Of a DNA stretch of 64,000 nt, positions 1 through 64,000 are shown one piece after another. The position numbers and the translations under genes were made by a program. Source of the DNA: Tessaracoccus massiliensis (lineage in GTDB: Bacteria; Actinomycetota; Actinomycetes; Propionibacteriales; Propionibacteriaceae); the NCBI RefSeq assembly GCF_000826065.2, contig NZ_LN623541.1:138926-202925 (forward strand), written 5' to 3'. The notes under the pieces were generated by a model that was not told the DNA's origin, made no database searches, and was given only the letters and a program-made list of their open reading frames with translations. Each line of letters opens with the position of its first letter. Within the stretch, counting starts at the first letter, position 1.

Positions 1-485
1 GTCATGCGCATGAGGAGGGACTCGGCGAAGCCGCGCACGTAGCCGGCGATGGCGCCGACGGCGGTGCCGATGAACGTGGCCAGGAGGCCCACCATGAAGG
101 CGATGAACAGGGACTGCTGCGCGCCCTTCATCACCAGGGCGAAGTAGTCCTTGCCGATGGTGTTCTGTCCCATGGGGTGCTCACCGAACTGGAGGGGCCA
201 GAACTGGAACGTTGGCTTGCCGCCGTTGACCGGGGCGTAGGTGTCCAGGTAGTTCTTGTCCCACCAGCCGGGCACCGGGCCGAAGCCGATGGACGTGTAG
301 GCCAGCAGCACGATGAAGATCAGCATCACCAGGGCGATCATGGCGCCCTTGTGCCGGAAGAAGCGACGGCGGACCAGCTGGCCCTGCGAGTACGACCTGG
401 TGTTGGTCGTCTGGACGTCTTCTTCAATCGAGTACTGAAGGTCCTCTTCGCGCTCGTTGAGCAGGTTGTTGGGGTCTTGAGTCAT
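1..485 (-). CDS. Peptide/nickel-type ABC transporter permease (DppC/OppC family), 3' end cut by window
   Basis: Inner-membrane permease subunit of a dipeptide/oligopeptide importer. About 161 residues are visible: a charged cytoplasmic N-terminus (MTQDPNNLLNERE), a first membrane segment (MIALVMLIFIVLLAYTSI), a periplasmic stretch containing GQNTIGKDYFALVMKGAQQS as in DppC/OppC, and then the second membrane segment. The cytoplasmic EAA loop lies beyond the window edge. The ATG at 485 follows a GGAGCGG ribosome site that overlaps the stop of the upstream permease, 12 nt away, so the two are translated as one operon. The ATPase gene(s) should lie beyond position 1. Family is secure; substrate is unknown. 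Confidence 0.9.
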   Translation of the reverse strand, partial: MTQDPNNLLNEREEDLQYSIEEDVQTTNTRSYSQGQLVRRRFFRHKGAMIALVMLIFIVLLAYTSIGFGPVPGWWDKNYLDTYAPVNGGKPTFQFWPLQFGEHPMGQNTIGKDYFALVMKGAQQSLFIAFMVGLLATFIGTAVGAIAGYVRGFAESLLMRM

Positions 486-497
486 GTTTCCCGCTCC

Positions 498-2018
498 TTA
501 GCGCGTGATCCGCGGGTCGAGGAAGGCGTAGGCGAGGTCGGCGATCATGTTCATGACCACCGCCGCCGTGCCCGTGACGAGGAAGAACGCCATCACCGGC
601 TGGGGGTCCACCTGGTTGAGGCCGGTCTGGAACATGGCGCCCATGCCCTGCCAGCCGAAGACGCTCTCCGTGATGACCGCGCCGCCGATGAGGCCGGCGA
701 AGTCGAAGGCCACGATCGTGGCCAGCGGGATCAGCGAGTTGCGGAACGCGTGGCGGGTGATCACCTTGCGCTCCGAGATGCCCTTGGACCGCGCGGTGCG
801 GATGTAGTCCTGGTTGAGGACGTCCAGCATCGACGCGCGGGTGTAGCGCGTGTAGGCCGCCACGGAGATCAGCGTCAGCACGATCGTCGGGAGCACCAGG
901 TGGGTGGCAGAATCGATGAAGTGGTTCCAGTAGGTCGACGAGTAGTTCGGGGTCTCCGAGCCGATCGTCGGGATGGGTCGACGCTGGTCCTGCAGGTAGC
1001 CGTTCCAGTTGCTCAGCGCGAGATCGGCCAGCGCCAGGAGCGAGGCGAGCAGCGCCCAGATGAACGAGCCCGAGATGGCCTGGCGGCGGGAGAACCCACC
1101 CCAGGCGAAGCCGCTGATCACCGCCACGGCGATGGCCGCCAGCAGGCAGAGGAAGAGCATGAGCGTGGAGGGGTTCGACATGAGCGTGCCGCGCATGAGG
1201 CCGTAGCCGATGATGCCCGCGACGGCGGTGGTGGCCACGGCGTTGCGCACGGCCTTGTTGTCGAAGCCGGTGGTCATCACGATGACGAGGGCGGCGATGG
1301 CCAGCCCCACGATCGCGAAGATCGGCAGACCGATCGACGGCTGGCGGAACCAGGTGACCGCGTCGAAGTAGAACAGGGCCGCGGCGAACACCACGAACGC
1401 GATGCCGAAGGACGCCAGGCGGCGCTTCCAGTGGCCGCCCATCGCGGCCATCAGGATGAAGGCGAGGATGGCGGAGATGATCAATATCGTCGGCGGCGAT
1501 ATGGCCGCCTCGACGATCCAGTCGTTGAACTCGATCGCGGCGTAGTGCTTCAGCAGCACCGCGAACCAGAACACCGGCAGCGAGAAGAACACGAACGCCA
1601 TGAAGGTGACGGCGTAGTCGAAACCGCTGTACTGGCGGATGGCGGTGACGATACCCAGGGCCACACCGATGATGATCGCGAAGAAGGTGGCCAGCACCAC
1701 GAGCCGGAGTGTGGAGCCGGCCGCGTGCACCACCATGGCGCCCACGTCCTGGCCCTTGCGGTCGACGCCCAGATCACACGCACCGACGACGCAGCCAGCC
1801 GCTCCCCTCAACCAGTCGAAGTACCTCTCGTACCACGGGTCATCGAGCCTCATGAAGGCGATGCGTTGGTTGATGAGGTTCTGGCGGTTGGGGGCGTTCG
1901 ACTCTCGAAGATCCTCGAGCGGGTCGCCGGAGTTGATCGTCAGAACGAACAGCAACAGCGAACCGAGCAGCAGGACGAGGAGCGAAATCCCCAAGCGCTT
2001 GGCGATGTATCTGATCAC
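498..2018 (-). CDS. ABC transporter permease (DppB/OppB family) with large membrane insertion
   Basis: Partner permease of the same importer. The N-terminal membrane anchor, the GxxxGRDKGQ-like loop and the C-terminal EAA region (DYIRTARSKGISERKVITRH, about 404-423) are typical DppB. The protein has 506 residues against roughly 310-340 for the family: residues about 172-345 are extra and contain about six hydrophobic segments placed after the third membrane helix. I chose the GTG at 2018 because AAGGAC lies 8 nt upstream and the protein then begins MIRYIAKRLG, the normal DppB N-terminus; an upstream GTG at 2063 would add 15 residues without support. It lies between the binding protein and the second permease. 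Confidence 0.9.
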   Translation of the reverse strand: MIRYIAKRLGISLLVLLLGSLLLFVLTINSGDPLEDLRESNAPNRQNLINQRIAFMRLDDPWYERYFDWLRGAAGCVVGACDLGVDRKGQDVGAMVVHAAGSTLRLVVLATFFAIIIGVALGIVTAIRQYSGFDYAVTFMAFVFFSLPVFWFAVLLKHYAAIEFNDWIVEAAISPPTILIISAILAFILMAAMGGHWKRRLASFGIAFVVFAAALFYFDAVTWFRQPSIGLPIFAIVGLAIAALVIVMTTGFDNKAVRNAVATTAVAGIIGYGLMRGTLMSNPSTLMLFLCLLAAIAVAVISGFAWGGFSRRQAISGSFIWALLASLLALADLALSNWNGYLQDQRRPIPTIGSETPNYSSTYWNHFIDSATHLVLPTIVLTLISVAAYTRYTRASMLDVLNQDYIRTARSKGISERKVITRHAFRNSLIPLATIVAFDFAGLIGGAVITESVFGWQGMGAMFQTGLNQVDPQPVMAFFLVTGTAAVVMNMIADLAYAFLDPRITR

Positions 2019-2098
2019 GGATGGTCCTTGTGGGTGGGTGCTGCCGGGTGGCTGTGCCACCAATGGCCGGTGGGGAGTCTACACGTAGACAACGTGAA

Positions 2099-2135
2099 AG
2101 GGGCAGGTGACCCGATGCCCGGGTCACCTGCCCCT
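2099..2135. terminator. 15-bp perfect stem-loop between binding-protein and permease genes
   Basis: Arms 2099-2113 and 2121-2135 are perfectly complementary around a 7-nt loop. The stem sits downstream of the binding-protein stop (2168) and upstream of the permease start (2018), both on the minus strand. There is only a short pyrimidine run after it, so it may act as a leaky terminator or mRNA-stabilising stem that keeps the binding protein in excess over the permeases. Confidence 0.6.
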
Positions 2136-2167
2136 CTCCAGTCAGCTACTGAACACGGGGTTCAGGC

Positions 2168-4138
2168 TCAGCTGTTCTGCCACTGCGGGGCATTCCACGA
2201 AATGCCGTCCTGGGTGGCCGTGGCGCGAACGTTCTTCATGTTCGCATCGGAAGCGACAGTCTTCGGGTGGGCGAAGACGGGAATGCCGTACAGCGTGTCC
2301 CAGAGCAGCTTCTCGATCTCCTTGGTCGCCTCGAGCTGGACGGACTCGTCCAGCGTGGTGGCGAGCTTCTCCCACGCAGCATCAACGTCGGCGTTGGAGT
2401 ACTTGCCGTAGTTCTGCGGGCGGTTGGAGGCGTAGATGTTCTGGCCGGAGGCGATCTGGCCGGAACCAGCCCACGCGAACAGAGCAACTTCGTAGTCACC
2501 GTTGGGCAGCGCCACCTCGAAGAAGTCGGCAGCGTTGGCGTCGATCACGTTGAAGCCGGCGTCCTTGCAGGAAGCGGCGATCGAAGCGACGATGTCGGTA
2601 CGACGCTGGTTACCGGCGCGGTAGCCGATGCGCACATCGATGGGGGTGGCGATGCCGGCCTCAGCGATGAGCTCCTTGGACTTCTCGATGTCGACCTCGT
2701 CGTACTCGCCACCGTAAGCGGCGTCCACGACCTCCTGGTAGGTGTCCTGGAAGGGGAAGACCTCGCGGGCGTTCATGACGACAGCATCCGGGTTGAGCGG
2801 CTTGATGAGCTGGTCAACGATCTGCTGGCGCGGCACGCAGTAGGCGAAGGCTTGGCGCAGGGCGATGCCGCCCTGGTCGTCGGCGAACACGGAGCCTGCG
2901 TAGTCGCGGGTCTCGCCGGTCTCGTTGCCTTCGTCGTCGAGCACGGGGACCTGGCCGGCGGGACGGAAGTTGAAGTCGAGGTGCTCCCACGTCAGCGACG
3001 AGACGGACTCGACGGTGACGGCGTCACCGATGGCCTCGAGCTGGCCCATCATGTCGACGGTGCCCTGGGGCTCAACGGCCTGGACGTCGCCGTTCTGGAG
3101 GGCCTGCACCTGCTGGGCGTCATCCAGGAAGCGGAAGACGAGGTTCTGGGTGCCGGCGGGGGTGCCCCAGTACTTGTCGTTGGCCTCGAGCGTGATGGAC
3201 TGGCCGGCGGTCCAGCCGTCAGCCTTCAGCTTGTACGGGCCGGAGGACGGCACGGTGCCCATGTCCGCGGGCAGCTCGCCCGGGTTGTAGGCCCAGCCGG
3301 TGTTCCAGAAATCGGCGGTGGACTTGACGGTCTCGGCGTCGCGGTCGAGGACGGCCTGCGCGAGGGCGTCGGGCTCGAGCCCGGCCTGCTGCGCGATGAC
3401 GTGGGCCGGCAGCGCCGAGCCGATGACCAGCTTGTAATCCGGGTACGGATCCGAGTAGGTGACGGTGAACTCCTTGGAGCCCACCTCGCCCTGCGGGCCC
3501 TCGGGCACGTACTGCGCGAAGGAGGCGGAGACGTGGTCGAAGATCGGCGCGGCGTCGGGGTTCTCACCCGTCGCGTAGCCGGGGACGAGGAACTCGGGGT
3601 TCTGGGCGGCCCAGTCCATCAGGTAGTCGTTGATGGTCACCGGGGTGCCATCGGACCAGACGGCCTCCTCGGAGATGGTGTACTTGATCTCCAGCGGATC
3701 CTCGGAGAGGACCTCGTAGGTGCCGAAATCGGTGTTGTCGCAGATGGTGCCATCGGTGCCGAAGTAGACGAAGCTCGAGAACATGTGCTGCGCAACAGCG
3801 GAGTTGTACGTCGAGTAGGTCTTCGAGGTGATGGAGTTGTAGCCGCTCCAGTCGCCGGGGCCCGCCGTGAAGCGGACGTCGCCGTCCTGCGTCTCGGTGA
3901 TGCCGACGTCCTGGAGGCAGGAGGCAGCGCCGCCGCCCTCTCCAGGCTCAGCCGCGGTGGTCTCGCCACCCTCGGCGGGGGTCGTCTCGTCGGTGGTGGC
4001 GCCGGTGGTCTCGGTGGTGGCGGCCGTGGTGTCGTCCGTCCCCGGGGTCTCGGTCTCTGTGCCGCTGGTGCACGCGCCCAGCATCAGCGCGCCGCTGAGC
4101 ACGACGGCCAGCGAGGCGGTGGTTCGCCTGAACTTCAT
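2168..4138 (-). CDS. ABC transporter substrate-binding lipoprotein (SBP family 5)
   Basis: Extracellular solute receptor for the importer. The 656-residue protein starts MKFRRTTASLAVVLSGALML and has a lipobox LGAC with the acylated Cys at residue 23. A Thr/Glu-rich linker follows (about 24-70), then the two-lobed SBP_bac_5 fold with landmarks such as FSSFVYFGTDG, TPVTINDYLMDW and the C-terminal IEKLLWDTLYGIPVFAHP. It is the first gene of the operon. Some 230 bp of upstream DNA holds its promoter. The peptide specificity cannot be read from sequence; nickel or other oligopeptides are possible. Confidence 0.92.
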   Translation of the reverse strand: MKFRRTTASLAVVLSGALMLGACTSGTETETPGTDDTTAATTETTGATTDETTPAEGGETTAAEPGEGGGAASCLQDVGITETQDGDVRFTAGPGDWSGYNSITSKTYSTYNSAVAQHMFSSFVYFGTDGTICDNTDFGTYEVLSEDPLEIKYTISEEAVWSDGTPVTINDYLMDWAAQNPEFLVPGYATGENPDAAPIFDHVSASFAQYVPEGPQGEVGSKEFTVTYSDPYPDYKLVIGSALPAHVIAQQAGLEPDALAQAVLDRDAETVKSTADFWNTGWAYNPGELPADMGTVPSSGPYKLKADGWTAGQSITLEANDKYWGTPAGTQNLVFRFLDDAQQVQALQNGDVQAVEPQGTVDMMGQLEAIGDAVTVESVSSLTWEHLDFNFRPAGQVPVLDDEGNETGETRDYAGSVFADDQGGIALRQAFAYCVPRQQIVDQLIKPLNPDAVVMNAREVFPFQDTYQEVVDAAYGGEYDEVDIEKSKELIAEAGIATPIDVRIGYRAGNQRRTDIVASIAASCKDAGFNVIDANAADFFEVALPNGDYEVALFAWAGSGQIASGQNIYASNRPQNYGKYSNADVDAAWEKLATTLDESVQLEATKEIEKLLWDTLYGIPVFAHPKTVASDANMKNVRATATQDGISWNAPQWQNS

Positions 4139-4320
4139 TGAATCTCCTTGTCGTCTCCGACTCTCGCGGGCTCCACACAGCGAGCCCGGCTTAGTGACTG
4201 GACCTTAGCGAGCTTTATGGCGCGTGTGGAAGCAGTGCCCACGCTTTGACACCAGATTGTTACCCAGTTGTGTCTTTCTGCTCCCGGCCTTGTCTGGCCG
4301 CTTTGCACGATCCCTGAGCG

Positions 4321-4375
4321 TCGCCCGGCGAGCTTGCGGGCCAGGCGACGACGAAGAGCCCCCGCCGCGCGCAGA
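4321..4375. repeat. Partial copy of the GACGAAGGGCCCCCGC intergenic repeat
   Basis: Downstream of tsaD, the stretch contains GAGCTTGCGGGCCAGG and CGACGACGAAGAGCCCCCG. It resembles one half of the terminator-like repeats at 12981, 19533 and 48354, but no complementary second arm is present. The rest of 4139-4320 appears to be only the promoter region of the binding-protein gene. Confidence 0.4.
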
Positions 4376-5419
4376 TCACACGCTGATGGTGTTGACCGGT
4401 AGGCCGGAGTACGCGGAGATGCCCATCCCCGACGGCGCCACACCCGCGCGGATCACCTCGCTGGCCACGGCGGCGATCATGGCGCCGTTGTCGGTGCACA
4501 GCGCGGGGCGGGGCCTGCGCAGTTCGATGCCGACGGCGGCCGCCCGCTCTTCGAGGAGGGTGCGGAGGCGGGAGTTGGCGGCCACTCCCCCGCCCAGCAG
4601 GATCGTGCCCACTCCATATTCCTGCGCCGCGGCCACGGCCTTGCTGGTGAGCACGTCGCACACGGCCTCCTGGAAGGACGCCGCGACGTCCGCGACGGGG
4701 ATCTCCCCGCCGTCGAGCCTGATCTGCTCCACCCAGCGGGCGACGGCCGTCTTGAGGCCGGAGAACGAGAAGTCGTAGCGGTGCTTCTCCAGATCGTGGC
4801 GGGCGGTGAGGCCGCGTGGGAAGCGGATGGCGGTGGGGTCGCCCTCCTGGGCGAGCTTGTCGATGACGGGGCCGCCGGGGTACGAGAGGCCCAGGATGCG
4901 GGCCACCTTGTCGTAGGCCTCACCCGCCGCGTCGTCGATGGTGGCGCCGATCTCGGTGATCTTGGTGGCAATGTCCTCCACGTGGAGCAGGGAGGTGTGG
5001 CCGCCGGAGACCAGCAGCGCGATCGACGGGGTGGGCAACTCACCGTGATCCAGCAGGTCCACCGCGACGTGGCCGACGAGGTGGTTGACGCCGTACAGCG
5101 GCTTGCCGAGGTAGGCGGCCAGCGCCTTGGCGGAGGCGAGCCCCACGACGAGGGCGCCCATGAGGCCGGGGCCGGCGGTCACGGCGATGGCGTCGAGATC
5201 CTTGAGGTCGATCTCCGCCTTCTCCGCGGCGCGCTCGATGGTGGGAATCAGTGCGGACAGATGCGCGCGGCTGGCGACCTCCGGCACGACACCGCCGAAG
5301 CGCACATGCAGGTCCACCGAGCTTGCCACCTCGTTGGCCAGCAGCGTGCGGCCGCGGACGATGCCCACGCCCGTCTCGTCGCACGACGATTCGAGGCCGA
5401 GTACCAAGTGTTCAGTCAT
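4376..5419 (-). CDS. tsaD: tRNA N6-adenosine threonylcarbamoyltransferase TsaD
   Basis: Transfers the threonylcarbamoyl group from TC-AMP to A37 of ANN-decoding tRNAs, acting with TsaB and TsaE. The 347-residue protein opens with [20 protein letters not shown], carries the metal-binding HLVGH motif and GGVAANSRL near the C-terminus, and has normal family length. The start at 5419 overlaps the rimI stop by 8 nt, so the two are translationally coupled. It is the last gene of the tsaE-tsaB-rimI-tsaD operon. groES/groEL, which often follow in actinobacteria, are absent here. Confidence 0.97.
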
Positions 5420-5894
5420 CTTCTGCCTCCATATCCCACATGCCGACGGAATCCGCGTCGACGCCTTCGAGGTGCCGCTCCAGGATGAGCGCGTCCGAGC
5501 CCGGGCCGTAGTAGTCGCGGCGCGTGGCCACCTGGCGGAAGCCGTAGCCGCGGTACAGCGCGATGGCTGGCTCGTTGGCGTGGTCCACCTCCAGCAGCAT
5601 CCGCGTGGCGCCCCGGGAGATCGCCCATTGCAGCCCGGCCACGAGCATGACCCGCGCGAAGCCCAGGCGTCGCTGCTCCGGGGCCACCACGATCCGGTGG
5701 AGGTCCACCACCTCGTCGACATGCTGGAAGCAGGCCACCCCCACCACGCCTTCCGCCTGCCGCGCGATCAGCACGAGGCGGCCCGCGCCGGTGATCTCGT
5801 CGCGCCAGGATTCCTCGGACCAGACGGTGTCGAAGTTGGCCTCCAGGCTGAGGATCGACGGCAGGTCCTCCAGGGTGGCGACGTCGACGTTCAT
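5412..5894 (-). CDS. rimI: Ribosomal-protein-alanine N-acetyltransferase RimI
   Basis: GNAT enzyme, 160 residues, expected to acetylate the N-terminal alanine of ribosomal protein S18 or related N-termini. The acetyl-CoA pyrophosphate-binding loop is recognisable as [14 protein letters not shown], followed by [21 protein letters not shown], the usual C-terminal GNAT signature. Its start is the ATG at 5894, overlapping the tsaB stop by 4 nt. The position between tsaB and tsaD is the classical actinobacterial arrangement, which supports the RimI assignment over a generic acetyltransferase. Confidence 0.92.
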
Positions 5895-6532
5895 CGGCGG
5901 GCCCGCAGCCGTGGCAGGGCGGACTTCGGCTTGCCCGGGACGGTCGCGTCGGCGGGGCGCAGGTAATAGGGCTCCTCACCGGCGGGGGCGAGCGTGCTCC
6001 AGCGGGCCGCGAGGACGGCCGGGTCGAGCTGATCCGGGCCCTGCCTGTCCAGGAGCGCGGCGTACTCCTCAGGGATGGCGCCGGCGACGGGAAGAGCGGG
6101 CAGGGCGGTGGGAGCGGAGACCTGCGGCTCGCCGATGCGGTTGCCCTCGCCGTCGTAGAGCGCCCAGTAGAGCTCCTTGCGCCGCGCATCCGCCGCGACG
6201 ACGAACTGTGCCGGCGGGTTGACCCACTGGCGGGCGACCACGTCGAGTGAACACACCCCGTGCACCGGCTTCCCGCCGGCGAGCGCTAGGGTGCGGGCGG
6301 TGGCGATGCCGACGCGCAGGCCGGTGAACGGCCCGGGGCCCATCCCGACGGCGAACTCGTCCACGTCGGTCAGCGCGATGCCGGCCTGCTCGCAGGCCTC
6401 GAGCACCGTGGGCATGAGCGCCTCGGCGTGCGCGCGGGTGTCGTCGACGATCACGCGGGCGACGGGCTCGCCGTCGCGGGCGATGCCGACGGCCACCACG
6501 TGGCTGGTGTCGATCCCCACGGTCCAGGTCAT
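5891..6532 (-). CDS. tsaB: tRNA threonylcarbamoyladenosine biosynthesis protein TsaB
   Basis: Inactive ASKHA-fold partner that scaffolds TsaD and TsaE in the t6A complex. The 213-residue protein begins MTWTVGIDTSHVVAVGIA and contains the conserved GMGPGPFTGLRVGIATA segment. The ATG at 6532 forms an ATGA overlap with the stop of the upstream gene; the frame could be extended upstream, but the TWTVGIDTS start matches TsaB N-termini. No active-site residues are expected. Confidence 0.95.
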   Translation of the reverse strand: MTWTVGIDTSHVVAVGIARDGEPVARVIVDDTRAHAEALMPTVLEACEQAGIALTDVDEFAVGMGPGPFTGLRVGIATARTLALAGGKPVHGVCSLDVVARQWVNPPAQFVVAADARRKELYWALYDGEGNRIGEPQVSAPTALPALPVAGAIPEEYAALLDRQGPDQLDPAVLAARWSTLAPAGEEPYYLRPADATVPGKPKSALPRLRARR

Positions 6533-7446
6533 GACAGCTCCCTGAGCGGTTCGAGGGCGCCGGCCCAGCGGGGGCCGATGCCGGTGAGGTGGACGGTGCG
6601 CTCGTCCGTGCTGAGGCCGCGCACGATGTCGATCTCGAGGCGGGAATCGGCCAGCCATTCGGCCAGGCCGGAGCCCCACTCGACGATGGTGACGGCCTCT
6701 GCAAGGGAGGCGTCGAGGTCGATGTCGGCGAGTTCAGAGGCGTCGCCGAGGCGGTAGGCGTCCACGTGCACGAGCGACGGGCCGTCGCCAGGGTGCGGGT
6801 GGACGCGGGAGATCACGAAGGTGGGCGAGATGATGGGCCCCGCCACGCCCAGGCCCTCGCCGATGCCCTGGGTGAGGGTGGTCTTGCCGGCGCCGAGGTC
6901 TCCGGTGGCGACGATCACATCACCCGCGCGCAGCAGTTGCGCGAGGCGGGCGCCGAGGGCGCGCATGTCGTCGGCGGTGGGCACGTCCACGATGACCGGC
7001 AACTCCCGGCCCAGCGTGTAGCCGTGCGGCACTTCGCTGAGGATCTCGAAACCGTGCTCGCGCCACCAGGCGAGGATCTCGTGGAACTCCTCGCGCGCCA
7101 TGAGCTCGACGCGGCTGGCGCCCAGGTCGACGGCGAGCGTCAGCGCCCCCTCCACCAGCACCCTGGCCAAGCCTCTGCCTGCGTGTTCAGGGGCGACGGA
7201 GACGCGGCGCAGGGTGGCCACGTCGTCGTCGACCTCGAGGAGGAGCCCCGCCACGATCCGACCGTCGACCTCCCCCACCACGCCGGTGCCGACGGTGAGC
7301 ACGCGCTCAATGTCGGCCACGTCGTCGGTGAGGGCGTCGGCGGGAGGCTCGACCGGGCGGCGCGCCGAGAACGCTGCGCGGATCACGCCCAGCAGCTCGG
7401 CGGCATCGCCCGGTTCGGCGACCCGCAGTTCGAGGTCAGTTGTCAT
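6529..7446 (-). CDS. tsaE: GNAT acetyltransferase - TsaE ATPase fusion protein
   Basis: Two domains in one 305-residue chain. Residues 1-about 148 are a GNAT domain with the acetyl-CoA loop VAPEHAGRGLARVLVEGA and the WREHGFEI end motif. Residues about 150-295 are TsaE, the ATPase that drives t6A synthesis, with its P-loop GDLGAGKTT (182-190), SPTFVISR switch and HVDAYRL motif. It is the first gene of the t6A operon, coupled by ATGA to tsaB. TsaE alone is normally about 150 residues, so the acetyltransferase is an N-terminal addition; its substrate is unknown. The frame is continuous and both domains look intact. Confidence 0.93.
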   Translation of the reverse strand: MTTDLELRVAEPGDAAELLGVIRAAFSARRPVEPPADALTDDVADIERVLTVGTGVVGEVDGRIVAGLLLEVDDDVATLRRVSVAPEHAGRGLARVLVEGALTLAVDLGASRVELMAREEFHEILAWWREHGFEILSEVPHGYTLGRELPVIVDVPTADDMRALGARLAQLLRAGDVIVATGDLGAGKTTLTQGIGEGLGVAGPIISPTFVISRVHPHPGDGPSLVHVDAYRLGDASELADIDLDASLAEAVTIVEWGSGLAEWLADSRLEIDIVRGLSTDERTVHLTGIGPRWAGALEPLRELS

Positions 7447-7518
7447 AGCGGAGAAATACTACGCCTTCCACATCGCTTCCTGAGCGTCGCGCCCCGCGCG
7501 ACGACGAAGGGGCCAGCT

Positions 7519-9651
7519 TCACCAGCGCTTGCGGCCACGGCCTCCGCCGCGGAAGCCGCCACGGCCCCCTCGGGGTCCGTCGGGGCGGCGACGCGCCTGC
7601 TGCTTCGGCGCGATGAGGGCCAGGTACTCGCTCTCAGGGATCGCCACGCCGGAGACGGGGCGGGCGCCGGTGGCCTCGCGGAGCTCGGGCGAGCCGGGCT
7701 CCACCTCCAGGCCCTCGGCGCGGACGCCGGCCTGGTCGAGGAGACGACGCGCCATCTTGCGCTGGTGCGGCAGCACGATGGTGCCGACGACGCCCTCATG
7801 CCCGGCGCGGGCCGTGCGGCCGGCGCGGTGCAGGTAGTCCTTCGAATCGCGCGGCGGGTCCACCTGCAGCACGAGCGTCACGTCGTCGACGTGGATGCCG
7901 CGCGCAGCGACATCGGTGGCGACGAGCACCGGCACCGTGCCGTCGCGGAAGGCGGCGAGGATGCGGGCACGGGCGCCCTGCGTGAGGCCGCCGTGCAGCG
8001 CGCCGGCCATGACGCCGGCGTCGCGGAGCTGGCCGGCGATGCGGTCCGTGCCCATCTGCGTGCGGGCGAACAACACGGTGCGGCCGTCGCGGTTGGCGAT
8101 CTCGGCGGTGACCTGGTTCTTGTGGTGCGGCTTCACCAGCATGGGGCGATGCAGCATCGTCGTGACCGAGGCCTTCTCCGAATCCACCTCGTGCGTGACC
8201 GGGTCCTTGAGGTACGTGCGCACCAGGGAGCCCACGGCCCTGTCGAGCGTGGCGGAGAACAGCAGGCGCTGGCCGCCCTCTTCGGGCGTGGCGTCGAGGA
8301 TGGAGGTGACCTCGGTGAGGAAGCCCATGTCGGCCATGTGATCGGCCTCGTCCAGGACGGTGATCTCCACCTGGCTGAGGTCTGCGGCGCCCTGCTCGAT
8401 CAGGTCGATGAGACGGCCGGGGGTGGCCACCACGACGTCGACGCCGCGGGCGAAGGCCTTCAACTGCGGGCCGTAGCTCATGCCACCGGCGATGAGGGTG
8501 AGGTCGATGCCGACGGCGGCGGCCAGGGGCGCCAGGTTGTCGGCGATCTGCAGCGCCAGCTCACGGGTGGGGGTCAGGATGATGGCGCGCGGCGAGCCGA
8601 CGGGGGTGCCGGCGGCCAAGCGGGTCAGCATTGGCAGCCCGAAGGCGAGCGTCTTGCCGGAGCCGGTGCGGCCGCGGCCCAGCACGTCTCGCCCGGCGAT
8701 CGCGTCGGCGATGGTGGCGCTCTGGATGGGGAACGGTTCGGTGATGCCCTGCGCCGCGAGGACGCGGACCAGTTGCTCGTCGACACCCAACTCGAGGAAG
8801 CCGGACGAGATCTCGCCCTGCACGCCCTCGGCCGTGGTGGCCTCCCAGCTCATCTGATCGGCTTCCACCTCGTGGCTCTGCGAGGAGAAGGAGTCGCGCT
8901 CGCGCTCGAAGCGGGGGCGACGCTCCTCGCGGCCGTGGGGCTCGAAGTTGCGGCCGGGCTTGCGGTCGAACGAGGTGCGGCGGCGGTCGTCGCGGTCAAC
9001 ACGGGGGCGGCGGTCGTCACGGTCGTTGAACCGCGGGCGACGGTCGTCCCGATCGAACCGGTCGTCACGGCGGGGGCGATCATCCCGGTCGAAACGGGGA
9101 CGACGGTCGTCGTAACGCGATCCCTGAGCGGACCGCGAGGAACCAGCGTCTGACGACGGGCGCCCGTAGCCTCCACGACCACGGTCACCACGGTCGTAAC
9201 GGTCATCGCCGCGGCGGTCGTCGCGGTCGAAACGACGCGGGCGGTCATCACGGTCGTTGAACCGCTGGCGGTCATCGCGGTCGAACCGGGGGCGACGGTC
9301 GTCGCGGTCATCGCGACGCGGGCGGTCGTCCCGGTCGAACCGGGGACGGCGATCGTCGCGGTCGTCGCGTCGGGGACGTTCGCCCCAACCACCGCGGGCG
9401 GGCCTGTCGTCGTTGCGGCGTCCGGCAGAGGCGGAACGGTTGTTCGAGGCAGGACGGCTGTCGCCGCGGTCGTCGCGACGCTCCGAGTAGGGAGGCTGAT
9501 CGGCGAACTGCAACGCGCGGCGCTGCTTACGGTTGAGGGGCGCAGAGCTGCTGCGCTGGTCGTCGCGGCTGCCGCCACGACGCTGAGGATTGAGGCCCTT
9601 GGTGGCGCGCTTTTCAGCGGACCACCGAGCCTTACGCTTCGGTGAAGTCAT
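7519..9651 (-). CDS. DEAD-box RNA helicase with long Arg/Asp-rich N-terminal tail
   Basis: ATP-dependent RNA helicase, 710 residues, probably acting in ribosome assembly or mRNA turnover. The C-terminal 430 residues carry the full motif set: Q motif region (ITEPFPIQ), motif I GRTGSGKT, PTRELALQ, motif II DEAD, FSAT, and HRAGRTARAG. Residues about 55-260 are low-complexity, built from RDDRPRF/DRDDR-type repeats and predicted disordered; the C-terminus is Gly/Arg-rich (GPRGGRGGFRGGGRGRKRW), as in RNA-binding helicases. The ATG at 9651 has a GAAGGG about 14 nt upstream. RhlE/CsdA-like, but no exact orthologue is claimed. Confidence 0.93.
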   Translation of the reverse strand: MTSPKRKARWSAEKRATKGLNPQRRGGSRDDQRSSSAPLNRKQRRALQFADQPPYSERRDDRGDSRPASNNRSASAGRRNDDRPARGGWGERPRRDDRDDRRPRFDRDDRPRRDDRDDRRPRFDRDDRQRFNDRDDRPRRFDRDDRRGDDRYDRGDRGRGGYGRPSSDAGSSRSAQGSRYDDRRPRFDRDDRPRRDDRFDRDDRRPRFNDRDDRRPRVDRDDRRRTSFDRKPGRNFEPHGREERRPRFERERDSFSSQSHEVEADQMSWEATTAEGVQGEISSGFLELGVDEQLVRVLAAQGITEPFPIQSATIADAIAGRDVLGRGRTGSGKTLAFGLPMLTRLAAGTPVGSPRAIILTPTRELALQIADNLAPLAAAVGIDLTLIAGGMSYGPQLKAFARGVDVVVATPGRLIDLIEQGAADLSQVEITVLDEADHMADMGFLTEVTSILDATPEEGGQRLLFSATLDRAVGSLVRTYLKDPVTHEVDSEKASVTTMLHRPMLVKPHHKNQVTAEIANRDGRTVLFARTQMGTDRIAGQLRDAGVMAGALHGGLTQGARARILAAFRDGTVPVLVATDVAARGIHVDDVTLVLQVDPPRDSKDYLHRAGRTARAGHEGVVGTIVLPHQRKMARRLLDQAGVRAEGLEVEPGSPELREATGARPVSGVAIPESEYLALIAPKQQARRRPDGPRGGRGGFRGGGRGRKRW
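8900..9480. repeat. Degenerate tandem repeat encoding an RDDR/FDRDDR tract
   Basis: Within the helicase gene, the DNA is an imperfect tandem array of short units (GGTCGTCGCGGTC-like on the plus strand) that encode Arg/Asp-rich repeats. Such arrays readily gain or lose units by slippage, so the tail length may differ between strains. Confidence 0.75.
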
Positions 9652-9823
9652 GTGTTGTTAATGCCCTTCGAGGGGTATATGCGCCCAGGGAATGTGTCCA
9701 CCTGAGACTGGACTGCCCGCTCATCGGAAAACTTTGGCGCTTGGGCGCCAACGTGGGCGCGTCTTTCGGCGCCGTATCGGGCCCGTCAAGCTTACACCAG
9801 ATCCGCGGCAGACCCTATTCGAC

Positions 9824-9863
9824 GCTGGTTGAGCCTGCGAGCGCAGCGAGCAGAGTCGAAACC
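9824..9863 (+). repeat. Dispersed repeat, TGGTTGAGCCTGCGAGCGC family
   Basis: One of at least four near-identical copies of a roughly 38-bp sequence running from TGGTTGAGCCTG to TGTCGAAACC (this copy has AGAGTCGAAACC). Other copies: 12908-12945 (same strand), 41954-41990 and 60217-60252 (opposite strand). All lie in intergenic DNA. The element holds a short internal inverted repeat around GCGAGCGCAGCGAGC, so it is REP-like. Confidence 0.75.
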
Positions 9864-9884
9864 CCGGCTAGTTGCCCCAGCAGC

Positions 9885-11024
9885 TCAGCCGGCGACGAGG
9901 TGGCCGCCGCGCATCGACATCCGGATGGCCTTCGAGTAGTGGCCCACCAACTCTCCGCACAGCTTCTCCCAGGTGCGCTCGAGCGTCGACTCGCGGGCGG
10001 CGGCGCCGAAGGCGGCGCGCTTGGCATCGTCGCCGATCAGGTCGACGACGTGGCCGCGCATCGCCGTCAGGTCACCCGGCCGGTAGAGCCAGCCGGTGCG
10101 GGACTGGTCGATGAGGTCGATGGGACCGCCGCGGTGCGGGGCGACCACGGGCAGGCCTGACGCCTTCGCCTCCTGGATGGCCTGGCAGAACGTCTCCAGG
10201 TCTCCCGGGTGGACGAACATGTCGAGGCTGGCCAGCGCCGCGGGGAGTTCCTCCCCCGTCAGTTGGCCGGTGAACACGGCGTTGGGCAGTGTGGCCTCCA
10301 ACTGGCCACGCAACGGGCCGTCACCGATGATCACCAGGCGGGTGTTCGGGATGCCCGCGACGGCGGCCAGGTCCTCGACCCGCTTCTCCGAGGCCAGGCG
10401 GCCCATGTAGCCGATCAGCCGCTCGCCATGGGGCGCGTAGCGGGCGCGGAAGACGCTACTGCGCTTGGCAGGGTCGAAGCGGACGGAGTCCACCCCGCGG
10501 GCCCACACCCCCACGCGGGGCACGCCCTGGTCGATGAGCTGGTCGCGGGCGAAGGTGGAGGGTGCGAAGTTCAGCGTGGCCAGCGAGTGGGTCTGCACCA
10601 GGTGGTGCCAGAACACCGACTCCAGCGAGGGCACGCCGTAGCGGGCGGCGTAGGTGGGGATCTCCGTCTGGTAGATGCCCACCATGGGGATGCCCAGCTT
10701 CGCGGCGACCGAGGCGGCCTTGAACCCGACGATGAACGGCGCGGCCAGATGCACCACATCGGGGCGGAAGTTGGTGAGGATCTTCTCGATGTTGTGCGAG
10801 GTGGTGGTCACCACGCGCACCAGGTCGTAGCGGGGCAGGCCGATCGACATCACCGGGATGATCGGGAAGCCCAGGTAGTCCTTCGGGGTGCGATCCCCGT
10901 CGGAGGGTGCGATGACCATCGCCTCGTGCCCGTGCGCCTTGAGATGCTCCAGAACGCGAAGCACCGAGTTGGTCACTCCGTTGACGTTCGGCAGGAACGA
11001 TTCTGCCACGATCGCGACTCTCAC
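9885..11024 (-). CDS. GT4-family glycosyltransferase (MgtA/PimB-like mannosyltransferase)
   Basis: A 379-residue GT-B fold glycosyltransferase. The N-terminus [20 protein letters not shown] and the donor-site motif [20 protein letters not shown] match actinobacterial GDP-mannose-dependent alpha-mannosyltransferases that elongate glycolipids (MgtA type). The donor sugar is inferred from family resemblance only. The GTG at 11024 lies 6 nt after a TATCCT -10 element, so the transcript is probably leaderless. It stands alone; neighbours give no pathway context. Confidence 0.85.
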
Positions 11025-11103
11025 AGCCTCAGGATACTCCTCCCGATGAACCGAACCGCCTAGTCAGGAGAACGGCGGGTGAACGACGGATGAAGTGGGG
11101 CGG

Positions 11104-11622
11104 TCAGCCGCCCGGGGTGACCTCGGTGCCGTCCTCGAGGTGCTCGTGGTACGTGTCCTGTTCCTCCGTGAACTGCTTGATGGGGGCGAGCAGCTCGATC
11201 GTCTGGCCGTCGTCGAACTCGATGGTGCACGTGAGTTCCTCCGAGCCGGGCGGCAACTCGCGCGTGAGGCCCATCAGCATGATGTGGGGGCCGCCGGGCG
11301 CGAGGTGCCAGTGCTTGCCCGCCGGCACGGTGATGCCGCCCTCGGCCTCCATCATGACCATCTTTCCGTCGACCATCTCCATCACGTGCAGTTCGGTGCG
11401 CTCGGCGACGTCGCCGCAATCGGCCTTCACCAGGATGCGGTCTTCATCCGACGGGTTGGTGAGGTTCACGAAAACGGCGGTCATGTCCGGGCGCTGGGCA
11501 CCGTCGGTGGTGCGCACCCAGGGGTCCGCGGCGAGGACGCCGGGGGTCTCCGCAGGTGCGGCCGCGGAACAGCCGGCGATCAGGAGGGCCGGCAGGACGA
11601 CAACGAGGTGGCGCAACGTCAT
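11104..11622 (-). CDS. PCuAC-type periplasmic copper chaperone lipoprotein
   Basis: Extracytoplasmic Cu(I) chaperone (DUF461), 172 residues, that delivers copper to cuproenzymes such as the Cu-A site of cytochrome oxidase. The lipobox IAGC follows a hydrophobic leader. The copper-binding His/Met signature is visible: HVMEMVDGKMVMM, then HWHLAPGGPHIMLMGL. The ATG at 11622 lies 6 nt downstream of TATGGT (-10), giving a leaderless start; an upstream ATG would add seven residues before the signal peptide. Divergent from the DyP peroxidase gene, with a CsoR-like palindrome between them. Confidence 0.93.
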   Translation of the reverse strand: MTLRHLVVVLPALLIAGCSAAAPAETPGVLAADPWVRTTDGAQRPDMTAVFVNLTNPSDEDRILVKADCGDVAERTELHVMEMVDGKMVMMEAEGGITVPAGKHWHLAPGGPHIMLMGLTRELPPGSEELTCTIEFDDGQTIELLAPIKQFTEEQDTYHEHLEDGTEVTPGG

Positions 11623-11646
11623 GCCGCGACCATACACCCGCATAGA

Positions 11647-11660
11647 TACCCCCAGGGGTA
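11647..11660. promoter_or_regulatory. CsoR-like copper operator between PCuAC and DyP genes
   Basis: The perfect inverted repeat TACCCC-CA-GGGGTA lies at the -35 position of the PCuAC promoter and just upstream of the DyP promoter. CsoR-family Cu(I)-responsive repressors bind GC-rich pseudo-palindromes of the TACCCnn..GGGTA type, so this is a plausible shared copper operator. No csoR gene is in the window. Confidence 0.6.
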
Positions 11661-11672
11661 ACCCGGACCGCT

Positions 11673-11702
11673 TTGAGGCGCCCGCTGGAGGAGACGTACA
11701 CT
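11673..11702 (+). promoter_or_regulatory. Promoter of the DyP peroxidase gene
   Basis: TTGAGG (11673-11678), an 18-bp spacer and TACACT (11697-11702), followed by 7 nt and the ATG at 11710. Spacing predicts that transcription starts at the A of the start codon. Confidence 0.6.
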
Positions 11703-11709
11703 GAGCGCC

Positions 11710-12915
11710 ATGTGCCAGGTGAGCCGTCGATCAGTGTTCGGTGCCGCCGGCGCCCTCGGCGTGGCTGGTGCGGCGGGCATCGCCGCCGGCCGGATCACGG
11801 CGCCGGAGACGGTGGCGGGCACGCCCCGCACCGACGACGGCGTGATCGGGCGCACCTACTCCCCCTACGGTGAGCACCAGGCGGGCATCTTCACCCCGAA
11901 GACGCAGGTCTCGGACCTCGTCGCCTTCGACCTTCTCCCCCAGACGGACAAGGCCGCGCTCGGCCGGCTGCTGCGCACCTGGACGGGCGACGTCGTGGCG
12001 CTCACCGAGGGCCGGCCCGCCGCCGGCGACTTCGCGCCGGACATGGCGCAACCCGGCGTCTCCTTCACCGCCCTGATCGGCTTCGGCTCCGGCGTCTTCG
12101 AGCTCGACGGGCTGCAGGCGAAGCGACCCGCCGGCTTCCAGGAGATCCCGCCGATGGAGCACGACAAGCTCGACGAGCGCTGGAACGGCGGGGACCTGTT
12201 GGTGTGGGTCTCGGCCGACGACGCCACCAGCGTCTCGCACGCCGTGCGTCGCTTCGTGACCGACGCCGCGCCCTTCGCCACCCGCCGGTGGACGCAGCGC
12301 GGCTTCTGGCGCTCCGTTGACCAGAGCGGCACCCCCGTGACCGGTCGCAACCTGTTCGGCCAGATCGACGGCTCAGCCAACCCGCGCGACGACGTGCTGA
12401 TGGACACGGTCATCTCCCACGACGACTGGCTCAGCGGCGGCACGCAGCTGGTGGTGCGGCGCATCGAGATGGATCTGGCGGGCTGGGACGAGGCCGTGCG
12501 GGACCGGCAGGAGGCCTCCGTCGGCCGCCGACTGAGCGACGGCGCACCCCTGACCGGCGGAGACGAACTCGACGACATCGACCTGGAGGCTGAATCCGAC
12601 GGCGAGCCGATCATCGCGCTCGACGCGCACGCCCGCAGGAGCCACCCGGACCACAACTCCGGCCGGCGGATGATGCGCCGGGGCCTCAACTACACGCATG
12701 ACGAATGGATCGACGGCGAGCCGGTGGAGACCTCCGGCCTGCTGTTCTGCGCCTTCCAGGCCAACATCGCCGATCAGTTCATCCCCGTGCAGCGGATGCT
12801 GGATCAGGGCGATGCGCTCAACGAATGGACCACCGCGATCGGCTCCGCTGTGTTCGCGATCCCGCCGGGCTTCCAGGAGGGCGGCTGGATCGGCGAAGGC
12901 CTCTTCGCTGGTTGA
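11710..12915 (+). CDS. Tat-exported DyP-type haem peroxidase
   Basis: Dye-decolourising peroxidase, 401 residues, secreted folded. The N-terminus has the twin-arginine motif SRRSVFGA and an Ala/Gly-rich hydrophobic stretch. The DyP motif GxxDG is present as GQIDG (in NLFGQIDGSANPRDD) and the proximal haem His lies in the HARRSHPDHNSGRRMMRRG region. Adjacent PCuAC suggests a copper-trafficking role like Streptomyces DtpA, which is encoded near copper chaperones; EfeB-type iron use is the alternative, but EfeU and EfeO are not nearby. The start is leaderless (TACACT, 7 nt, ATG). Confidence 0.94.
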   Translation: MCQVSRRSVFGAAGALGVAGAAGIAAGRITAPETVAGTPRTDDGVIGRTYSPYGEHQAGIFTPKTQVSDLVAFDLLPQTDKAALGRLLRTWTGDVVALTEGRPAAGDFAPDMAQPGVSFTALIGFGSGVFELDGLQAKRPAGFQEIPPMEHDKLDERWNGGDLLVWVSADDATSVSHAVRRFVTDAAPFATRRWTQRGFWRSVDQSGTPVTGRNLFGQIDGSANPRDDVLMDTVISHDDWLSGGTQLVVRRIEMDLAGWDEAVRDRQEASVGRRLSDGAPLTGGDELDDIDLEAESDGEPIIALDAHARRSHPDHNSGRRMMRRGLNYTHDEWIDGEPVETSGLLFCAFQANIADQFIPVQRMLDQGDALNEWTTAIGSAVFAIPPGFQEGGWIGEGLFAG

Positions 12916-12945
12916 GCCTGCCAGCGCAGCGAGCAGTGTCGAAAC
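12908..12945 (+). repeat. Dispersed repeat, TGGTTGAGCCTGCGAGCGC family
   Basis: Second plus-strand copy, starting in the stop-codon region of the DyP gene. Compare 9824-9863. Confidence 0.75.
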
Positions 12946-12980
12946 CCGCCCGCTGGTCCCTGAGCGTGAGCGCCAGCGAA

Positions 12981-13060
12981 CGACGAGGGGCCCCCGCAGC
13001 CGGTCTGACACCTTCACCGCCGGATCGGGGCCTCGTTCACGCTGCGGGCGCCCTTCGTCG
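12981..13060. terminator. Terminator-like repeat (GACGA-GGGCCCCCGCAGC stem)
   Basis: Arms 12981-13000 and 13041-13060 pair almost fully. The element lies between the convergent DyP and nnrDE genes and has close relatives at 19533-19616 and 48354-48433. Position and structure suggest a bidirectional terminator carried by a dispersed repeat. Confidence 0.65.
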
Positions 13061-13097
13061 TCGCCTGGTCAGGACAGGAGCTCGGGGGGTGGTCGGC

Positions 13098-14486
13098 TCA
13101 ACCAGCGGTGATCCCGGCGATCACGTCGGGAAGCCGCGACGCCAGCGCGTCGGGCGGGTAGGGCCCGGGATGTCGGCCTGCGGTCATCGCCTGGATGCTC
13201 GCCGCCACCACGCCCGCCTGCCACGCCGGCAGCCCGGCGGCCAGCAGCGTGCCGCAGACGCCGGCCAGCACGTCACCGCTGCCCGCCTGCGCCGTCCAGT
13301 TGGGGCCGGGCACCGCGATGGTGACGCGGCCCGACGGCTCCGCCACGTACTGCGTCGCCCCCTTCAGCAGCACCGCGGCCCCGGTCGTGCGGGCGACCTC
13401 GCGGGTGCAACTGAGCGGCTCGTTCTCCACGTGTGAGCGGGAGCAGCCCAGCATCCGCGACAACTCCCCCGCGTGCGGGGTGAGCAGCCAGCCGTCCAGG
13501 CGACCCTGCGGCAGCGAGTACAGCGCGTCGGCGTCGACGACGGCGGGCAGGCCGTGCAGCTTCGCGTTCGACACGCGACCCTCGGCGCCCTCGGTGTCGC
13601 CCCAGCCGGAGCCGAGCACCATCGCCTGCGCGCGGCCCTCGCCGATCACCACGCTGGGGAAGCGGGTCAGCAGCAGCCCCGAGTGCACGCGGCCGGTGTA
13701 GCGCACCATGCCGGCGCCGGAGTTCAGGGCGCCGGCGAGGCTGAGCAGCGCCGCGCCTTGGAACTGTTCGGAGCCGGTGTCAAGCATCACCACCCCGCGG
13801 GAGTACTTGTCCGATGTGGCATGGGGTGTCGGCCACCAGCGGGCGATGTCCGCTTCCTCGGCCTGCCACACGTCGGCGTGTTCGGGGCCAGCCACCCCGA
13901 TGTCGGCGACGTGCACCTCGCCGCAGCGCGACGCCGCGGGCTCCTGCACGTGGCACGCCTTCAACGCCGCGAACGTGATGGTGTGGGCGGCGACGAAGCT
14001 GGGGTGCAGCGCGCCGGAATCGGCGTCGAGGCCGCTGGGCAGATCGACGGCGAGCACGGGCACGCCTGCCGCCTCGCAGGCTTCGGCGAAGGTCGCCGTC
14101 GTGGTGGGCAGCCCCGGCCGCGACCCCAGACCGGTCACCGCGTCGATCACCAGCACCGCGTCCCCCAGCGCGGAGGCTGCACCCACGGCGTCGACGACGT
14201 GGCACCCGGCGCCCTTCGCTGCGGCGAGCTCGGCGTCGTGCCCCTTGCCCATGGCGAGCCAGACGGTGACGTGCCGGTGGTCGGCGAGGTGGGCGGCGGC
14301 GAACAGCCCGTCGCCGCCGTTGTTGCCGGGCCCCACCGCGACGACGACGGGGCCGCTGGGCGCGAGCCTCTCGGCGAGCTTCGCCACCGCGCGGGCGGCT
14401 CGGCCCATGAGGTCGACCTCCGGCTCGGCGTCGAAGACCCGCTGCTCGGCGTCGCGCATCTCCTGGGCGCTGATGACCTGCTTCAT
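13098..14486 (-). CDS. nnr: Bifunctional NAD(P)H-hydrate epimerase / ADP-dependent NAD(P)HX dehydratase
   Basis: Repairs damaged NADH and NADPH hydrates. The 462-residue protein has an N-terminal YjeF_N epimerase domain (about 1-205; GPGNNGGDGLFAAAHL, VIDAVTGLG) and a C-terminal ribokinase-like dehydratase (about 215-460; LTPHAGELSRMLG, WTAQAGSGDVLAGVCG). Its ATG at 14486 overlaps the acpS stop (ATGA), so the two are coupled. The nnr-acpS-glmS neighbourhood is conserved in actinobacteria. Confidence 0.95.
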   Translation of the reverse strand: MKQVISAQEMRDAEQRVFDAEPEVDLMGRAARAVAKLAERLAPSGPVVVAVGPGNNGGDGLFAAAHLADHRHVTVWLAMGKGHDAELAAAKGAGCHVVDAVGAASALGDAVLVIDAVTGLGSRPGLPTTTATFAEACEAAGVPVLAVDLPSGLDADSGALHPSFVAAHTITFAALKACHVQEPAASRCGEVHVADIGVAGPEHADVWQAEEADIARWWPTPHATSDKYSRGVVMLDTGSEQFQGAALLSLAGALNSGAGMVRYTGRVHSGLLLTRFPSVVIGEGRAQAMVLGSGWGDTEGAEGRVSNAKLHGLPAVVDADALYSLPQGRLDGWLLTPHAGELSRMLGCSRSHVENEPLSCTREVARTTGAAVLLKGATQYVAEPSGRVTIAVPGPNWTAQAGSGDVLAGVCGTLLAAGLPAWQAGVVAASIQAMTAGRHPGPYPPDALASRLPDVIAGITAG

Positions 14487-14833
14487 GCCTCACACACCAC
14501 CATGGTTGTTGCGAAGCCACCGTCGTGGCTGATGGACAGATGGATCCGGGTGATGCCGAGGGCCTCGATCCGCGCCGCGACGGAGCCTGACGTCACGAAC
14601 GACGGCATGCCGTCTGCCGAGCGCACCACCTCGCAGTCGAGCCAGCGCATCCCGCCGGGTGATCCGAGCGCCTTGGCGAGGGCTTCCTTGGCGGAGAACC
14701 GGGCGGCCTGGGACTCGACGGAGAGCCTGCGCTCGCCGTCGGTCAGCAGCCGCTCCCCCAGCGCGGGCCGCTGCTCGAGCATCTGCTTGAAGCGCTCGAT
14801 AACCACCAGGTCGGTACCGATGCCCACGATCAT
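14483..14833 (-). CDS. acpS: Holo-[acyl-carrier-protein] synthase
   Basis: Transfers 4'-phosphopantetheine from CoA to acyl carrier protein. The 116-residue protein shows the Mg-binding GIGTDLVVIERF near the N-terminus and the FSAKEALAKALG signature. The ATG at 14833 lies 6 nt after TAGGCT, so the start is leaderless. Complete at normal family size. CoaA in this window makes the CoA precursor it uses. Confidence 0.96.
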   Translation of the reverse strand: MIVGIGTDLVVIERFKQMLEQRPALGERLLTDGERRLSVESQAARFSAKEALAKALGSPGGMRWLDCEVVRSADGMPSFVTSGSVAARIEALGITRIHLSISHDGGFATTMVVCEA

Positions 14834-14929
14834 GCCTCGAGCCTACTGGCCCCCAACACCGGACGCTCCGGCAACACGACCACCAACAGTTTCGGCCGCA
14901 GCCCAGCACTGACGCCCCACAATCACGCA

Positions 14930-15035
14930 GTCTCTGATGGGGGCCTGAGCAGGTGGGTCGGGCGTTGCAGAAGACGGTCACCCCCCACCAGCAGCGAGCA
15001 GCACCCCCGTCAGAGACAGCGCAACCAGCTGTGGC
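14930..15035. repeat. Intergenic repeat related to 60044-60175
   Basis: CAGTCTCTGATG followed by a run ending in GGGCGTTGCAGAAG-CGGTCACC is nearly identical to the sequence after the 60055 stop codon. The second half, with CGTCAGAGACAGC, can pair back on the start. It occupies the gap between glmS (stop 15047) and acpS and probably works as a transcription terminator. Confidence 0.55.
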
Positions 15036-15046
15036 TCAACCAGCGA

Positions 15047-16882
15047 CTACTCGACGGTCACCGACTTGGCGAGGTTGCGCGGCTGATCGACGTCGTGGCC
15101 CTTCACCGTGGCCAGCTCGCAGGCGAACAGCTGCAACGGCACCACGGCCAGTAGCGGCTGCAGCAGGGTGGAGACCCGCGGCAGCTCGATGAAGCTGGAG
15201 GCGACCGCGCGCGCCTCCTGATCGTCGGACTCGGCCAGCACGATGGTGCGGGCGCCGCGGGCGCGCACCTCGGCGATGTTGGAGATCACCTTGTCGCGCA
15301 GTTGGTCGCGACCCCGGGGAGGCACCACGATGAACATCGGCAGGCCGTCTGAGACCAGCGCAATGGGGCCGTGCTTCAGCTCGCCGGCGGCGAAGCCCTC
15401 GGCGTGGATGTAGGCCAGCTCCTTCAGTTTGAGCGCCCCCTCGAGGGCCACGGGGTAGCCCACGTGGCGGCCCAGGAACAGGACAGAGGTGGCGTCGACC
15501 AGTTCGGACGCCAGATCCAGCACGGGCTGCTGGTTGTCCAGCAACTGCTGCATCGCTTCGGGCATGCGCTCCAGCTCGCCCAGCAGCGCGGCGATCTCGT
15601 CGCCGTACTTCATGCCGCGCACCTGCGCGAGATACAGCCCCAGCAGGTAGCAGGCCACCAGTTGCGTCGTGAACCCCTTGGTGGAGGCCACACCGATCTC
15701 GGGGCCCGCGTGGGTGTAGATCACCGCGTCGGATTCGCGCGGGATGGTGGCGCCGTTGGTGTTGCAGATGGCGATCACCTTGGCGTGCTGCTCGCGGGCG
15801 TGCCGGATGGCCATCAGCGTGTCGGCCGTCTCACCGGATTGGGAGATGGTCACCACCAGGGTCATGGGGTCGACGATGGGGTCGCGGTAACGGAATTCGG
15901 AGGCCAGCTCCACCTCGCAGGGGAGGCGGGTCCAGTGCTCGATGGCGTACTTGGCCACCATGCCGGCGTAGAAGGACGTGCCGCAGGCCACGATCACGAT
16001 CTTGTTGATCCGGCGCAGCGTCTCGGGGCGGATGCGCAGCTCGTCGAGCACCAGTTCGCCGCGCTCGTTGAGGCGGCCCAGCAGCGTATCCGCCACGGCC
16101 TTGGGCTGCTCGAAGATCTCCTTGCGCATGTACCAGTCGAAGCCCTGCTTCTGCGCGGCCTCCAGGTCCCAGTCGACGTGGAAGTCCGTGGTCTCGGTCG
16201 GCCCGCCGTCGAAGGTGGTCACCTCGACGCCGTCGCGGGTGATCTCGACGATCTGGTCCTGGCCCAGCTCGATCGCGTCGCGGGTGTAGGCGATGAAGGC
16301 CGCCACGTCGGAGGCGAGGAAGTACTCGCCGTCGCCCCTGCCCACCACCAGCGGCGAGTTGCGGCGCGCCGCGACGATCCGGTCGGGGTCCTTGGCGTCG
16401 ACGGCCACCAGGGTGAAGGCGCCCTCCAGCTTGCCGACGACGGTGCGCATCGCGTCGACGAGGCTGGTCGCCCCGCCGTCGAGTTCCCTGTTGAGGAGGT
16501 GCGCGGCGACCTCGGAATCGGTCTCCGAGGCGAACTCGGCGCCGTCGAGTTCGGCGCGCAGCAGGTCGTGGTTCTCGATGATCCCGTTGTGCACGACGGC
16601 GACGCGGCCGACGACGTGGGGGTGCGAGTTGGCATCGACGGGCGCCCCGTGCGTGGCCCAGCGGGTGTGCCCGATGGCGACGGTGGCCCGCGGCAGCGGC
16701 TCCTCCTTGAGGGAGGCCTCCAGATTGGCGATCTTGCCCGCGCGTTTGCGCCAGGCGATGCGGCCGTCGACCGGCATGGCGACGCCAGCCGAGTCGTAGC
16801 CGCGGTACTCGAGGCGGCGCAGGCCGCTCAGTACAACGTCGAGTCCGTCACGGGTTCCCAGGTATCCAACGATTCCACACAC
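15047..16882 (-). CDS. glmS: Glutamine-fructose-6-phosphate aminotransferase (isomerising)
   Basis: Makes glucosamine-6-phosphate, the first step to UDP-GlcNAc for peptidoglycan. The 611-residue protein has the N-terminal glutaminase (class II, catalytic Cys directly after the initiator; CGIVGYLG) and two SIS domains (SQSGETADTL, STKGFTTQ), ending PRNLAKSVTVE. I chose the GTG at 16882 because the nucleophilic Cys must become residue 1 after Met removal, and because TACGGT lies exactly 7 nt upstream (leaderless). Longer upstream frames are excluded. One 84-bp inverted-repeat element lies upstream. Confidence 0.97.
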   Translation of the reverse strand: MCGIVGYLGTRDGLDVVLSGLRRLEYRGYDSAGVAMPVDGRIAWRKRAGKIANLEASLKEEPLPRATVAIGHTRWATHGAPVDANSHPHVVGRVAVVHNGIIENHDLLRAELDGAEFASETDSEVAAHLLNRELDGGATSLVDAMRTVVGKLEGAFTLVAVDAKDPDRIVAARRNSPLVVGRGDGEYFLASDVAAFIAYTRDAIELGQDQIVEITRDGVEVTTFDGGPTETTDFHVDWDLEAAQKQGFDWYMRKEIFEQPKAVADTLLGRLNERGELVLDELRIRPETLRRINKIVIVACGTSFYAGMVAKYAIEHWTRLPCEVELASEFRYRDPIVDPMTLVVTISQSGETADTLMAIRHAREQHAKVIAICNTNGATIPRESDAVIYTHAGPEIGVASTKGFTTQLVACYLLGLYLAQVRGMKYGDEIAALLGELERMPEAMQQLLDNQQPVLDLASELVDATSVLFLGRHVGYPVALEGALKLKELAYIHAEGFAAGELKHGPIALVSDGLPMFIVVPPRGRDQLRDKVISNIAEVRARGARTIVLAESDDQEARAVASSFIELPRVSTLLQPLLAVVPLQLFACELATVKGHDVDQPRNLAKSVTVE

Positions 16883-16939
16883 GTCGGAAACCGTACAGCA
16901 TGATTGCGCACTTCTTGACATCCCCCGTTGCGCATGTCG

Positions 16940-17023
16940 CCGTGAGCAATTGGATAGGGTCACGGTCGCGACACGCCGACAAAACACCGTTTCGGATCCG
17001 TGACCCTATCCAATTGCTCACGG
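16940..17023. repeat. 84-bp inverted-repeat element, copy 1
   Basis: Two perfect 26-bp arms (16940-16965 and 16998-17023) flank a 32-nt spacer. Each arm starts CCGTGA and ends TCACGG, so each is also a mini inverted repeat; the core contains GCAATTGGATAGGG. An identical-arm copy of exactly the same length is at 55159-55242. It sits in the divergent promoter region of glmS and coaA. Confidence 0.9.
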
Positions 17024-17087
17024 GGCTCAACGGCGACGGGGGCGCGGGCGTAAGCTGGGCCGCTGCAACCAGCAACCAAGGAGCGCT

Positions 17088-18020
17088 GTGCCCGAACCGT
17101 ACGTCACGCTGCAACGCCGCGCGTGGGCCGAGAAGTCCAACCTCACCCAGATCAACCTCGACGAGGAGACGCTCGACCGGCTCAGGGGTCTCGGCGATCC
17201 CACCAACCAGCGGGACATCGTCGAGGTGTACCGCCCGCTGACGCAGCTGCTGCACCTCCACATGGTCAACACCGGGCGACTGTACGCGCAGTCCAACGAC
17301 TTCCTCGGCCTCGACGTGGGGCGCACCCCGTTCGTGATCGGCGTTGCGGGCTCGGTGGCCGTGGGCAAGTCGACGGTGTCGCGCCTGTTGCAGGAACTCC
17401 TGCGCCGGGCGCCGGGCAGCCCGAAGGTCGACCTGGTCACCACCGACGGATTCCTGTTCCCCAATGAAGAGTTGCAGCGCCGCGGGCTGCTGGACCGCAA
17501 AGGCTTCCCCGAGTCCTACAACAGGCGGGCGCTGTTGCAGTTCGTGATGGACGTGAAGTCCGGCGAGCCCCGCGTGTTGGCCCCCGTGTATTCGCACCTG
17601 GTCTACAACATCGTCAAGGACGAGCACATCGTCGTCGAGGGCCCCGACATCCTCATCGTCGAGGGCCTCAACGTGCTGCAGCCCGCCCGGGTGGAGGCCG
17701 ACGGCCGCCCAGGTCTGGCGGTGAGCGACTTCTTCGACTTCACCGTCTTCGTGCACGCCGAGGAGGAGCACATCAGGACCTGGTTCACCGACCGTTTCCT
17801 CGCGCTGCGCGAGACGGCATTCCAGGACGACCGCAGTTACTTCCGCCGCTTCACGGATCTCTCCGACGAGGAGTCGACGCAGCTGGCCAGCCAGATCTGG
17901 GACACCATCAACGGCCCCAACCTGCGCCAGAACATCGCCCCCACCAGAGAGCGCGCCACGGCGATCCTGGTGAAGGGCCCGGATCACACCATCGAGTCCA
18001 TCCGCATCCGTAAGGTCTGA
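17088..18020 (+). CDS. coaA: Type I pantothenate kinase
   Basis: Phosphorylates pantothenate, the committed step to CoA. The 310-residue protein has the P-loop GSVAVGKST, the VTTDGFLFPN segment and the PDILIVEGLNVLQ motif of bacterial CoaA. The GTG at 17088 has an ideal AAGGAG 5 nt upstream and gives MPEPYVTLQRRAW. Divergent from glmS. Length is normal. Confidence 0.97.
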   Translation: MPEPYVTLQRRAWAEKSNLTQINLDEETLDRLRGLGDPTNQRDIVEVYRPLTQLLHLHMVNTGRLYAQSNDFLGLDVGRTPFVIGVAGSVAVGKSTVSRLLQELLRRAPGSPKVDLVTTDGFLFPNEELQRRGLLDRKGFPESYNRRALLQFVMDVKSGEPRVLAPVYSHLVYNIVKDEHIVVEGPDILIVEGLNVLQPARVEADGRPGLAVSDFFDFTVFVHAEEEHIRTWFTDRFLALRETAFQDDRSYFRRFTDLSDEESTQLASQIWDTINGPNLRQNIAPTRERATAILVKGPDHTIESIRIRKV

Positions 18021-18043
18021 CGACGCAGCGTAAGGTGGCTGGC

Positions 18044-19483
<1,440 letters not shown>

Positions 19484-19532
19484 CGCCGGTCTGGTCCCTG
19501 GGCGTGACGCGCCCGGGGTACGAGGACCGCGT

Positions 19533-19616
19533 CACGACGAAGGGCCCCCGCAGCGCGTGTGACACCTCATTCCAGTAGAGGAGGTGTTGGGCACGCTGCG
19601 GGGGCCCTTCGTCGTG
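19533..19616. terminator. Bidirectional terminator / dispersed repeat with 23-bp perfect stem
   Basis: Arms 19533-19555 and 19594-19616 are perfectly complementary, with a second inner stem ACACCTC (19562-19568) / GAGGTGT (19581-19587). It lies between the convergent pepP and hydrolase genes. The same sequence family occurs at 12981-13060 and 48354-48433. Confidence 0.8.
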
Positions 19617-19653
19617 CCCGGCTCCTTCGTCGCGGGGCGCGCTCAGGGACCGC

Positions 19654-20478
19654 TCAGTCGTTCGACTCGCTGACGACGCGGCTGGCCAGCGGACGCTCGA
19701 GCAGGCTGCGGATGTGCCCGGCGACCTCCACCGGGTGCGACACGGGCGCCATGTGCGCCGCCCCGTCGACGACGCGCAGCACGCCGCGCAGCACGTTCTC
19801 CACGACGTATTCCACGTTCTGGATGGGGGTGGAGGTGTCGCGCTCGCCGGCGATCACCATGACGGGGATCCGGATCAGCGGCAGGTCGTCGACGAGGTTG
19901 TGTTCGGCCAGCGCGCGGCACAGTTGGGCGTAGGAGTGGTCATCGGCCGCGGCCAGGCCCTCCATGATGGCCTCGACGACGGCGGGCTGCTGTGCCCGGT
20001 ATGCGGGGGTGAACCACCGCTTGGTGGTCTCGTCGATGAGCTGCTGGGTGCCGTTGGCCTCGACGGATTCGGCGCGCTCGATCCAGCGGTCAGGCTCGCC
20101 GACGGTGGCGGCGGAGGCCACGACGGCGACGGCGGCGAAGGTCTTGTCGTAGTCGCGGGCCAGGTGCAGCGCGGTGGCGCCGGAGATCGACAGTCCGGCG
20201 AAGTACACCGGCACGTCCGCGCCGACGTCTGAGCGCACCTCGTCTGCGACCTTGGCGATCGCTTCGGCGACGGTGTCAAGGGTGGGCTCATCCGCGTCGT
20301 CCCACACCTCGCCCAGCCCGGTGCCGGGGAGGTCGACGAACACGATGCGCGCGTCGTCGATCAGTTCTGCGGCAACCTTGGTCCACTGGTGGGCGGCGTT
20401 CCCGCCGAGGCTGGGCCCGACGAGCAACACACGCTCCGCGGGCGTGTTCGGGTTGTAGTACGTCCAGTTGAGATCCAT
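19654..20478 (-). CDS. Alpha/beta-hydrolase fold protein
   Basis: A 274-residue alpha/beta hydrolase. Landmarks: LLVGPSLGGNAAHQW, the oxyanion strand IVFVDLPGTGLGEVW, the nucleophile elbow GLSISGATAL (G-x-S-x-S), and a C-terminal catalytic His in VVDGAAHMAP. Similar to esterases and PcaD-like enol-lactonases, but substrate is unknown. The ATG at 20478 lies 7 nt after TAGGTT (leaderless); longer frames upstream run into repeat DNA and are rejected. Confidence 0.85.
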   Translation of the reverse strand: MDLNWTYYNPNTPAERVLLVGPSLGGNAAHQWTKVAAELIDDARIVFVDLPGTGLGEVWDDADEPTLDTVAEAIAKVADEVRSDVGADVPVYFAGLSISGATALHLARDYDKTFAAVAVVASAATVGEPDRWIERAESVEANGTQQLIDETTKRWFTPAYRAQQPAVVEAIMEGLAAADDHSYAQLCRALAEHNLVDDLPLIRIPVMVIAGERDTSTPIQNVEYVVENVLRGVLRVVDGAAHMAPVSHPVEVAGHIRSLLERPLASRVVSESND

Positions 20479-20929
20479 GCGGTAAAACCTACCCGAGCAC
20501 GGATTCAGCGGAAAGGGACCCCGTGGGAACCACTCGCCCGGCCCGCCCTTCGACCGGCGGCGAGCGGCTGGCTCAGGGAACAAGAGCGGCGCAACCACTC
20601 TGCCCAGCCCCGCAGCGCGGCAAGCGAGCGCAACCACTCGGCCCAGCCCCGCAGCGCAGCGCGGGAGCCGGGACTTCGGACGAGCGGCCGCAATCCCGCG
20701 CCGCAGCAAGGGGCGGAGACGACGGCACCCGGGCAACCACAGCAGCGGACACCACCACCAACAAACGCCGCAGAACATGGACGCAGCCGGGCACCGAAGC
20801 GCGCGAGCTCAAGGCTCAAGCCGCACCACCTCACAGATGCCGCCGACCACCACCAACGAAACTCGCGCGACTCGGGGCCCGGCTGCGACCGATCCGAGCT
20901 TGGGCCCCTCGTCGTAGCTCATCCAACGC
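20479..20929. other. 450-bp non-coding stretch made largely of repeats
   Basis: Apart from the leaderless promoter of the hydrolase, I see no gene. The stretch contains GCGAGCGGCTGGCTCAGGGA at about 20559, a partial tandem duplication of a GCGCAACCACTC-GCCCAGCCCCGCAGCGC unit (from 20589 and 20627), and the 92-bp repeat at 20626-20717 shared with 30252-30343. Confidence 0.7.
20626..20717 (+). repeat. 92-bp dispersed repeat (copy 1), shared with 30252-30343
   Basis: From GAGCGCAACCACTCGGCC through GGGAGCCGGGACTTCGGACG to GCAAGGGGCGGA, the sequence matches 30252-30343 with only a few substitutions. A truncated unit directly precedes it. It has no coding potential that resembles the neighbours. 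Confidence 0.85.
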
Positions 20930-21541
20930 TCAGGAGCTGCGCAGCCCCAGCGCCTGGACGACCGAACTCAGCCCCTGATGGCCCATGCCCTCGAAGATCC
21001 GGCGTTCGACGAGGCGGACGTCAAGGTGCCAGCCCTGCCAATCCGACGCCACGTCGTCGCGCTTCATCAACAGCTCCGGGTCCTTCGGCCCGCCGGTGCC
21101 GAGCGACAGCTGGGCGGGCGTGTAGGCCTCCAGGATGAGCTTGGCACCCGGGCGCGACTGCCGCGTGACCACCTCCGCCACGCGTCGACGCAGCCCCACG
21201 GGGAGGTGCACGAAGATCGACACCACGGCGTCCCATGGCTGGAACGGATCTGGATGGTCGACCCAGTCGGCGAGGTCCACGTGCCAGGTCTCCAACTCGA
21301 CGCCCTTCTCGGCAGCCAGCGCCTCGGCCTTGTCGAGTGCGACGCGGGAGAAGTCGAGGCTGACGACGCTGTGGCCCTGCTGGGCGAGGTGCACGCCGTT
21401 GCGTCCCTCGCCGTCGCCCAGGCACAGCACGCGGGAGCCGGGCTTGAGCAGCCGGGCCTGGTCTTTCAGGAAGTCGTTGGGCCGGTAGCCGTAGAGGTAG
21501 TTGGGGTGCGCGTAGCGGTCATCCCAGAGCTCTGAGGTCAC
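20930..21541 (-). CDS. Class I SAM-dependent methyltransferase
   Basis: A 203-residue Rossmann-fold methyltransferase of the TehB/thiopurine type. The SAM-binding motif I is VLCLGDGEGRNGVHLA, followed by VVSLDFSRVALDKA and VSIFVHLPV. Substrate is unknown. Its ATG at 21541 overlaps the stop of the stress-protein gene by 4 nt, so the two form an operon. Confidence 0.88.
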   Translation of the reverse strand: MTSELWDDRYAHPNYLYGYRPNDFLKDQARLLKPGSRVLCLGDGEGRNGVHLAQQGHSVVSLDFSRVALDKAEALAAEKGVELETWHVDLADWVDHPDPFQPWDAVVSIFVHLPVGLRRRVAEVVTRQSRPGAKLILEAYTPAQLSLGTGGPKDPELLMKRDDVASDWQGWHLDVRLVERRIFEGMGHQGLSSVVQALGLRSS

Positions 21542-22038
21542 TCGAACATCGCCGCCCGGGCGCCGGGGCGCTGCATGAGCAGGTCACGCGCCTCCTGCGC
21601 CACCTTGTGTTCGGCCAACAGTTCGTAGCTGGCGGCCACGGTGATGCGCTGCGAGTTGAAGTCGCGCTTGCCACCGCTCAGCGCATATGTGAGGCCCTGG
21701 GCGATGATGCCGAAGATGATGCCCATGGCCAGGCCCACCCACAGCATCATGAGGCTGCCGTCGCCCACGAAGAACATCAGCATGAGGCCGACGAGCAGGC
21801 CGGTCATGATGCCGGAGGCGGCGCCGGCGGCGATGACGCCGCCCCACGTGCGGCGGCCGGTGACGCGCTCGAGGAGCTTGAGGTTGGTGCCCACGATCAT
21901 GATGTTCTCGACGGGGAACTTGTTGTCCGCGAGGTAGTCGACGGCGGTTTGCGCTTCCTCGTACGTCGAATACTCGACCACGTGCTGGGGGTAGTTGAGC
22001 TTCATCATCTTGCCCATGGGGGATGCCGGCTCGGCCAT
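21538..22038 (-). CDS. General stress protein 17M-like membrane protein
   Basis: A 166-residue protein with an N-terminal GS17M-like alpha/beta domain (about 15-60; VVEYSTYEEAQTAVDYLADN and ENIMIVGTNL) and two closely spaced membrane segments rich in Gly and Met (about 68-115). Function is unknown beyond stress association in Bacillus relatives. A GAAGGAGG ribosome site precedes the ATG at 22038, and TAGGCT further upstream is a good -10. It is translationally coupled to the methyltransferase. Confidence 0.8.
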   Translation of the reverse strand: MAEPASPMGKMMKLNYPQHVVEYSTYEEAQTAVDYLADNKFPVENIMIVGTNLKLLERVTGRRTWGGVIAAGAASGIMTGLLVGLMLMFFVGDGSLMMLWVGLAMGIIFGIIAQGLTYALSGGKRDFNSQRITVAASYELLAEHKVAQEARDLLMQRPGARAAMFE

Positions 22039-22070
22039 CGTGTCCTCCTTCGAACCGGATCAAGCCTACG

Positions 22071-22493
22071 TCAGGACGGAACGACCACGGTGACGTCGAA
22101 GCGTGCGAAGTCCCGATCAAATGTTGCCACCCGGGCTCCGTATTCGACGGCGAGTGCCGCGATGTGCGCGTCTGTCGTGAGATTGCCCGCCGTGCCAGCG
22201 CTGAGCAGCAGCCCGCGGAGGACGTCGAAGTGCCTGGCCGTGGGCTCCGGAGTCACCACAGTGGGAAGTTGAAGGTACCCCTCCAACGCCCTCAGGGCGG
22301 CCTCCGGGGTTGCGGGCCGCGACATCACCCGAGGACTGGTCGCCAACCGGATGAACCCCAGGCCCACAATCCACGGAATTCCCACGATCTCCGGCGTCGG
22401 GAGCACGCTGTCCAACCAGCCGCGCGTGACCGAATGCTGCTGTGCATCTTCGTTCACCGCATAGGTCAGCACGTTGACGTCGAGAATCAGCAC
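22071..22493 (-). CDS. vapC: PIN-domain toxin (VapC family)
   Basis: Probable RNase toxin of a type II toxin-antitoxin module. The 140-residue protein opens MLILDVNVLTYAVNED (first acidic residue of the PIN site) and ends with TTDAHIAALAVEYGARVATFDRDFARF, which carries the remaining Asp residues. I chose the GTG at 22493: it is 1 nt after the antitoxin stop (TGA-C-GTG), so the toxin is coupled to the antitoxin. Complete and apparently active. Confidence 0.9.
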   Translation of the reverse strand: MLILDVNVLTYAVNEDAQQHSVTRGWLDSVLPTPEIVGIPWIVGLGFIRLATSPRVMSRPATPEAALRALEGYLQLPTVVTPEPTARHFDVLRGLLLSAGTAGNLTTDAHIAALAVEYGARVATFDRDFARFDVTVVVPS

Positions 22494-22494
22494 G

Positions 22495-22746
22495 TCACCG
22501 ACCGACCTGCATCGCGCGGATCCGCTCATCGTCCTCCATCTGCTCGACGACGCTGTTGGCGAAGGTCAAATCGACGAGCGGCTGGCCAAGGGACAGCGTC
22601 GGCAGGGGTGTCTCCGCGGCTGGCACCGCCCCGGCCCCACGCCGGATCAATTCGTTGACCACGTCCTTGAACTTGGCGTTGCGTTCCTTCATCGCCTGTT
22701 CCACGAGCAGGGCCACGTCCGGGTCAAGGGTGATGGTCGTACGCAT
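22495..22746 (-). CDS. vapB: Ribbon-helix-helix antitoxin (VapB family)
   Basis: Antitoxin of 83 residues. The N-terminus MRTTITLDPDVALLVEQAM is a ribbon-helix-helix DNA-binding segment; the C-terminal half (QPLVDLTFANSVVEQMEDDE) should wrap the toxin. TATGAT lies 5 nt upstream of the ATG, inside a nested palindrome (22750-22784), consistent with leaderless transcription and autorepression. Confidence 0.88.
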   Translation of the reverse strand: MRTTITLDPDVALLVEQAMKERNAKFKDVVNELIRRGAGAVPAAETPLPTLSLGQPLVDLTFANSVVEQMEDDERIRAMQVGR

Positions 22747-22749
22747 ACT

Positions 22750-22784
22750 GCATCATAGCATCACAACCAGTGATGCAATGATGC
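22750..22784. promoter_or_regulatory. Nested palindromic operator/promoter of vapBC
   Basis: The order is GCATCAT-A-GCATCAC-AACCA-GTGATGC-A-ATGATGC: two direct half-sites 8 bp apart, mirrored around a 5-bp centre. On the minus strand it contains TTGCAT, a 15-bp spacer and TATGAT, so repressor binding would cover the whole promoter. It ends 2 bp before the citE-like stop codon at 22787. Confidence 0.8.
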
Positions 22785-22786
22785 GA

Positions 22787-23701
22787 CTAGGTGTGCGAGG
22801 GCAGCCGCGCCAGGAGTGTCCTCGCGAGCTTCACGCCCGCCTCGTCGACCATCTCGTCGCCGAGCATCACGGCGCCGATGCCCTCCTCGGCGGCCCGGTC
22901 GGCGGCGTCGACCATCGCCCGGGCCCGCTCGATGGCCTCCTCCGACGGCGTGAAGACCTCCATGCCAGCCTCCACCTGGGCGGGATGCAGCACCCATTTG
23001 CCGTCGTAGCCCAGTGCCGCGACCCTTCTTGCGGCGGCGCGGAACCCGTCGACGTCGTGGATGCCGACGAACGGCCCGTCGATGGCCTGCAGCCCGTGGG
23101 CGCGGGCGGCGACGAGGATCTGCGCGAAGACGTGGTGCAGCGGGTCCCCTGGGTAACCCTCAACCAGCGCGCCCACCCCCAGGCCGGGCATCCCCAGCGA
23201 CGCCATCATGTCGCCCGGCCCCATGGTCAGCGACTCCAGCCGGGGACTGGCCGCCGCAATGGCCTGCACGGCAGCCAGCCCGCGCGCGTCCTCGATGATG
23301 GCCTCGATGCCGATGCGCCCGACGGCGAGGCCGTGCTCGCGTTCCACCTGCGTCAGCAGCAGGTCGAGCGCCTCGACGTGCCCGGGAGTGGAGACCTTCG
23401 GCAGGATCACCGCGTCCACGCGAGAGCCCGCTCCCCCGATCACCTCGAGCACGTCGCCGTAGGTCCAGGGTGTGGTCCAGTCGTTGACGCGCACGGCCAC
23501 CGTCGGGGCCTCCCAGGTGCGGGTGGTGAGCGCCTCGACGATCTGGCCGCGGGCGTCCTTCTTGGCGCCGACGGCGACCCCGTCCTCCAGATCGAGGAAC
23601 ACCTCGTCGACCCGCAGGCCTGTGGATTTGGCGATGAAGCGCTCGCTGGATCCCGGCACCGCCAGGATCGTGCGGCGGGCGCGCGGCGGCCGAGAAGTCA
23701 T
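22787..23701 (-). CDS. HpcH/HpaI (CitE-like) CoA ester lyase
   Basis: A 304-residue TIM-barrel C-C lyase related to citrate lyase beta subunit and (3S)-malyl-CoA thioesterase/lyase. Characteristic segments: LAVPGSSERFIAKS, VFLDLEDGVAVGAK (metal-binding Asp/Glu region), IGIEAIIEDARGLA and KWVLHPAQVE. No citrate lyase alpha or gamma subunits are nearby, so a stand-alone CoA-ester lyase is more likely. Divergent from the CBS-protein gene with only 30 bp between starts, so their promoters overlap. Confidence 0.88.
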   Translation of the reverse strand: MTSRPPRARRTILAVPGSSERFIAKSTGLRVDEVFLDLEDGVAVGAKKDARGQIVEALTTRTWEAPTVAVRVNDWTTPWTYGDVLEVIGGAGSRVDAVILPKVSTPGHVEALDLLLTQVEREHGLAVGRIGIEAIIEDARGLAAVQAIAAASPRLESLTMGPGDMMASLGMPGLGVGALVEGYPGDPLHHVFAQILVAARAHGLQAIDGPFVGIHDVDGFRAAARRVAALGYDGKWVLHPAQVEAGMEVFTPSEEAIERARAMVDAADRAAEEGIGAVMLGDEMVDEAGVKLARTLLARLPSHT

Positions 23702-23731
23702 TTCCGCTCCGTTCCCACTAGATTGACCCCC

Positions 23732-25003
23732 ATGGTCAGCAAAGATACGCAGGTATTCATCTCGCGTGTGCTTGGCATGCCCATTGTCGACGCTGCGGGC
23801 GACCAGGTGGGGCGGGTCAAGGACGTCGTGTGCTTCCTGCGCGCCGATGGGCGGGCGCCCCGCGTCAAGGGTCTCGTGGTCGAGCTGTTCGCGCGGGCCC
23901 GCATCTTCGTGCCGATGGTGCGCGTGCACGACATCACGCCCAACCAGGTGGCCATCCTGGGCCAGGTGGACACCCGCCGGTTCCAGCGCCGCGAGGCCGA
24001 GGTGCTCGTCGCCGCGGATCTCCTGGATCGCAGCATCGCCCGCGACCGCCCCACGCGCATCGAGGATGTCTCGATGGTGCAGGTGCGCAACCGGGTGTGG
24101 GAGCTGGAGTCGGTGGCGCTGCGCGCGTCCACCGTCGTGAGCCGCTTCGGATTCGGCGGCCGCGGCAAGCCCGAGGTGGTCAACTGGAAGGAGATCCCGG
24201 ATCTCATCCTGTCCACCGGCCGCACCGCCGCGCACCTGATCGCCGAGTTCACCGACATGAAGGCGGCAGACATCGCGCAGGAACTCCACGACATGGATTC
24301 TGAGTCGCGCGCCGAGGTCGTCGAGGCGCTCGACGACGACATCCTCGCCGAGGCCATCGAGGAACTGCCCGAGGACGAGCAGATCGAGCTGATCTCCGGT
24401 CTCGACACTGAACGCGCCGCGGACGTGCTCTCGGAGATGGACCCCGACGACGCGGCCGACCTGATCCGCGACCTCCCTGCGGATGTCGCCGAAGACCTCC
24501 TGCAGCGGATGGAGCCCGAGGAGCAGGCCGACGTGCGCCGCCTCATGGCCTACGAGGAGTTCACCGCCGGCGGCATGATGACGCCCGAGCCGATCATCCT
24601 CGACACCGACGCCACCGTCGCGCAGGCGCTGGCCCTGGCCCGCGTCGAGTCGCTGACCCCCGCCCTGGCCTCGATGGTGTTCGTGGCGCGCCCGCCGCTG
24701 GAGACGCCGTCGGGCCGCTACGTCGGCGCCGTGCACATCCAGCGGCTGCTGCGCGAGGCACCCACCATCATGGTCACCACACTGATCGACGAGAACCTCG
24801 AGCCGCTGAGGCCCGATACCCCGCTGGCGCAGGTGAGCCGCTTCTTCGCCACCTACAACCTGGTGGTGGCCCCCGTCGTCAACAGCGAGGGGCATCTGGT
24901 GGGCGCGGTCACCGTCGACGACGTGATCGACCACATGCTGCCCGACGACTGGCGAGGCGACCTCATGGACGAGGTCGAGGTGAGCGAGGTGGCCGATGTC
25001 TGA
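23732..25003 (+). CDS. PRC-barrel / MgtE-N / CBS domain protein lacking the transporter domain
   Basis: A 423-residue soluble protein. An N-terminal PRC-barrel-like segment (about 1-90; DQVGRVKDVV) is followed by a central region and the MgtE intracellular domain (about 165-275; superhelix repeats AADIAQELHDMD, AADVLSEMDPDDAADLIRDL) and two CBS motifs (about 280-415; GGMMTPEPIILD, HLVGAVTVDDVID). The membrane channel of MgtE is absent. The same architecture occurs in actinobacteria next to DUF1003 genes. The start is leaderless (TAGATT, 7 nt, ATG). It overlaps the next gene by 8 bp. Confidence 0.88.
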   Translation: MVSKDTQVFISRVLGMPIVDAAGDQVGRVKDVVCFLRADGRAPRVKGLVVELFARARIFVPMVRVHDITPNQVAILGQVDTRRFQRREAEVLVAADLLDRSIARDRPTRIEDVSMVQVRNRVWELESVALRASTVVSRFGFGGRGKPEVVNWKEIPDLILSTGRTAAHLIAEFTDMKAADIAQELHDMDSESRAEVVEALDDDILAEAIEELPEDEQIELISGLDTERAADVLSEMDPDDAADLIRDLPADVAEDLLQRMEPEEQADVRRLMAYEEFTAGGMMTPEPIILDTDATVAQALALARVESLTPALASMVFVARPPLETPSGRYVGAVHIQRLLREAPTIMVTTLIDENLEPLRPDTPLAQVSRFFATYNLVVAPVVNSEGHLVGAVTVDDVIDHMLPDDWRGDLMDEVEVSEVADV

Positions 25004-25508
25004 GCGCAACCCGCTGTCGACGCCGGGCAGGCGGTCGTGGCTGCCCAAGGTCGCCGTCGACTCGGAGACCTTCGGCGTGTTCGCGGAGAGCTTCGCGCGC
25101 TTCATGGGCACCGCGAAGTTCCTCGTCTACATGACGGTCTTCGTGGTGGTGTGGGTGATCATCAACCTCGTGGGCCTGTTCGGCCTGAAGTGGGACCCGT
25201 ACCCGTTCATCCTGCTGAACCTGTTCTTCTCCACGCAGGCCTCCTACTCCGCGCCCCTGATCCTGCTCGCGCAGAATCGTCAGGAGTTGCGCGACAAGTT
25301 GAGCCTCGATGAGGATCGACGGGTGGCGCAGCAGTCGCGCGCGGACATGGATTTCCTGGCCCGTGAGATCGCCGCCATCCGGATGCATCTGGGTGACCTG
25401 GCGACGCGGGATTTCGTCCGCGGCGAGCTGCGCAGCGAACTTCGCGATCTGGCAGAGCGGCTGGAACGCGCCGATGAGGAGAGCAATGAGCGTGACCGAA
25501 GGCCCTGA
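24996..25508 (+). CDS. DUF1003 membrane protein
   Basis: A 170-residue protein with two membrane segments (about 42-62, LVYMTVFVVVWVIINLVGLF, and 70-92, YPFILLNLFFSTQASYSAPL) and a cytoplasmic C-terminal helix rich in Arg/Glu (QNRQELRDKLSLDEDRRVAQ). This is the DUF1003 layout. Function is unknown; its overlap with the MgtE-N/CBS gene suggests the two form one membrane-associated complex. Confidence 0.88.
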   Translation: MSERNPLSTPGRRSWLPKVAVDSETFGVFAESFARFMGTAKFLVYMTVFVVVWVIINLVGLFGLKWDPYPFILLNLFFSTQASYSAPLILLAQNRQELRDKLSLDEDRRVAQQSRADMDFLAREIAAIRMHLGDLATRDFVRGELRSELRDLAERLERADEESNERDRRP

Positions 25509-25887
25509 CGCCCACCCCGACGTGCACCCGGACGAGGTCTCCGAGGTCGCCGACACCGCGACGGAGGTGCGCTGGTTCGGCGTGGTCCTGCTCCTGGGCC
25601 ATCTGGCCCTCATGGCCATCGGCGCCGTAGCCCTGTGGCGGATCGCTGGTGGCTGGTGGGTGGGCGCCGCTGTGGGGGCGCTGTTCGTGCTGGGCTACTT
25701 CGCGCTGTGGCGCTTCCTGCTGGCCCCCGGGTCAACTGCTCGTCTGGGCTACAAGGAGCGGCTCACGGTGAGCCTGGTCGCTGGCCCCATCGTCGTGATC
25801 ATCGCCAGCTTGGCGGGCCTGTGGGTTCCCGCATTGGTGGCCACGTGCGTCGTCATCCTCGGCGACACCCTCAACGAACGCTCCTGA
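25486..25887 (+). CDS. Small membrane protein of unknown function
   Basis: A 133-residue protein with an acidic N-terminus and four hydrophobic segments (VVLLLGHLALMAIGAVALW, WVGAAVGALFVLGYFALW, VSLVAGPIVVIIASLAGLW, LVATCVVIL). I chose the ATG at 25486 because GAGGAG lies just upstream, and it overlaps the DUF1003 gene by 23 bp, placing it third in this operon. I do not recognise the family. Confidence 0.75.
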   Translation: MSVTEGPDAHPDVHPDEVSEVADTATEVRWFGVVLLLGHLALMAIGAVALWRIAGGWWVGAAVGALFVLGYFALWRFLLAPGSTARLGYKERLTVSLVAGPIVVIIASLAGLWVPALVATCVVILGDTLNERS

Positions 25888-25993
25888 ACGAGCCCGGGCA
25901 CGGCGAGGGGCCCCCGCAGCCGGTCCGGATGCCCCTTCCCCGTACCGGACGGGTACGTTGGATTCCATCAACTCATCCGCTATGAAGGACACC

Positions 25994-27148
25994 GTGACTG
26001 AACACCCTCTGATCCCGCACGTCCGCGCCGCCCTCCACACCGTGGAGGATCCCGAGATCAGGCGCCCGATCACCGACCTCGGCATGGTCGACGACATCCA
26101 GGCCGACGACGACGGCAAGGTCTTCGTCCGCGTCCTGCTGACCGTCTCCGGGTGCCCGATGCGCTCTGAGATCACCGGGCGCGTCACCAGTGCCGTTGAG
26201 GCCGTCGAGGGCGTCACCAGTGTTGACGTCGAACTCGGCGTCATGAACGACGAGCAGCGCGACGCGATGCGCACGATGCTGCGCGGCGGTGTGGAGGAGC
26301 GCAAGATCCAGTTCGCCGAGCCCGGCAACCTCACCCGGGTCATCGCGGTGGCCTCCGGTAAGGGCGGCGTGGGCAAGTCATCGGTGACCGTCAACCTCGC
26401 GCTCGCGCTGGCGAAGCAGGGCCGCTCCGTGGGCATCCTGGACGCCGACATCTACGGCCACTCCATCCCTGATCTGCTGGGTCTGGGCGACGCCCGTCCC
26501 ACCGTCGTCGACGACATGATCATGCCGGTGCCCGCCCTCGGCGGCCTGAAGGTGATCTCGGTGGGGATGCTGAAGCCGTCGCGTGACCAGGTGGTCGCCT
26601 GGCGCGGCCCGATCCTCGACCGTGCGCTCACCCAGCTGCTGGCGGACGTCTACTGGGGCGACCTCGACTACCTCCTCCTGGACCTGCCTCCCGGCACCGG
26701 CGACGTGGCGATGTCGCTGGGTCAGAAGATCCCCAACTCCGAGGTGCTGGTGGTGACCACACCACAGTCGGCCGCCTCCGAAGTCGCCGAGCGGGCGGGC
26801 ACCATGGCCCACATCCTCGAGCAGCGGGTGATCGGCGTCGTCGAGAACATGAGCTGGCTCGAGACGACGTGCCCGCACTGCGAGGAGACCCACCGTGTCG
26901 AGCTGTTCGGCGCCGGCGGCGGCACCCTCGTGGCCGAGGCGCTGACGGACCGGGTGGTCTACGAGGTGCCCATGCTGGCGCAGATCCCCTTCGACGAGGC
27001 GCTGCTGGCCGGCGGCGACCGCGGCACCCCGATCGTGGAGTCCCACCCCGAACACCCGTCGGCCACCGCTCTGGTGGAGTTGGCCAACAGGATCGCCGAG
27101 AAGAAGCGCGGCCTGCTGGGCCAGCGCCTTCCCCTCAACACGAACTGA
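25994..27148 (+). CDS. mrp: Mrp/ApbC family P-loop iron-sulfur carrier ATPase
   Basis: Cytosolic Fe-S cluster carrier of the Mrp/NBP35 type, 384 residues. An N-terminal MIP18/FeSUPP-like domain (about 1-95; VEDPEIRRPITDLGMV, SGCPMRSEI) precedes the deviant Walker A GKGGVGKSS, the DADIYGHSIPD motif and the bridging CPHC (in ETTCPHCEETH). The GTG at 25994 has AAGGA 5 nt upstream; ATG codons at 25958 and 25982 lack one. In M. tuberculosis the homologue lies in the same sigE-tatB neighbourhood. Confidence 0.94.
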   Translation: MTEHPLIPHVRAALHTVEDPEIRRPITDLGMVDDIQADDDGKVFVRVLLTVSGCPMRSEITGRVTSAVEAVEGVTSVDVELGVMNDEQRDAMRTMLRGGVEERKIQFAEPGNLTRVIAVASGKGGVGKSSVTVNLALALAKQGRSVGILDADIYGHSIPDLLGLGDARPTVVDDMIMPVPALGGLKVISVGMLKPSRDQVVAWRGPILDRALTQLLADVYWGDLDYLLLDLPPGTGDVAMSLGQKIPNSEVLVVTTPQSAASEVAERAGTMAHILEQRVIGVVENMSWLETTCPHCEETHRVELFGAGGGTLVAEALTDRVVYEVPMLAQIPFDEALLAGGDRGTPIVESHPEHPSATALVELANRIAEKKRGLLGQRLPLNTN

Positions 27149-27159
27149 GGCCGAGCCCG

Positions 27160-27474
27160 ATGATCGTCATCGTCTGCTTCGCCCCGCCATCCCACGCTGA
27201 CGCCGTGCGCACCGCCCTGGCCGAGGGCGGCGCGGGGCGGCTCGGCGAGTACTCAGCCTGCAGCTTCAGCGCCCGGGGCGAGGGTCGCTTCCGCCCGTCG
27301 GAGAACGCAGACCCGTTCTCCGGCACGAAGGGTGAGTTGAGCGTCGTCGACGAGGTGCGCATCGAGGCGGTCTGCACGCCGGAGCGGGCGAAGGAAGCGG
27401 TGGCCGCGATGCTGGCCGCACACCCGTACGAGGAGCCGGCCTGGCACTCCTACGAGACCCTCAACCTGGGCTGA
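27160..27474 (+). CDS. Stand-alone YqfO/NIF3-insertion-domain protein
   Basis: A 104-residue alpha/beta protein. The signatures are IVCFAPPSHADAVRTAL, GRLGEYSACSFSARGEGRF and the closing HPYEEPAWHSYE, which match the CutA-like domain inserted in YqfO/NIF3 proteins but found here without the dimetal NIF3 core. Function is unknown. It begins 11 nt after mrp and is probably co-transcribed, which hints at a metal-related role. Confidence 0.8.
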   Translation: MIVIVCFAPPSHADAVRTALAEGGAGRLGEYSACSFSARGEGRFRPSENADPFSGTKGELSVVDEVRIEAVCTPERAKEAVAAMLAAHPYEEPAWHSYETLNLG

Positions 27475-27483
27475 GGCTCTCCG

Positions 27484-27924
27484 TCAGGTGGCCTCAGGGT
27501 CGAACGGCGAGGTGACGGGGGCCACCAGTGCCATGGCGTCCGACGGTGGTTCGGCGAGCGCCGAATCGCCGGCCGCTGCGGCCTTCAAGGCGCTGAGGTC
27601 CGTGGCGTTCTTGACCTCGGCCGCGGAGTCCTTCAGCGTGTTCGAGGCGTCCAGCAGTTCCCTCTTGGCGTCCTCGATGAGGGCCACCTCTTCGCGGAGT
27701 TGCTTGGCGATGAACGTCTTCGGGTGCAGGTCCTTCAGCTCGAGATCTGCATACTCTGGGCCGAGTTCGGTGCGCAGCGTGGTCTTGGCGCTGTTGGCGA
27801 TGTCGCGGAAGTAGACGAACAGCCGCGCGGCCTTGCGCGAATACTCCGGCAGCTTCTCGGGACCGAACATGACCATGGCAAGTACGAGGATGAGGACGAG
27901 GTCCGTCGCACTGATACCAAACAC
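27484..27924 (-). CDS. tatB: Sec-independent protein translocase subunit TatB
   Basis: Receptor component of the twin-arginine translocase. The 146-residue protein starts MFGISATDLVLILVLAMVMFGPEKLPEYSRK (single membrane helix, FGPEKLP hinge, amphipathic helix) and ends in a long charged tail. The GTG at 27924 follows TAGCCT by 6 nt (leaderless). The link to sigE is conserved in actinobacteria. The DyP peroxidase in this window is a candidate substrate. Confidence 0.94.
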   Translation of the reverse strand: MFGISATDLVLILVLAMVMFGPEKLPEYSRKAARLFVYFRDIANSAKTTLRTELGPEYADLELKDLHPKTFIAKQLREEVALIEDAKRELLDASNTLKDSAAEVKNATDLSALKAAAAGDSALAEPPSDAMALVAPVTSPFDPEAT

Positions 27925-27952
27925 GGCTCTAGGCTACCCGTCTCCGGGCGGT

Positions 27953-29374
27953 TCAGCGCACCCCGGTCAGCCGGTCGAGACCTTCGGCGATCTTCTCCCC
28001 CACCGTCTTCCGGTAGGGCTCCTCCCCCGGCAGCTCCGCGACGATGGCCGACAGCAGGGCCGGAGGGCAGTCACAGGTTGCCGAGATCACGGCGTCGCCG
28101 GATTGCCACACCTCCACAGCCATGTCCGCGCCTCGATCAGAACGTGTGAGCGCTCCGTCGTCCAGCACGCCGTGCCGCCACCCCACCACCGCGGTGTGGA
28201 AGCCGTCGGAGTAGACGAGGTTCATCGCCAAGTCATCCTCGGAGCCGGAGGATGAGTACGCCACCAATGCCAACTCGTCGACGGTCTGCGGGCAGTGTTC
28301 GAAGCCCCGGCACCAGTCCCCGCCCTGCGAGGACGACGCGGGCTGCAGCGAGATCAGCTGGGCCCCGTCGTCGGGTCGGAAGGAGGCATCGTCCAGGGTG
28401 AGTTGCTTGTAGCCGACGGCCAGGTTCACCTCGCCGAGGGGGCCGTAGCGCTCGGACCACATCATCAGACCCGTGGCGGCGTCGACCCACCACTTGGCCA
28501 CCACTTGGCCGTCCGCGTTGGCCTGGATGCGCACCGTGTCGCGCCCGGCGATCTGCTCGACGGTGGCGCTGCGCACGTAGCTCCACCCCCAGGGCGCCTC
28601 CACGTGGGGCGTCCCCCGGTCGGGCAGGAAGCTGGAGCTGAAGAGGTTGCCGCGCACGTCGAGCACCTCGAGTTGGGCGCCGTAGCCCGCCATCTTGCTG
28701 GTGCGCACGTCGGCGGTGCGGTACATCCCCTCCGCGTCGCTGGCCCACACCTGCTGGATCCCTTTCAGGCTGAGGTCGACGTCTGCGGCGCGGCGCAGCA
28801 GGTTCGCCGCCAACTCGCGGGAGATGCCGATCGATTCAGTTTCCGACAGTCGCGGCTCGTAGGTCTCGGAGACCCCGAAATCCGCGCCTCGCTCATTGGC
28901 CAGCAGCATGGCACCGACGGCTTCGTTGACGCTGATGGCGGCCAGGGAGCGGGAGTAGTGCTCGCGCGCGGCCTTCACCGGGTCTGTGATCTTGGCAGGG
29001 GCGGGGGCCACCAGCACGGCGATGACGACGGCGGAGACCATCACCGCGATGAGCGCGACGCTGCCCTGGGCGGCACGGCGCACGCGCTGGCGTCGGGCCG
29101 ACGGTAGCTCGCTTGTGCCGTTGGCCATGTAGAGGGGCATCGAGGCGTGCTCCCCGGCGATGGATTCCAGCCGGGCCTTGAGCGATTCGGGGGTATCGGA
29201 GCGGCGTGAGGCGCTCAGCGTCGAGCAGACCTGGCTGATGGCGGCGACTTCCTCACGGCACGTCTCACAGCCGGCCAAGTGGTAGCCGACCTGCTCCCAG
29301 CGTTTGGGCGGCAACGTGCCGTCGGCGAAGGCTGACAGGTCCGGGGTGAAGCGATCGCAGGGGCCTTTGGCCAT
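27953..29374 (-). CDS. Fused zinc-finger anti-sigma factor / MucB-RseB-like sensor
   Basis: A 473-residue single-pass membrane protein. Residues 1-45 are a zf-HC2 anti-sigma domain with H32-x3-C36-x2-C39 (HLAGCETC). A membrane helix spans about 105-123. The extracytoplasmic part (about 130-470) resembles the MucB/RseB N-terminal domain (AAREHYSRSLAAISVNEAV, GRDTVRIQANADGQVVAKWW). In proteobacteria RseA and RseB are separate; here one chain could both bind the sigma factor and sense envelope stress. It starts directly after the sigma-factor stop (TAG-ATG). Confidence 0.88.
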   Translation of the reverse strand: MAKGPCDRFTPDLSAFADGTLPPKRWEQVGYHLAGCETCREEVAAISQVCSTLSASRRSDTPESLKARLESIAGEHASMPLYMANGTSELPSARRQRVRRAAQGSVALIAVMVSAVVIAVLVAPAPAKITDPVKAAREHYSRSLAAISVNEAVGAMLLANERGADFGVSETYEPRLSETESIGISRELAANLLRRAADVDLSLKGIQQVWASDAEGMYRTADVRTSKMAGYGAQLEVLDVRGNLFSSSFLPDRGTPHVEAPWGWSYVRSATVEQIAGRDTVRIQANADGQVVAKWWVDAATGLMMWSERYGPLGEVNLAVGYKQLTLDDASFRPDDGAQLISLQPASSSQGGDWCRGFEHCPQTVDELALVAYSSSGSEDDLAMNLVYSDGFHTAVVGWRHGVLDDGALTRSDRGADMAVEVWQSGDAVISATCDCPPALLSAIVAELPGEEPYRKTVGEKIAEGLDRLTGVR

Positions 29375-29968
29375 CTATGACACTCCGGCATAGCGCGTTC
29401 GTCCCTCGGCTGGCGCACGGTGCGCGAGTGCCTCGCGCAGTGCGGCCCTGCCGCGGGCGATCCGGGAGCGCACCGTGCCGAGCTTGACGTCGAGGACCTT
29501 GGCGATCTCCTCGTAGCTCAGCCCCTCGATATCACACAGGACCACCGCGACCCGCTGCTCAGGGTTGAGCGCGCGGAGGGCGGCGGCGACGTCGGCGTCA
29601 AGCTCGGCGTCTGTGTGAAGTTCCTCGGGGCCGGTCGCGGAACCCCAGACGTGGTCTGGGGCCACAGACAGTGCGTCCATGCGGATGCGCTGCTTGCGGC
29701 GGGCCTGGTCGAGGAAGAGGTTCGTCGTGATGCGGTGCAACCAGCCGTTGAGAGTCCCTGGCTGGAAGTTGTGGATCGACTTGAACACGCGCACGAACAC
29801 GTCCTGAGTTAAATCTTCCGCGTCGTGCTGATTGCCGGTGAGGCGGTAGGCGAGGCGGTACACCTGAGCGGAGTGGTCGCGGACCAGTTCCTGCCAGGTG
29901 GGCGCGACCCAGGTCTGCTCAGCGGCCTTCGCCGCCTTGCCACCTCGGAACATCGCGCGCCTTTCCAT
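29375..29968 (-). CDS. sigE: ECF RNA polymerase sigma factor, SigE-like
   Basis: Extracytoplasmic-function sigma factor, 197 residues from the ATG at 29968. Region 2 ([29 protein letters not shown]) and region 4 ([26 protein letters not shown]) are both intact. An alternative ATG at 29953 has an AAAGG site at good spacing; TTG at 30001 is less likely. Synteny (O-methyltransferase upstream, anti-sigma then tatB downstream) matches mycobacterial SigE. A GGGAAC-N17-CGTT promoter upstream suggests autoregulation. Confidence 0.93.
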
Positions 29969-30021
29969 GTGCCTTACCTTGCCGACCCAACCTGTGAACA
30001 AGCTGTGGACTCGTTATGTAT

Positions 30022-30048
30022 AACGCCCGGGGCTCTCAGAAAGTTCCC
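30022..30048 (-). promoter_or_regulatory. ECF-type promoter upstream of sigE
   Basis: On the minus strand GGGAAC (30048-30043), 17 nt and CGTT (30025-30022) match the GGAAC/CGTT class recognised by ECF sigma factors of the SigE/SigH group. It would place the transcript start about 45 nt before the chosen ATG, so the sigma factor probably activates its own gene. Confidence 0.65.
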
Positions 30049-30393
30049 GCTTCCGGTTTCGCCGCCAATGAACCGATCCTCCCCGCCAGCGCTCAGGTGC
30101 TCCCCGCCAATCCACATTTCTCCGAGCCAGGGCTGTTACTCGACGCCTGTGATGTGTCGCCGGCGACGAAAAACAGCTCAGGCGCGGAGAAATCTACGTT
30201 GTCGACGACGAATCTCCGTTGGCGCCGAGGCAGAACGGTCACCTTGCAACCGAGCGCAACCACCCGGCCCAGCCCCGCAGCGCAGCGCGGGAGCCGGGAC
30301 TTCGGACGAGCGGCCGCCCTCCCGCGCCGCAGCAAGGGGCGGACACGCGGGTACGACGAGCAGGGTTTTCAATGCCTGCAGCGAGGAAGCGGG
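30049..30393. other. Non-coding stretch between O-methyltransferase and sigE promoter
   Basis: About 345 bp without a convincing gene. It holds the 92-bp repeat at 30252-30343 next to the end of the O-methyltransferase gene. The rest shows CCCCGCCA-containing direct repeats near 30080-30110 and nothing else I can assign. Confidence 0.6.
30252..30343 (+). repeat. 92-bp dispersed repeat (copy 2), shared with 20626-20717
   Basis: Near-identical to 20626-20717, same orientation. Differences include ACCCGG for ACTCGG and CCGCCCTCC for CCGCAATCC. Confidence 0.85.
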
Positions 30394-31038
30394 TCAGTCC
30401 TTGACGGCGACCAGGAGGCCGTTGCCGACGGGCGTCAGCGCCTGGGTGTAGGACTCGGATTCCGTGATCGCCTCGAGCGCCTCGCGGATGATGATCGCCT
30501 CATCGGACTCGTCGGACTCGTCGGCGACCTTGTTGTGCCACAGCACGTCCCCCACGATCAGCAGCCCTCCGTGGCGCAGCAGGCGCAGCGCGCCGGCGAC
30601 GTACTCCACGTACTCCAGCTTGTCGCCGGCCACGTAGACGATGTCGTAGGCGCCGTCGCGGAGCTTCGGCATCACCTCGATGGGCGAACCGGCGATCAGG
30701 CGGAACCGCGACGTCGGGAAGCCGGCCTTCGTGAAGAACTGGCGGGCGGGGTTCTGGTTGTCGGCCTCCGCGTCGATGGAGGTCAGGATGCCGTCAGGCT
30801 CCATCGCCTCGAGGAACGACAGTCCGGTGGCGCCCATGAGCGTGCCGATCTCGACGACGGCCCGCGCGCGGACCGCTCGCGTCAGCACCTTCAGCATGGC
30901 GGCTTCGCCGGTGGTGATGGGCGTCAGGCCGGAGACCGTGGCCTCATCACGGGCCTCGGCGACGGCTTCGGACGGCGACACATGGTCCTCCGCAAACGTC
31001 CAACTGGCGGGGGTGGGGGTCTCGACTGGTGTGCTCAC
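30394..31038 (-). CDS. O-methyltransferase (class I, SafC/COMT-like)
   Basis: A 214-residue SAM-dependent O-methyltransferase family 3 enzyme: VVEIGTLMGATGLSFLEAM (motif I), GILTSIDAEADNQ, VYVAGDKLEYVEY (metal/active region with Asp). Substrate is unknown. The homologue Rv1220c lies upstream of sigE in M. tuberculosis, so the position is conserved. The GTG at 31038 follows TAGGCT by 6 nt (leaderless). Divergent from dapA; the two -10 elements are only about 24 bp apart. Confidence 0.88.
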   Translation of the reverse strand: MSTPVETPTPASWTFAEDHVSPSEAVAEARDEATVSGLTPITTGEAAMLKVLTRAVRARAVVEIGTLMGATGLSFLEAMEPDGILTSIDAEADNQNPARQFFTKAGFPTSRFRLIAGSPIEVMPKLRDGAYDIVYVAGDKLEYVEYVAGALRLLRHGGLLIVGDVLWHNKVADESDESDEAIIIREALEAITESESYTQALTPVGNGLLVAVKD

Positions 31039-31073
31039 GCCCCCAGCCTACTAAGCCCACTGGTGTCTTGACC

Positions 31074-31079
31074 TAAGAT
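31074..31079 (+). promoter_or_regulatory. -10 element of leaderless dapA
   Basis: TAAGAT lies 7 nt before the ATG at 31087, so transcription should begin at the start codon. An ATG at 31078 overlaps the element and can be excluded as start. Confidence 0.6.
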
Positions 31080-31086
31080 GTGGCGC

Positions 31087-31992
31087 ATGAGTCCAGACGA
31101 CGACATGATGCCGGTGTTCGGCCGGGTCCTCACCGCAATGGTGACGCCCATGACCCCCGATGGTCGGGAGGTCGATTACGCGCAGTGCGCACGGCTGGCG
31201 GCGCATCTGGTCGATGACCTGGGCAACGACGGGCTGATCGTCAACGGCACCACGGGCGAGGCACCCACCACCACGGATGTGGAGAAGCGGCAGATCCTCG
31301 ACGCGGTGATCACCGCCGTCGGCGACCGCGCCAGCATCGTGGCCGGCGTCGGCACCTTCAACACCGCGCACTCCGTCGAGCTCGCCCAGCAGGCCGCCTC
31401 CGTGGGTGCCGATGGGCTGCTCGTCGTGACCCCCTACTACTCGCGCCCCCCGGTGGATGCGTTGGAGGCACACTTCACCACTGTTGCCGACGCGACGGAG
31501 CTTCCGGTGATGCTCTACGACATCCCGCACCGCTCCGGCATGCCCATCCCGGAGGACATGCTCATCCGCCTCGTCGCCCATCCCCGGATCCGCGCCGTCA
31601 AGGACGCGAAGGCCAACATCGTGTCCACCTCCAACGTGCTGGCACAGACCAACCTCGCCTACTACGCCGGCGACGACGCCTACCTGCTGCCGCTGCTGTC
31701 CGTCGGCGGGGTCGGCGTGGTGGGCACCTCGACGCACTTCACCGCCGCGGCCGCGCGCACCATCATCGACCTGTACCGCAGTGGCCGCGTCCAGGAGGCC
31801 GCCATGGCCAACCAGCAGGCGCTGCCTGCATTCCAGGGTGTCTTCGCCACGCAGGGCTGCATGATGGTCAAGGAGACCCTCGCGCTGCGCGGGTTCGACG
31901 TCGGCCCCTGCCGCGCGCCCATGGGGGTCGTGCCCGACGGTGTGGCGGCCCGGTACGCCCAACTGCTGGAGAACCTGGGCTTCAACGCCTGA
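31087..31992 (+). CDS. dapA: 4-Hydroxy-tetrahydrodipicolinate synthase
   Basis: Condenses pyruvate with aspartate semialdehyde, the first committed step to lysine and DAP. The 301-residue TIM barrel shows NGTTGEAPT, TPYYSRPP (catalytic Tyr), and the Schiff-base lysine in AVKDAKAN. I chose MSPDDD at 31087 on the leaderless signature. Together with dapD, dapE and dapC in this window it covers most of the succinylase branch. It ends before a strong stem-loop at 32033. Confidence 0.96.
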   Translation: MSPDDDMMPVFGRVLTAMVTPMTPDGREVDYAQCARLAAHLVDDLGNDGLIVNGTTGEAPTTTDVEKRQILDAVITAVGDRASIVAGVGTFNTAHSVELAQQAASVGADGLLVVTPYYSRPPVDALEAHFTTVADATELPVMLYDIPHRSGMPIPEDMLIRLVAHPRIRAVKDAKANIVSTSNVLAQTNLAYYAGDDAYLLPLLSVGGVGVVGTSTHFTAAAARTIIDLYRSGRVQEAAMANQQALPAFQGVFATQGCMMVKETLALRGFDVGPCRAPMGVVPDGVAARYAQLLENLGFNA

Positions 31993-32032
31993 GCGTCCTT
32001 CGACCAGCCGCGAGCGGCTGGCTCAGACACGA

Positions 32033-32061
32033 AACGGGCCCGGCATCATGCCGGGCCCGTT
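32033..32061. terminator. Bidirectional terminator between dapA and glgC
   Basis: Perfect 14-bp arms 32033-32046 and 32048-32061 (AACGGGCCCGGCAT and its complement) between convergent genes. The sequence before it (31995-32025) carries the AGCCGCGAGCGGCTGGCTCAG short repeat also seen near 20555. Confidence 0.85.
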
Positions 32062-32072
32062 GTCTGTTGAGA

Positions 32073-33299
32073 TCAGTCGCGCGGAACGGTGACACCCTTG
32101 CCGATCGTCACGACGCCGCCGGGCGAGACGTCGAACCCGCGGGCCTTGTCGTGCTCGGTGTCGACACCGATCTGCACACCGTCGGGCACCACCACGTTCT
32201 TGTCGATGATCGCGCGGCGCACCACGGCGTCGCGGCCGATGCGGACGTTCTCCATCAGCACCGAATCCGAGATCTGGGCCCACTTGTCGATGTGCACGTT
32301 GGGGCTGAGCACGGTACGTTCCACCTCGCCGCCGGAGATGATGCAGCCGGCGTTGACGATGGAATCCTCGGCGCGGCCGCGGATCACGAACTTGGCGCCG
32401 GGCGCCTGCACCTGATCTGTCCAGATGGGCCAGTCGTCGTTGTACAGGTTGAACTCCGGCTCCACGCTGACCAGGTCCATGTGGGCCTCGTGGAACGCGT
32501 CGATGGTGCCCACGTCGCGCCAGTAGTTGATGTCCTTCTCCGTGGCGCCCGGGACGCGGTTCTGCTTGAAGTCGTAGACCTGGCTCTGGCCCTGGTCCGT
32601 GAACCACGGGATAATGTCGCCGCCCATGTCGTGACGGGCGGTGGGGTCGTCGGCGTCAGCCTTGAGCGCCTCGATCAGCGCGTTGCTGGAGAAGACGTAG
32701 TTGCCCATCGAGGCGAACGACTCGTCCGGCGAATCCGGCAGGCCAGGCGGGTCAGCCGGCTTCTCGAGGAAGCTCTTGATCTTGCCGTCGGCGGCCGCGT
32801 CGATGATGCCGAACGCGGAGGCCTCGTGCCGGGGCACGCGGATGCCGGCGACGGTGGCGCCCAGGCCGGAGTCGATGTGCGCGTCGAGCATCTGCTCGAT
32901 GTCCATGCGGTAGATGTTGTCCGCGCCGAGGACGACGATGTAGTCAGGCTTCGCGTCGAGGATGAGGTTGAGCGACTGGTAGATCGCATCGGCAGAACCC
33001 TGGTACCACCGGGGCCCCAGCCGCTGCTGCGCGGGCACCGGGGCGACGTAGTTGCCCAGCATCGTCGAGAACCGCCAGGTCTTCGAGATGTGCCGGTCCA
33101 GTGAGTGCGACTTGTACTGGGTCAGCACCGCGATCTGACGCAGGTTGGAGTTGGCGAGGTTCGACAACACGAAGTCGATCAGCCGGTATGTGCCGCCGAA
33201 GGGCACCGCTGGCTTCGCGCGGTCCGCGGTCAACGGCATCAGCCGCTTACCCTCACCGCCGGCAAGGACAATGGACAAGACTTTGGGACGTGCGAGCAT
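32073..33299 (-). CDS. glgC: Glucose-1-phosphate adenylyltransferase
   Basis: Makes ADP-glucose for glycogen or maltose-1-phosphate synthesis. The 408-residue protein starts [20 protein letters not shown] (nucleotide-binding loop), with [15 protein letters not shown] and a C-terminal left-handed beta-helix ([15 protein letters not shown]). The ATG at 33299 is preceded by TAGGTT at 7 nt, giving a leaderless start and excluding longer frames. Divergent from glgA with about 100 bp between them. Confidence 0.95.
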
Positions 33300-33402
33300 G
33301 ACAATGAACCTATTGCCTTTCAGGGTCGGTTGCCTGTGTTTCCATGAATTGCCTACCCCCATCTCGGGCGCTGAGACAGACAGTATGTGCAACGATGTTT
33401 GC
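33300..33402. promoter_or_regulatory. Divergent glgC/glgA promoter region
   Basis: The 103-bp region contains the glgC -10 (TAGGTT, minus strand, 33312-33307) and three direct copies of TTGCCT at 33313, 33330 and 33349, spaced 17 and 19 bp. The spacing would place them on one helix face roughly every two turns, so they could be regulator sites, though this is weak evidence. Confidence 0.4.
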
Positions 33403-34596
33403 ATGACGATGAAGTTGTCCCTCCTGACCCGTGAATACCCGCCGTCGATCTACGGGGGTGCCGGCGTCCACGTCGCCCAACTGGTGCCTCAGCTGCGCAA
33501 GCTGATCGACGTGGAGGTGCACTGCATGGGCGAGCCCCGCGACGGCGCCACCGCGCACGCGGAGGACTTTCCGCCCGACGCGAACGCGGCCCTGCGGGTA
33601 TTCGGCGCCGACCTGTCGATGGCCGCCGCGATCGGTGATGTCGACATCATCCACTCGCACACCTGGTACGCCAACATGGGCGGGCACCTGGGCGCGTTGA
33701 TGCGCGACATCCCCCACGTGGTCACCTCGCACTCGCTGGAACCCCACCGCCCGTGGAAGGCCGAGCAGTTGGGCGGCGGCTACCGCGTCTCGTCGTGGGC
33801 GGAGAAGACCGCCTACGAGGCTGCAGATGCCGTCATCTCCGTCAGCGCCGGCATGCGCTCCGACGTGCTGGAGTCCTATCCCAACCTGGATCCCGCGAAG
33901 ACGCATGTGGTCAAGAACGGCATCGACACCGACGAGTTCCGGCCGGATCACGACACCACGGTGGTGAAGGAGTTGGGCGTCGACCTCGACCGCCCGTCGG
34001 TCGCGTTCGTGGGCCGCATCACGCGCCAGAAGGGTCTGGTGCACCTGGTGCGCGCAGCCACCCAGTTCGACCCGGACACCCAGGTGGTGCTGCTGGCCGG
34101 CGCGCCGGACACCCCGGAGATCGCGGCCGAGTTCAACGACGCGTTCGCCGAGCTGCAGCAGCAGCGCAGCGCCCCGGTGATCTGGGTGCAGGAGATGCTG
34201 CCGCGCGCCTCGGTGCGCCAGGTCCTGACCAACGCGACGGTCTTCGCCTGCCCCTCGATCTACGAGCCCCTCGGCATCGTCAACCTCGAGGCGATGGCGT
34301 GCGAGACCCCCGTGGTCGCCAGCGCCGTGGGTGGCATCCCCGAGGTCGTCGTCGACGGCGAGACGGGCCTGCTGGTGCCCTACGACCCGGCACAGGCCGA
34401 GGACCCCGGCTACGTCTCGGCGTTCGAGGCCGGTTTCGCGGAGAAGGTCAACCAGGTCACCCGCGACTCCGCGCTGTCTGAACGCTTCGGCAAGGCCGGC
34501 CGCCAGCGCTGCATCGACGAGTTCTCGTGGGCCAAGATCGCCCAGGAGACCGTCGACGTGTACCAGAAGGCCATCGAGTCGCACCACGCTGGCTGA
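33403..34596 (+). CDS. glgA: Glycogen / maltose-1-phosphate synthase (GT4)
   Basis: ADP-glucose-dependent glucosyltransferase of the actinobacterial GlgA/GlgM group, 397 residues. Begins [24 protein letters not shown] (nucleotide loop in GT-B fold) and has [11 protein letters not shown] and the donor-site E-x7-E in [21 protein letters not shown]. Whether it makes glycogen directly or maltose-1-phosphate (GlgM) cannot be decided; no GlgE or GlgB is here. The ATG at 33403 is chosen from the N-terminal motif. Confidence 0.92.
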
Positions 34597-34657
34597 GTGG
34601 GCGCTCCTGAGCGTCCGCCAGCGAGCTTGCGAGCCAGGGACCAGCGCACGACGCGAA

Positions 34658-34685
34658 AAGGGCCGCCCCGTACGGGGCGGCCCTT
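34658..34685. terminator. Perfect 28-bp palindrome, bidirectional terminator
   Basis: Arms 34658-34671 and 34672-34685 (AAGGGCCGCCCCGT and complement), extended by flanking CGCGAA/TTCGCG. It separates convergent glgA and the DUF3117 gene. Confidence 0.85.
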
Positions 34686-34707
34686 CGCGGGTCAGAGTTT
34701 CAGGTGT

Positions 34708-34875
34708 TCAGCCGACGACGTCCTTGAGGGCATCGAGGAGGGCGGTGGCTTCGTCGGGGTTCATCTCGACGACCAGACGTCCACCTCCGTCAACGGGAAC
34801 GCGCATGACGATGCCGCGACCCTCCTTCGTGACTTCCATCGGACCGTCGCCGGTGCGGGGCTTCATCGCTGCCAT
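34708..34875 (-). CDS. DUF3117 small conserved protein
   Basis: A 55-residue protein starting MAAMKPRTGDGPMEVTKEGR and containing GRLVVEMNPDEA. This is the DUF3117 family, found across actinobacteria (for example Rv1211, also next to the glg genes). Function is unknown. A GAGGG ribosome site lies 6 nt before the ATG at 34875. It is below common length cut-offs and easily missed. Confidence 0.9.
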   Translation of the reverse strand: MAAMKPRTGDGPMEVTKEGRGIVMRVPVDGGGRLVVEMNPDEATALLDALKDVVG

Positions 34876-34920
34876 CTGCAACCCTCATTCTGTAGATAAT
34901 CGAACTGCGGTTGACCTCTA

Positions 34921-35367
34921 TTATTCCGCATCCGGCAAATCTCTGCCCGGTTGGGTGTCCAATGAGTCCCCGTCAACTGGCTCCTGAGGCCGTGTTTCCT
35001 CTCCCGTCGGCGCCTCGGCAGCAGAGACGTTGGCAAGTTCGTCGACGCGGGGACGCTCGATGAGGTCGTCGACCACCTGCATGTCGTAGCCGCCGCGCAC
35101 CACGTCAAAATGTTGCGCGGCTGCGGGGCCTGCGATGCCGACGGCGACGTCGTCGAGGTACGCGTCCACCTGGTCGCGGCGGTAGCCGGTCAGCGCCTCG
35201 GGGATGCGCAGCTCGGCCAACAGTTCCGGAGTGACCGGGCCGTCGGGGACGACGCCTTTGGGGCGGTCGTTGACGGCCGAGGCGGGCATCTCCCCCAACG
35301 TGCCGCGGCCGGCGTAGACGGCGGCCCCCAGCACGGCGACGGCGACTGCGACAATGGCGATCCACAT
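34921..35367 (-). CDS. DivIVA-domain membrane-anchored protein
   Basis: A 148-residue protein with one N-terminal membrane helix (MWIAIVAVAVAVLGAAVYAG) and a short DivIVA motif (LRIPEALTGYRRDQVDAYLDDV, about 52-73), followed by an acidic tail. Likely polar or division-site associated by analogy; not a full DivIVA/Wag31. The ATG at 35367 lies 7 nt after TACTGT, which overlaps the end of the upstream LOG gene. Confidence 0.82.
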   Translation of the reverse strand: MWIAIVAVAVAVLGAAVYAGRGTLGEMPASAVNDRPKGVVPDGPVTPELLAELRIPEALTGYRRDQVDAYLDDVAVGIAGPAAAQHFDVVRGGYDMQVVDDLIERPRVDELANVSAAEAPTGEETRPQEPVDGDSLDTQPGRDLPDAE

Positions 35368-35370
35368 GGG

Positions 35371-36135
35371 CTAAACAGTACCGAACTGGCCGGGCTCGCC
35401 CATGACCTCCACGGCCTCGTCGATGTCGTCGGTCACGGTGACCAGATCGAGGTCGCCTGGCGAGATGTAGCCCCCGCCCAGCACGGTGTCCCTGACCCAT
35501 TCCATGAGCGGGGTCCAGTACTCGGTGCCGAACAGCACCATCGGGAAGTGCGTGACCTTCCCGGTCTGGATCAGTGTGAGCGCCTCGAAGAGTTCGTCGA
35601 GGGTCCCGAAGCCGCCGGGCATGGTGATGAAGCCCTGGCTGTACTTGAGGAACATCGTCTTGCGCACGAAGAAGTAGCGGAAGTTGATGCCCAGGGTGAC
35701 GTATTCGTTGAGGCCCTGTTCGTGGGGCAGTTCGATGCCGAGCCCGACGGAGCAGCCGTCGGCCTCCATGGCGCCCTTGTTGCCGGCCTCCATGATGCCG
35801 GGGCCGCCGCCGGTGATGATGCCGAAGCCCTTCCGCACCAGGCGACGCGCGAGTTCCTCGCCCGCCTCATACATAGGGTCGCCGGGCTTGGTGCGTGCCG
35901 AACCGAAGATGCTGACCGACGGCGGCAGGTCGTAGAGGGCGTCGAAGCCGTCGACGAACTCAGACTGGATACGCAGCACCCGCCACGGATCCCGCTGGTT
36001 CCAGTCCTTCTGGTCCTTGTCCTCGAGGAGGGCGCGGTCCGCCATCGGCTGGCGCATCTCCTCGCCGCGCAGGACGATGGGCCCTTGGCGGCGGCGGTTG
36101 CCGGGCTGCAGATCTTGGGGGCGGGGTTCAGTCAT
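35371..36135 (-). CDS. LOG-family protein (TIGR00730, nucleotide 5'-monophosphate phosphoribohydrolase)
   Basis: Rossmann-fold enzyme, 254 residues, of the 'lonely guy' family that releases free base from N6-modified AMP. Signature motifs: SIFGSARTKPGDP, ITGGGPGIMEAGNKGA, and PGGFGTLDELFEAL (the PGGxGTxxE catalytic motif). The natural substrate in bacteria is uncertain. Its ATG at 36135 shares one base with the dapE stop (TGATG), so it is coupled to dapE, as in mycobacteria. Confidence 0.92.
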   Translation of the reverse strand: MTEPRPQDLQPGNRRRQGPIVLRGEEMRQPMADRALLEDKDQKDWNQRDPWRVLRIQSEFVDGFDALYDLPPSVSIFGSARTKPGDPMYEAGEELARRLVRKGFGIITGGGPGIMEAGNKGAMEADGCSVGLGIELPHEQGLNEYVTLGINFRYFFVRKTMFLKYSQGFITMPGGFGTLDELFEALTLIQTGKVTHFPMVLFGTEYWTPLMEWVRDTVLGGGYISPGDLDLVTVTDDIDEAVEVMGEPGQFGTV

Positions 36136-37208
36136 CAGCTGTTCTCCTTGGCTGGGTTGAGCCAGCGGGTGAGCCCCGCTGCACATTTTTCTAGATCGGA
36201 AACCGGGCAGAATTCGTCGTCGCGGTGCGCGTAGCTGGGATCGCCTGGCCCGTAGTTGACGGCGGGCACGCCCAGCGCGCTGAAGCGGGCCACGTCTGTC
36301 CAGCCGTACTTGGGCCCTGCAGGCTCGTCGATGGCGGCAACGAAATCCTGCGCGAGGGGCAGGTCCAGGCCGGGGCGCGCCGCGGGTGAGAGGTCGGTGA
36401 CCTTGAGCTCGTAGCCCGTGAACCACTCCCCCAGTCGCGCGAGCGCCTCGTCGCCCAGTTTGTCCGGCGCGAAGCGGTAGTTGATGGTGAGCGTCGCCTC
36501 GGGTGGGATCACGTTGGAGGCCACGCCTCCGGAGACCGCGACGGCGTTGAGGCCCTCCCGGTACACCAGGCCGTCCACCTCGATCTCCTCCGAGCGGTAC
36601 TCGGCGAGCGTCTGCAGCGCGGGAGCAAGGTCGTGGATGGCGTTGTGCCCCATCCAGGCGCGGGCGGAGTGCGCGGCTGCGCCCGTCGTCGTCAGTTCGA
36701 CGCGGATGGTGCCCTGGCAGCCGCCCTCGATGTGCGCGGAGGTTGGCTCCATGAGGACGGCAAAATCCGCCTCGAGGAGATCCGGGCGGTTGCGGGAGAG
36801 GCGGCCGAGCCCGTTGCGGGTGGCCTCCACCTCCTCGTTGTCGTAGAAGATCCAGGTGATGTCACGGTTGGGCTCGGTGAGCTGCTCGGCGAGGTGCAGC
36901 ATGACGGCGACACCGCCCTTCATGTCGCATGCGCCCCGCCCCCAGATGCGGTCGCCGTCGGGATGCTCGACATAGCGCGACGGCAGGTTGCCGGCCACCG
37001 GCACCGTGTCGAGGTGCCCGGCGATCACGACGCGCTCCGCCCGCCCGAGGGTGGTGCGGGCGACGACGCAGTCGCCGTCGCGGAAGAGTGTGAGGTGGCC
37101 GAGTGCCTTGAGTCGCTGCTCGACGCGGTCTGCCAACTGCCGTTCGTTCCCGGACACGGACTCCACGTCCATGATCTCCTGCAGCAGCTTCGCGATCTCG
37201 GCGGTCAT
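36135..37208 (-). CDS. dapE: Succinyl-diaminopimelate desuccinylase
   Basis: Dizinc hydrolase (M20), 357 residues, releasing LL-DAP. Metal ligands and catalytic acid are seen in VIAGHLDTVP, GRGACDMKGG and YDNEEVEATRNGLG. The dimerisation domain lies at about 180-290. The ATG at 37208 follows TAGTCT by 7 nt (leaderless). It acts after DapC and DapD of this window. Confidence 0.94.
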   Translation of the reverse strand: MTAEIAKLLQEIMDVESVSGNERQLADRVEQRLKALGHLTLFRDGDCVVARTTLGRAERVVIAGHLDTVPVAGNLPSRYVEHPDGDRIWGRGACDMKGGVAVMLHLAEQLTEPNRDITWIFYDNEEVEATRNGLGRLSRNRPDLLEADFAVLMEPTSAHIEGGCQGTIRVELTTTGAAAHSARAWMGHNAIHDLAPALQTLAEYRSEEIEVDGLVYREGLNAVAVSGGVASNVIPPEATLTINYRFAPDKLGDEALARLGEWFTGYELKVTDLSPAARPGLDLPLAQDFVAAIDEPAGPKYGWTDVARFSALGVPAVNYGPGDPSYAHRDDEFCPVSDLEKCAAGLTRWLNPAKENS

Positions 37209-37218
37209 GCCCCCGAGA

Positions 37219-38121
37219 CTACCGATTGTTCAGCGCCTCAGCGTGTTCCTTGCAGCCAACAGGCGACTCGGCGCAGGCTTCGCAGGTGACCAGGCGCTCC
37301 CGGCACGCCAGATCGGCGCAGTTGACCAGCTTCGAGGTGGGCGATCCGCACCGGTGGCAGCAGCCGATGTGCTCAGCCCCCTCGGGCGCGACCGTCTCGC
37401 GGCCGTCGAAGACGGTGAGCGCGCCCTTCCAGTGGGAGCCGGAGCCGAAGCACTCCAGGTAGCGCACAATGCCGCCGTCGAGTTGGTAGACCTCCTCGAA
37501 GCCGCGGTCCTTCATCAGCTTGCTGAGGATCTCGCAGCGCACCCCACCGGTGCAGTAGGTGATCACCGGGCGGTTCTTGAGGTGGTCGTACCTTCCTGAT
37601 TCCAGCTCGGGGACGAAGTCGTGCGTGGTGGCCACTTCGGGCACCACCGCGCCCTCGAAGCGGCCCACGGCCGCCTCCACCTTGTTCCGGCCGTCGAAGA
37701 ACACCGCGCCGGGGTGCGCTGCGACGAAGGCGTCCACCTCCTCGGGCGTGAGGCGGCCTCCCCCGCCGATCACGCCCTCATCATCGACGGCGAGGCCGGG
37801 CTCCCCGAAGGCCACGAGTTCGGGGCGGGTCTTGACGCTCAGCCGCGGGAAGTCCAGGGACCCACCCCCGCCGTCGAGGCCGGTACCGGGCGACCACTTC
37901 TCGTCGAGTTGTTTGAAGGGCGCGTACCGCTTGGTGGCCTTCAGGTAGGCCTTGCAGGCGTCGAGTTCCCCACCCAAGGTGCCGTTGATGCCGTGCGGGG
38001 AGACGATGATGCGGCCGCGCAGCCCCAGCCGCGTACACAACTCCACCTGCCAGAGCTTGACCGCCTCAGGATCCGCCAGGGGTGTGAACCGGTAGAACAG
38101 GAGGATCTTCGCCACTGACAT
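37219..38121 (-). CDS. trhO: tRNA uridine(34) hydroxylase TrhO (UPF0176, rhodanese-like)
   Basis: Installs 5-hydroxyuridine at the wobble position. The 300-residue protein has an N-terminal acylphosphatase-like domain (ILLFYRFTPLADPEAVKLWQ), a rhodanese domain with active loop CTGGVRCE (reactive Cys), and a C-terminal Cys-rich zinc-like region (CCHRCG, CADLACRERLVTCEAC). The ATG at 38121 follows TACACT by 7 nt. Its gene lies back-to-back with dapD. Confidence 0.92.
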   Translation of the reverse strand: MSVAKILLFYRFTPLADPEAVKLWQVELCTRLGLRGRIIVSPHGINGTLGGELDACKAYLKATKRYAPFKQLDEKWSPGTGLDGGGGSLDFPRLSVKTRPELVAFGEPGLAVDDEGVIGGGGRLTPEEVDAFVAAHPGAVFFDGRNKVEAAVGRFEGAVVPEVATTHDFVPELESGRYDHLKNRPVITYCTGGVRCEILSKLMKDRGFEEVYQLDGGIVRYLECFGSGSHWKGALTVFDGRETVAPEGAEHIGCCHRCGSPTSKLVNCADLACRERLVTCEACAESPVGCKEHAEALNNR

Positions 38122-38217
38122 GCACGGCAGTGTAGCCACGCCGCACCGTTCACCCGCAGTGCCCACCCCAGCCATTGAGGGGTAGTTCCTCGCCAGCGCA
38201 CGATTAGACTTGCGCGC

Positions 38218-39153
38218 ATGACCGATGAGATCCGCACCGCTTGGGCCTGGGGCCTGGCCACCGTCCACACCACCGGCGCCGTCCTCGACGCCTGGTTCCC
38301 GGAGCCGAAGCTCGGCTCGCAGATCACCGACGAACCCAACTCGCTGCTCACCGACGCCCAGTACGTCGACGAGATCCGCCAGGTGGAGGCCAAGACGGTC
38401 CGGGTGGAGATCAACCTCGATGAGAAGCCTGAGACGGTGGAGGACGCCTACCTGCGGCTCCACCTCCTGAGCGCCCGCCTGGTGCGGCCGCACGCGATCA
38501 ACCTCGACGGCATCTTCGGCGTGCTGCCCAACAACGCCTGGACCACCATCGGGCCGGTCCGCCTCGGCGATGTGCCCCGCGTGCGGGTGCTGCTGCGCGC
38601 CCGCGGCGAACAACTCACGGTCTACGGCATCGACAAGTTCCCCCGCATGGTGGACTACATCACCCCCAGCGGCGTGCGTATCGCCGACGCGGACCGCGTC
38701 CGCCTCGGCGCCCACCTGGCCGAGGGCACCACCGTCATGCACGAGGGCTTCGTGAACTTCAACGCCGGCACGCTGGGCACCTCCATGGTGGAGGGCCGGA
38801 TCTCGGCCGGCGTGGTGGTGGCAGACGGCACGGACATCGGCGGCGGCGCCTCCATCATGGGCACCCTCTCCGGCGGCGGTCAGGAGACCATCCACCTCGG
38901 TGAACGCTGCCTGCTGGGCGCCAACGCCGGCGTCGGCATCTCGCTGGGCAACGACTGCGTGGTGGAGGCCGGTCTCTACGTCACCGCCGGCACGAAGGTC
39001 ACCTTGGCGGATGGGTCCGTCGTCAAGGCCCGCGAGCTCAGCGGCCAGGACGACCTGCTGTTCCTGCGCGACTCGGTGCACGGCTCGGTCATGGCCCGCC
39101 ACCGTCGCGGCCAGAAGGTTGAGCTCAACTCCGCGCTGCACGCCAACGACTGA
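38218..39153 (+). CDS. dapD: Tetrahydrodipicolinate N-succinyltransferase
   Basis: Succinylates tetrahydrodipicolinate, opening the succinylase branch. The 311-residue protein is of the actinobacterial DapD type, with a left-handed beta-helix (about 165-270; [46 protein letters not shown]). The ATG at 38218 lies 7 nt after TAGACT (leaderless). The stop shares one base with the next start. Confidence 0.95.
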
Positions 39154-39986
39154 TGAAGCGGCCCCTGATCGTGGCGCTCGTCACGGTCCTGGTGGTCGCC
39201 GGGCTGGGGGTGGCCGGCTGGTTCGGCTACCGCTTCGTCCACGAGCGCATCACACCTGAGGTCTGTCACGTGCAGCTCTCCGACCACGGGCGCCTGCTGT
39301 CGCTGTCGCCGGCCCAGGCGCGCAACGCGTCCATCATCGTGGCGGCCTCCGTCGAGAGGGGGCTCCCGGAGCAGGCGGCGGTCATCGCCCTCGCCACCGC
39401 GTATCAGGAGTCCGGCCTGCGCAACCTGGATTACGGCGACCGTGACTCCCTCGGCCTCTTCCAGCAGCGTCCCTCGTACGGCTGGGGCACACCCGAGCAG
39501 TTGATGGACCCCTGGTACGCCTCGCACCGCTTCTACGAGGAACTGGTGAAGTTCACCGACTGGGAGACCACCGACGTCAACGACATCGCGCAGAAGGTGC
39601 AGCGCAGCGGCCACCCGGAGGCCTACCGCAAGCACGAGGGCAACTCCAGGGCCGTGGCGGCGACGCTGCGAGGGGCGAAGCCCGCATCTCTGGGCTGCGT
39701 GAGCTTCGAGGCGGACGCCAGCCCCGACAGCGCGGACCTCGACAAGGCGCTCGGGGCCTTCGGGGCCGCGCTCACCGTCGAGCGTACCGACGGAGGGCTG
39801 CGCATCACCGCCACGGACGAGGCCTCCGCCTGGGCGGCGGCCCACCACGTCGTCGCGAACTCCTACGCGGCGGCAGTGACGCGTGTGCAACTCGGGACCC
39901 ACGTCTGGGAGCCGGAGAGTCGCGATTGGATCGAGTCGGACAGCCGCGACTCGGGGCTCACGGTCCTGGTCACTTTCGCCGGTTGA
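39153..39986 (+). CDS. Membrane-anchored transglycosylase-like protein
   Basis: A 277-residue protein with an N-terminal membrane anchor (LIVALVTVLVVAGLGVAGWFG) and an extracellular domain containing ATAYQESGLRNLDYGDRDSLGLFQQRPSYGWG, the Glu/Gly-Leu-Phe-Gln pattern of lysozyme-like transglycosylases. The predicted catalytic Glu is in YQESG. It is coupled to dapD (TGATG). Substrate and role are unproven; peptidoglycan is likely. Confidence 0.78.
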   Translation: MKRPLIVALVTVLVVAGLGVAGWFGYRFVHERITPEVCHVQLSDHGRLLSLSPAQARNASIIVAASVERGLPEQAAVIALATAYQESGLRNLDYGDRDSLGLFQQRPSYGWGTPEQLMDPWYASHRFYEELVKFTDWETTDVNDIAQKVQRSGHPEAYRKHEGNSRAVAATLRGAKPASLGCVSFEADASPDSADLDKALGAFGAALTVERTDGGLRITATDEASAWAAAHHVVANSYAAAVTRVQLGTHVWEPESRDWIESDSRDSGLTVLVTFAG

Positions 39987-40035
39987 GATATTCCCGGTTC
40001 CGCCGGGGGCGAAACGGCGTGGACAGCGGTTCCCA

Positions 40036-40065
40036 CCGGCCTGTCCCCGTGGCAGGATCTCGGCC
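40036..40065 (+). promoter_or_regulatory. Promoter of the poly-Cys leader (-10 CAGGAT)
   Basis: CAGGAT (40053-40058) lies 7 nt before the leader ATG, and TTCCCA (40030-40035) is 17 bp upstream of it. The same AGGAT could instead serve as a weak ribosome site. The pattern matches other leaderless genes in this window. Confidence 0.45.
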
Positions 40066-40149
40066 ATGAGCTTGATCCCGGCTCGCGCCCGATTCTTCGG
40101 CCGCGCTTGTAGCGACATCCGTGGCTGTCGCTGCTGTTGTCTGCACTGA
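40066..40149 (+). CDS. Cysteine-rich leader peptide (candidate cysteine-responsive attenuator)
   Basis: A 27-residue ORF, MSLIPARARFFGRACSDIRG followed by CRCCCLH, with Cys at 15, 21, 23, 24 and 25. Three consecutive Cys codons just before the stop would stall ribosomes when Cys-tRNA is short. AGCGACA (40111-40117) can pair with TGTCGCT (40126-40132), so the Cys codons lie in a hairpin. It precedes sulfur-uptake genes by 125 nt. Poly-cysteine short ORFs ahead of sulfur genes act as attenuators in mycobacteria; the role here is inferred. Confidence 0.75.
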   Translation: MSLIPARARFFGRACSDIRGCRCCCLH

Positions 40150-40273
40150 CGCACAGACCCCCATCCGCACACATTCGTGCCGCACGCCGTCCGGGCGTTG
40201 ACCTTTTGCATCCCCTCTTCTCAGGGCCTGTCCAGCATGCCCATTTCCCATCCTCTTCTTCTGGAGTACCCCC
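40150..40273 (+). promoter_or_regulatory. C-rich leader region between poly-Cys ORF and tsuA (possible Rho site)
   Basis: By my count 54 C and 23 G in 124 nt, with runs such as CAGACCCCCATCCGCACACA and CCCATTTCCCATCCTC. No U-run terminator is visible. A C-rich, G-poor tract freed of ribosomes after early release is a typical Rho loading site. Confidence 0.5.
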
Positions 40274-41344
40274 ATGATCCTCACCGGTCTCGCCCTGGGC
40301 ATCGCCCTCGGATTCGTCTTTCAACGCGGCCGCTTCTGCGTCACAGGAGCCTTCCGCGACGTGTGGCTCAGCGGCTCGAAGCGCTGGCTGACCGCATTCC
40401 TCCTCGCCATCGTCGTACAGGCCGTACTGGTCCAGGGCCTGCTGGGCCAGGGCCTCATCACCGCAAAGGTGCCTGAGATCGCATGGCTCGCCGTCATCGG
40501 CGGCTCATTCCTGTTCGGCATCGGCATCGTGCTCGCCGGCGGCTGCGCCACCGGCACCTACTACCGCTCCGGCGAGGGCCTGATCGGCTCCTGGATCGCG
40601 CTGATCTTCTACGCCGGCTTCGCCTCGATCATGAAGTACGGCGCGCTCAAGCCGGTCACCGACGCGGCCCTGGCCCAGAAGTCCGGCCTCACCACCGTGC
40701 ACGAATCGCTCGGCATCAGCCCGTGGCTGCTGGTCGCTGTCCTCGCCGGCGTCACCGGCTGGCTGATCTGGCAGCAGCGCGTGGCCAAGCAGCCCGTGGC
40801 GCGCCTCGAGACGAAACGCTCCGGCTTCGCCCATCTCCTGCTCGAGCGTCCCTGGAGCCCCTACGCCTCCGCCATCGTCGTCGGGGTCCTGGCCGCTGTC
40901 GCCTACCCCCTGTCCAACGCCACCGGCCGCAACTCGGGCCTGGGCATCACCACGCCGTCGGCCAACATCGTCAACTTCCTCACCACCGGCGACGCCTCGC
41001 GCATCGACTGGGGCGTGCTGTTCGTGCTGGGCCTCATCCCCGGCTCCTACATCGCCGCGAAGCTGGCAGGCGAGTTCCGCCTCCGCGCCCCCGATGCCAA
41101 GACCACCATCCGCGCCATCGCGGGCGGCACCCTCATGGGCGTCGGCGCCGCGGTCGCCGGCGGCTGCACCATCGGCAACTCGCTGGTCCAGACCGCCCTG
41201 TTCAGCTACCAGGGCTGGGCCGCGTTCCTGTTCACCTTCCTCGGCGTGGGTGTGGCCGCGCGCTTCTTCATCCAGACCCACAAGCGCGCCGGCGCAACAC
41301 CCATCCAGGTCACCTCCCCCAGCACCCTCGTGCGTACCCACTGA
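40274..41344 (+). CDS. YeeE/YedE thiosulfate (sulfur) transporter, TsuA-like
   Basis: A 356-residue integral membrane protein with about nine to ten hydrophobic segments in two pseudo-repeats. Three conserved Cys motifs that relay thiosulfate in TsuA are present: GRFCVTG, AGGCATGT and AGGCTIGN. GGAG lies 9 nt before the ATG. Followed after 26 bp by a TusA-like gene, as in known TsuA/TsuB pairs. Selenium-linked YedE is the main alternative, but no SelD or SelA is in view. Confidence 0.9.
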   Translation: MILTGLALGIALGFVFQRGRFCVTGAFRDVWLSGSKRWLTAFLLAIVVQAVLVQGLLGQGLITAKVPEIAWLAVIGGSFLFGIGIVLAGGCATGTYYRSGEGLIGSWIALIFYAGFASIMKYGALKPVTDAALAQKSGLTTVHESLGISPWLLVAVLAGVTGWLIWQQRVAKQPVARLETKRSGFAHLLLERPWSPYASAIVVGVLAAVAYPLSNATGRNSGLGITTPSANIVNFLTTGDASRIDWGVLFVLGLIPGSYIAAKLAGEFRLRAPDAKTTIRAIAGGTLMGVGAAVAGGCTIGNSLVQTALFSYQGWAAFLFTFLGVGVAARFFIQTHKRAGATPIQVTSPSTLVRTH

Positions 41345-41370
41345 GCACCCACACAGCAAAGGACCACATC

Positions 41371-41697
41371 ATGAGCTTCTTCGACCGTCTCACCAAGCCC
41401 CTCCTCGGCCGCGCCGACGGCGGCCCCACCGCCACCGCCGTACTTGCCGACGACGCACCCGCAGGCGAGGCACGCCAGTACAAGCTGGACACCGTCGGCC
41501 AGGTCTGCCCGTTCCCCCTCGTCGAGGCGAAGCAGGCCATCAAGGGGCTCAAGGCCGGTGACGAGTTGATCATCGACTTCGACTGCACCCAGGCCACCGA
41601 CTCGATCCCCCACTGGGCCGCGGCCGCCGGCTACCCGGTGACCAACTTCCAGCAGGTGGGCGAGGCCTCCTGGACCATCACGGTCCAGAAGGCGTAG
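41371..41697 (+). CDS. TusA-family sulfurtransferase (TsuB-like)
   Basis: A 108-residue protein: an N-terminal extension of about 35 residues, then a TusA domain with the reactive motif CPFPLVEAKQAIKGL (CPxP). An AAAGGA site precedes the ATG at 41371. It likely accepts sulfur from the adjacent transporter's thiosulfate and passes it on as persulfide. Confidence 0.9.
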   Translation: MSFFDRLTKPLLGRADGGPTATAVLADDAPAGEARQYKLDTVGQVCPFPLVEAKQAIKGLKAGDELIIDFDCTQATDSIPHWAAAAGYPVTNFQQVGEASWTITVQKA

Positions 41698-41715
41698 CCG
41701 CCAGTCTGGTCTTAG

Positions 41716-41755
41716 GTGAAGGGTTTCGTACCGCAGTCGGTACCAAACCCTTCAC
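41716..41755. terminator. 17-bp stem-loop after the sulfur-uptake genes
   Basis: Arms 41716-41732 and 41739-41755 pair with one mismatch around a 6-nt loop. It follows the tusA-like stop by 18 nt and probably ends that transcript. Confidence 0.75.
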
Positions 41756-41953
41756 CACAGCACAACAGAGGCCAAAGAGTCCCCAGCCTCGGCAGCGCCC
41801 ACCCGCAGTGGAACAGGCGCCGAACCGTGGCGGCGACCATGCGCCACGCACCTCGGAGCTGCCACCGAGCGACCGCCTCCGCCATGGGCGGCGAAGGCCC
41901 CATCAAAAGACTGCGGGACCAAGTTTTCATCACGGTGTCAGAAACGCTGCAGA

Positions 41954-41990
41954 GGTTTCGACACTGCTGGCTGCGCTCGCAGGCTCAACC
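41954..41990 (-). repeat. Dispersed repeat, TGGTTGAGCCTGCGAGCGC family
   Basis: Inverted copy beginning GGTTTCGACACTGCTGGC and ending GCTCAACC. It shares CAGAAACGCTG upstream with the copy at 60217. Confidence 0.75.
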
Positions 41991-42018
41991 AACAAATTGG
42001 CTGATCAAGCTCGCAGGC

Positions 42019-43320
42019 TCACCCGGCGGTGAGGAGCGTCATGCCGAGGAGGCTGAGGCCGCCGGCCACCAGCAGGAGCAGGACGTCGTGGAGATGGAAG
42101 CGGCGGTCCAACCGCCACAGCCCCGCCGCCCCGACGATGGTGGCCCAGCCGACGGTGGGGGCGTTGACGTCGGCGTTCCTGGCGATCGCCATGTTGGCGC
42201 GCAGCATCGACAGGCAGGTGGTGATCAACAGCCCGCAGATCACGGGCAGCACGTAGGCGCCCAGGCGACGCACGAACGCGGAGTTCGACACCTTCCCGTA
42301 GCCGCCCATGATCAGCATGGCGATCGCGGAGCAGGCCGCCACCGACAGCAGGAAGGTGGCCAGTGCGAACAGCAGGCCCAACTGCCAACCGCCGGACTGC
42401 AGCCCGTAGGAGTAGCCCAGCGCAGCGGCGACCTTGACCAGGATGGGCCCGGGCAGTGCGTTGGCCACGGGCACGGCCTGGCCGTAGAACTCGCTGCCTG
42501 GCACGATGCCGCTGGCCACGAAGAATCCGTCGGCCACGCCGACGTAGGCCTCGCCGCCGCCGAAGGAGGTGACGGTGGACAACCCGATCAGGCCGAGGAA
42601 ACCTGCGCCGCCCACGACGAACGAGGCCAACGTGACGGCGGCGACGACAACCGTGAAGGCGGCAGCAGACCACCATGCGGCCCGCGACGATGCTGTGGGC
42701 GGCGCTCCGGGAGCCGCCGGCGTCGAGGCCCTGCGCCGGGCCACGGACCAGGCCCCGATCACCACCAGTGTCACGAGGATGAGCTGGAGCGCGTCGAGTT
42801 GCGGCAGCGACGTTTCCCAGCGTTGCCCGAACAGTTCGCCCACCGCGGCGATGGCCTGGTCGGCACCGGTGGCCAGAAACGAGGCGAGCACCACGACGAC
42901 GTAGACGCGCAGCCTCTGTTTCCCGGCTCGCAACACCTTGGCGATGAACAGGGCGAGCAGCACGATGATGAAGGCGGCGATGCCGATGGCGGCGAACTCG
43001 ACGTAGCGGATGGCGCCGGCGCCGATGGCGTTGAATCCGGCCAGCAGGCCCACCGTGGCGAGCGTGCCGGGCAGTGAGACGGCGAACGCGGCCAGCAGCG
43101 AGCCCAGCCAGCCGTGGGATTCGGCTCCGGCGAGGGCGCCGAGCTTGACGGGCAGGGCCCCTGGCGTGATGTTGGCGATGAGGGTGTGCGTGCCGAAGGT
43201 GCGCTCGTCCAGCGCCTTGCCGACGAGTTCCTTCTCCATGACCGGAATGAGGGCTGCGCCACCGCCGAAGCCGATGGTGCCCACCTTGAGCATGGAGCCC
43301 AGGAGACCGGCAAGCTTCAC
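42019..43320 (-). CDS. Chromate transporter family protein (ChrA-like)
   Basis: A 433-residue inner-membrane protein made of two homologous halves, each starting with an FGGG motif (GTIGFGGGAALIPVMEKE and TVTSFGGGEAYVGVADGFF), the layout of long ChrA. Expected to export chromate or transport a related oxyanion; sulfate uptake is a possible alternative. It starts 4 bp after the dapC stop, so it may be an operon member. No chromate reductase or chrB regulator is adjacent. Confidence 0.85.
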   Translation of the reverse strand: MKLAGLLGSMLKVGTIGFGGGAALIPVMEKELVGKALDERTFGTHTLIANITPGALPVKLGALAGAESHGWLGSLLAAFAVSLPGTLATVGLLAGFNAIGAGAIRYVEFAAIGIAAFIIVLLALFIAKVLRAGKQRLRVYVVVVLASFLATGADQAIAAVGELFGQRWETSLPQLDALQLILVTLVVIGAWSVARRRASTPAAPGAPPTASSRAAWWSAAAFTVVVAAVTLASFVVGGAGFLGLIGLSTVTSFGGGEAYVGVADGFFVASGIVPGSEFYGQAVPVANALPGPILVKVAAALGYSYGLQSGGWQLGLLFALATFLLSVAACSAIAMLIMGGYGKVSNSAFVRRLGAYVLPVICGLLITTCLSMLRANMAIARNADVNAPTVGWATIVGAAGLWRLDRRFHLHDVLLLLVAGGLSLLGMTLLTAG

Positions 43321-43324
43321 ATCA

Positions 43325-44416
43325 TCATCCCCTGAGGCGCTCCGCTGCGGCGGCGACCCGCTCGTCGGTGGCGGTCAGCGCCACGCGCACGTGCTGTGCG
43401 GCGGCCGCTCCGTAGAAGTCCCCCGGCGCAGCGAGGATCCCGCGTTCGGCGAGCCAGTCGATGGTGGTGCGGCACCCTTCGCCGCGGGTGGCCCACAGGT
43501 ACAGCGACCCCTCGGAGTGGTCCACCCGGAACCCGGCCTCCTCCAGCGCCGGTTTCAGCACGGCGCGGCGGGCGAGGTAGCGCTCGCGCTGCTCCTCGAC
43601 GTGGGCCTGGTCCCCCAGCAGCGCGGCCATCGCGGCCTGCACGGGGGCGGGCAGCATCATGCCCAGGTGTTTGCGCACCCCAACGAGGGGCAGCACGACG
43701 GTGGGGTCGCCCGCCACGAAGCCGCCGCGGTAGCCGGCGGCGTTGGAGCGCTTGGAGACCGAGTGCACGGCCAGCAGGTTGCTGTGGTCCCCATCGTTGA
43801 CGCGCGGGTCCAGCACGGAGATGGCCTCGGCGTCCCAGGCGAACTCGCCGTAGCACTCGTCGCTGGCCAGCACGGCGCCGACGCGGCGTGCCGCGGCCAC
43901 GAAGGCGCGCAGCTCCTCGAGTGGCAGGATGCGACCCGTCGGGTTGGCCGGCGAATTGATCCAGATCAGCCGGGCGTTGTCCGGGATGTCGTCCGGATCG
44001 TCCAGCGGCAGCGGCTGCGCACCGGCCACCAGGGCGCCCACCTCGTAGGTGGGGTAGGCGCATTCCGGAAAGACGACGGCCTCGTCCTTCCCGACGCCGA
44101 GCAGCAGCGGCAGCCAGGCCACCAACTCCTTGGTGCCCACCACCGGCAACACGCACTCATCGGTCAGCGGCACCGAATCCCAGCGTGACTCCAGGTAGCC
44201 CCGGATGGCCGCACGGACCTCCGGCGTGCCCCACACCGTCGGATAGCCGTGCGCATCCCCCGCCTCCGCCAACGCGTCGATGGCGAGCTGCGGGGTGGGG
44301 TCGACGGGCGTGCCGACGGACAGATCAACCAGACCGCCGGGGTGCGCGCTGGCGACGCGCTTGGCCTCAGCCAGCGTGTCCCAGGGGAAATCGGGCAGCC
44401 GGGCCCCCAGGCCCAT
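43325..44416 (-). CDS. dapC: Succinyldiaminopimelate transaminase (DapC)
   Basis: PLP-dependent aminotransferase class I, 363 residues, forming N-succinyl-LL-DAP from the keto acid. Landmarks: LVDLSVGTPVDPTPQ, INSPANPTGRILPLEEL, and the PLP lysine in HSVSKRSNAAGYRGGF. The fdxA-dapC order (3-bp gap) is the standard actinobacterial arrangement and supports DapC over other aminotransferases. Confidence 0.94.
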   Translation of the reverse strand: MGLGARLPDFPWDTLAEAKRVASAHPGGLVDLSVGTPVDPTPQLAIDALAEAGDAHGYPTVWGTPEVRAAIRGYLESRWDSVPLTDECVLPVVGTKELVAWLPLLLGVGKDEAVVFPECAYPTYEVGALVAGAQPLPLDDPDDIPDNARLIWINSPANPTGRILPLEELRAFVAAARRVGAVLASDECYGEFAWDAEAISVLDPRVNDGDHSNLLAVHSVSKRSNAAGYRGGFVAGDPTVVLPLVGVRKHLGMMLPAPVQAAMAALLGDQAHVEEQRERYLARRAVLKPALEEAGFRVDHSEGSLYLWATRGEGCRTTIDWLAERGILAAPGDFYGAAAAQHVRVALTATDERVAAAAERLRG

Positions 44417-44419
44417 CGG

Positions 44420-44740
44420 TCAGTTGCCCTGGGGCGGAAGCGCCTCGACGACCGGGTGATCCTTGTCGATGGCACCCATCTTCGCGGCGCCGCCGGGGGA
44501 GCCGATCTCGTCGAAGAACTGCACGTTCACGTCGTAGAACTGGGCCTGCTCCTCCGGCACGTCGTCCTCGTAGTAGATGGCCTCGACGGGGCAGACGGGC
44601 TCGCAGGCGCCGCAGTCGACGCACTCCTCCGGGTGGATGTAGAGCATGCGGTTGCCCTCGTAGATGCAATCGACGGGACACTCCTCGACGCAGGCGAGAT
44701 CCTTCACGTCGACACAGGGAAGTCCGATGATGTACGTCAC
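44420..44740 (-). CDS. fdxA: Seven-iron ferredoxin FdxA
   Basis: Electron carrier of 106 residues with one [3Fe-4S] and one [4Fe-4S] cluster. Cys pattern is CVDVKDLACVEECPVDC then CVDCGACEPVCPVEAI. The C-terminal extension (VNVQFFDEIGSPGGAAKMGA) is typical of mycobacterial FdxA. The GTG at 44740 has AGGAGA 6 nt upstream. Confidence 0.96.
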   Translation of the reverse strand: MTYIIGLPCVDVKDLACVEECPVDCIYEGNRMLYIHPEECVDCGACEPVCPVEAIYYEDDVPEEQAQFYDVNVQFFDEIGSPGGAAKMGAIDKDHPVVEALPPQGN

Positions 44741-44804
44741 AATTTCTCCTTCGAGAGCGGGGCGTGCCCAGCTTAGCGCGCCCGGACCGGCTTGCCAGGC
44801 AAGG

Positions 44805-46535
44805 TCAGGGTTGGCAGATGATGCGGTCCCCGGCGTTGTACTTCCACGAGAACGGTTCGCGCTTGGCGATCTCGCCGTTCTTGTAGAAGATCCGCTCCCA
44901 GTTGACGCTGAAGCCCTGGATCGGCGCCTGCGACTCACAGTTCGGATCGCCGGTGACGGTACGGTCCGTGCCGCGGTAGAAGCCGGACTTCTTCAGCTCG
45001 GTGGACATCGCCTGCGCCACCCCGCCCTGGTCGTTGGTACGCAGGTCATAGGTGGGCTTGGACCAGATCTTGAACGTGACGCTGCCGCGCTTGCCGGACG
45101 ACGACGGGTTGGTGAAGCCCTGGATGATGGCCGGGTACTCGGTGTCGTTCTGGAACCTCATGTCCAGCGCCCCGTAGTAGACGGTGGCCTCGCGGCCGGC
45201 CGGGTAGCGGTCGAAGTAGAGGCTGTGCGGTTTGTGTTCCACGTCCTTGTAGCCGGCGAAGAACCCTGCGTTGAACAGCGTAGTGGCCGCCTGGGAGATG
45301 CCGCCGCCCGATTCCTTGACGAGGCGCCCCTTGTTGATCACGTAGCCGTCGACGTAGCCATTGGCGGTGGTCCGCTCGCCGAGGGTGTCGTTGAGGGAGA
45401 AGGTCTCGCCAGGCAGCAGCACGGTGCCGTTGACCGACGACGCCGCCTGGGTGAGGTTCGTGTTGCGGTAGGCGGCATGCGGGTACTGCGTGGTGTACTC
45501 CCCGACGACGACGAACTCGCCCAGCGCCGTGAAGTCCTCCGTCGAGTACTCCGGCTCCTGGCCCTCCAACTCGACGGGCACGGTGCGACCCTCGCCCGTG
45601 GCGGTGGCGGCCTTCTCGACGGAGGCGGTGAACGCCTCCTCGGTCAGCTGCTGGCCCGAGGTCGACGGCACGACGGCGACCTTGCCGCCCTCGAACTTCA
45701 GCGACGCGTTCTTGGGTTCGGACAGTTCCAGGGAGCGCCGGGCCTCGGCGGTCTGCTCAAAGAGTTCGCTGGTGTCCAGCGTGCCGACGATCTTGTCACC
45801 CTCGACGTTCAGGGAGGCAGCCTCCGCCAGGGAGCCGGGCGCGATCTCCATCTGCACGTCGCCGTGGGTCAGCACGACGGGGCCGCTGATCAGCGGTTCG
45901 GCGAAGTTGGTCACCACGTCGTCGACCATCTCATCGGTCACCGCAGGCGGGGTGTTCTGGATGGTCACGGCCACGTTGCCCTTGGCCTCTTCGAAGGCCT
46001 GTTTGGCGGTGGCGGTGGTGGCGTCGACGTCCATGGCCTGCGCGTCGGTGGCCTCCGTGCGGACGATCTTGCCGCCGTCGAACTTGACGGTGGCGTCCAC
46101 GCCGTCGACGGCGAACTCGGACGCCTTGGCCTCGACAGCCGAGCGGAGCGCACCCTCATCGACCGTGCGGACGACGTCTACCTCGCCGCCGCCGGTGAGG
46201 GTCTCGTAGATATCTGCGGGGTTCCAGGAGTGGCCGCCGCCCGCTGCCCGCACAGTGGCCTCGTAGTCGAAGCCCAGCCCTGCGTCGGCGGGCACGATGT
46301 CTGCGGATGTGCCGCCCGCGCTCAGAGTGATGGGCTCGGCGAGCTTGGGGGCCAGTTCGGTTTCCAGCTTCTCCCGCGCCTGCTCAGGTGACAGGCCTCC
46401 GATGGCCACCCCGTCTACCGAGGCTTTCGCTGGCACCTGGTTGCCGGCCACGAAGTACGAAGCCACATAGGCTCCGCCCACGAGGATCAACAGCCCGATG
46501 ATGGTTCCGATGGCGATCTTGCCGGCTCTACTCAC
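44805..46535 (-). CDS. VanW-family protein with peptidoglycan-binding repeats
   Basis: A 576-residue envelope protein: one membrane anchor (IAIGTIIGLLILVGGAYVAS), two PG_binding_4-like regions (about 45-340), then a VanW domain (about 360-505; FSLNDTLGERTTANGYVDGY, ESGGGISQAATTLFNAGF). Probably acts at peptidoglycan; no van cluster is present, so vancomycin resistance is not implied. I chose the GTG at 46535 because GGAGGGG lies 5 nt upstream; a GTG at 46541 is too close to it. Confidence 0.88.
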   Translation of the reverse strand: MSRAGKIAIGTIIGLLILVGGAYVASYFVAGNQVPAKASVDGVAIGGLSPEQAREKLETELAPKLAEPITLSAGGTSADIVPADAGLGFDYEATVRAAGGGHSWNPADIYETLTGGGEVDVVRTVDEGALRSAVEAKASEFAVDGVDATVKFDGGKIVRTEATDAQAMDVDATTATAKQAFEEAKGNVAVTIQNTPPAVTDEMVDDVVTNFAEPLISGPVVLTHGDVQMEIAPGSLAEAASLNVEGDKIVGTLDTSELFEQTAEARRSLELSEPKNASLKFEGGKVAVVPSTSGQQLTEEAFTASVEKAATATGEGRTVPVELEGQEPEYSTEDFTALGEFVVVGEYTTQYPHAAYRNTNLTQAASSVNGTVLLPGETFSLNDTLGERTTANGYVDGYVINKGRLVKESGGGISQAATTLFNAGFFAGYKDVEHKPHSLYFDRYPAGREATVYYGALDMRFQNDTEYPAIIQGFTNPSSSGKRGSVTFKIWSKPTYDLRTNDQGGVAQAMSTELKKSGFYRGTDRTVTGDPNCESQAPIQGFSVNWERIFYKNGEIAKREPFSWKYNAGDRIICQP

Positions 46536-46626
46536 TTCCACCCCTCCACGTGCCGTGACGGCACAACCCCGCCATCGTACGTTGAGACGTCAACTACTCC
46601 CAAAACTGCGCGTCCTCCTCGTCGCC

Positions 46627-48300
46627 TCACAGTTTGACGGCAAAAGGCATGCTCAGCGCCCCATGGGAGCGCAGCCCGACGCGGGCCGCGAGCGCGTTGA
46701 ACATCTGCTCGGCATCCGGCACCGCCGCTCCCCCTGCCACCGTCTCGGACGACGTGGCGGGCTTGAGCAGGTCCAGGATCCCGGCGTCGGCGATGTGGGT
46801 GAGCTTGGCGGCCTCAGGGTCCAGCCCGGCGAGGCGGCAGGCGCGCTCGACGGCGAGCCTCTGCCGGCCGATGTGATCCACGAGGCCCCGCTCCTTGGCG
46901 TCCGCACCCGTCCAGACGCGGCCACGGGCGAGGCGCTCGAGCTCCTCGTAGTCCATGCCACGGTCCTGGGCGGCGAAGGTGGTGAAGTCCAGGTAGATGC
47001 GGTCCAACCAGCGGTTGAGCCGCTCCCAGTCCTCCTCCGAGAACTCGTGCGCGTCGGAGAAGGTGCCGGCGGCGGCGCCCACGGGGATGGTCTCGCGGAC
47101 CAGGCCCAGTTTGTCGTAGAGGCCCTCGGTGACCATCTTGCCGGCGAGCACACCGATGGAGCCGGTGAGGGTGGCCGCCTGGGCGACGATCTCGTTGCAG
47201 GGCATCGACACGTAGTAACCGCCCGAGGCAGCAGCGGCGCCCATGTGGGCGACGACGGGCTTGCCCGCCTCCTTCAGCCGCAGTACGGATCGCCGGATGA
47301 AGTCTGATGCGACGGCGGAGCCGCCGGGCGAGTCGACGTCGAAGACCACGGCCTTGACGTCATCGTCGCGCAGCGCGGCGCGCAGCTGCTCGTCCACGAC
47401 GTCGGCCCCGGCCTGCTGGCCTCCCATCGGTGAGCGCACGCCACGGCCGGTGACGATGGCGCCACGGAGGCTGACGACGGCCACCTTGGCCTGCTTCGGG
47501 CGCAGCTTCTTCATGAGCGCGGAGCGCGACTGGTAGCGGTGGGCGAACAGGAGGTTCTCCGGCTCGGCTCCCCAGGCCTTCAGCACGGCGTCGTAGGCCT
47601 CGTCGCGGTAGCCGATGTGGTCGATCAGGCCCAGTTCCCTGGCCCGATCAGGCTCCACGGGCGCGGAGTTGACGGCGTCCCAGACGGTCTCTGTTGGCAC
47701 GCCACGGAGCCGGGCGATGGCCTCGACCATCTCGTCGACGATGGATTGGCCGACGCGCTGCATCATCTCTCGGTTGGCTTCGGTGACGTGGTCTGCTGCG
47801 TAGCTGTCTGCGGCCGTCTTGTACTCGTGCCGCTGACCGAACTGCGGTTCCACGCCCACCTTGTTGAACAGGCCCTTCAGGAGGGTGATGGTCACCTCGA
47901 GGCCCTCGATGGACAGCATGCCGGTGGGCTGGACCCAGATCTCCTGAGCTGCGGCCGCCACCCGGTAGGCGCCGAAACCGTGGATCAGTTCGCCGAAGGA
48001 CTCGGCCCAGGCCATGGTCTTCTTCTTGGCGCCGAACTCCTCGATGAGACCGGAGACCTCTTCGGTGTCCGCGATGGTCAACTGGGTGGGGGTGGCGTGC
48101 ACGATGAGGCCGAGCACCCGCTCGTCGTCTGCCGCCTCTGCCAGGTGTTGGCGCAGCGCGGGCAGCGTGGGGCTGTTGATCAACTGGATGGCCTGCAGCG
48201 GATTGCTCGGCTTCGCGACGAGCACCCCCCTGGCCAGATCGAGTTCGAGCACCACCGGCTTGTCGCCGACGATCTTGGCAAGCACGTCCTTGAGACTCAT
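46627..48300 (-). CDS. sppA: Signal peptide peptidase SppA (67-kDa type)
   Basis: Serine protease of the S49 family, 557 residues with two tandem domains. The general-base Lys is in HEYKTAADSY and the nucleophile Ser in AAAASGGYYVSMP. Unlike E. coli SppA no N-terminal membrane helix is visible (MSLKDVLAKIVGDKPVVLELD), so it may act in the cytoplasm or peripherally. The ATG at 48300 follows TAAAGT by 6 nt (leaderless). Confidence 0.93.
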   Translation of the reverse strand: MSLKDVLAKIVGDKPVVLELDLARGVLVAKPSNPLQAIQLINSPTLPALRQHLAEAADDERVLGLIVHATPTQLTIADTEEVSGLIEEFGAKKKTMAWAESFGELIHGFGAYRVAAAAQEIWVQPTGMLSIEGLEVTITLLKGLFNKVGVEPQFGQRHEYKTAADSYAADHVTEANREMMQRVGQSIVDEMVEAIARLRGVPTETVWDAVNSAPVEPDRARELGLIDHIGYRDEAYDAVLKAWGAEPENLLFAHRYQSRSALMKKLRPKQAKVAVVSLRGAIVTGRGVRSPMGGQQAGADVVDEQLRAALRDDDVKAVVFDVDSPGGSAVASDFIRRSVLRLKEAGKPVVAHMGAAAASGGYYVSMPCNEIVAQAATLTGSIGVLAGKMVTEGLYDKLGLVRETIPVGAAAGTFSDAHEFSEEDWERLNRWLDRIYLDFTTFAAQDRGMDYEELERLARGRVWTGADAKERGLVDHIGRQRLAVERACRLAGLDPEAAKLTHIADAGILDLLKPATSSETVAGGAAVPDAEQMFNALAARVGLRSHGALSMPFAVKL

Positions 48301-48353
48301 GCATCCACTTTACGTGGTCCCTGAGCGTGCCCCGGAGAGGAACGAGCCCGGGC

Positions 48354-48433
48354 ACGACGAAGGGCCCCCGCAGCGTCCCCGACAACTCAACCATCGGGTC
48401 AAGGTGTCAGAAAGCTGCGGGAGCCCTTCGTCG
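48354..48433. terminator. Terminator-like repeat, third copy
   Basis: Arms 48354-48374 and 48413-48433 pair with one or two mismatches (GACGAAGGGCCCCCGCAGC / GCTGCGGGAGCCCTTCGTC). Located downstream of tkt and upstream of sppA. Related to 12981 and 19533. Confidence 0.7.
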
Positions 48434-48481
48434 TTCGTAGAACTCACGCTCAGGGACCGAGCGCGGCTCAACCAGCGGGGG

Positions 48482-50536
48482 TCAGAGGATGGACTTGGCG
48501 GCCTTCACGACGTTGTCCGCAGTGAAGCCGAACTCCTCGAAGCACTTGGCACCCGACGCGGAGGCGCCGTAGTGCTCGATGCTGATCGAGGTGCCCTGGG
48601 CGCCGACGTACTTGCCCCAGCCCATCTCGATGCCGGCCTCGACGCTGACGCGCGCGGTGACCGCCTTCGGCAGGACCGACTCCTTGTACTCGTCGGACTG
48701 CTCCTCGAACCATTCCTGGCACGGCATCGACACGACGCGGGTGGGCGTGCCATCAGCCTCGAGCTGTTCCTGGGCGTCCAGCGCGATGGCGACCTCGGAG
48801 CCGGTGGCGATCAGGATCACCTTGGGCTCCGCCGAGGCCTCGCTCAGCACGTAGGCGCCGTTGGCGACGCCTTCGGCCGAGGCGTACTTCTCGCCGCGGG
48901 CGACCGTGCGCAGGTCCTGACGCGACAGGATCAGGCCGGCGGGGCGGTCCGTGCGGCGCAGGATCTCACCCCAGGCGACGGAGGTCTCGTTCGCATCGGC
49001 CGGGCGCACCACGTCGAGGTTCGGGATCGCACGCAGCGACGCGAGGTGCTCGATGGGCTGGTGCGTGGGGCCGTCCTCGCCGACGCCGACCGAATCGTGC
49101 GTCCACACGAACACCGACGGCACCTTCATGATGGCGGCCAGCCGGACGGCGGGGCGCATGTAGTCAGCGAACACGAGGAACGTGCCGCCGTAGGCGCGGG
49201 TCAGGCCCGAGAGGTTGATGCCGTTGAGGATGCCGCCCATGGCGTGCTCACGGATGCCGAAGTGCAGCGTGCGCCCGTACGGGTTGCCGGGCCACGCGTC
49301 GGTGGTGCGCTCCTTCGGCAGGAAGGAGGGCTCGCCCTTCATGGTGGTGTTGTTCGAGCCGGCGAGATCGGCGGAGCCGCCCCACAACTCGGGCAGCTGG
49401 CCGGCCAATGCGGAGAGCACCTCGCCGGAGGCGGCGCGGGTGGACTTCTTGCCCTCCTCGAACACCGGCAGCGACAGATCTTCGGGCAGCTTGCGGGCCG
49501 CGGCGCGCTCCAGCAGCGCGGCGCGCTCCGGGTTGGCCTGCTGCCACGCCTCGAACTTGGCGTCCCACTCTTCGCGGAAGGCCTTGCCGCGGGCGGCGGC
49601 GTTCTCACGAGCGTGTGCGACGGCGTCCTGGTCGACGGCGAAGGGCTCCTGCTCGAAACCGAGCGCATCCTTCAGCGCGGCGATCTCGTCGGCGCCGATC
49701 TTCGAACCGTGGATGGCGGCCTGGCCCTGCTTGTTGGGCAGGGGCCAGCCGATGATGGTGGTCAGTTTGATGAACGAGGGCTTGTCCGTGACGGACTTGG
49801 CCTTCTCGATCGCGTCGTAGAGCGCCTGGAGGTCTTCCTTGTACTCGGTGCCACCGTTGGTCCAGTCGACGTGCTGCACATCCCAGCCGTAGGCCTCGTA
49901 GCGGGCGCTGACGTCCTCGGTGAACGAGATGCTGGTCTTGCCCTCGATCGTGATCCGGTTGTCGTCGTAGATCATGATCAGGTTGCCGAGGTTCTGCGTG
50001 GCGGCCAGCGAGGACGCCTCAGAGGCGACGCCCTCCTGCAGGCAGCCGTCGCCGGCGACGACGTAGACGAAGCGGTCGAACACCGATTCGCCCTCGGGCG
50101 CTTCGGGGTCGAAGAGGCCACGCTCGCGGCGGGCGGCCATGGCCATGCCCACGGCGTTGGAGATGCCGGCGCCCAGCGGGCCGGTGGTGCATTCGATGAA
50201 CTTCGCGTGCATGTATTCGGGGTGACCGGCGGTCTTGGCGCCCCAGGTGCGCAGTGCCTTGATGTCGTCGAGTTCCATGTCCATCCCGGCGAGGTACAGC
50301 TGCGTGTACTGCGTCAGGGAGGCGTGGCCGACGGACAGCACGAACCGGTCACGGCCGAGCCAGAGGTCATCGGTGGGGTCGCTCTTCATCACCTTCTGGT
50401 ACAGGAGGTAGGCCGCGGGGGCGAGCGAAACCGGCGTGCCGGGGTGCCCGTTGCCGACCTTCTCGACTGCATCGACGGCGAGGATCCGGGCGGTGTCGAC
50501 GGCGCGGGCGTCCTTCTCGGTCCACTCAAGAGTCAC
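48482..50536 (-). CDS. tkt: Transketolase
   Basis: Thiamin-diphosphate enzyme of the pentose phosphate pathway, 684 residues. Domains: ThDP-binding ([35 protein letters not shown]), pyrimidine-binding ([15 protein letters not shown]) and C-terminal. The GTG at 50536 has AGGAAC 6 nt upstream. Complete at family length. Its usual partner transaldolase is not in the window. Confidence 0.96.
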
Positions 50537-50689
50537 TGTTAGTTCCTAACTCATAGGGGTTGGCGCAGCGCATGCGTCTCTGCTGCGGCGATCATGGGTC
50601 AAGCCTATCGCGCGCCCCGGCCGGAACCACGGGCCGGGTGGCCCATCTGGCAACATTGGGCAACTGCTCACGCACAGCCGCCCGCCCGA

Positions 50690-50935
50690 CTACCAGGCGC
50701 CGCCGCCTCCACCACCGGCGCCGCCGCCGGACCACCAGGCGTCCGGGATCTCACCGGCCTTGGCGATGGCGATCTCGTCAGCGTCGGGCTGCTCGGGGTG
50801 CTCGGGCTCTGCCTGCTCGCTGCGGGAGCGCTCCTCGCCGGGCTGGAAGGGGCGGGTCGTCTCGCCCAGCGCCTCGCGCACGAGCTTCTGCAGCCCCTCG
50901 GGGTCTCCCGGCTCGAACTTACGGGTCTCAGCCAT
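50690..50935 (-). CDS. Small hypothetical protein with Gly-rich tail
   Basis: An 81-residue acidic protein: MAETRKFEPGDPEGLQKLVR, a Glu/Pro-rich middle and the C-terminus WWSGGGAGGGGGGAW. No family recognised. Its start overlaps the phosphoribosyltransferase stop by 8 nt, which supports it as a real, coupled gene. Confidence 0.65.
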   Translation of the reverse strand: MAETRKFEPGDPEGLQKLVREALGETTRPFQPGEERSRSEQAEPEHPEQPDADEIAIAKAGEIPDAWWSGGGAGGGGGGAW

Positions 50936-51440
50936 GGCTCTCCTCCTCAGTGACAGGCGGCTCGGCCGACCAGGGGAACACGATCCACTGATCGGTGGAC
51001 TTCCAAATGTAATCCGGCGCCACGATCGTGCGGGGCTTGGCGTACAGCACGCAGGAGCGCACGTCGGCGCCGAAGCCGCGCAGCAGCTTGATCACCAGGT
51101 GCAGCGTTCGTCCGGAATCAGCCACGTCGTCGACGACGAGGGTCTTGCGCCCGGCGATGGACTCGGTGTCCAGCATGGGGGCCAGCAGGATGGGATCAGG
51201 CAGCGTCTCGTTGACGTCGGTGTAGAACTCGACGTTGATCGCGTCGGTCAGCTTCACGCCCAACGAGTAGGTCATGGCCCCACCGAGCGTCATGCCCCCG
51301 CGCGCCACCGCGATGATGATCTCAGGGAAGAAATCCGATTCGGCCACGGCGCGCGCGAGGTCGCGCTGTGCCTGGCCGAAGCACTCCCAGGTGAGGACTT
51401 CCTTGTTGGTGAGGTCTCGAGCGTCCGCGTGATAAGCCAT
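50928..51440 (-). CDS. Purine phosphoribosyltransferase-like protein
   Basis: A 170-residue type I PRTase. The PRPP-binding motif VVDDVADSGRTL and the hood region (IIIAVARGGMTLGGAMTY) are intact. Closest in look to xanthine-guanine/hypoxanthine PRTases (Gpt group), but the base is not certain. The ATG at 51440 follows TACCAT by 6 nt (leaderless). Followed by the overlapping small gene. Confidence 0.87.
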   Translation of the reverse strand: MAYHADARDLTNKEVLTWECFGQAQRDLARAVAESDFFPEIIIAVARGGMTLGGAMTYSLGVKLTDAINVEFYTDVNETLPDPILLAPMLDTESIAGRKTLVVDDVADSGRTLHLVIKLLRGFGADVRSCVLYAKPRTIVAPDYIWKSTDQWIVFPWSAEPPVTEEESHG

Positions 51441-51463
51441 GGGCCAATGGTAGTGGCGCGGGC

Positions 51464-51976
51464 CTACCGGGGTTCGTTGCCCTCGAAGATCATGGTGACG
51501 AAGACCACGTCGAGCCAGCGACCGAACTTGCGCCCCACCTGCGGGAGGCGGCCCGCCTCCTCGAAGCCGAGCTTCCGGTGGAAGGCCACGGAGGCCTCGT
51601 TGGAGCCGTCGACCACGCCCACCATGACATGCACCCCACGCCCGCGGGCATAGTCGATCAGCGCGCCCATCAGCATCCGACCCCCACCTGCGGCGCGGTG
51701 CCCGTCGCGGATGTAGACGCTGTGCTCGACGGTGTGCCGGTAGCCCTCCAACGGCCGGAACTGCGAGTAGCTGGCGTAACCGGTGATCAGACCGTCGGCG
51801 TCCTCCATCACCAGGATGGGGTACTCCGCTGCGGTGAGCCGGTCGAACCACGCCTGGCGGTCCGCGACGCTGACCGGTTCCAGCGCGTAGGACGCCGTGG
51901 TGCCCACGCCCGCCTCGTTGTAGATGTCCGTGATGGCCGGGATGTCTCGGGTATGCGCGGGGCGGATGGTCGGCAT
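51464..51976 (-). CDS. GNAT N-acetyltransferase, phosphinothricin/methionine-sulfone type
   Basis: A 170-residue acetyltransferase beginning MPTIRPAHTRDIPAITDIYN, with EHSVYIRDGHRAAGGGRMLMGALI (acetyl-CoA loop) and VGVVDGSNEASVAFHRKLGF. This pattern is that of PAT/MddA-like enzymes acting on small amino-acid analogues. The ATG at 51976 follows TACCAT by 6 nt; longer N-termini are rejected. Confidence 0.87.
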   Translation of the reverse strand: MPTIRPAHTRDIPAITDIYNEAGVGTTASYALEPVSVADRQAWFDRLTAAEYPILVMEDADGLITGYASYSQFRPLEGYRHTVEHSVYIRDGHRAAGGGRMLMGALIDYARGRGVHVMVGVVDGSNEASVAFHRKLGFEEAGRLPQVGRKFGRWLDVVFVTMIFEGNEPR

Positions 51977-52022
51977 GGTCCCATGGTAGGGCCGCCTGGG
52001 CACGGCTAGTACTGTCTGCCGC

Positions 52023-52832
52023 ATGAGGATTCATGAACTCTCGGGCGCCTGGGGCACGGCGCGGGTCGCTGAACTCGGCGGCTGCGTGCTGTCGTGGCGG
52101 CCCGCCGGCGGCGACGACGTGCTCTTCCTGTCGCAGGACGCCGAGCTGACGCCGGGCACCATGTGGCACGGCGGCATCCCGGTGTGCGCGCCGTGGTTCG
52201 GCAAGGGCCAGGGCGACTGGGAGGTCCCGCACACGCACGGGCTCGTCAGCCGGGTCGCCTGGGCCACCGAGGTCGTCGAGCAGAACGACGACGGGGCCAA
52301 GGTGGTCATGAGCCTCACCTCGGCTGCGGTGGCGGAGATCCCGGGGGCCGGGCGCTACCCCGATGACCTGGCCTACCGGCTCGAGATCGAGGTGGGCCGC
52401 ACCTCGCTCACCGTGGCGCTGACCATCACGTCCCCCACCCGCGAGGCCGGCGTCGACCTGGCCTTCCACCCGTACCTGCGCGTCGACGCCACCCGCGCCA
52501 CCATCTCGGGGTTGGAGAACACCCGCTACCTGGACGCCGCCGCAGACTGGCAGCCGGGGCATCAGGACGGCGAGTTCGCCTTCGACGGGCACGTGGACCG
52601 TGTCTACGCCGAGGCCCCTCCGGTGTTCCTCAGCGACGGCTCGCGCACCCGCCGGTTGTCCAGCCAGGGGGCGACCCGCACCGTCGTGTGGAACCCAGGC
52701 CCCGTCAACGATCAGGTGGCCGAGGGCGAATGGCGGGAATTCGTCTGCGTCGAGTACGGCAACGTGCGCGACGGCGCGGTCACCCTCCCCGCCGGCGGGG
52801 AGCACCGCCTGGCGTTCACCCTCGAGGTCTGA
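52023..52832 (+). CDS. D-hexose-6-phosphate mutarotase (YeaD-like aldose epimerase)
   Basis: A 269-residue galactose-mutarotase-fold protein. Signature regions: GGCVLSWRPAGGDDVLFLS, GGIPVCAPWFGKG, PHTHGLVSR (catalytic-site His) and LAFHPYLRVD. Probably interconverts hexose-6-phosphate anomers. The ATG at 52023 lies 7 nt after TACTGT. Convergent with the next gene, 3 bp apart. Confidence 0.9.
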   Translation: MRIHELSGAWGTARVAELGGCVLSWRPAGGDDVLFLSQDAELTPGTMWHGGIPVCAPWFGKGQGDWEVPHTHGLVSRVAWATEVVEQNDDGAKVVMSLTSAAVAEIPGAGRYPDDLAYRLEIEVGRTSLTVALTITSPTREAGVDLAFHPYLRVDATRATISGLENTRYLDAAADWQPGHQDGEFAFDGHVDRVYAEAPPVFLSDGSRTRRLSSQGATRTVVWNPGPVNDQVAEGEWREFVCVEYGNVRDGAVTLPAGGEHRLAFTLEV

Positions 52833-52835
52833 GGC

Positions 52836-53261
52836 TCAGCCGGAGTAGGCCACCGTCTCGGCGGGAAGGCCCAGGCCGTCGCCCAGCGGGGCGTCCCCGG
52901 TGAAGGCGCAGCCGAGCGTCGGCGAATAGAGCAGCACCCCGGGATGCCCGCCGGGCGCGCCCACGGCCTGCAGCGTGACGGCACCGACGGTGAACTCCTG
53001 GCCCACCTCAGGACGGGTCCACACAGGCGCCCCGGTGCGCTCCCCCAGGTGGAGCACCGCGCTGTTGTCCCGCGGGTCGGTGGTGCACACCACGGGGACC
53101 ACGCGTCGGCCATCGACGGCGTCCAGCACTGTGTCGGGATCCGCGACGGCGTCGACCGCGATCACCTCTCGCTCGTCTCCGACCAGCCAGGTGTTGCGCC
53201 CACCGGCGGTGGCGGCGAGCATGACGGGCCGCAACTCCTCGTCCCCCTGAAGTGGTTGCAT
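52836..53261 (-). CDS. Degenerate metallo-beta-lactamase-fold protein
   Basis: A 141-residue protein. The second half, GAPGGHPGVLLYSPTLGCAF followed by TGDAPLG, mirrors the MBL pattern TPGHTPGS..LFTGD, and VVPVVCTTDPRDN occupies the place of the metal-binding THxHxDH motif, whose His residues are missing. The enzyme is therefore probably inactive or re-purposed. It begins after TAGTCT at 6 nt (leaderless) and lies next to a rhodanese gene. The family call is from pattern resemblance only. Confidence 0.65.
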   Translation of the reverse strand: MQPLQGDEELRPVMLAATAGGRNTWLVGDEREVIAVDAVADPDTVLDAVDGRRVVPVVCTTDPRDNSAVLHLGERTGAPVWTRPEVGQEFTVGAVTLQAVGAPGGHPGVLLYSPTLGCAFTGDAPLGDGLGLPAETVAYSG

Positions 53262-53367
53262 GCGCCCAGACTAACCCCGTCCCCCTCCCCCGGGGTGGGG
53301 TTGGCGAGGACCGCTGCACCGGTCTCCCAAAGGCTGGACAGCTGCGCCGTCTACGGTGTGCGCTCCA

Positions 53368-53781
53368 TTACCCGGGTGCGACCGCTTCGACGGGGAGGCC
53401 CGCCTCTGCCCAGCCAGTGAAGCCCCCTTGGATGTGCGTCACATCGGTGCGCCCCATCTCGTGCAGCGCCTTAGCTGCCAGCGCCGAGCGCCAAGCCGAC
53501 CCGCAGTAGAGGACCAGCCTGCGCCCGTCGTCGAGCGCCTGCCGGTAGTAGGGCGAGGCAGGGTCCACCCAGAACTCCAGCATCCCCCGCGGCGCGCGAT
53601 AGGCGCCGGGGATGGCGCCCAGCTTGGCGAGCTCCGCGGGCTCGCGGATGTCGACGAACAGCACGCCGTCGTCGCCGAGGAGCGCCTCCGCCTCGCTGAG
53701 CGGGAGCGGGGGCACGATCTCGTTGGCCGCCTCCACCAGGTCTTTGGCGGACCTGGCGAGCGGCTCAGAGGGAGCGCGCAT
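53368..53781 (-). CDS. Rhodanese-like domain protein
   Basis: A 137-residue single-domain sulfurtransferase with FVDIREPAELAKLGAIPGA and the active-site loop YCGSAWRSALAA (reactive Cys). Probably transfers sulfane sulfur. Its start lies inside the end of the CBS gene (17-bp overlap), so the two are coupled. Confidence 0.9.
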   Translation of the reverse strand: MRAPSEPLARSAKDLVEAANEIVPPLPLSEAEALLGDDGVLFVDIREPAELAKLGAIPGAYRAPRGMLEFWVDPASPYYRQALDDGRRLVLYCGSAWRSALAAKALHEMGRTDVTHIQGGFTGWAEAGLPVEAVAPG

Positions 53782-54208
53782 CCCCGCGCAGGTACTTGAC
53801 GAGATGCTCCTGCTCGTCCTGGAGCTGGTCGATGCGGCTCTTGACGATGTCGCCGATCGAGACGATGGCCGCCAGCTTCCCGTCGACCAGGACGGGCAGG
53901 TGCCGCACCCGGTACTCGGTCATCTCGCCGGCGACGGCCGCCAGCTCGTCGTCCATCCCGCAGGTGTGCACGTCCTGATCCATCAGGTCCGCGATGGGGC
54001 GCTCGAGGACTCCGGTGCCGTGCTCCCGTAGCCCGTTGACGATGTCGCGCTCCCCGACGATGCCTGTGACGCGTTCCCCGTCGTCGGTGATGACCACGGC
54101 ACCGATCCGGTGCTCTCCGAGGAGGTCGACGAGTTCCTTGACGCTCTGGTCAGCGCGGGCGGTGACCACCGTGCTGCCCTTGGTGTTGATGACTTCGTTG
54201 ATCCGCAT
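53765..54208 (-). CDS. CBS-pair domain protein
   Basis: A 147-residue protein of two CBS motifs (about 8-60, VVTARADQSVKELVDLLGEH; and 75-130, VHTCGMDDELAAVAGEMTEY) that bind adenosyl nucleotides. This is the bacterial stand-alone CBS type. A role as energy sensor is inferred. It precedes the rhodanese gene in an operon. Confidence 0.88.
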   Translation of the reverse strand: MRINEVINTKGSTVVTARADQSVKELVDLLGEHRIGAVVITDDGERVTGIVGERDIVNGLREHGTGVLERPIADLMDQDVHTCGMDDELAAVAGEMTEYRVRHLPVLVDGKLAAIVSIGDIVKSRIDQLQDEQEHLVKYLRGDARSL

Positions 54209-54253
54209 GACCCACGCTAACCCGCTGGGCGGGTCAGGCGCAGGTGATCGGCG

Positions 54254-55093
54254 TTACGCGCAGGGCGGCGCGTCGCTCTGGTGACTGGTCCCGTTGCCGT
54301 TGCCGAGCGTCTGGATCATGTCGAAGGCGGGCAGCGACGCGGGCGGCACGTTGACGACCTTGGCGGGCACGCCCGCGACGGTGGTGTGCGGCTCCACGTC
54401 GCGCAGCACGACGGAGCCGGCACCGATCTTGGCGCACTCCCCCACGCGGATGTTGCCCAGCACCTTGGCGCCGGCGCCGATCATCACGCCGCGGCCGATC
54501 TTCGGGTGCCGGTCGCCGCCCTCCTTGCCGGAGCCGCCGAGCGTGACCTCGTGCAGCATGGAGAATTCGTCCTCCACGACGGCGGTCTCGCCGATGACGA
54601 CGGAGGTGGCGTGGTCGAACATGATCGACTTGCCGATCCGGGCGCCGGGGTGGATGTCGACGGCGAACGCCTCCGAGATCCGGCTCTGCAGGTAGAGGGC
54701 CAGCGGCTTGCGGTCGTTCATCCAGTAGAAGTGGGCCACCCGGTAGGCCTGGATGGATTGGAAACCCTTGAAGTAGAGCAGCGGGTTGGCGTAGCCGGGG
54801 CAGGCGGGATCGCGCGTGACGACGGCCTGGAGATCCGCCCGGATCGCCTGCTGGATGCACTCGTCCTCGCGCAGCACGTCGTAGAAGATGTCGCGCAGGC
54901 CAAGTCCGGGCAGCGTGGGGCTGTCGAGCTTGCTGGCCAGCAGGTAGGCCAGCGACTCCTCGATGTCCGGCTGGGACAGCACCGTCGCGTGCAGGAAGCC
55001 GGCCAGCAACGGCTCGCTGTCTGCGGCCTCTCGACACTCGCGCTTGATCGAATCCCAGATCTGGTCGTCGGGCACGATGAGCGCCGGGTCCAT
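54254..55093 (-). CDS. cysE: Serine O-acetyltransferase
   Basis: First step of cysteine synthesis from serine. The 279-residue protein is the long CysE form: an N-terminal helical domain (DSIKRECREAADSEPLLAGF) and a hexapeptide beta-helix (VDIHPGARIGKSIMFDH, GRGVMIGAGAKVLGNIRVGE). It ends CA rather than with the usual terminal Ile that docks in CysK, so complex formation may differ. An AGGAGG site precedes the ATG. Confidence 0.93.
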   Translation of the reverse strand: MDPALIVPDDQIWDSIKRECREAADSEPLLAGFLHATVLSQPDIEESLAYLLASKLDSPTLPGLGLRDIFYDVLREDECIQQAIRADLQAVVTRDPACPGYANPLLYFKGFQSIQAYRVAHFYWMNDRKPLALYLQSRISEAFAVDIHPGARIGKSIMFDHATSVVIGETAVVEDEFSMLHEVTLGGSGKEGGDRHPKIGRGVMIGAGAKVLGNIRVGECAKIGAGSVVLRDVEPHTTVAGVPAKVVNVPPASLPAFDMIQTLGNGNGTSHQSDAPPCA

Positions 55094-55158
55094 GTGGGCC
55101 TCCTTGATCGGTTCCCCCTCAGGCTACCGTCCCCGCGCCTCCCCCTCGTCGCTGTTCG

Positions 55159-55242
55159 CCGTGAGCAATTGGATAGGGTCACGGCGCGACACGCCGGGAA
55201 AAACGCGCTGCCGGGCCCGTGACCCTATCCAATTGCTCACGG
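55159..55242. repeat. 84-bp inverted-repeat element, copy 2
   Basis: Arms 55159-55184 and 55217-55242 are identical to those of copy 1 (16940-17023), with the same 32-nt spacer length and a related spacer beginning CGCGACACGCCG. It ends 1 bp before the stop codon of the ABC/response-regulator remnant at 55244. Confidence 0.9.
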
Positions 55243-55243
55243 T

Positions 55244-56272
55244 CTAGAGGAGCCCACGGTCGTAGGCGACGCGCACCGCGGCCTCGCGGTTGGTGCCGCC
55301 CGCGGCCACCTCGCGCAGCACCTCCAGTTCCCGCTCGGTCAGGGAGACATCCCGGCCGCGGCCGGTCATCACGCTCAACGCCTTGGGCGTGAGCACCGGC
55401 CGCCCTGCCGCGAGTTGGCGGATGGCGGCCAGCAGATCCTCTCGCGGGGTGTCCTTCAACAGATAGCCGTCGGCGCCGGCCTCGAGCGAGCGCCGGATGT
55501 CATGGTCGGTGTCGTACGTGGTCAGCACGAGGATGCGGGGCGTGACGGGCGACTGGGCGCGCAGCGAGCTGATCGCCGAGACGCCGTCGCCGTCGGGCAT
55601 CCGCAGGTCCATCAGCACGACGTCGGGCTGGAGGCCTGCGATGAGGGCCAGCGCCTCGCGCCCACCTCCCGCCTGGCCCACCACCTCAATGTCGGGGTCG
55701 CGTTCGAGGATGGCGGTCAGCCCGTCGCGGACGATGCCGGAGGCGCGGAGGTCGGCGAGGTAGCCCCAGATGTCGCGCCAGGCCGACGGGTCGAGGCCTG
55801 TGGTCAACTCGTCCAGGATCGCGATGCGGGGGCGGCCGATGAGCGCCAGCGCGACGGAAAGCCGCTGCTGCTGGCCGCCGGAGAGCTTCTCGAAGCGCTT
55901 GTCGGCATGCTCACCGAGACCGAACCGGGTGAGGAGTTCGCCGCTGGGGATGGGGTCGCGGTAGAAGGAACCGAACAGGTTCAACGCCTCTCTGGAGGTG
56001 AGCTTGCCGGGCAGCCTGCACTGCTGCAGTTGCATGCCCACCTGCTCGCGCAACTGCTCAGGGCTGATGGCGGGATCCATGCCGTCGACGGTGACGGTGC
56101 CCCCATCGCGGGCGCGCAGCCCGCCGATGCACTCGACCAGCGTGGTCTTTCCCGCTCCGTTGGGCCCGAGAATGCCGAGGATCTCACCCTCATCGACGCT
56201 GAGATCGATGCCGCGTAGAACATGGTTGGTCCCGTAGCTCTTCGTGAGTCCGGTGACCTGAATCGATGCCAT
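55244..56272 (-). pseudogene. In-frame fusion remnant: ABC ATPase joined to NarL-type response regulator
   Basis: One 342-codon frame. Residues 1-180 are an ABC-2 type ATPase (Walker A GPNGAGKT 36-43, LSGGQQQR 130-137, Walker B ending LDELTTGLD) cut before the H-loop. Residues 181-342 are a response regulator lacking its N-terminal acidic pair, with phospho-Asp D222 (VLMDLRMPDGDG), Lys273, then an HTH cut at TNREAAVRVAYDRGLL, where the recognition helix is missing. The parts would normally flank an ABC permease and a kinase gene. I read it as deletion remains; a functional fusion is unlikely. Confidence 0.75.
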
Positions 56273-56384
56273 GACTCCATCGTGCGGGCCGCGCGGCTCT
56301 CGGACATCAGGCAGGCGGCCCGACCTCGGGTCCTCCGATCAGATGACCCTGTGGTTGGGGTGACAGGCTGGCTGCGGGGCCGGG

Positions 56385-57830
56385 TCAGAGCCAGTCTTCG
56401 TCGCGGGGGCCGTAGCGGGCGTCGCGGTCCTCATTGATGGAATCGACGAACTCCGCCTCGCTGTCCAGGTCGAAGCCATCGAGCGCGGCCTGGTAGTCGA
56501 GCTCGGGCTCGGGCATTTCCTCGCCGTCCATGTAGCCGACCCGCTCGACGCGCCACTCCAGGCCGCGGCGCTCGTCGCCGGAGATGGAGGCGGTGTCGAC
56601 ATCCGGGACGCCGTCCTCGTTCATGTCGGCGCTGCGGGCGAGCTTCACGGCGTGCGACAGGGCGATGGCGCCGGCAATGGCGGAGACGGCAGTGCCGAGC
56701 AGCACGCCGATCTTGCCGCCGGCAGTGTGCTCACCGTCGACGAAAGACAGGTCCGCGATCAGCAGCGAGACGGTGAATCCCATGCCGCAGACCAGGCCGA
56801 CGGGGACGAGGTCACGCAAGCCGATGGCATCCGGCAGGCGCAGCGGGGTGAGCTTGGTCACGATGGCGGTGGTGAGCAGGACACCGGTGATCTTGCCGAC
56901 GAACAGGCCCAGCACGATCGCGAGGACGACGGGCTGCAGAAGCACCTCGCCGATGCTGTCTCCGGTGAGGAAGGTCACACCCGCGGCGAAGAACGCGAAG
57001 ATCGGCAGCACCAGGCCGGCGGAGAAGGGCTGCAGCCTGTGCTCGATCTGCACCGTGCGGGGCTCCTCCTCGCCATGCACGGGACGGGCGGGCACGCAGA
57101 AGCCGAGGATCACGCCGGCGATGGTGGCGTGCACGCCGGAGGCGAACATGAACCACCAGGCCACCAGCGCCAGCGGCACCAGCAGCCACCACGGCCACCG
57201 CTTGGCACGCACGATGAGGAAGAACGCGACGGCCGCGGCGGCGGTGCCCAGCAGCATGACGATGTTGAGTTCCGCGGTGTAGAACACGGCGATCACGATG
57301 ATCGCCAGCAGGTCGTCCACCACGGCCAGGGTCATGAGGAACACGCGCAGCGCGCGGGGCAGGCCACGGCCGAACACGGCGAGCACTGCCAGCGCGAAGG
57401 CGATGTCGGTGGCAGTGGGGATGGCCCAGCCCTGGGTGGCCGTCCGGTCGCCGGAGAAGAAGATGACCAGGGAGTAGATGATGGCGGGCATCGCCATGCC
57501 GCCCACCGCCGCGAGTACCGGGACCGCGGCGGACCTCAGGTCGCGCAGGGCGCCCACCACTAGGTCGTGCTTGAGTTCGACACCGACGAGGAAGAAGAAC
57601 AGGGCGAGCAATCCGTCGGAGGTCCAGTGGGCCAGCGAGAGGTTCAGCCCCAGCGACTCGGGCCCGATATGCATCTGCGACAGCGCGTGGTACGCATCGC
57701 CCCACGGCGTGTTGGCCCAGATCAACGCCACCAGTGCGGCAGCGAGCAGCAGCGCGCCGCCCGTCGTCTCGCGGGTCACCCAGTTGCGCAGGCGCTCCAC
57801 CGGGGAGGGGGTCATCACATCAGTCGTCAT
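56385..57830 (-). CDS. nhaA: Na+/H+ antiporter NhaA with acidic C-terminal extension
   Basis: Sodium/proton exchanger for pH and salt homeostasis, 481 residues. The membrane core shows IPTATDIAFALAVLAVFG and the catalytic Asp pair in TLAVVDDLLAIIVIAVFY. The last 82 residues are cytoplasmic and acidic, starting with SADMNEDGVPDVD, which has a D-x-N-x-D-G-x-x-D calcium-loop pattern. The ATG at 57830 has GGAG 8 nt upstream; an earlier ATG adds six residues. Confidence 0.94.
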   Translation of the reverse strand: MTTDVMTPSPVERLRNWVTRETTGGALLLAAALVALIWANTPWGDAYHALSQMHIGPESLGLNLSLAHWTSDGLLALFFFLVGVELKHDLVVGALRDLRSAAVPVLAAVGGMAMPAIIYSLVIFFSGDRTATQGWAIPTATDIAFALAVLAVFGRGLPRALRVFLMTLAVVDDLLAIIVIAVFYTAELNIVMLLGTAAAAVAFFLIVRAKRWPWWLLVPLALVAWWFMFASGVHATIAGVILGFCVPARPVHGEEEPRTVQIEHRLQPFSAGLVLPIFAFFAAGVTFLTGDSIGEVLLQPVVLAIVLGLFVGKITGVLLTTAIVTKLTPLRLPDAIGLRDLVPVGLVCGMGFTVSLLIADLSFVDGEHTAGGKIGVLLGTAVSAIAGAIALSHAVKLARSADMNEDGVPDVDTASISGDERRGLEWRVERVGYMDGEEMPEPELDYQAALDGFDLDSEAEFVDSINEDRDARYGPRDEDWL

Positions 57831-58046
57831 TGAAGCTCCAGTTCTCAAGCCCTGGGTGATGTACCCACATTACGGAGTTGGCAACGCAGTCCCCGCAGGT
57901 TGCCATTTTTTGCCGCGCTGCGGGGCAGGGCGCGTCCGCACCTTCGCCGGAGCGCTCCGTTTCCCACTCTATCGCTACGGCAACGGGCGCCAGCTGTGGG
58001 TACTCCACAGTCGGCGTCCGTCGCGGTAGCGCTAGGTCAGTAACGA
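57831..58046. other. Upstream region of nhaA
   Basis: 216 bp without a gene. It contains a small hairpin CTGTGG-GTACT-CCACAG at 57994-58010 and a T-run preceding GCCGCGCTGC near 57910. No known nhaA riboswitch was recognised. Confidence 0.4.
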
Positions 58047-58610
58047 TCAGGCGGCGGCCTCGGCAGCCTCGGCGTCGTAGCCTGCGAAGGCGACGAAACC
58101 ATTCACAAAGCCTTCGAGCATCGAGCGCAGCGCCTCGGACTGGATGGTGCCGTCCTCGCCCAGGTCACCGTCGCGGAACTGGACGAAGGCCTCGGGCTGG
58201 CCCATGGTGGGCATGTCGAGGTGGGCCAGCATGTTGCGCAGGTGCTGCTGCGCCATCGCGGTGCCGGCGCCGCCGGGCGAGGTGCCGATGACGGCGGCGG
58301 GCTTGCCGCCCCACACCGAGGTGCCCCACGGGCGGCCGCCCCATTCGAGGGCGTTCTTCAGTGCGGCCGGGATGGTGCGCTGGTACTCGGGGGTGACGAA
58401 GATGACGGCGTCCAGATCGTCGACCCGGGCCTTGAAGTCAAGCGCGACCTGCGGGTAGTCGACGTCCGCGTCGCGGTTGTACAGCGGCAGGTCAGAGATG
58501 GCGACCTCCACGTACTCGATGCCGCTGGGGAGCACGGTGCCCAGCGCGTTGGCCAGGCGACGGTTGATGGAGGTGGACGACAGGGAGCCGACGATGTAGC
58601 CGATGCGCAC
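58047..58610 (-). CDS. NADPH-dependent FMN reductase family protein
   Basis: A 187-residue flavodoxin-like NAD(P)H:FMN/quinone reductase. Signatures: VGSLSSTSINRRLAN (phosphate loop), VTPEYQRTIPAALKNALEW (family core), GTSPGGAGTAMAQQHLR. Electron acceptor is unknown. The GTG at 58610 follows AGGTTCC; upstream frames are not supported. Confidence 0.88.
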   Translation of the reverse strand: MRIGYIVGSLSSTSINRRLANALGTVLPSGIEYVEVAISDLPLYNRDADVDYPQVALDFKARVDDLDAVIFVTPEYQRTIPAALKNALEWGGRPWGTSVWGGKPAAVIGTSPGGAGTAMAQQHLRNMLAHLDMPTMGQPEAFVQFRDGDLGEDGTIQSEALRSMLEGFVNGFVAFAGYDAEAAEAAA

Positions 58611-58693
58611 GCAGGAACCTTTCGCGGAAGCAACTAGTTGAACGATAAACGATTCCTGCGGGGATTGCCACATCGGCCCCCCTACCCGGCAGA

Positions 58694-59077
58694 TCAGAGG
58701 GCGTCGAACGCGTCCGGCTCCTCGGCGTGACGCGCCGTGAAGGCCTCCTCGAGCGCAGCGTCATCAGGGAGCAGCGCGTAGTAGTCGTCATCGGCCTGGA
58801 CCTCCAGGTCGTCGCGCGCCTCCTCGTCGTCGTGGTCGATCTCTGCGGCCTCCGCCTCGATCCGGGTGAACAGGTCAGCCACCTGCTCGAGCCCGAGCCA
58901 GCGGAACCCCTCCTTGCCATCGGCGAGATCCTCGGCGTCGATGGTCTCGACGGCGTTGAGGGCGCCGCCGTTCATCACCATCCCGTGGACCAGGAGTGCC
59001 GCCGCGAGGGCGACGTCGCCGTCGCCGGTGCCCTTGCCGTCGGCGGCGCGGTTCCAGATGAGGTCGAGGTTCGTCAT
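58694..59077 (-). CDS. Hypothetical acidic protein
   Basis: A 127-residue mostly helical protein beginning MTNLDLIWNRAADGKGTGDG, with HGMVMNGGALNAVETIDAED and a strongly acidic C-terminal half. It may belong to the DUF4375/DMP19-like group, but I am not certain. The ATG at 59077 follows TACAAT by 7 nt, so it is expressed as a leaderless gene. Confidence 0.75.
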   Translation of the reverse strand: MTNLDLIWNRAADGKGTGDGDVALAAALLVHGMVMNGGALNAVETIDAEDLADGKEGFRWLGLEQVADLFTRIEAEAAEIDHDDEEARDDLEVQADDDYYALLPDDAALEEAFTARHAEEPDAFDAL

Positions 59078-59165
59078 GCGCGAGATTGTAGGCGGCGGCG
59101 GGAATCGATGCCATCGCCCGCGTTCCTCCCGCCCCTGAACCAGTCGACTCACTACTGTTTCCAGC

Positions 59166-59585
59166 ATGTCCGGCATCGAACTGACCAACCACGACCTCCC
59201 CACGAAGGAGGAGCTCGTCGCGCTGTACGACAGCGTGGGGTGGAGCGCCTACACCAAGGATCCGGAGCGCCTCTACGACGCGGTCAGCCGGTCCCTCCGG
59301 GTGGTGTGCGCCCGCGATGACGGCAGACTGATCGGGCTGGCCCGCCTGGTGGGAGACGGGCTGACCATCGTCTACCTGCAGGACATCCTCGTGGATCCCG
59401 CTCATCATCGGCGCGGCGTCGGCCGGAAGCTGTTCACCGAGGTGCTCGAGCCCTATGCGGACGTGCGCCAGAAGGTGCTGATCACCGACGACGAGCCCCG
59501 CCAGCGACACTTCTACGAGGCGATGGGTTTCACGGAGATCAGGGACATGGCCTTCCCCATCCGTGCGTTCGTGCGGTTCACATGA
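59166..59585 (+). CDS. GNAT family N-acetyltransferase
   Basis: A 139-residue acetyltransferase with VYLQDILVDPAHHRRGVGRKL (acetyl-CoA loop) and RHFYEAMGFTEI. The N-terminal LYDSVGWSAYTKDPERLYDA is common in small actinobacterial GNATs. Substrate unknown. TACTGT lies 7 nt before the ATG. The stop overlaps the next start (ATGA). Confidence 0.88.
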   Translation: MSGIELTNHDLPTKEELVALYDSVGWSAYTKDPERLYDAVSRSLRVVCARDDGRLIGLARLVGDGLTIVYLQDILVDPAHHRRGVGRKLFTEVLEPYADVRQKVLITDDEPRQRHFYEAMGFTEIRDMAFPIRAFVRFT

Positions 59586-60055
59586 TCAGCATCCGACGCC
59601 TTGAGGTGCACGTCGTGCCGGGCACCGTCCCGGAGGCCGAGGACCAACCCTACCCCACCGTCGAGTTCACGCTCGACGGACGGACACTGCAGGACTGGGT
59701 CCGACGCTCCACTCCCGCACGCCGGGAGCCTCAGCACTACCTGGGCCACCACGTCAGCGTCGACCTGGCCGCACTGTTGAGCGGCGGCCTCGCCTATCCG
59801 CCCGACGACGAACCGGGCGAGTTCCGGTGGGAGCAGTGGGGCGGCTTCACGCCGATCCTCGGCTGCACCTGCACAGACATCGAATGCGGGCCCCTGCTGT
59901 GCCGTATCGCCGTCAGCGACGACCGGGTCACCTGGACAGACCTTCAGGACGGCTTCCGCGAGGAGTTGGACTACGGGTTGGCGTTCAGCTTCGAGCGCGG
60001 CGCCTACGACGCCGCCGTCGCCGCCGGGCTGGCGGAGCTGTGCAGCAGTCTCTGA
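59582..60055 (+). CDS. Hypothetical protein with Cys cluster
   Basis: A 157-residue protein. The notable feature is a cluster GCTCTDIECGPLLC (about 97-110) with four Cys residues, which could bind zinc or form disulfides. No family recognised. Coupled to the GNAT gene by a 4-bp overlap. Confidence 0.7.
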   Translation: MISIRRLEVHVVPGTVPEAEDQPYPTVEFTLDGRTLQDWVRRSTPARREPQHYLGHHVSVDLAALLSGGLAYPPDDEPGEFRWEQWGGFTPILGCTCTDIECGPLLCRIAVSDDRVTWTDLQDGFREELDYGLAFSFERGAYDAAVAAGLAELCSSL

Positions 60056-60171
60056 TGAGGGTCTGAGTAGATGGGGCGGGCGTTGCAGAAGGCGGGTCAC
60101 CCCCTTCCCGCGCGCAGCCCGACAACGGAAGTGACCGCCTTCTGCATAGGCGGCGAAGGCACTCATCAGAG
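60050..60171. terminator. Composite stem-loop repeat after the 59582 operon
   Basis: Outer arms CTCTGATGAG (60050-60059, overlapping the stop codon) and CTCATCAGAG (60162-60171), inner arms GCAGAAGGCGGGTCAC (60085-60100) and GTGACCGCCTTCTGC (60131-60145, one bulge). The first part recurs at 14930-14985. Confidence 0.7.
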
Positions 60172-60216
60172 GCTGCGGAGCCCGGCTGCAGCCCAGGCGC
60201 CAGAAACGCTGAGGCG

Positions 60217-60252
60217 GTTCCACACTGCTCGCTGCGCTCGCAGGCTCAACCA
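60217..60252 (-). repeat. Dispersed repeat, TGGTTGAGCCTGCGAGCGC family
   Basis: Inverted copy with GTTCCACACTGCTCGCTGCG and a GCTCAACCAGCG end, next to the SDR stop. Compare 41954-41990. Confidence 0.75.
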
Positions 60253-60286
60253 GCGCACCACCGGAGCGGTCGCTCAACCAGCGGGT

Positions 60287-61123
60287 TCAGAGGAAGATGT
60301 CCGGGTACAGCGCCCCGTCAGGGGTGCCGGGCACGGCCGCATAGCCAGCGAGGTCCGTGATCCCGGCCTCGGCGAGGACGTCCTCGACGAGGAGGCTCCG
60401 CCCGGTGAAGTCCCCGGCGGGGCGGGTGATGATCTGGTAGGCGGCGTCGGCGTAGATGGCCGGCGTCCGGCTCGCGGCCATGAGGCGGTCCCCTCCCGGG
60501 AGGTTCGCGATGGCCGCGGTGGCGATGGTCGTCTTGGGCCACAGTGTGTTGGCCGCGATCTGCTCCTCGGCGAACTCGGCGGCCAGGCCGAGCGTGGCGA
60601 TGGTCATGCCGTACTTCGCGAGCGTGTAGCCGGTGTGTGCGCCGAGCCACTTCGGGTCAAGGTTGAGCGGCGGCGACAGCGACAGGATGTGCGCATTGTC
60701 GCTGTCACGCAGGTGCGGGATCGCCGCCCGTGACAGCTGAAAGGTGCCACGCACGTTGATGTCCTGCATGAGGTCGTAGCGTTTCGGGTCGAGTTCCAGG
60801 GTGCGCGACAGGTCGATGGCGCTGGCGTTGTTGACCACGATGTCGATGCCGCCGAACTCCTCCACGGTGGCGCTGACTGCCCGATCGATGTCTGCACCCT
60901 CTCGCACGTCCCCGACGATGGCCAGCGCCCGGCCCCCGGCCTCGCGGATCTGTTCGGCGGCGGTGTGGACGGTGCCCTCCAACTTGGGGTGGGGCTGGTC
61001 GGTCTTGGCGAGGATGGCGACGTTGGCGCCGTCCGCCGCGGCCCGCACCGCGATGGCGAGCCCGATGCCGCGGCTGCCGCCGGACATGAGGATGGTCCGG
61101 CCGGCCAGGCTGCGCTCGTTCAT
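60287..61123 (-). CDS. SDR family oxidoreductase (HSDL2-like)
   Basis: A 278-residue short-chain dehydrogenase. Cofactor motif SGGSRGIGLAIA, NNASAIDL (NNAG variant), and catalytic YTLAKYG (YxxxK) with Ser in LSLSPPL. The wide AKTDQPHPKLEGTVHTAAEQ segment is typical of hydroxysteroid-dehydrogenase-like 2 proteins, often near fatty-acid genes. Coupled to the enoyl-CoA hydratase gene by 4 bp. Confidence 0.88.
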   Translation of the reverse strand: MNERSLAGRTILMSGGSRGIGLAIAVRAAADGANVAILAKTDQPHPKLEGTVHTAAEQIREAGGRALAIVGDVREGADIDRAVSATVEEFGGIDIVVNNASAIDLSRTLELDPKRYDLMQDINVRGTFQLSRAAIPHLRDSDNAHILSLSPPLNLDPKWLGAHTGYTLAKYGMTIATLGLAAEFAEEQIAANTLWPKTTIATAAIANLPGGDRLMAASRTPAIYADAAYQIITRPAGDFTGRSLLVEDVLAEAGITDLAGYAAVPGTPDGALYPDIFL

Positions 61124-61902
61124 GACTGCTCCTTCTTCCTGCGCGACGCCTCGACGAAGGCCGCGATGCGCCGCTTGGCCTCATCGGTATCAAAGGCGCG
61201 CCCGATCGTGACGGCCTCCTCCTCCAGTTGTTCGGCGACCGACCGCAACGGAGAACTGCGGATGAGCCGCTTCGCCTCGCCGAAGGCTGCGATGGCGCCC
61301 TGCAGCCAGGAGCGGGCAACCTCTTCTGCCCGCCGCAGCACGTCGTCGTCTGGCACCACCTCGGCCACCAGGCCCCAGGCCAGCGCCTCGTCTGCCGTGA
61401 GCATCCGGTCTGTCAGCGCCAACTGGAGGGCGCGTCGCTCCCCCACGGCCCGGCTCAGGTGTGCCGTGACCGACAGGTCCGGGGTGAGCCCCATCGCGGC
61501 ATAGCGGCTGCCGATGCGGGCGCCGGCACCGGCGACGGCGTAGTCGGTGCTGAGCATGATGCCCAGGCCGCCACCGGCGGTGGCCCCCTGCAGCGCCACG
61601 ACCACCGGCACGATGGATTCAGTCAGCGCGCGGATGCCGCTGTTGATCGTGCGCGCCAACTCGGCCACTTCGGCGCCACCGCTGAGCGCCATGGACATCT
61701 CGGCGACGTCGCCGCCTGCGCAGAACGAGGAGCCCGCGCCGCTGAGCAGCACGGCGCCCACGTCATCGCGGCTTGTCACCTCCGTCGCGGCGCGCTCCCA
61801 CGCGCGGGCCATGTCCACGTCGAAGGCGTTGAGCCGCTGCGGGCGGTTCAGGGTGATGTGCGCGAGCCCGTCGTCGACGGACAGCAGGATGGATTCGGTC
61901 AA
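61120..61902 (-). CDS. Enoyl-CoA hydratase/isomerase family protein
   Basis: Crotonase-fold enzyme, about 260 residues, acting on enoyl-CoA or related thioesters. Oxyanion-hole motifs: GAGSSFCAGGDVAEM and LQGATAGGGLGIMLSTD; the Glu pattern of classical hydratases is not obvious (TPDLSVTAHLSRAVGE), so isomerase activity (PaaG-like) is possible. The TTG at 61902 follows AAGGGAG by 9 nt. A GTG at 61932 is only 3 nt after TAGGCT, too close to be transcribed. Confidence 0.85.
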   Translation of the reverse strand: MTESILLSVDDGLAHITLNRPQRLNAFDVDMARAWERAATEVTSRDDVGAVLLSGAGSSFCAGGDVAEMSMALSGGAEVAELARTINSGIRALTESIVPVVVALQGATAGGGLGIMLSTDYAVAGAGARIGSRYAAMGLTPDLSVTAHLSRAVGERRALQLALTDRMLTADEALAWGLVAEVVPDDDVLRRAEEVARSWLQGAIAAFGEAKRLIRSSPLRSVAEQLEEEAVTIGRAFDTDEAKRRIAAFVEASRRKKEQS

Positions 61903-62023
61903 CGTCAAACGCTCCCTTGCGTCGGTGTCCACCCCAGCCTATGCGGTGGGTCAACAGCGGCACCAGGGGACAGTTAGGCTCCCCTCGCTGGAAATCCGGC
62001 GGCTGCGGCCCTAGCATCCGCTG

Positions 62024-63379
62024 GTGGTCGCCTCTCTGGCGATCCGAGAGAGCAGGCGGAGGCACGTGAGCGCAGCAGAGAGCATCTATTCAGCGTTGGT
62101 GAGCCGCAACCATGAGGCCGAGCAGGCGATGCCGGCCGAGGTGCGCGAGCACGTCCCGCGCAACGGCCTGCGGCTGGTGCTGGCCCATGCGCTGCAGTCT
62201 TCGGGCGACCAGATCGTCAACGCCTCGACGGTGCTGCCCTGGCTGTTCGCAGCCCTGGGCGTGCCGTCGGCACTCACCGGCGTGCTGGTGCCCATCCGCG
62301 AATCCGGCTCGATGCTGCCGCAGGCCTTCCTCACTCCCCTGGTGGTGCGGTTCAGGCGCCGCAAGTGGATCTTCGTCGCAGGCGCGCTGATCCAGGCCGC
62401 CGCTGTTGCTGTAATGGCGGCGACCGCTGCTCTCGCCGAGGGTCTGGCCGCGGGCCTGATCATCGTCGCGGCGCTGGCGGTCTTCTCGCTGGGACGGTGC
62501 CTGGGTTCGATCGCCTCCAAGGACGTCCAGGGCCGTACCGTGCCCAAGGGCGAACGGGGCCAGATCAACGGGTTGTCCACCACCGCGGCCGGTCTCGTGG
62601 CCGTCACGCTCGGCCTCGGCATCCGTCTCCTGGGCGGCGAGCACCTCTCCCCCGGGCAACTGGCCTGGCTGCTCGCTGCGGGCGCGGCCCTCTGGGTGGG
62701 GGTGGCGCTGGCCTACGCCTCCATCATGGAGCCCGCCGGCGAGCCCGCGACAGCAGCACAGGACCGCGGGGAGAACTGGTTCCTGGCAACGGTGAGGCTC
62801 TTGCGCGAGGACAAGCCGTTCCGGAACTTCGTGGGGGTCCGTAGCCTGCTGCTGGTCTCGTCGCTGAGCCCCCCGTTCATCGTTACCTTGTCGATCCAGG
62901 CGGGTGCGGACAGTCTCGCGGGGCTGGGCGGGTTCGTGATCGCTTCGGGGCTCGCCGCCCTGATCGGTGGGCGCCTCTTCGGACGTTTCGCAGACCGCTC
63001 CAGCAAACGCCTGATGAGTATCGGCGCGGGCGTGGCCTCGGCGATCATCATCGCCACCGTCGCCGTCGCCGCGCTGACGGAGATCGACGGCTGGGCGGCC
63101 AACATCGTTTTTGTGGCGGCGTACTTCTCCCTGACGCTGATGCACACCGGCGTGCGGGTGGGCCGCAAGACCTACGTGGTCGACATGGCCGACGGCGACA
63201 AGCGCACCGCCTACGTGGCCGTGTCCAATTCCGCCATGGGCCTGATCCTGCTCATCGTGGGCGCCGTCACGTCGTTGTTGGCGGTCAACCACATCTTCCT
63301 GGCGCTGCTCTTCCTGGCGGCCATGGGCCTGGTGGGAGTCTTCGCGGGCGCCCGGCTGCCCGACGTCTCCAAGGGATGA
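62024..63379 (+). CDS. MFS transporter
   Basis: A 451-residue major facilitator with about 12 membrane segments and a loop GRLFGRFADRSSKRLMS resembling the inter-helix motif. It opens SLAIRESRRRHVSAAESIYS, then the membrane core from LRLVLAHAL. The GTG at 62024 lies 6 nt after TAGCAT (leaderless); a GTG at 62066 behind GGAGG is an alternative start. Substrate unknown. Confidence 0.82.
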   Translation: MVASLAIRESRRRHVSAAESIYSALVSRNHEAEQAMPAEVREHVPRNGLRLVLAHALQSSGDQIVNASTVLPWLFAALGVPSALTGVLVPIRESGSMLPQAFLTPLVVRFRRRKWIFVAGALIQAAAVAVMAATAALAEGLAAGLIIVAALAVFSLGRCLGSIASKDVQGRTVPKGERGQINGLSTTAAGLVAVTLGLGIRLLGGEHLSPGQLAWLLAAGAALWVGVALAYASIMEPAGEPATAAQDRGENWFLATVRLLREDKPFRNFVGVRSLLLVSSLSPPFIVTLSIQAGADSLAGLGGFVIASGLAALIGGRLFGRFADRSSKRLMSIGAGVASAIIIATVAVAALTEIDGWAANIVFVAAYFSLTLMHTGVRVGRKTYVVDMADGDKRTAYVAVSNSAMGLILLIVGAVTSLLAVNHIFLALLFLAAMGLVGVFAGARLPDVSKG

Positions 63380-63390
63380 GCACAGGAAAG

Positions 63391-63429
63391 CCTCAGGGCC
63401 GCGTCTCCGAGGAGACAGCGGCCCTGAGG
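63391..63429. terminator. Stem-loop between MFS gene and csp
   Basis: Arms CCTCAGGGCCGC (63391-63402) and GCGGCCCTGAGG (63418-63429), with inner GTCTCC/GGAGAC. It ends convergent transcripts. Confidence 0.8.
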
Positions 63430-63445
63430 GTGTGAAGTTCTGAGA

Positions 63446-63652
63446 TCAGCGGATCACGGAGAGGTTCGAAGCCTGCGGACCCTTGGGGCCCTGCTCGACG
63501 TCGTACTCGACCTTGGCGCCCTCGTCGAGGGTGCGGAATCCGGTGGACTGGATCGCGCTGAAGTGCACGAACACGTCAGCCGAGCCGTCGTCAGCTTCGA
63601 TGAAACCGAAGCCCTTGTCGCCGTTGAACCATTTGACAGTACCTGTAGCCAT
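63446..63652 (-). CDS. csp: Cold-shock protein (CspA family)
   Basis: Single-stranded nucleic-acid-binding OB-fold protein of 68 residues. RNP1 ([11 protein letters not shown]) and RNP2 ([10 protein letters not shown]) are intact. The ATG at 63652 has AAGGGG 7 nt upstream. The region before it has no other gene, so a long 5' leader is possible. Confidence 0.96.
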
Positions 63653-64000
63653 AATTTTCCCCTTCTGGCGTGGAGTGGCCGACTTTCGACCCTCCGGGTG
63701 CTTGCTCGTCACACAAATCAGAAAGGAACGGGCCTTGTGGGCCCCGTCGCCGAGTGGCTGAGTCCAACACCAACTTATCCGAGCAATAACTGAAGCCTAC
63801 CCTGTTCTGGGCTCAACTACTAATGATGCTGAAATTCGGGCTGTCTACACTTCGTACCGGACGGGAGATTTGGTGTGACGTACCCAGTGCAACCGGGCCG
63901 CAGGGCCACCGGCGCTCCGAGGTCGACCTCATGCAGGAACTCCTCTTCCATGGCAACGTCACCGTCGAAACCAGACGCCCCCACGCCAGAGTCCTGTCCA
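63653..64000. other. Promoter region of csp and unassigned sequence at window end
   Basis: 348 bp. Frames open to the window edge on both strands (plus from ATG 63823 with LMQELLFHGNV; minus with MEEEFLHEVDLGAPVALRPG). The plus frame has the higher third-position GC at its end, but neither resembles a family I know. Confidence 0.4.

Follow-up and report, generated by a model that had tools for sequence, protein, structure and literature searches.

In the 64 kb stretch of Tessaracoccus massiliensis DNA that was analysed as a whole (the window), the thiosulfate uptake genes tsuA-tsuB are preceded by a cysteine-rich leader ORF, which very probably acts as a ribosome-mediated, cysteine-responsive attenuator of these genes. 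By this means sulfur uptake would most probably be switched on at cysteine shortage. The region contains a short ORF with a cluster of Cys codons, a hairpin and a spacer skewed towards C, and this arrangement is conserved with different peptides in related genomes (Table 1).

Table 1. Features of the leader region and of the tsuA-tsuB unit (positions in the window), and leader groups at the surveyed tsuA loci (groups drawn by eye).
Feature	Position	Strand	Basis or remark
Putative -10 element CAGGAT	40053-40058	+	7 nt 5' of the leader ATG
Leader ORF, MSLIPARARFFGRACSDIRGCRCCCLH and stop	40066-40149	+	Translation; 27 codons
Hairpin over the first Cys codons	40109-40134, core 40111-40132	+	Inverted repeat and fold
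Cys-Arg-Cys-Cys-Cys codons	40126-40140	+	Codon positions; presumed sensor of the cysteinyl-tRNA supply
C-rich, G-poor untranslated spacer	40150-40262	+	Presumed Rho-loading or regulatory stretch
Shine-Dalgarno-like GGAG of tsuA	40263-40266	+	Predicted pairing with 40253-40256
tsuA, YeeE-type thiosulfate importer	40274-41344	+	NF041049 E 1.7e-107; PF04143 E 2.7e-104
tsuB, YeeD/TusA-like partner	41371-41697	+	NF041048 E 1.2e-36; PF01206 E 7.8e-18
Inverted repeat, 19-nt arms	41715-41756	+	3' of tsuB; presumed role, see text
Leader group, window genus			MSLIPARAR.FGRAC.D..GCRCC
Leader group, three genera			M.R.ADSRQPHT...GMCVAACPCCCRA
Leader group, genus g8			V.THRVW..RAGRSVMSSTMMMCSMCRCCC
Leader group, genus g2			MTTLG.IPFRTGRSTAARMSC...C
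Leader group, Flaviflexus			MLSFLHTRTAPTAGTATVACMCCSMRCRMI
Leader group, L101			MFRLHLFSRRVIDLMYVCTCGCCS

Translation and codon positions bore out the original prediction, in which an ORF of this length with five Cys and the end Arg-Cys-Cys-Cys-Leu-His had been described. The Cys codons are located at 40108, 40126, 40132, 40135 and 40138, and the leader lies 124 nt 5' of tsuA-tsuB. As expected of an attenuator, codons for the end product of the pathway are clustered in this short ORF. Among the short ORFs of 9-45 codons in the window (308 on the plus and 280 on the minus strand), only the leader ORF and one minus-strand ORF have four or more Cys among their final 12 codons. GC-rich DNA often contains TGY-rich stretches and the 3.2 Mb genome, in which the window is part of contig C15, contains 32 CxCCC matches, both of which would be in agreement with a Cys-rich frame that has no function. 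However, among the 30 inspected matches only the one in the window lies at most 10 codons from the end of an ORF that is 9 codons long or longer, and no second leader-like sequence was found at these 30 loci. A scan of the same genome with the leader family NF042934 gave five weak matches, all of them below the cut-off, and such matches were likewise obtained in 10 of 14 control genomes. The cysK gene is located elsewhere in the genome; no comparable leader was seen there, and the 600 nt 5' of it (L104) contain no short ORF with at least two Cys or a DL motif.

A search for Cys-rich ORFs 5' of YeeE-type genes in relatives, as proposed with the original prediction, was carried out on 53 tsuA loci and the 450 nt 5' of each (24 loci of the window's family, 26 named loci and three class loci), which were obtained from named genomes, 198 family genomes and 394 class genomes. 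Short ORFs (9-45 codons) whose final 12 codons include four or more for Cys were counted up to 450 nt upstream of tsuA, and the expected counts were derived from 20 dinucleotide shuffles per region. Such ORFs were found at 18 of the 53 loci, which are not independent events because the tsuA loci are related, compared with 1 of 53 on the antisense strand and 0.05 expected from the shuffles. With a threshold of three Cys, 18 of the 53 loci, one antisense case and 1.60 expected cases were obtained. Within the window's family, 16 of the 24 loci carry a poly-Cys leader (antisense 0/24, expected 0.06), and a looser, post hoc look increased this number to 17 by addition of L075. When the RxHVDL leaders described below are included, 22 of the 24 family loci have a leader after the looser, post hoc look, the two without either type being L082 and L089. 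Neither leader type was found at 28 of the 53 loci even after this looser look, 26 of these being outside the family. Here, a poly-Cys leader was found in L025 and an RxHVDL leader in L037 among the 26 named loci, and a poly-Cys leader in L101 among the three class loci, indicating that the leader habit is strong in the family and that the Arthrobacter, Kocuria and Agrococcus loci of this survey seldom share it. An order-wide search, in which 23 of 391 genomes matched, added no tsuA outside the family.

The 24 family loci remained from 29 family genomes with a match after omission of G006/L009, where the 5' end of tsuA is lost, and of the weak partial matches in G127, G108, G100 and G097 (L091-L094); they include L089 and L090, in which the tsuA matches are fragmented, while L081, a second contig of G131, was counted through L095. 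The named loci L010-L015, L021 and L038 were dropped as duplicates of L003, L076, L078, L077, L079, L080, L081 and L095, respectively, because the leader peptide, the offset or another feature of the record agrees, and the other 26 were kept. Several named records (Propioniciclava flava, Tessaracoccus sp. SD287 and several 'Propionibacterium sp.' MAGs) apparently belong to the same family as the window. Where the tsuA match starts inside the gene (e.g. L022, L036 and L102), the 450 nt taken as upstream DNA hold some coding DNA. Cys-containing frames in L017 and L019 were left uncounted. In L042 (a Micrococcaceae MAG, about 2450-2520), a frame ending in ACVCCCRV overlaps the presumed start codon of tsuA; it is possibly a chance frame, because TGTTGCTGT corresponds to N-terminal codons of tsuA in another frame.

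The leader peptides fall by eye into at least six groups that have only the Cys-rich tail in common, and different Cys-rich leaders occupy the same position in other genera. The original prediction had been made to depend on a Cys tail that close relatives retain, and this was observed: the two nearest relatives (L003/L010 and L004) have kept the frame and five Cys with mostly synonymous changes, and the Cys positions differ in part among the three peptides of the window clade. In pairwise comparisons of the first 24 codons of the window and these two relatives, the ratios of synonymous to non-synonymous changed codons were 7/2, 7/3 and 5/3 in the leader frame, and 0/8, 3/6, 1/10, 2/9, 0/8 and 3/5 in the two alternative frames. 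Judged by this pattern, the window leader appears to evolve as a coding frame. Together with the excess over the shuffled expectation, the coding-like substitutions leave next to no probability for a chance ORF, and the Cys-rich frame is real.

DNA matching the N-terminal part of the window leader with up to three mismatches was found in 5 of 197 family genomes, three of these matches being known leaders and the others L120 and L121. The DNA pattern for CPCCC is present in 7 of the 197 genomes, in four of them 5' of tsuA; the other matches are located before a tsuB remnant and cysK (L111), at a contig end (L115) and in a sequence that is not leader-like (L116). The genome of L111 (G125) is not among the 29 genomes with a tsuA match and has the same leader type, as if the sensor had been retained after loss of the importer, or as if the locus were misassembled.

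Stalling might also involve the nascent peptide, which would join the Cys codons in arresting the ribosome and would sense more than the supply of cysteinyl-tRNA. Retention of MSLIPARAR and FGRAC ahead of the Cys cluster in three relatives, with mainly synonymous changes, would fit such an arrest peptide, as would the replacement of poly-Cys leaders by single-Cys RxHVDL leaders at the same operon. However, selection acting at the DNA or RNA level could imitate conservation of the peptide, and the likeness between clades is by eye confined to the Cys-rich tail, so that we regard a contribution of the nascent chain as quite improbable.

The second leader type, RxHVDLxRV...C, was detected by the fixed scan at four of the 24 family loci (L006, L007, L008 and L080). 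The underlying pattern H[VI][DE][LM] is present in 6 of the 53 upstream regions (the same four, L037 and L027), with 0/53 on the antisense strand and 0.10 expected; L027 has no leader-family match and was not counted as a leader. Matches to NF042934, which is annotated as 'putative leader peptide', exceeded the 27-bit cut-off in L080 (29.6 bits) and L007 (27.4 bits), and were below it in L008 (24.3 bits), L006 (24.1 bits), L037 (19.9 bits) and L005 (20.0 bits), with E values of 1.7e-5 to 4e-4. The L005 leader, MNRSTFGPGVVTGFLLTVRLHLDLQRTAAMTCRF, was found by hand in the looser post hoc look. At all six of these loci, the NF042934-type leader (RxHVDLxRVxxxxC) occupies the position before tsuA that a poly-Cys leader has elsewhere; it contains a single Cys and an HVDL core that is missing from the window peptide. 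Outside the family, L101 has an RRxIDL core, a CTCGCC tail and a weak match to NF042936 (E 0.0023). The window peptide gave no match to NF042933, NF042934 or NF042936 at E values up to 10, and membership in the named Cys-leader families was likewise rejected for seven poly-Cys or Cys-containing peptides from relatives, the g8 peptide and the L075 peptide, which gave no match.

Short Cys-rich peptides can have a function. The lack of an Rfam, NCBIfam or Pfam family for the leader element would also fit a small peptide that is itself the product, for example one that is modified, binds metal or has a redox function, and that is placed before tsuA by accident. Given the different peptides at the same place across clades, the L111 leader that precedes cysK without tsuA, and scans of leader, tsuA, tsuB and the upstream gene that named no RiPP family for any of these four, this explanation is very improbable.

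The tsuA/tusA-like genes of the original prediction were recovered by profile matches to NF041049/PF04143 and NF041048/PF01206. The NF041049 and NF041048 scores are below the curated NCBI cut-offs, and tsuA and tsuB are therefore named by family. For E. coli, PMC11073785 describes YeeD as an essential partner in thiosulfate uptake by YeeE. The inverted repeat 3' of tsuB probably marks the end of the two-gene unit. It has no obvious T run and is flanked by tsuB and a convergent minus-strand ORF (42019-43320), which, from reading of the ORF alone, resembles a chromate transporter. In other loci tsuB is followed by cysK (L011/L076, L074, L021/L081 and the g8 loci L083-L086 and L090), and the cysK proteins of L011, L085 and L111 were assigned to TIGR01139 (cysteine synthase A) above the cut-off; cysK is absent from the fetched flanks of the remaining inspected tsuA loci including the window. 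Two loci are of unusual composition. L009 (genome G006) has a damaged tsuA, with a match from residue 132 only and two internal stops, and an adjoining full-length tsuB match, and tsuA of L075 (genome G122) is separated from its poly-Cys leader by a tsuB-like gene and is followed by a second tsuB. PF01507 (PAPS reductase and kin) had no match in the window's genome and matched in all 14 control genomes, which suggests that the usual route of sulfate reduction is not used and that thiosulfate uptake is important in this organism.

For the start of the leader, a leaderless mode as named in the original prediction is plausible, since a CAGNNT element is found at the same distance from the ATG in the window and in the two nearest relatives (L010 and L004). 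A sigma-70 consensus scan gave no promoter match, and the leaders of other clades have by eye Shine-Dalgarno-like starts, so that a leaderless start is not general.

The hairpin over the Cys codons was located correctly in the original prediction, the arms of the inverted repeat being 40111-40120 and 40123-40132. The 34-nt stretch 40105-40138 folds with -14.1 kcal/mol (z -2.8), which was equalled by 1 of 200 shuffles; the stability of the whole 150-nt leader is not unusual (z -1.1). Among the three sequences of the window clade, 93.3% of the cells are paired, which is not beyond shuffles. A second clade (eight sequences, alignment A1) has a hairpin just 5' of the Cys cluster with 94.7% of the cells paired and six cells with both-sided changes compared with 2.1 in shuffles; paired cells, both-sided cells and covariation score were each above all 500 shuffles, and shifted versions of the hairpin reached at most 59.6% pairing. 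Two pairs of this hairpin have both-sided changes, a number that was reached by 182 of the 500 shuffles, and L077 of the same alignment is without most of the hairpin. The leader hairpin of genus g8 shows 95% pairing and no covariation. Mutually exclusive RNA structures conserved across clades were not found in the alignments of three clades. The hairpin may serve as a pause or timing element.

Between the leader and the Shine-Dalgarno sequence of tsuA, the spacer of 113 nt contains 49 C and 20 G. This C/G ratio of 2.45 is reached by 3 of the 12,778 windows of the same length on both strands of the 64 kb (0.02%), which may include the spacer itself. Over 40150-40273, the 54 C and 23 G counted in the original prediction were exact. 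No intrinsic terminator was found in the spacer, the two hits of the scan being the leader hairpin and a site inside tsuA; the leader-internal hairpin is thus the only terminator-like hit between the upstream gene and the tsuA start. The fold of the spacer is not better than that of shuffles (z -0.4), and the alternative terminator and antiterminator structures with an intrinsic terminator that characterize ribosome-mediated attenuators in general were not found. An Rfam search of 39900-40400 at E values up to 1 returned no family, and on this ground a riboswitch was ruled out.

At the surveyed loci, C/G was measured over 110 nt ending 12 nt 5' of the tsuA match. Median ratios were 1.90 for the 18 poly-Cys loci, 1.95 for five RxHVDL loci and 1.19 for the 30 others, with a Mann-Whitney p of 5e-5 for poly-Cys loci against the others, a comparison that is confounded with clade. 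After removal of L005 and L075, the remaining 28 others had a median of 1.14 (p 4e-5), with the same confounding by clade. In part of genus g8 the excess of C over G is weak or absent (L090 0.85, L085 1.22, L083 1.32). A C-rich, G-poor untranslated stretch and a rho gene, the two features looked for in a Rho-dependent attenuator, are both present in the window's genome.

A Cys cluster that is kept in different peptides, close to the stop of short ORFs 5' of sulfur genes, points to ribosome pausing at scarce cysteinyl-tRNA. In the mechanism that we propose, translation of the leader, its response to cysteine and the output step are inferred from the DNA. The transcript would start at or near the leader ATG, as is probable, and ribosomes would load on the leader immediately. 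With ample cysteinyl-tRNA, the ribosome would pass Cys-Arg-Cys-Cys-Cys and leave at the UGA; the C-rich, G-poor spacer would then be naked, and transcription would end there or tsuA would be poorly translated, resulting in little importer. With scarce cysteinyl-tRNA, the ribosome would stall on the Cys codons and open the overlapping hairpin, which would alter the fate of the downstream RNA and allow tsuA-tsuB to be expressed.

For the output step, Rho-type termination in the C-rich spacer is tentatively taken as the likeliest route, translational control at the Shine-Dalgarno sequence is rather less likely, and another route is somewhat less likely again. The reading in terms of Rho is based on the rho gene, on the lack of an intrinsic terminator in the window spacer and on the higher C/G at leader loci. 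By our reckoning, a ribosome stalled on the Cys codons would shield no more than the first few of the 113 spacer nucleotides, so that induction is not explained by simple masking of a Rho site; under Rho-type termination, induction would require a refold or coupling between ribosome and polymerase.

In translational attenuation, the leader region would pair with the ribosome-binding site of tsuA and a ribosome paused at Cys codons would free it without premature termination. This is the mode given for the cysteine leaders of M. smegmatis in PMC13236596, where Canestrari 2020 is cited, and the Shine-Dalgarno sequence of tsuA in the window is indeed predicted to be mostly paired (accessibility 0.10). 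In folds that include the leader ORF, however, its main partner (0.56-0.58) is the adjacent pyrimidine tract 40253-40256 rather than the leader ORF. The effect of a ribosome positioned at the Cys codons or at the stop was followed in a crude folding model of 17 of the 18 poly-Cys leaders (all except L088). The predicted accessibility of the Shine-Dalgarno sequence of tsuA was clearly changed in one of the 17 leaders (L086); small shifts were obtained in L083, L087 and L090, no clear change in 16 of 17 and none at all in the window. Release of the Shine-Dalgarno sequence by a paused ribosome was rejected on this basis, and translational attenuation in this form is considered unlikely.

A wider reading is that family thiosulfate-import operons carry a replaceable cysteine sensor: poly-Cys leaders of the MSLIP..., ...VAACPCCC and ...MMCSMCRCCC kinds and single-Cys RxHVDL leaders would be exchanged at one operon, and the nascent peptide, as read from the conserved N-terminal halves, together with scarce cysteinyl-tRNA would set a stall that lifts Rho-type termination. 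In this full form it is improbable.

Among known systems, the closest are the mycobacterial leaderless poly-Cys short ORFs (Ms5788A, Ms4527A), which likewise have clustered terminal Cys codons and lie 5' of sulfur or cysteine genes; a leaderless start is plausible for the window leader. Papers citing Canestrari 2020 report that such leaders give cysteine-responsive regulation in M. smegmatis. Unlike the Ms5788A and Ms4527A families, the window peptide is without a match to NF042933, NF042934 or NF042936 and its target is a thiosulfate importer, and in contrast to the mycobacterial ORFs several relatives of the window have by eye Shine-Dalgarno-like leader starts. The likeness to mycobacterial attenuators drawn in the original prediction therefore stands for the kind of leader and not for membership in the named families.

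P. acnes is a member of Propionibacteriaceae. In 2005, Cys leaders were predicted for the cys operon of Mycobacterium and P. acnes and for the cbs gene of B. longum; no terminator was noted, and Rho with pyrimidine-rich motifs was suggested (PMC1262725, Seliverstov 2005). As far as this text goes, the P. acnes and B. longum leaders resemble that of the window in runs of Cys codons near the stop, in the lack of a terminator hairpin and in a pyrimidine-rich spacer; the text available makes no mention of thiosulfate uptake, and identity with the tsuA-tsuB-cysK loci of g8 cannot be read from it. In Rhodobacterales, the uORFC-8-2 motif 5' of cysS (PMC8632094) is described with tandem Cys codons in a short ORF within a stem, as in the window; it differs in its intrinsic-terminator stem with a U run, its cysteinyl-tRNA synthetase target and its alpha-proteobacterial origin. 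In S. lividans, metL 5' of metNIQ, which is termed methionine-dependent, ends in ARCMCRRMCAF with three Cys (PMC8079986) and could be a Cys/Met sensor like the g8 leaders, whose tails mix Met and Cys.

A search of titles and abstract openings, with subscription papers mostly outside its scope, found no description of a leader for thiosulfate uptake. The original prediction had put forward the sulfur-import version as not seen described; this is retained for the thiosulfate-import target and narrowed because the 2005 study (PMC1262725) had already predicted poly-Cys leaders for the cys operon of P. acnes and had proposed Rho. The kind of leader is known, from mycobacteria and by prediction from P. 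acnes; new are its use for thiosulfate import and the replacement of one leader type by another at the same operon.

Taken together, the leader would extend cysteine attenuation from biosynthetic operons to the import of an inorganic source of sulfur. The organism may depend on reduced sulfur, given the lack of a PAPS-reductase family match. Genes annotated as 'putative leader peptide' 5' of tsuA are also flagged as likely sulfur sensors. The family offers a natural series of leaders at one operon, in which it can be asked what a minimal attenuator needs with respect to codons, peptide, hairpin and C-rich spacer.
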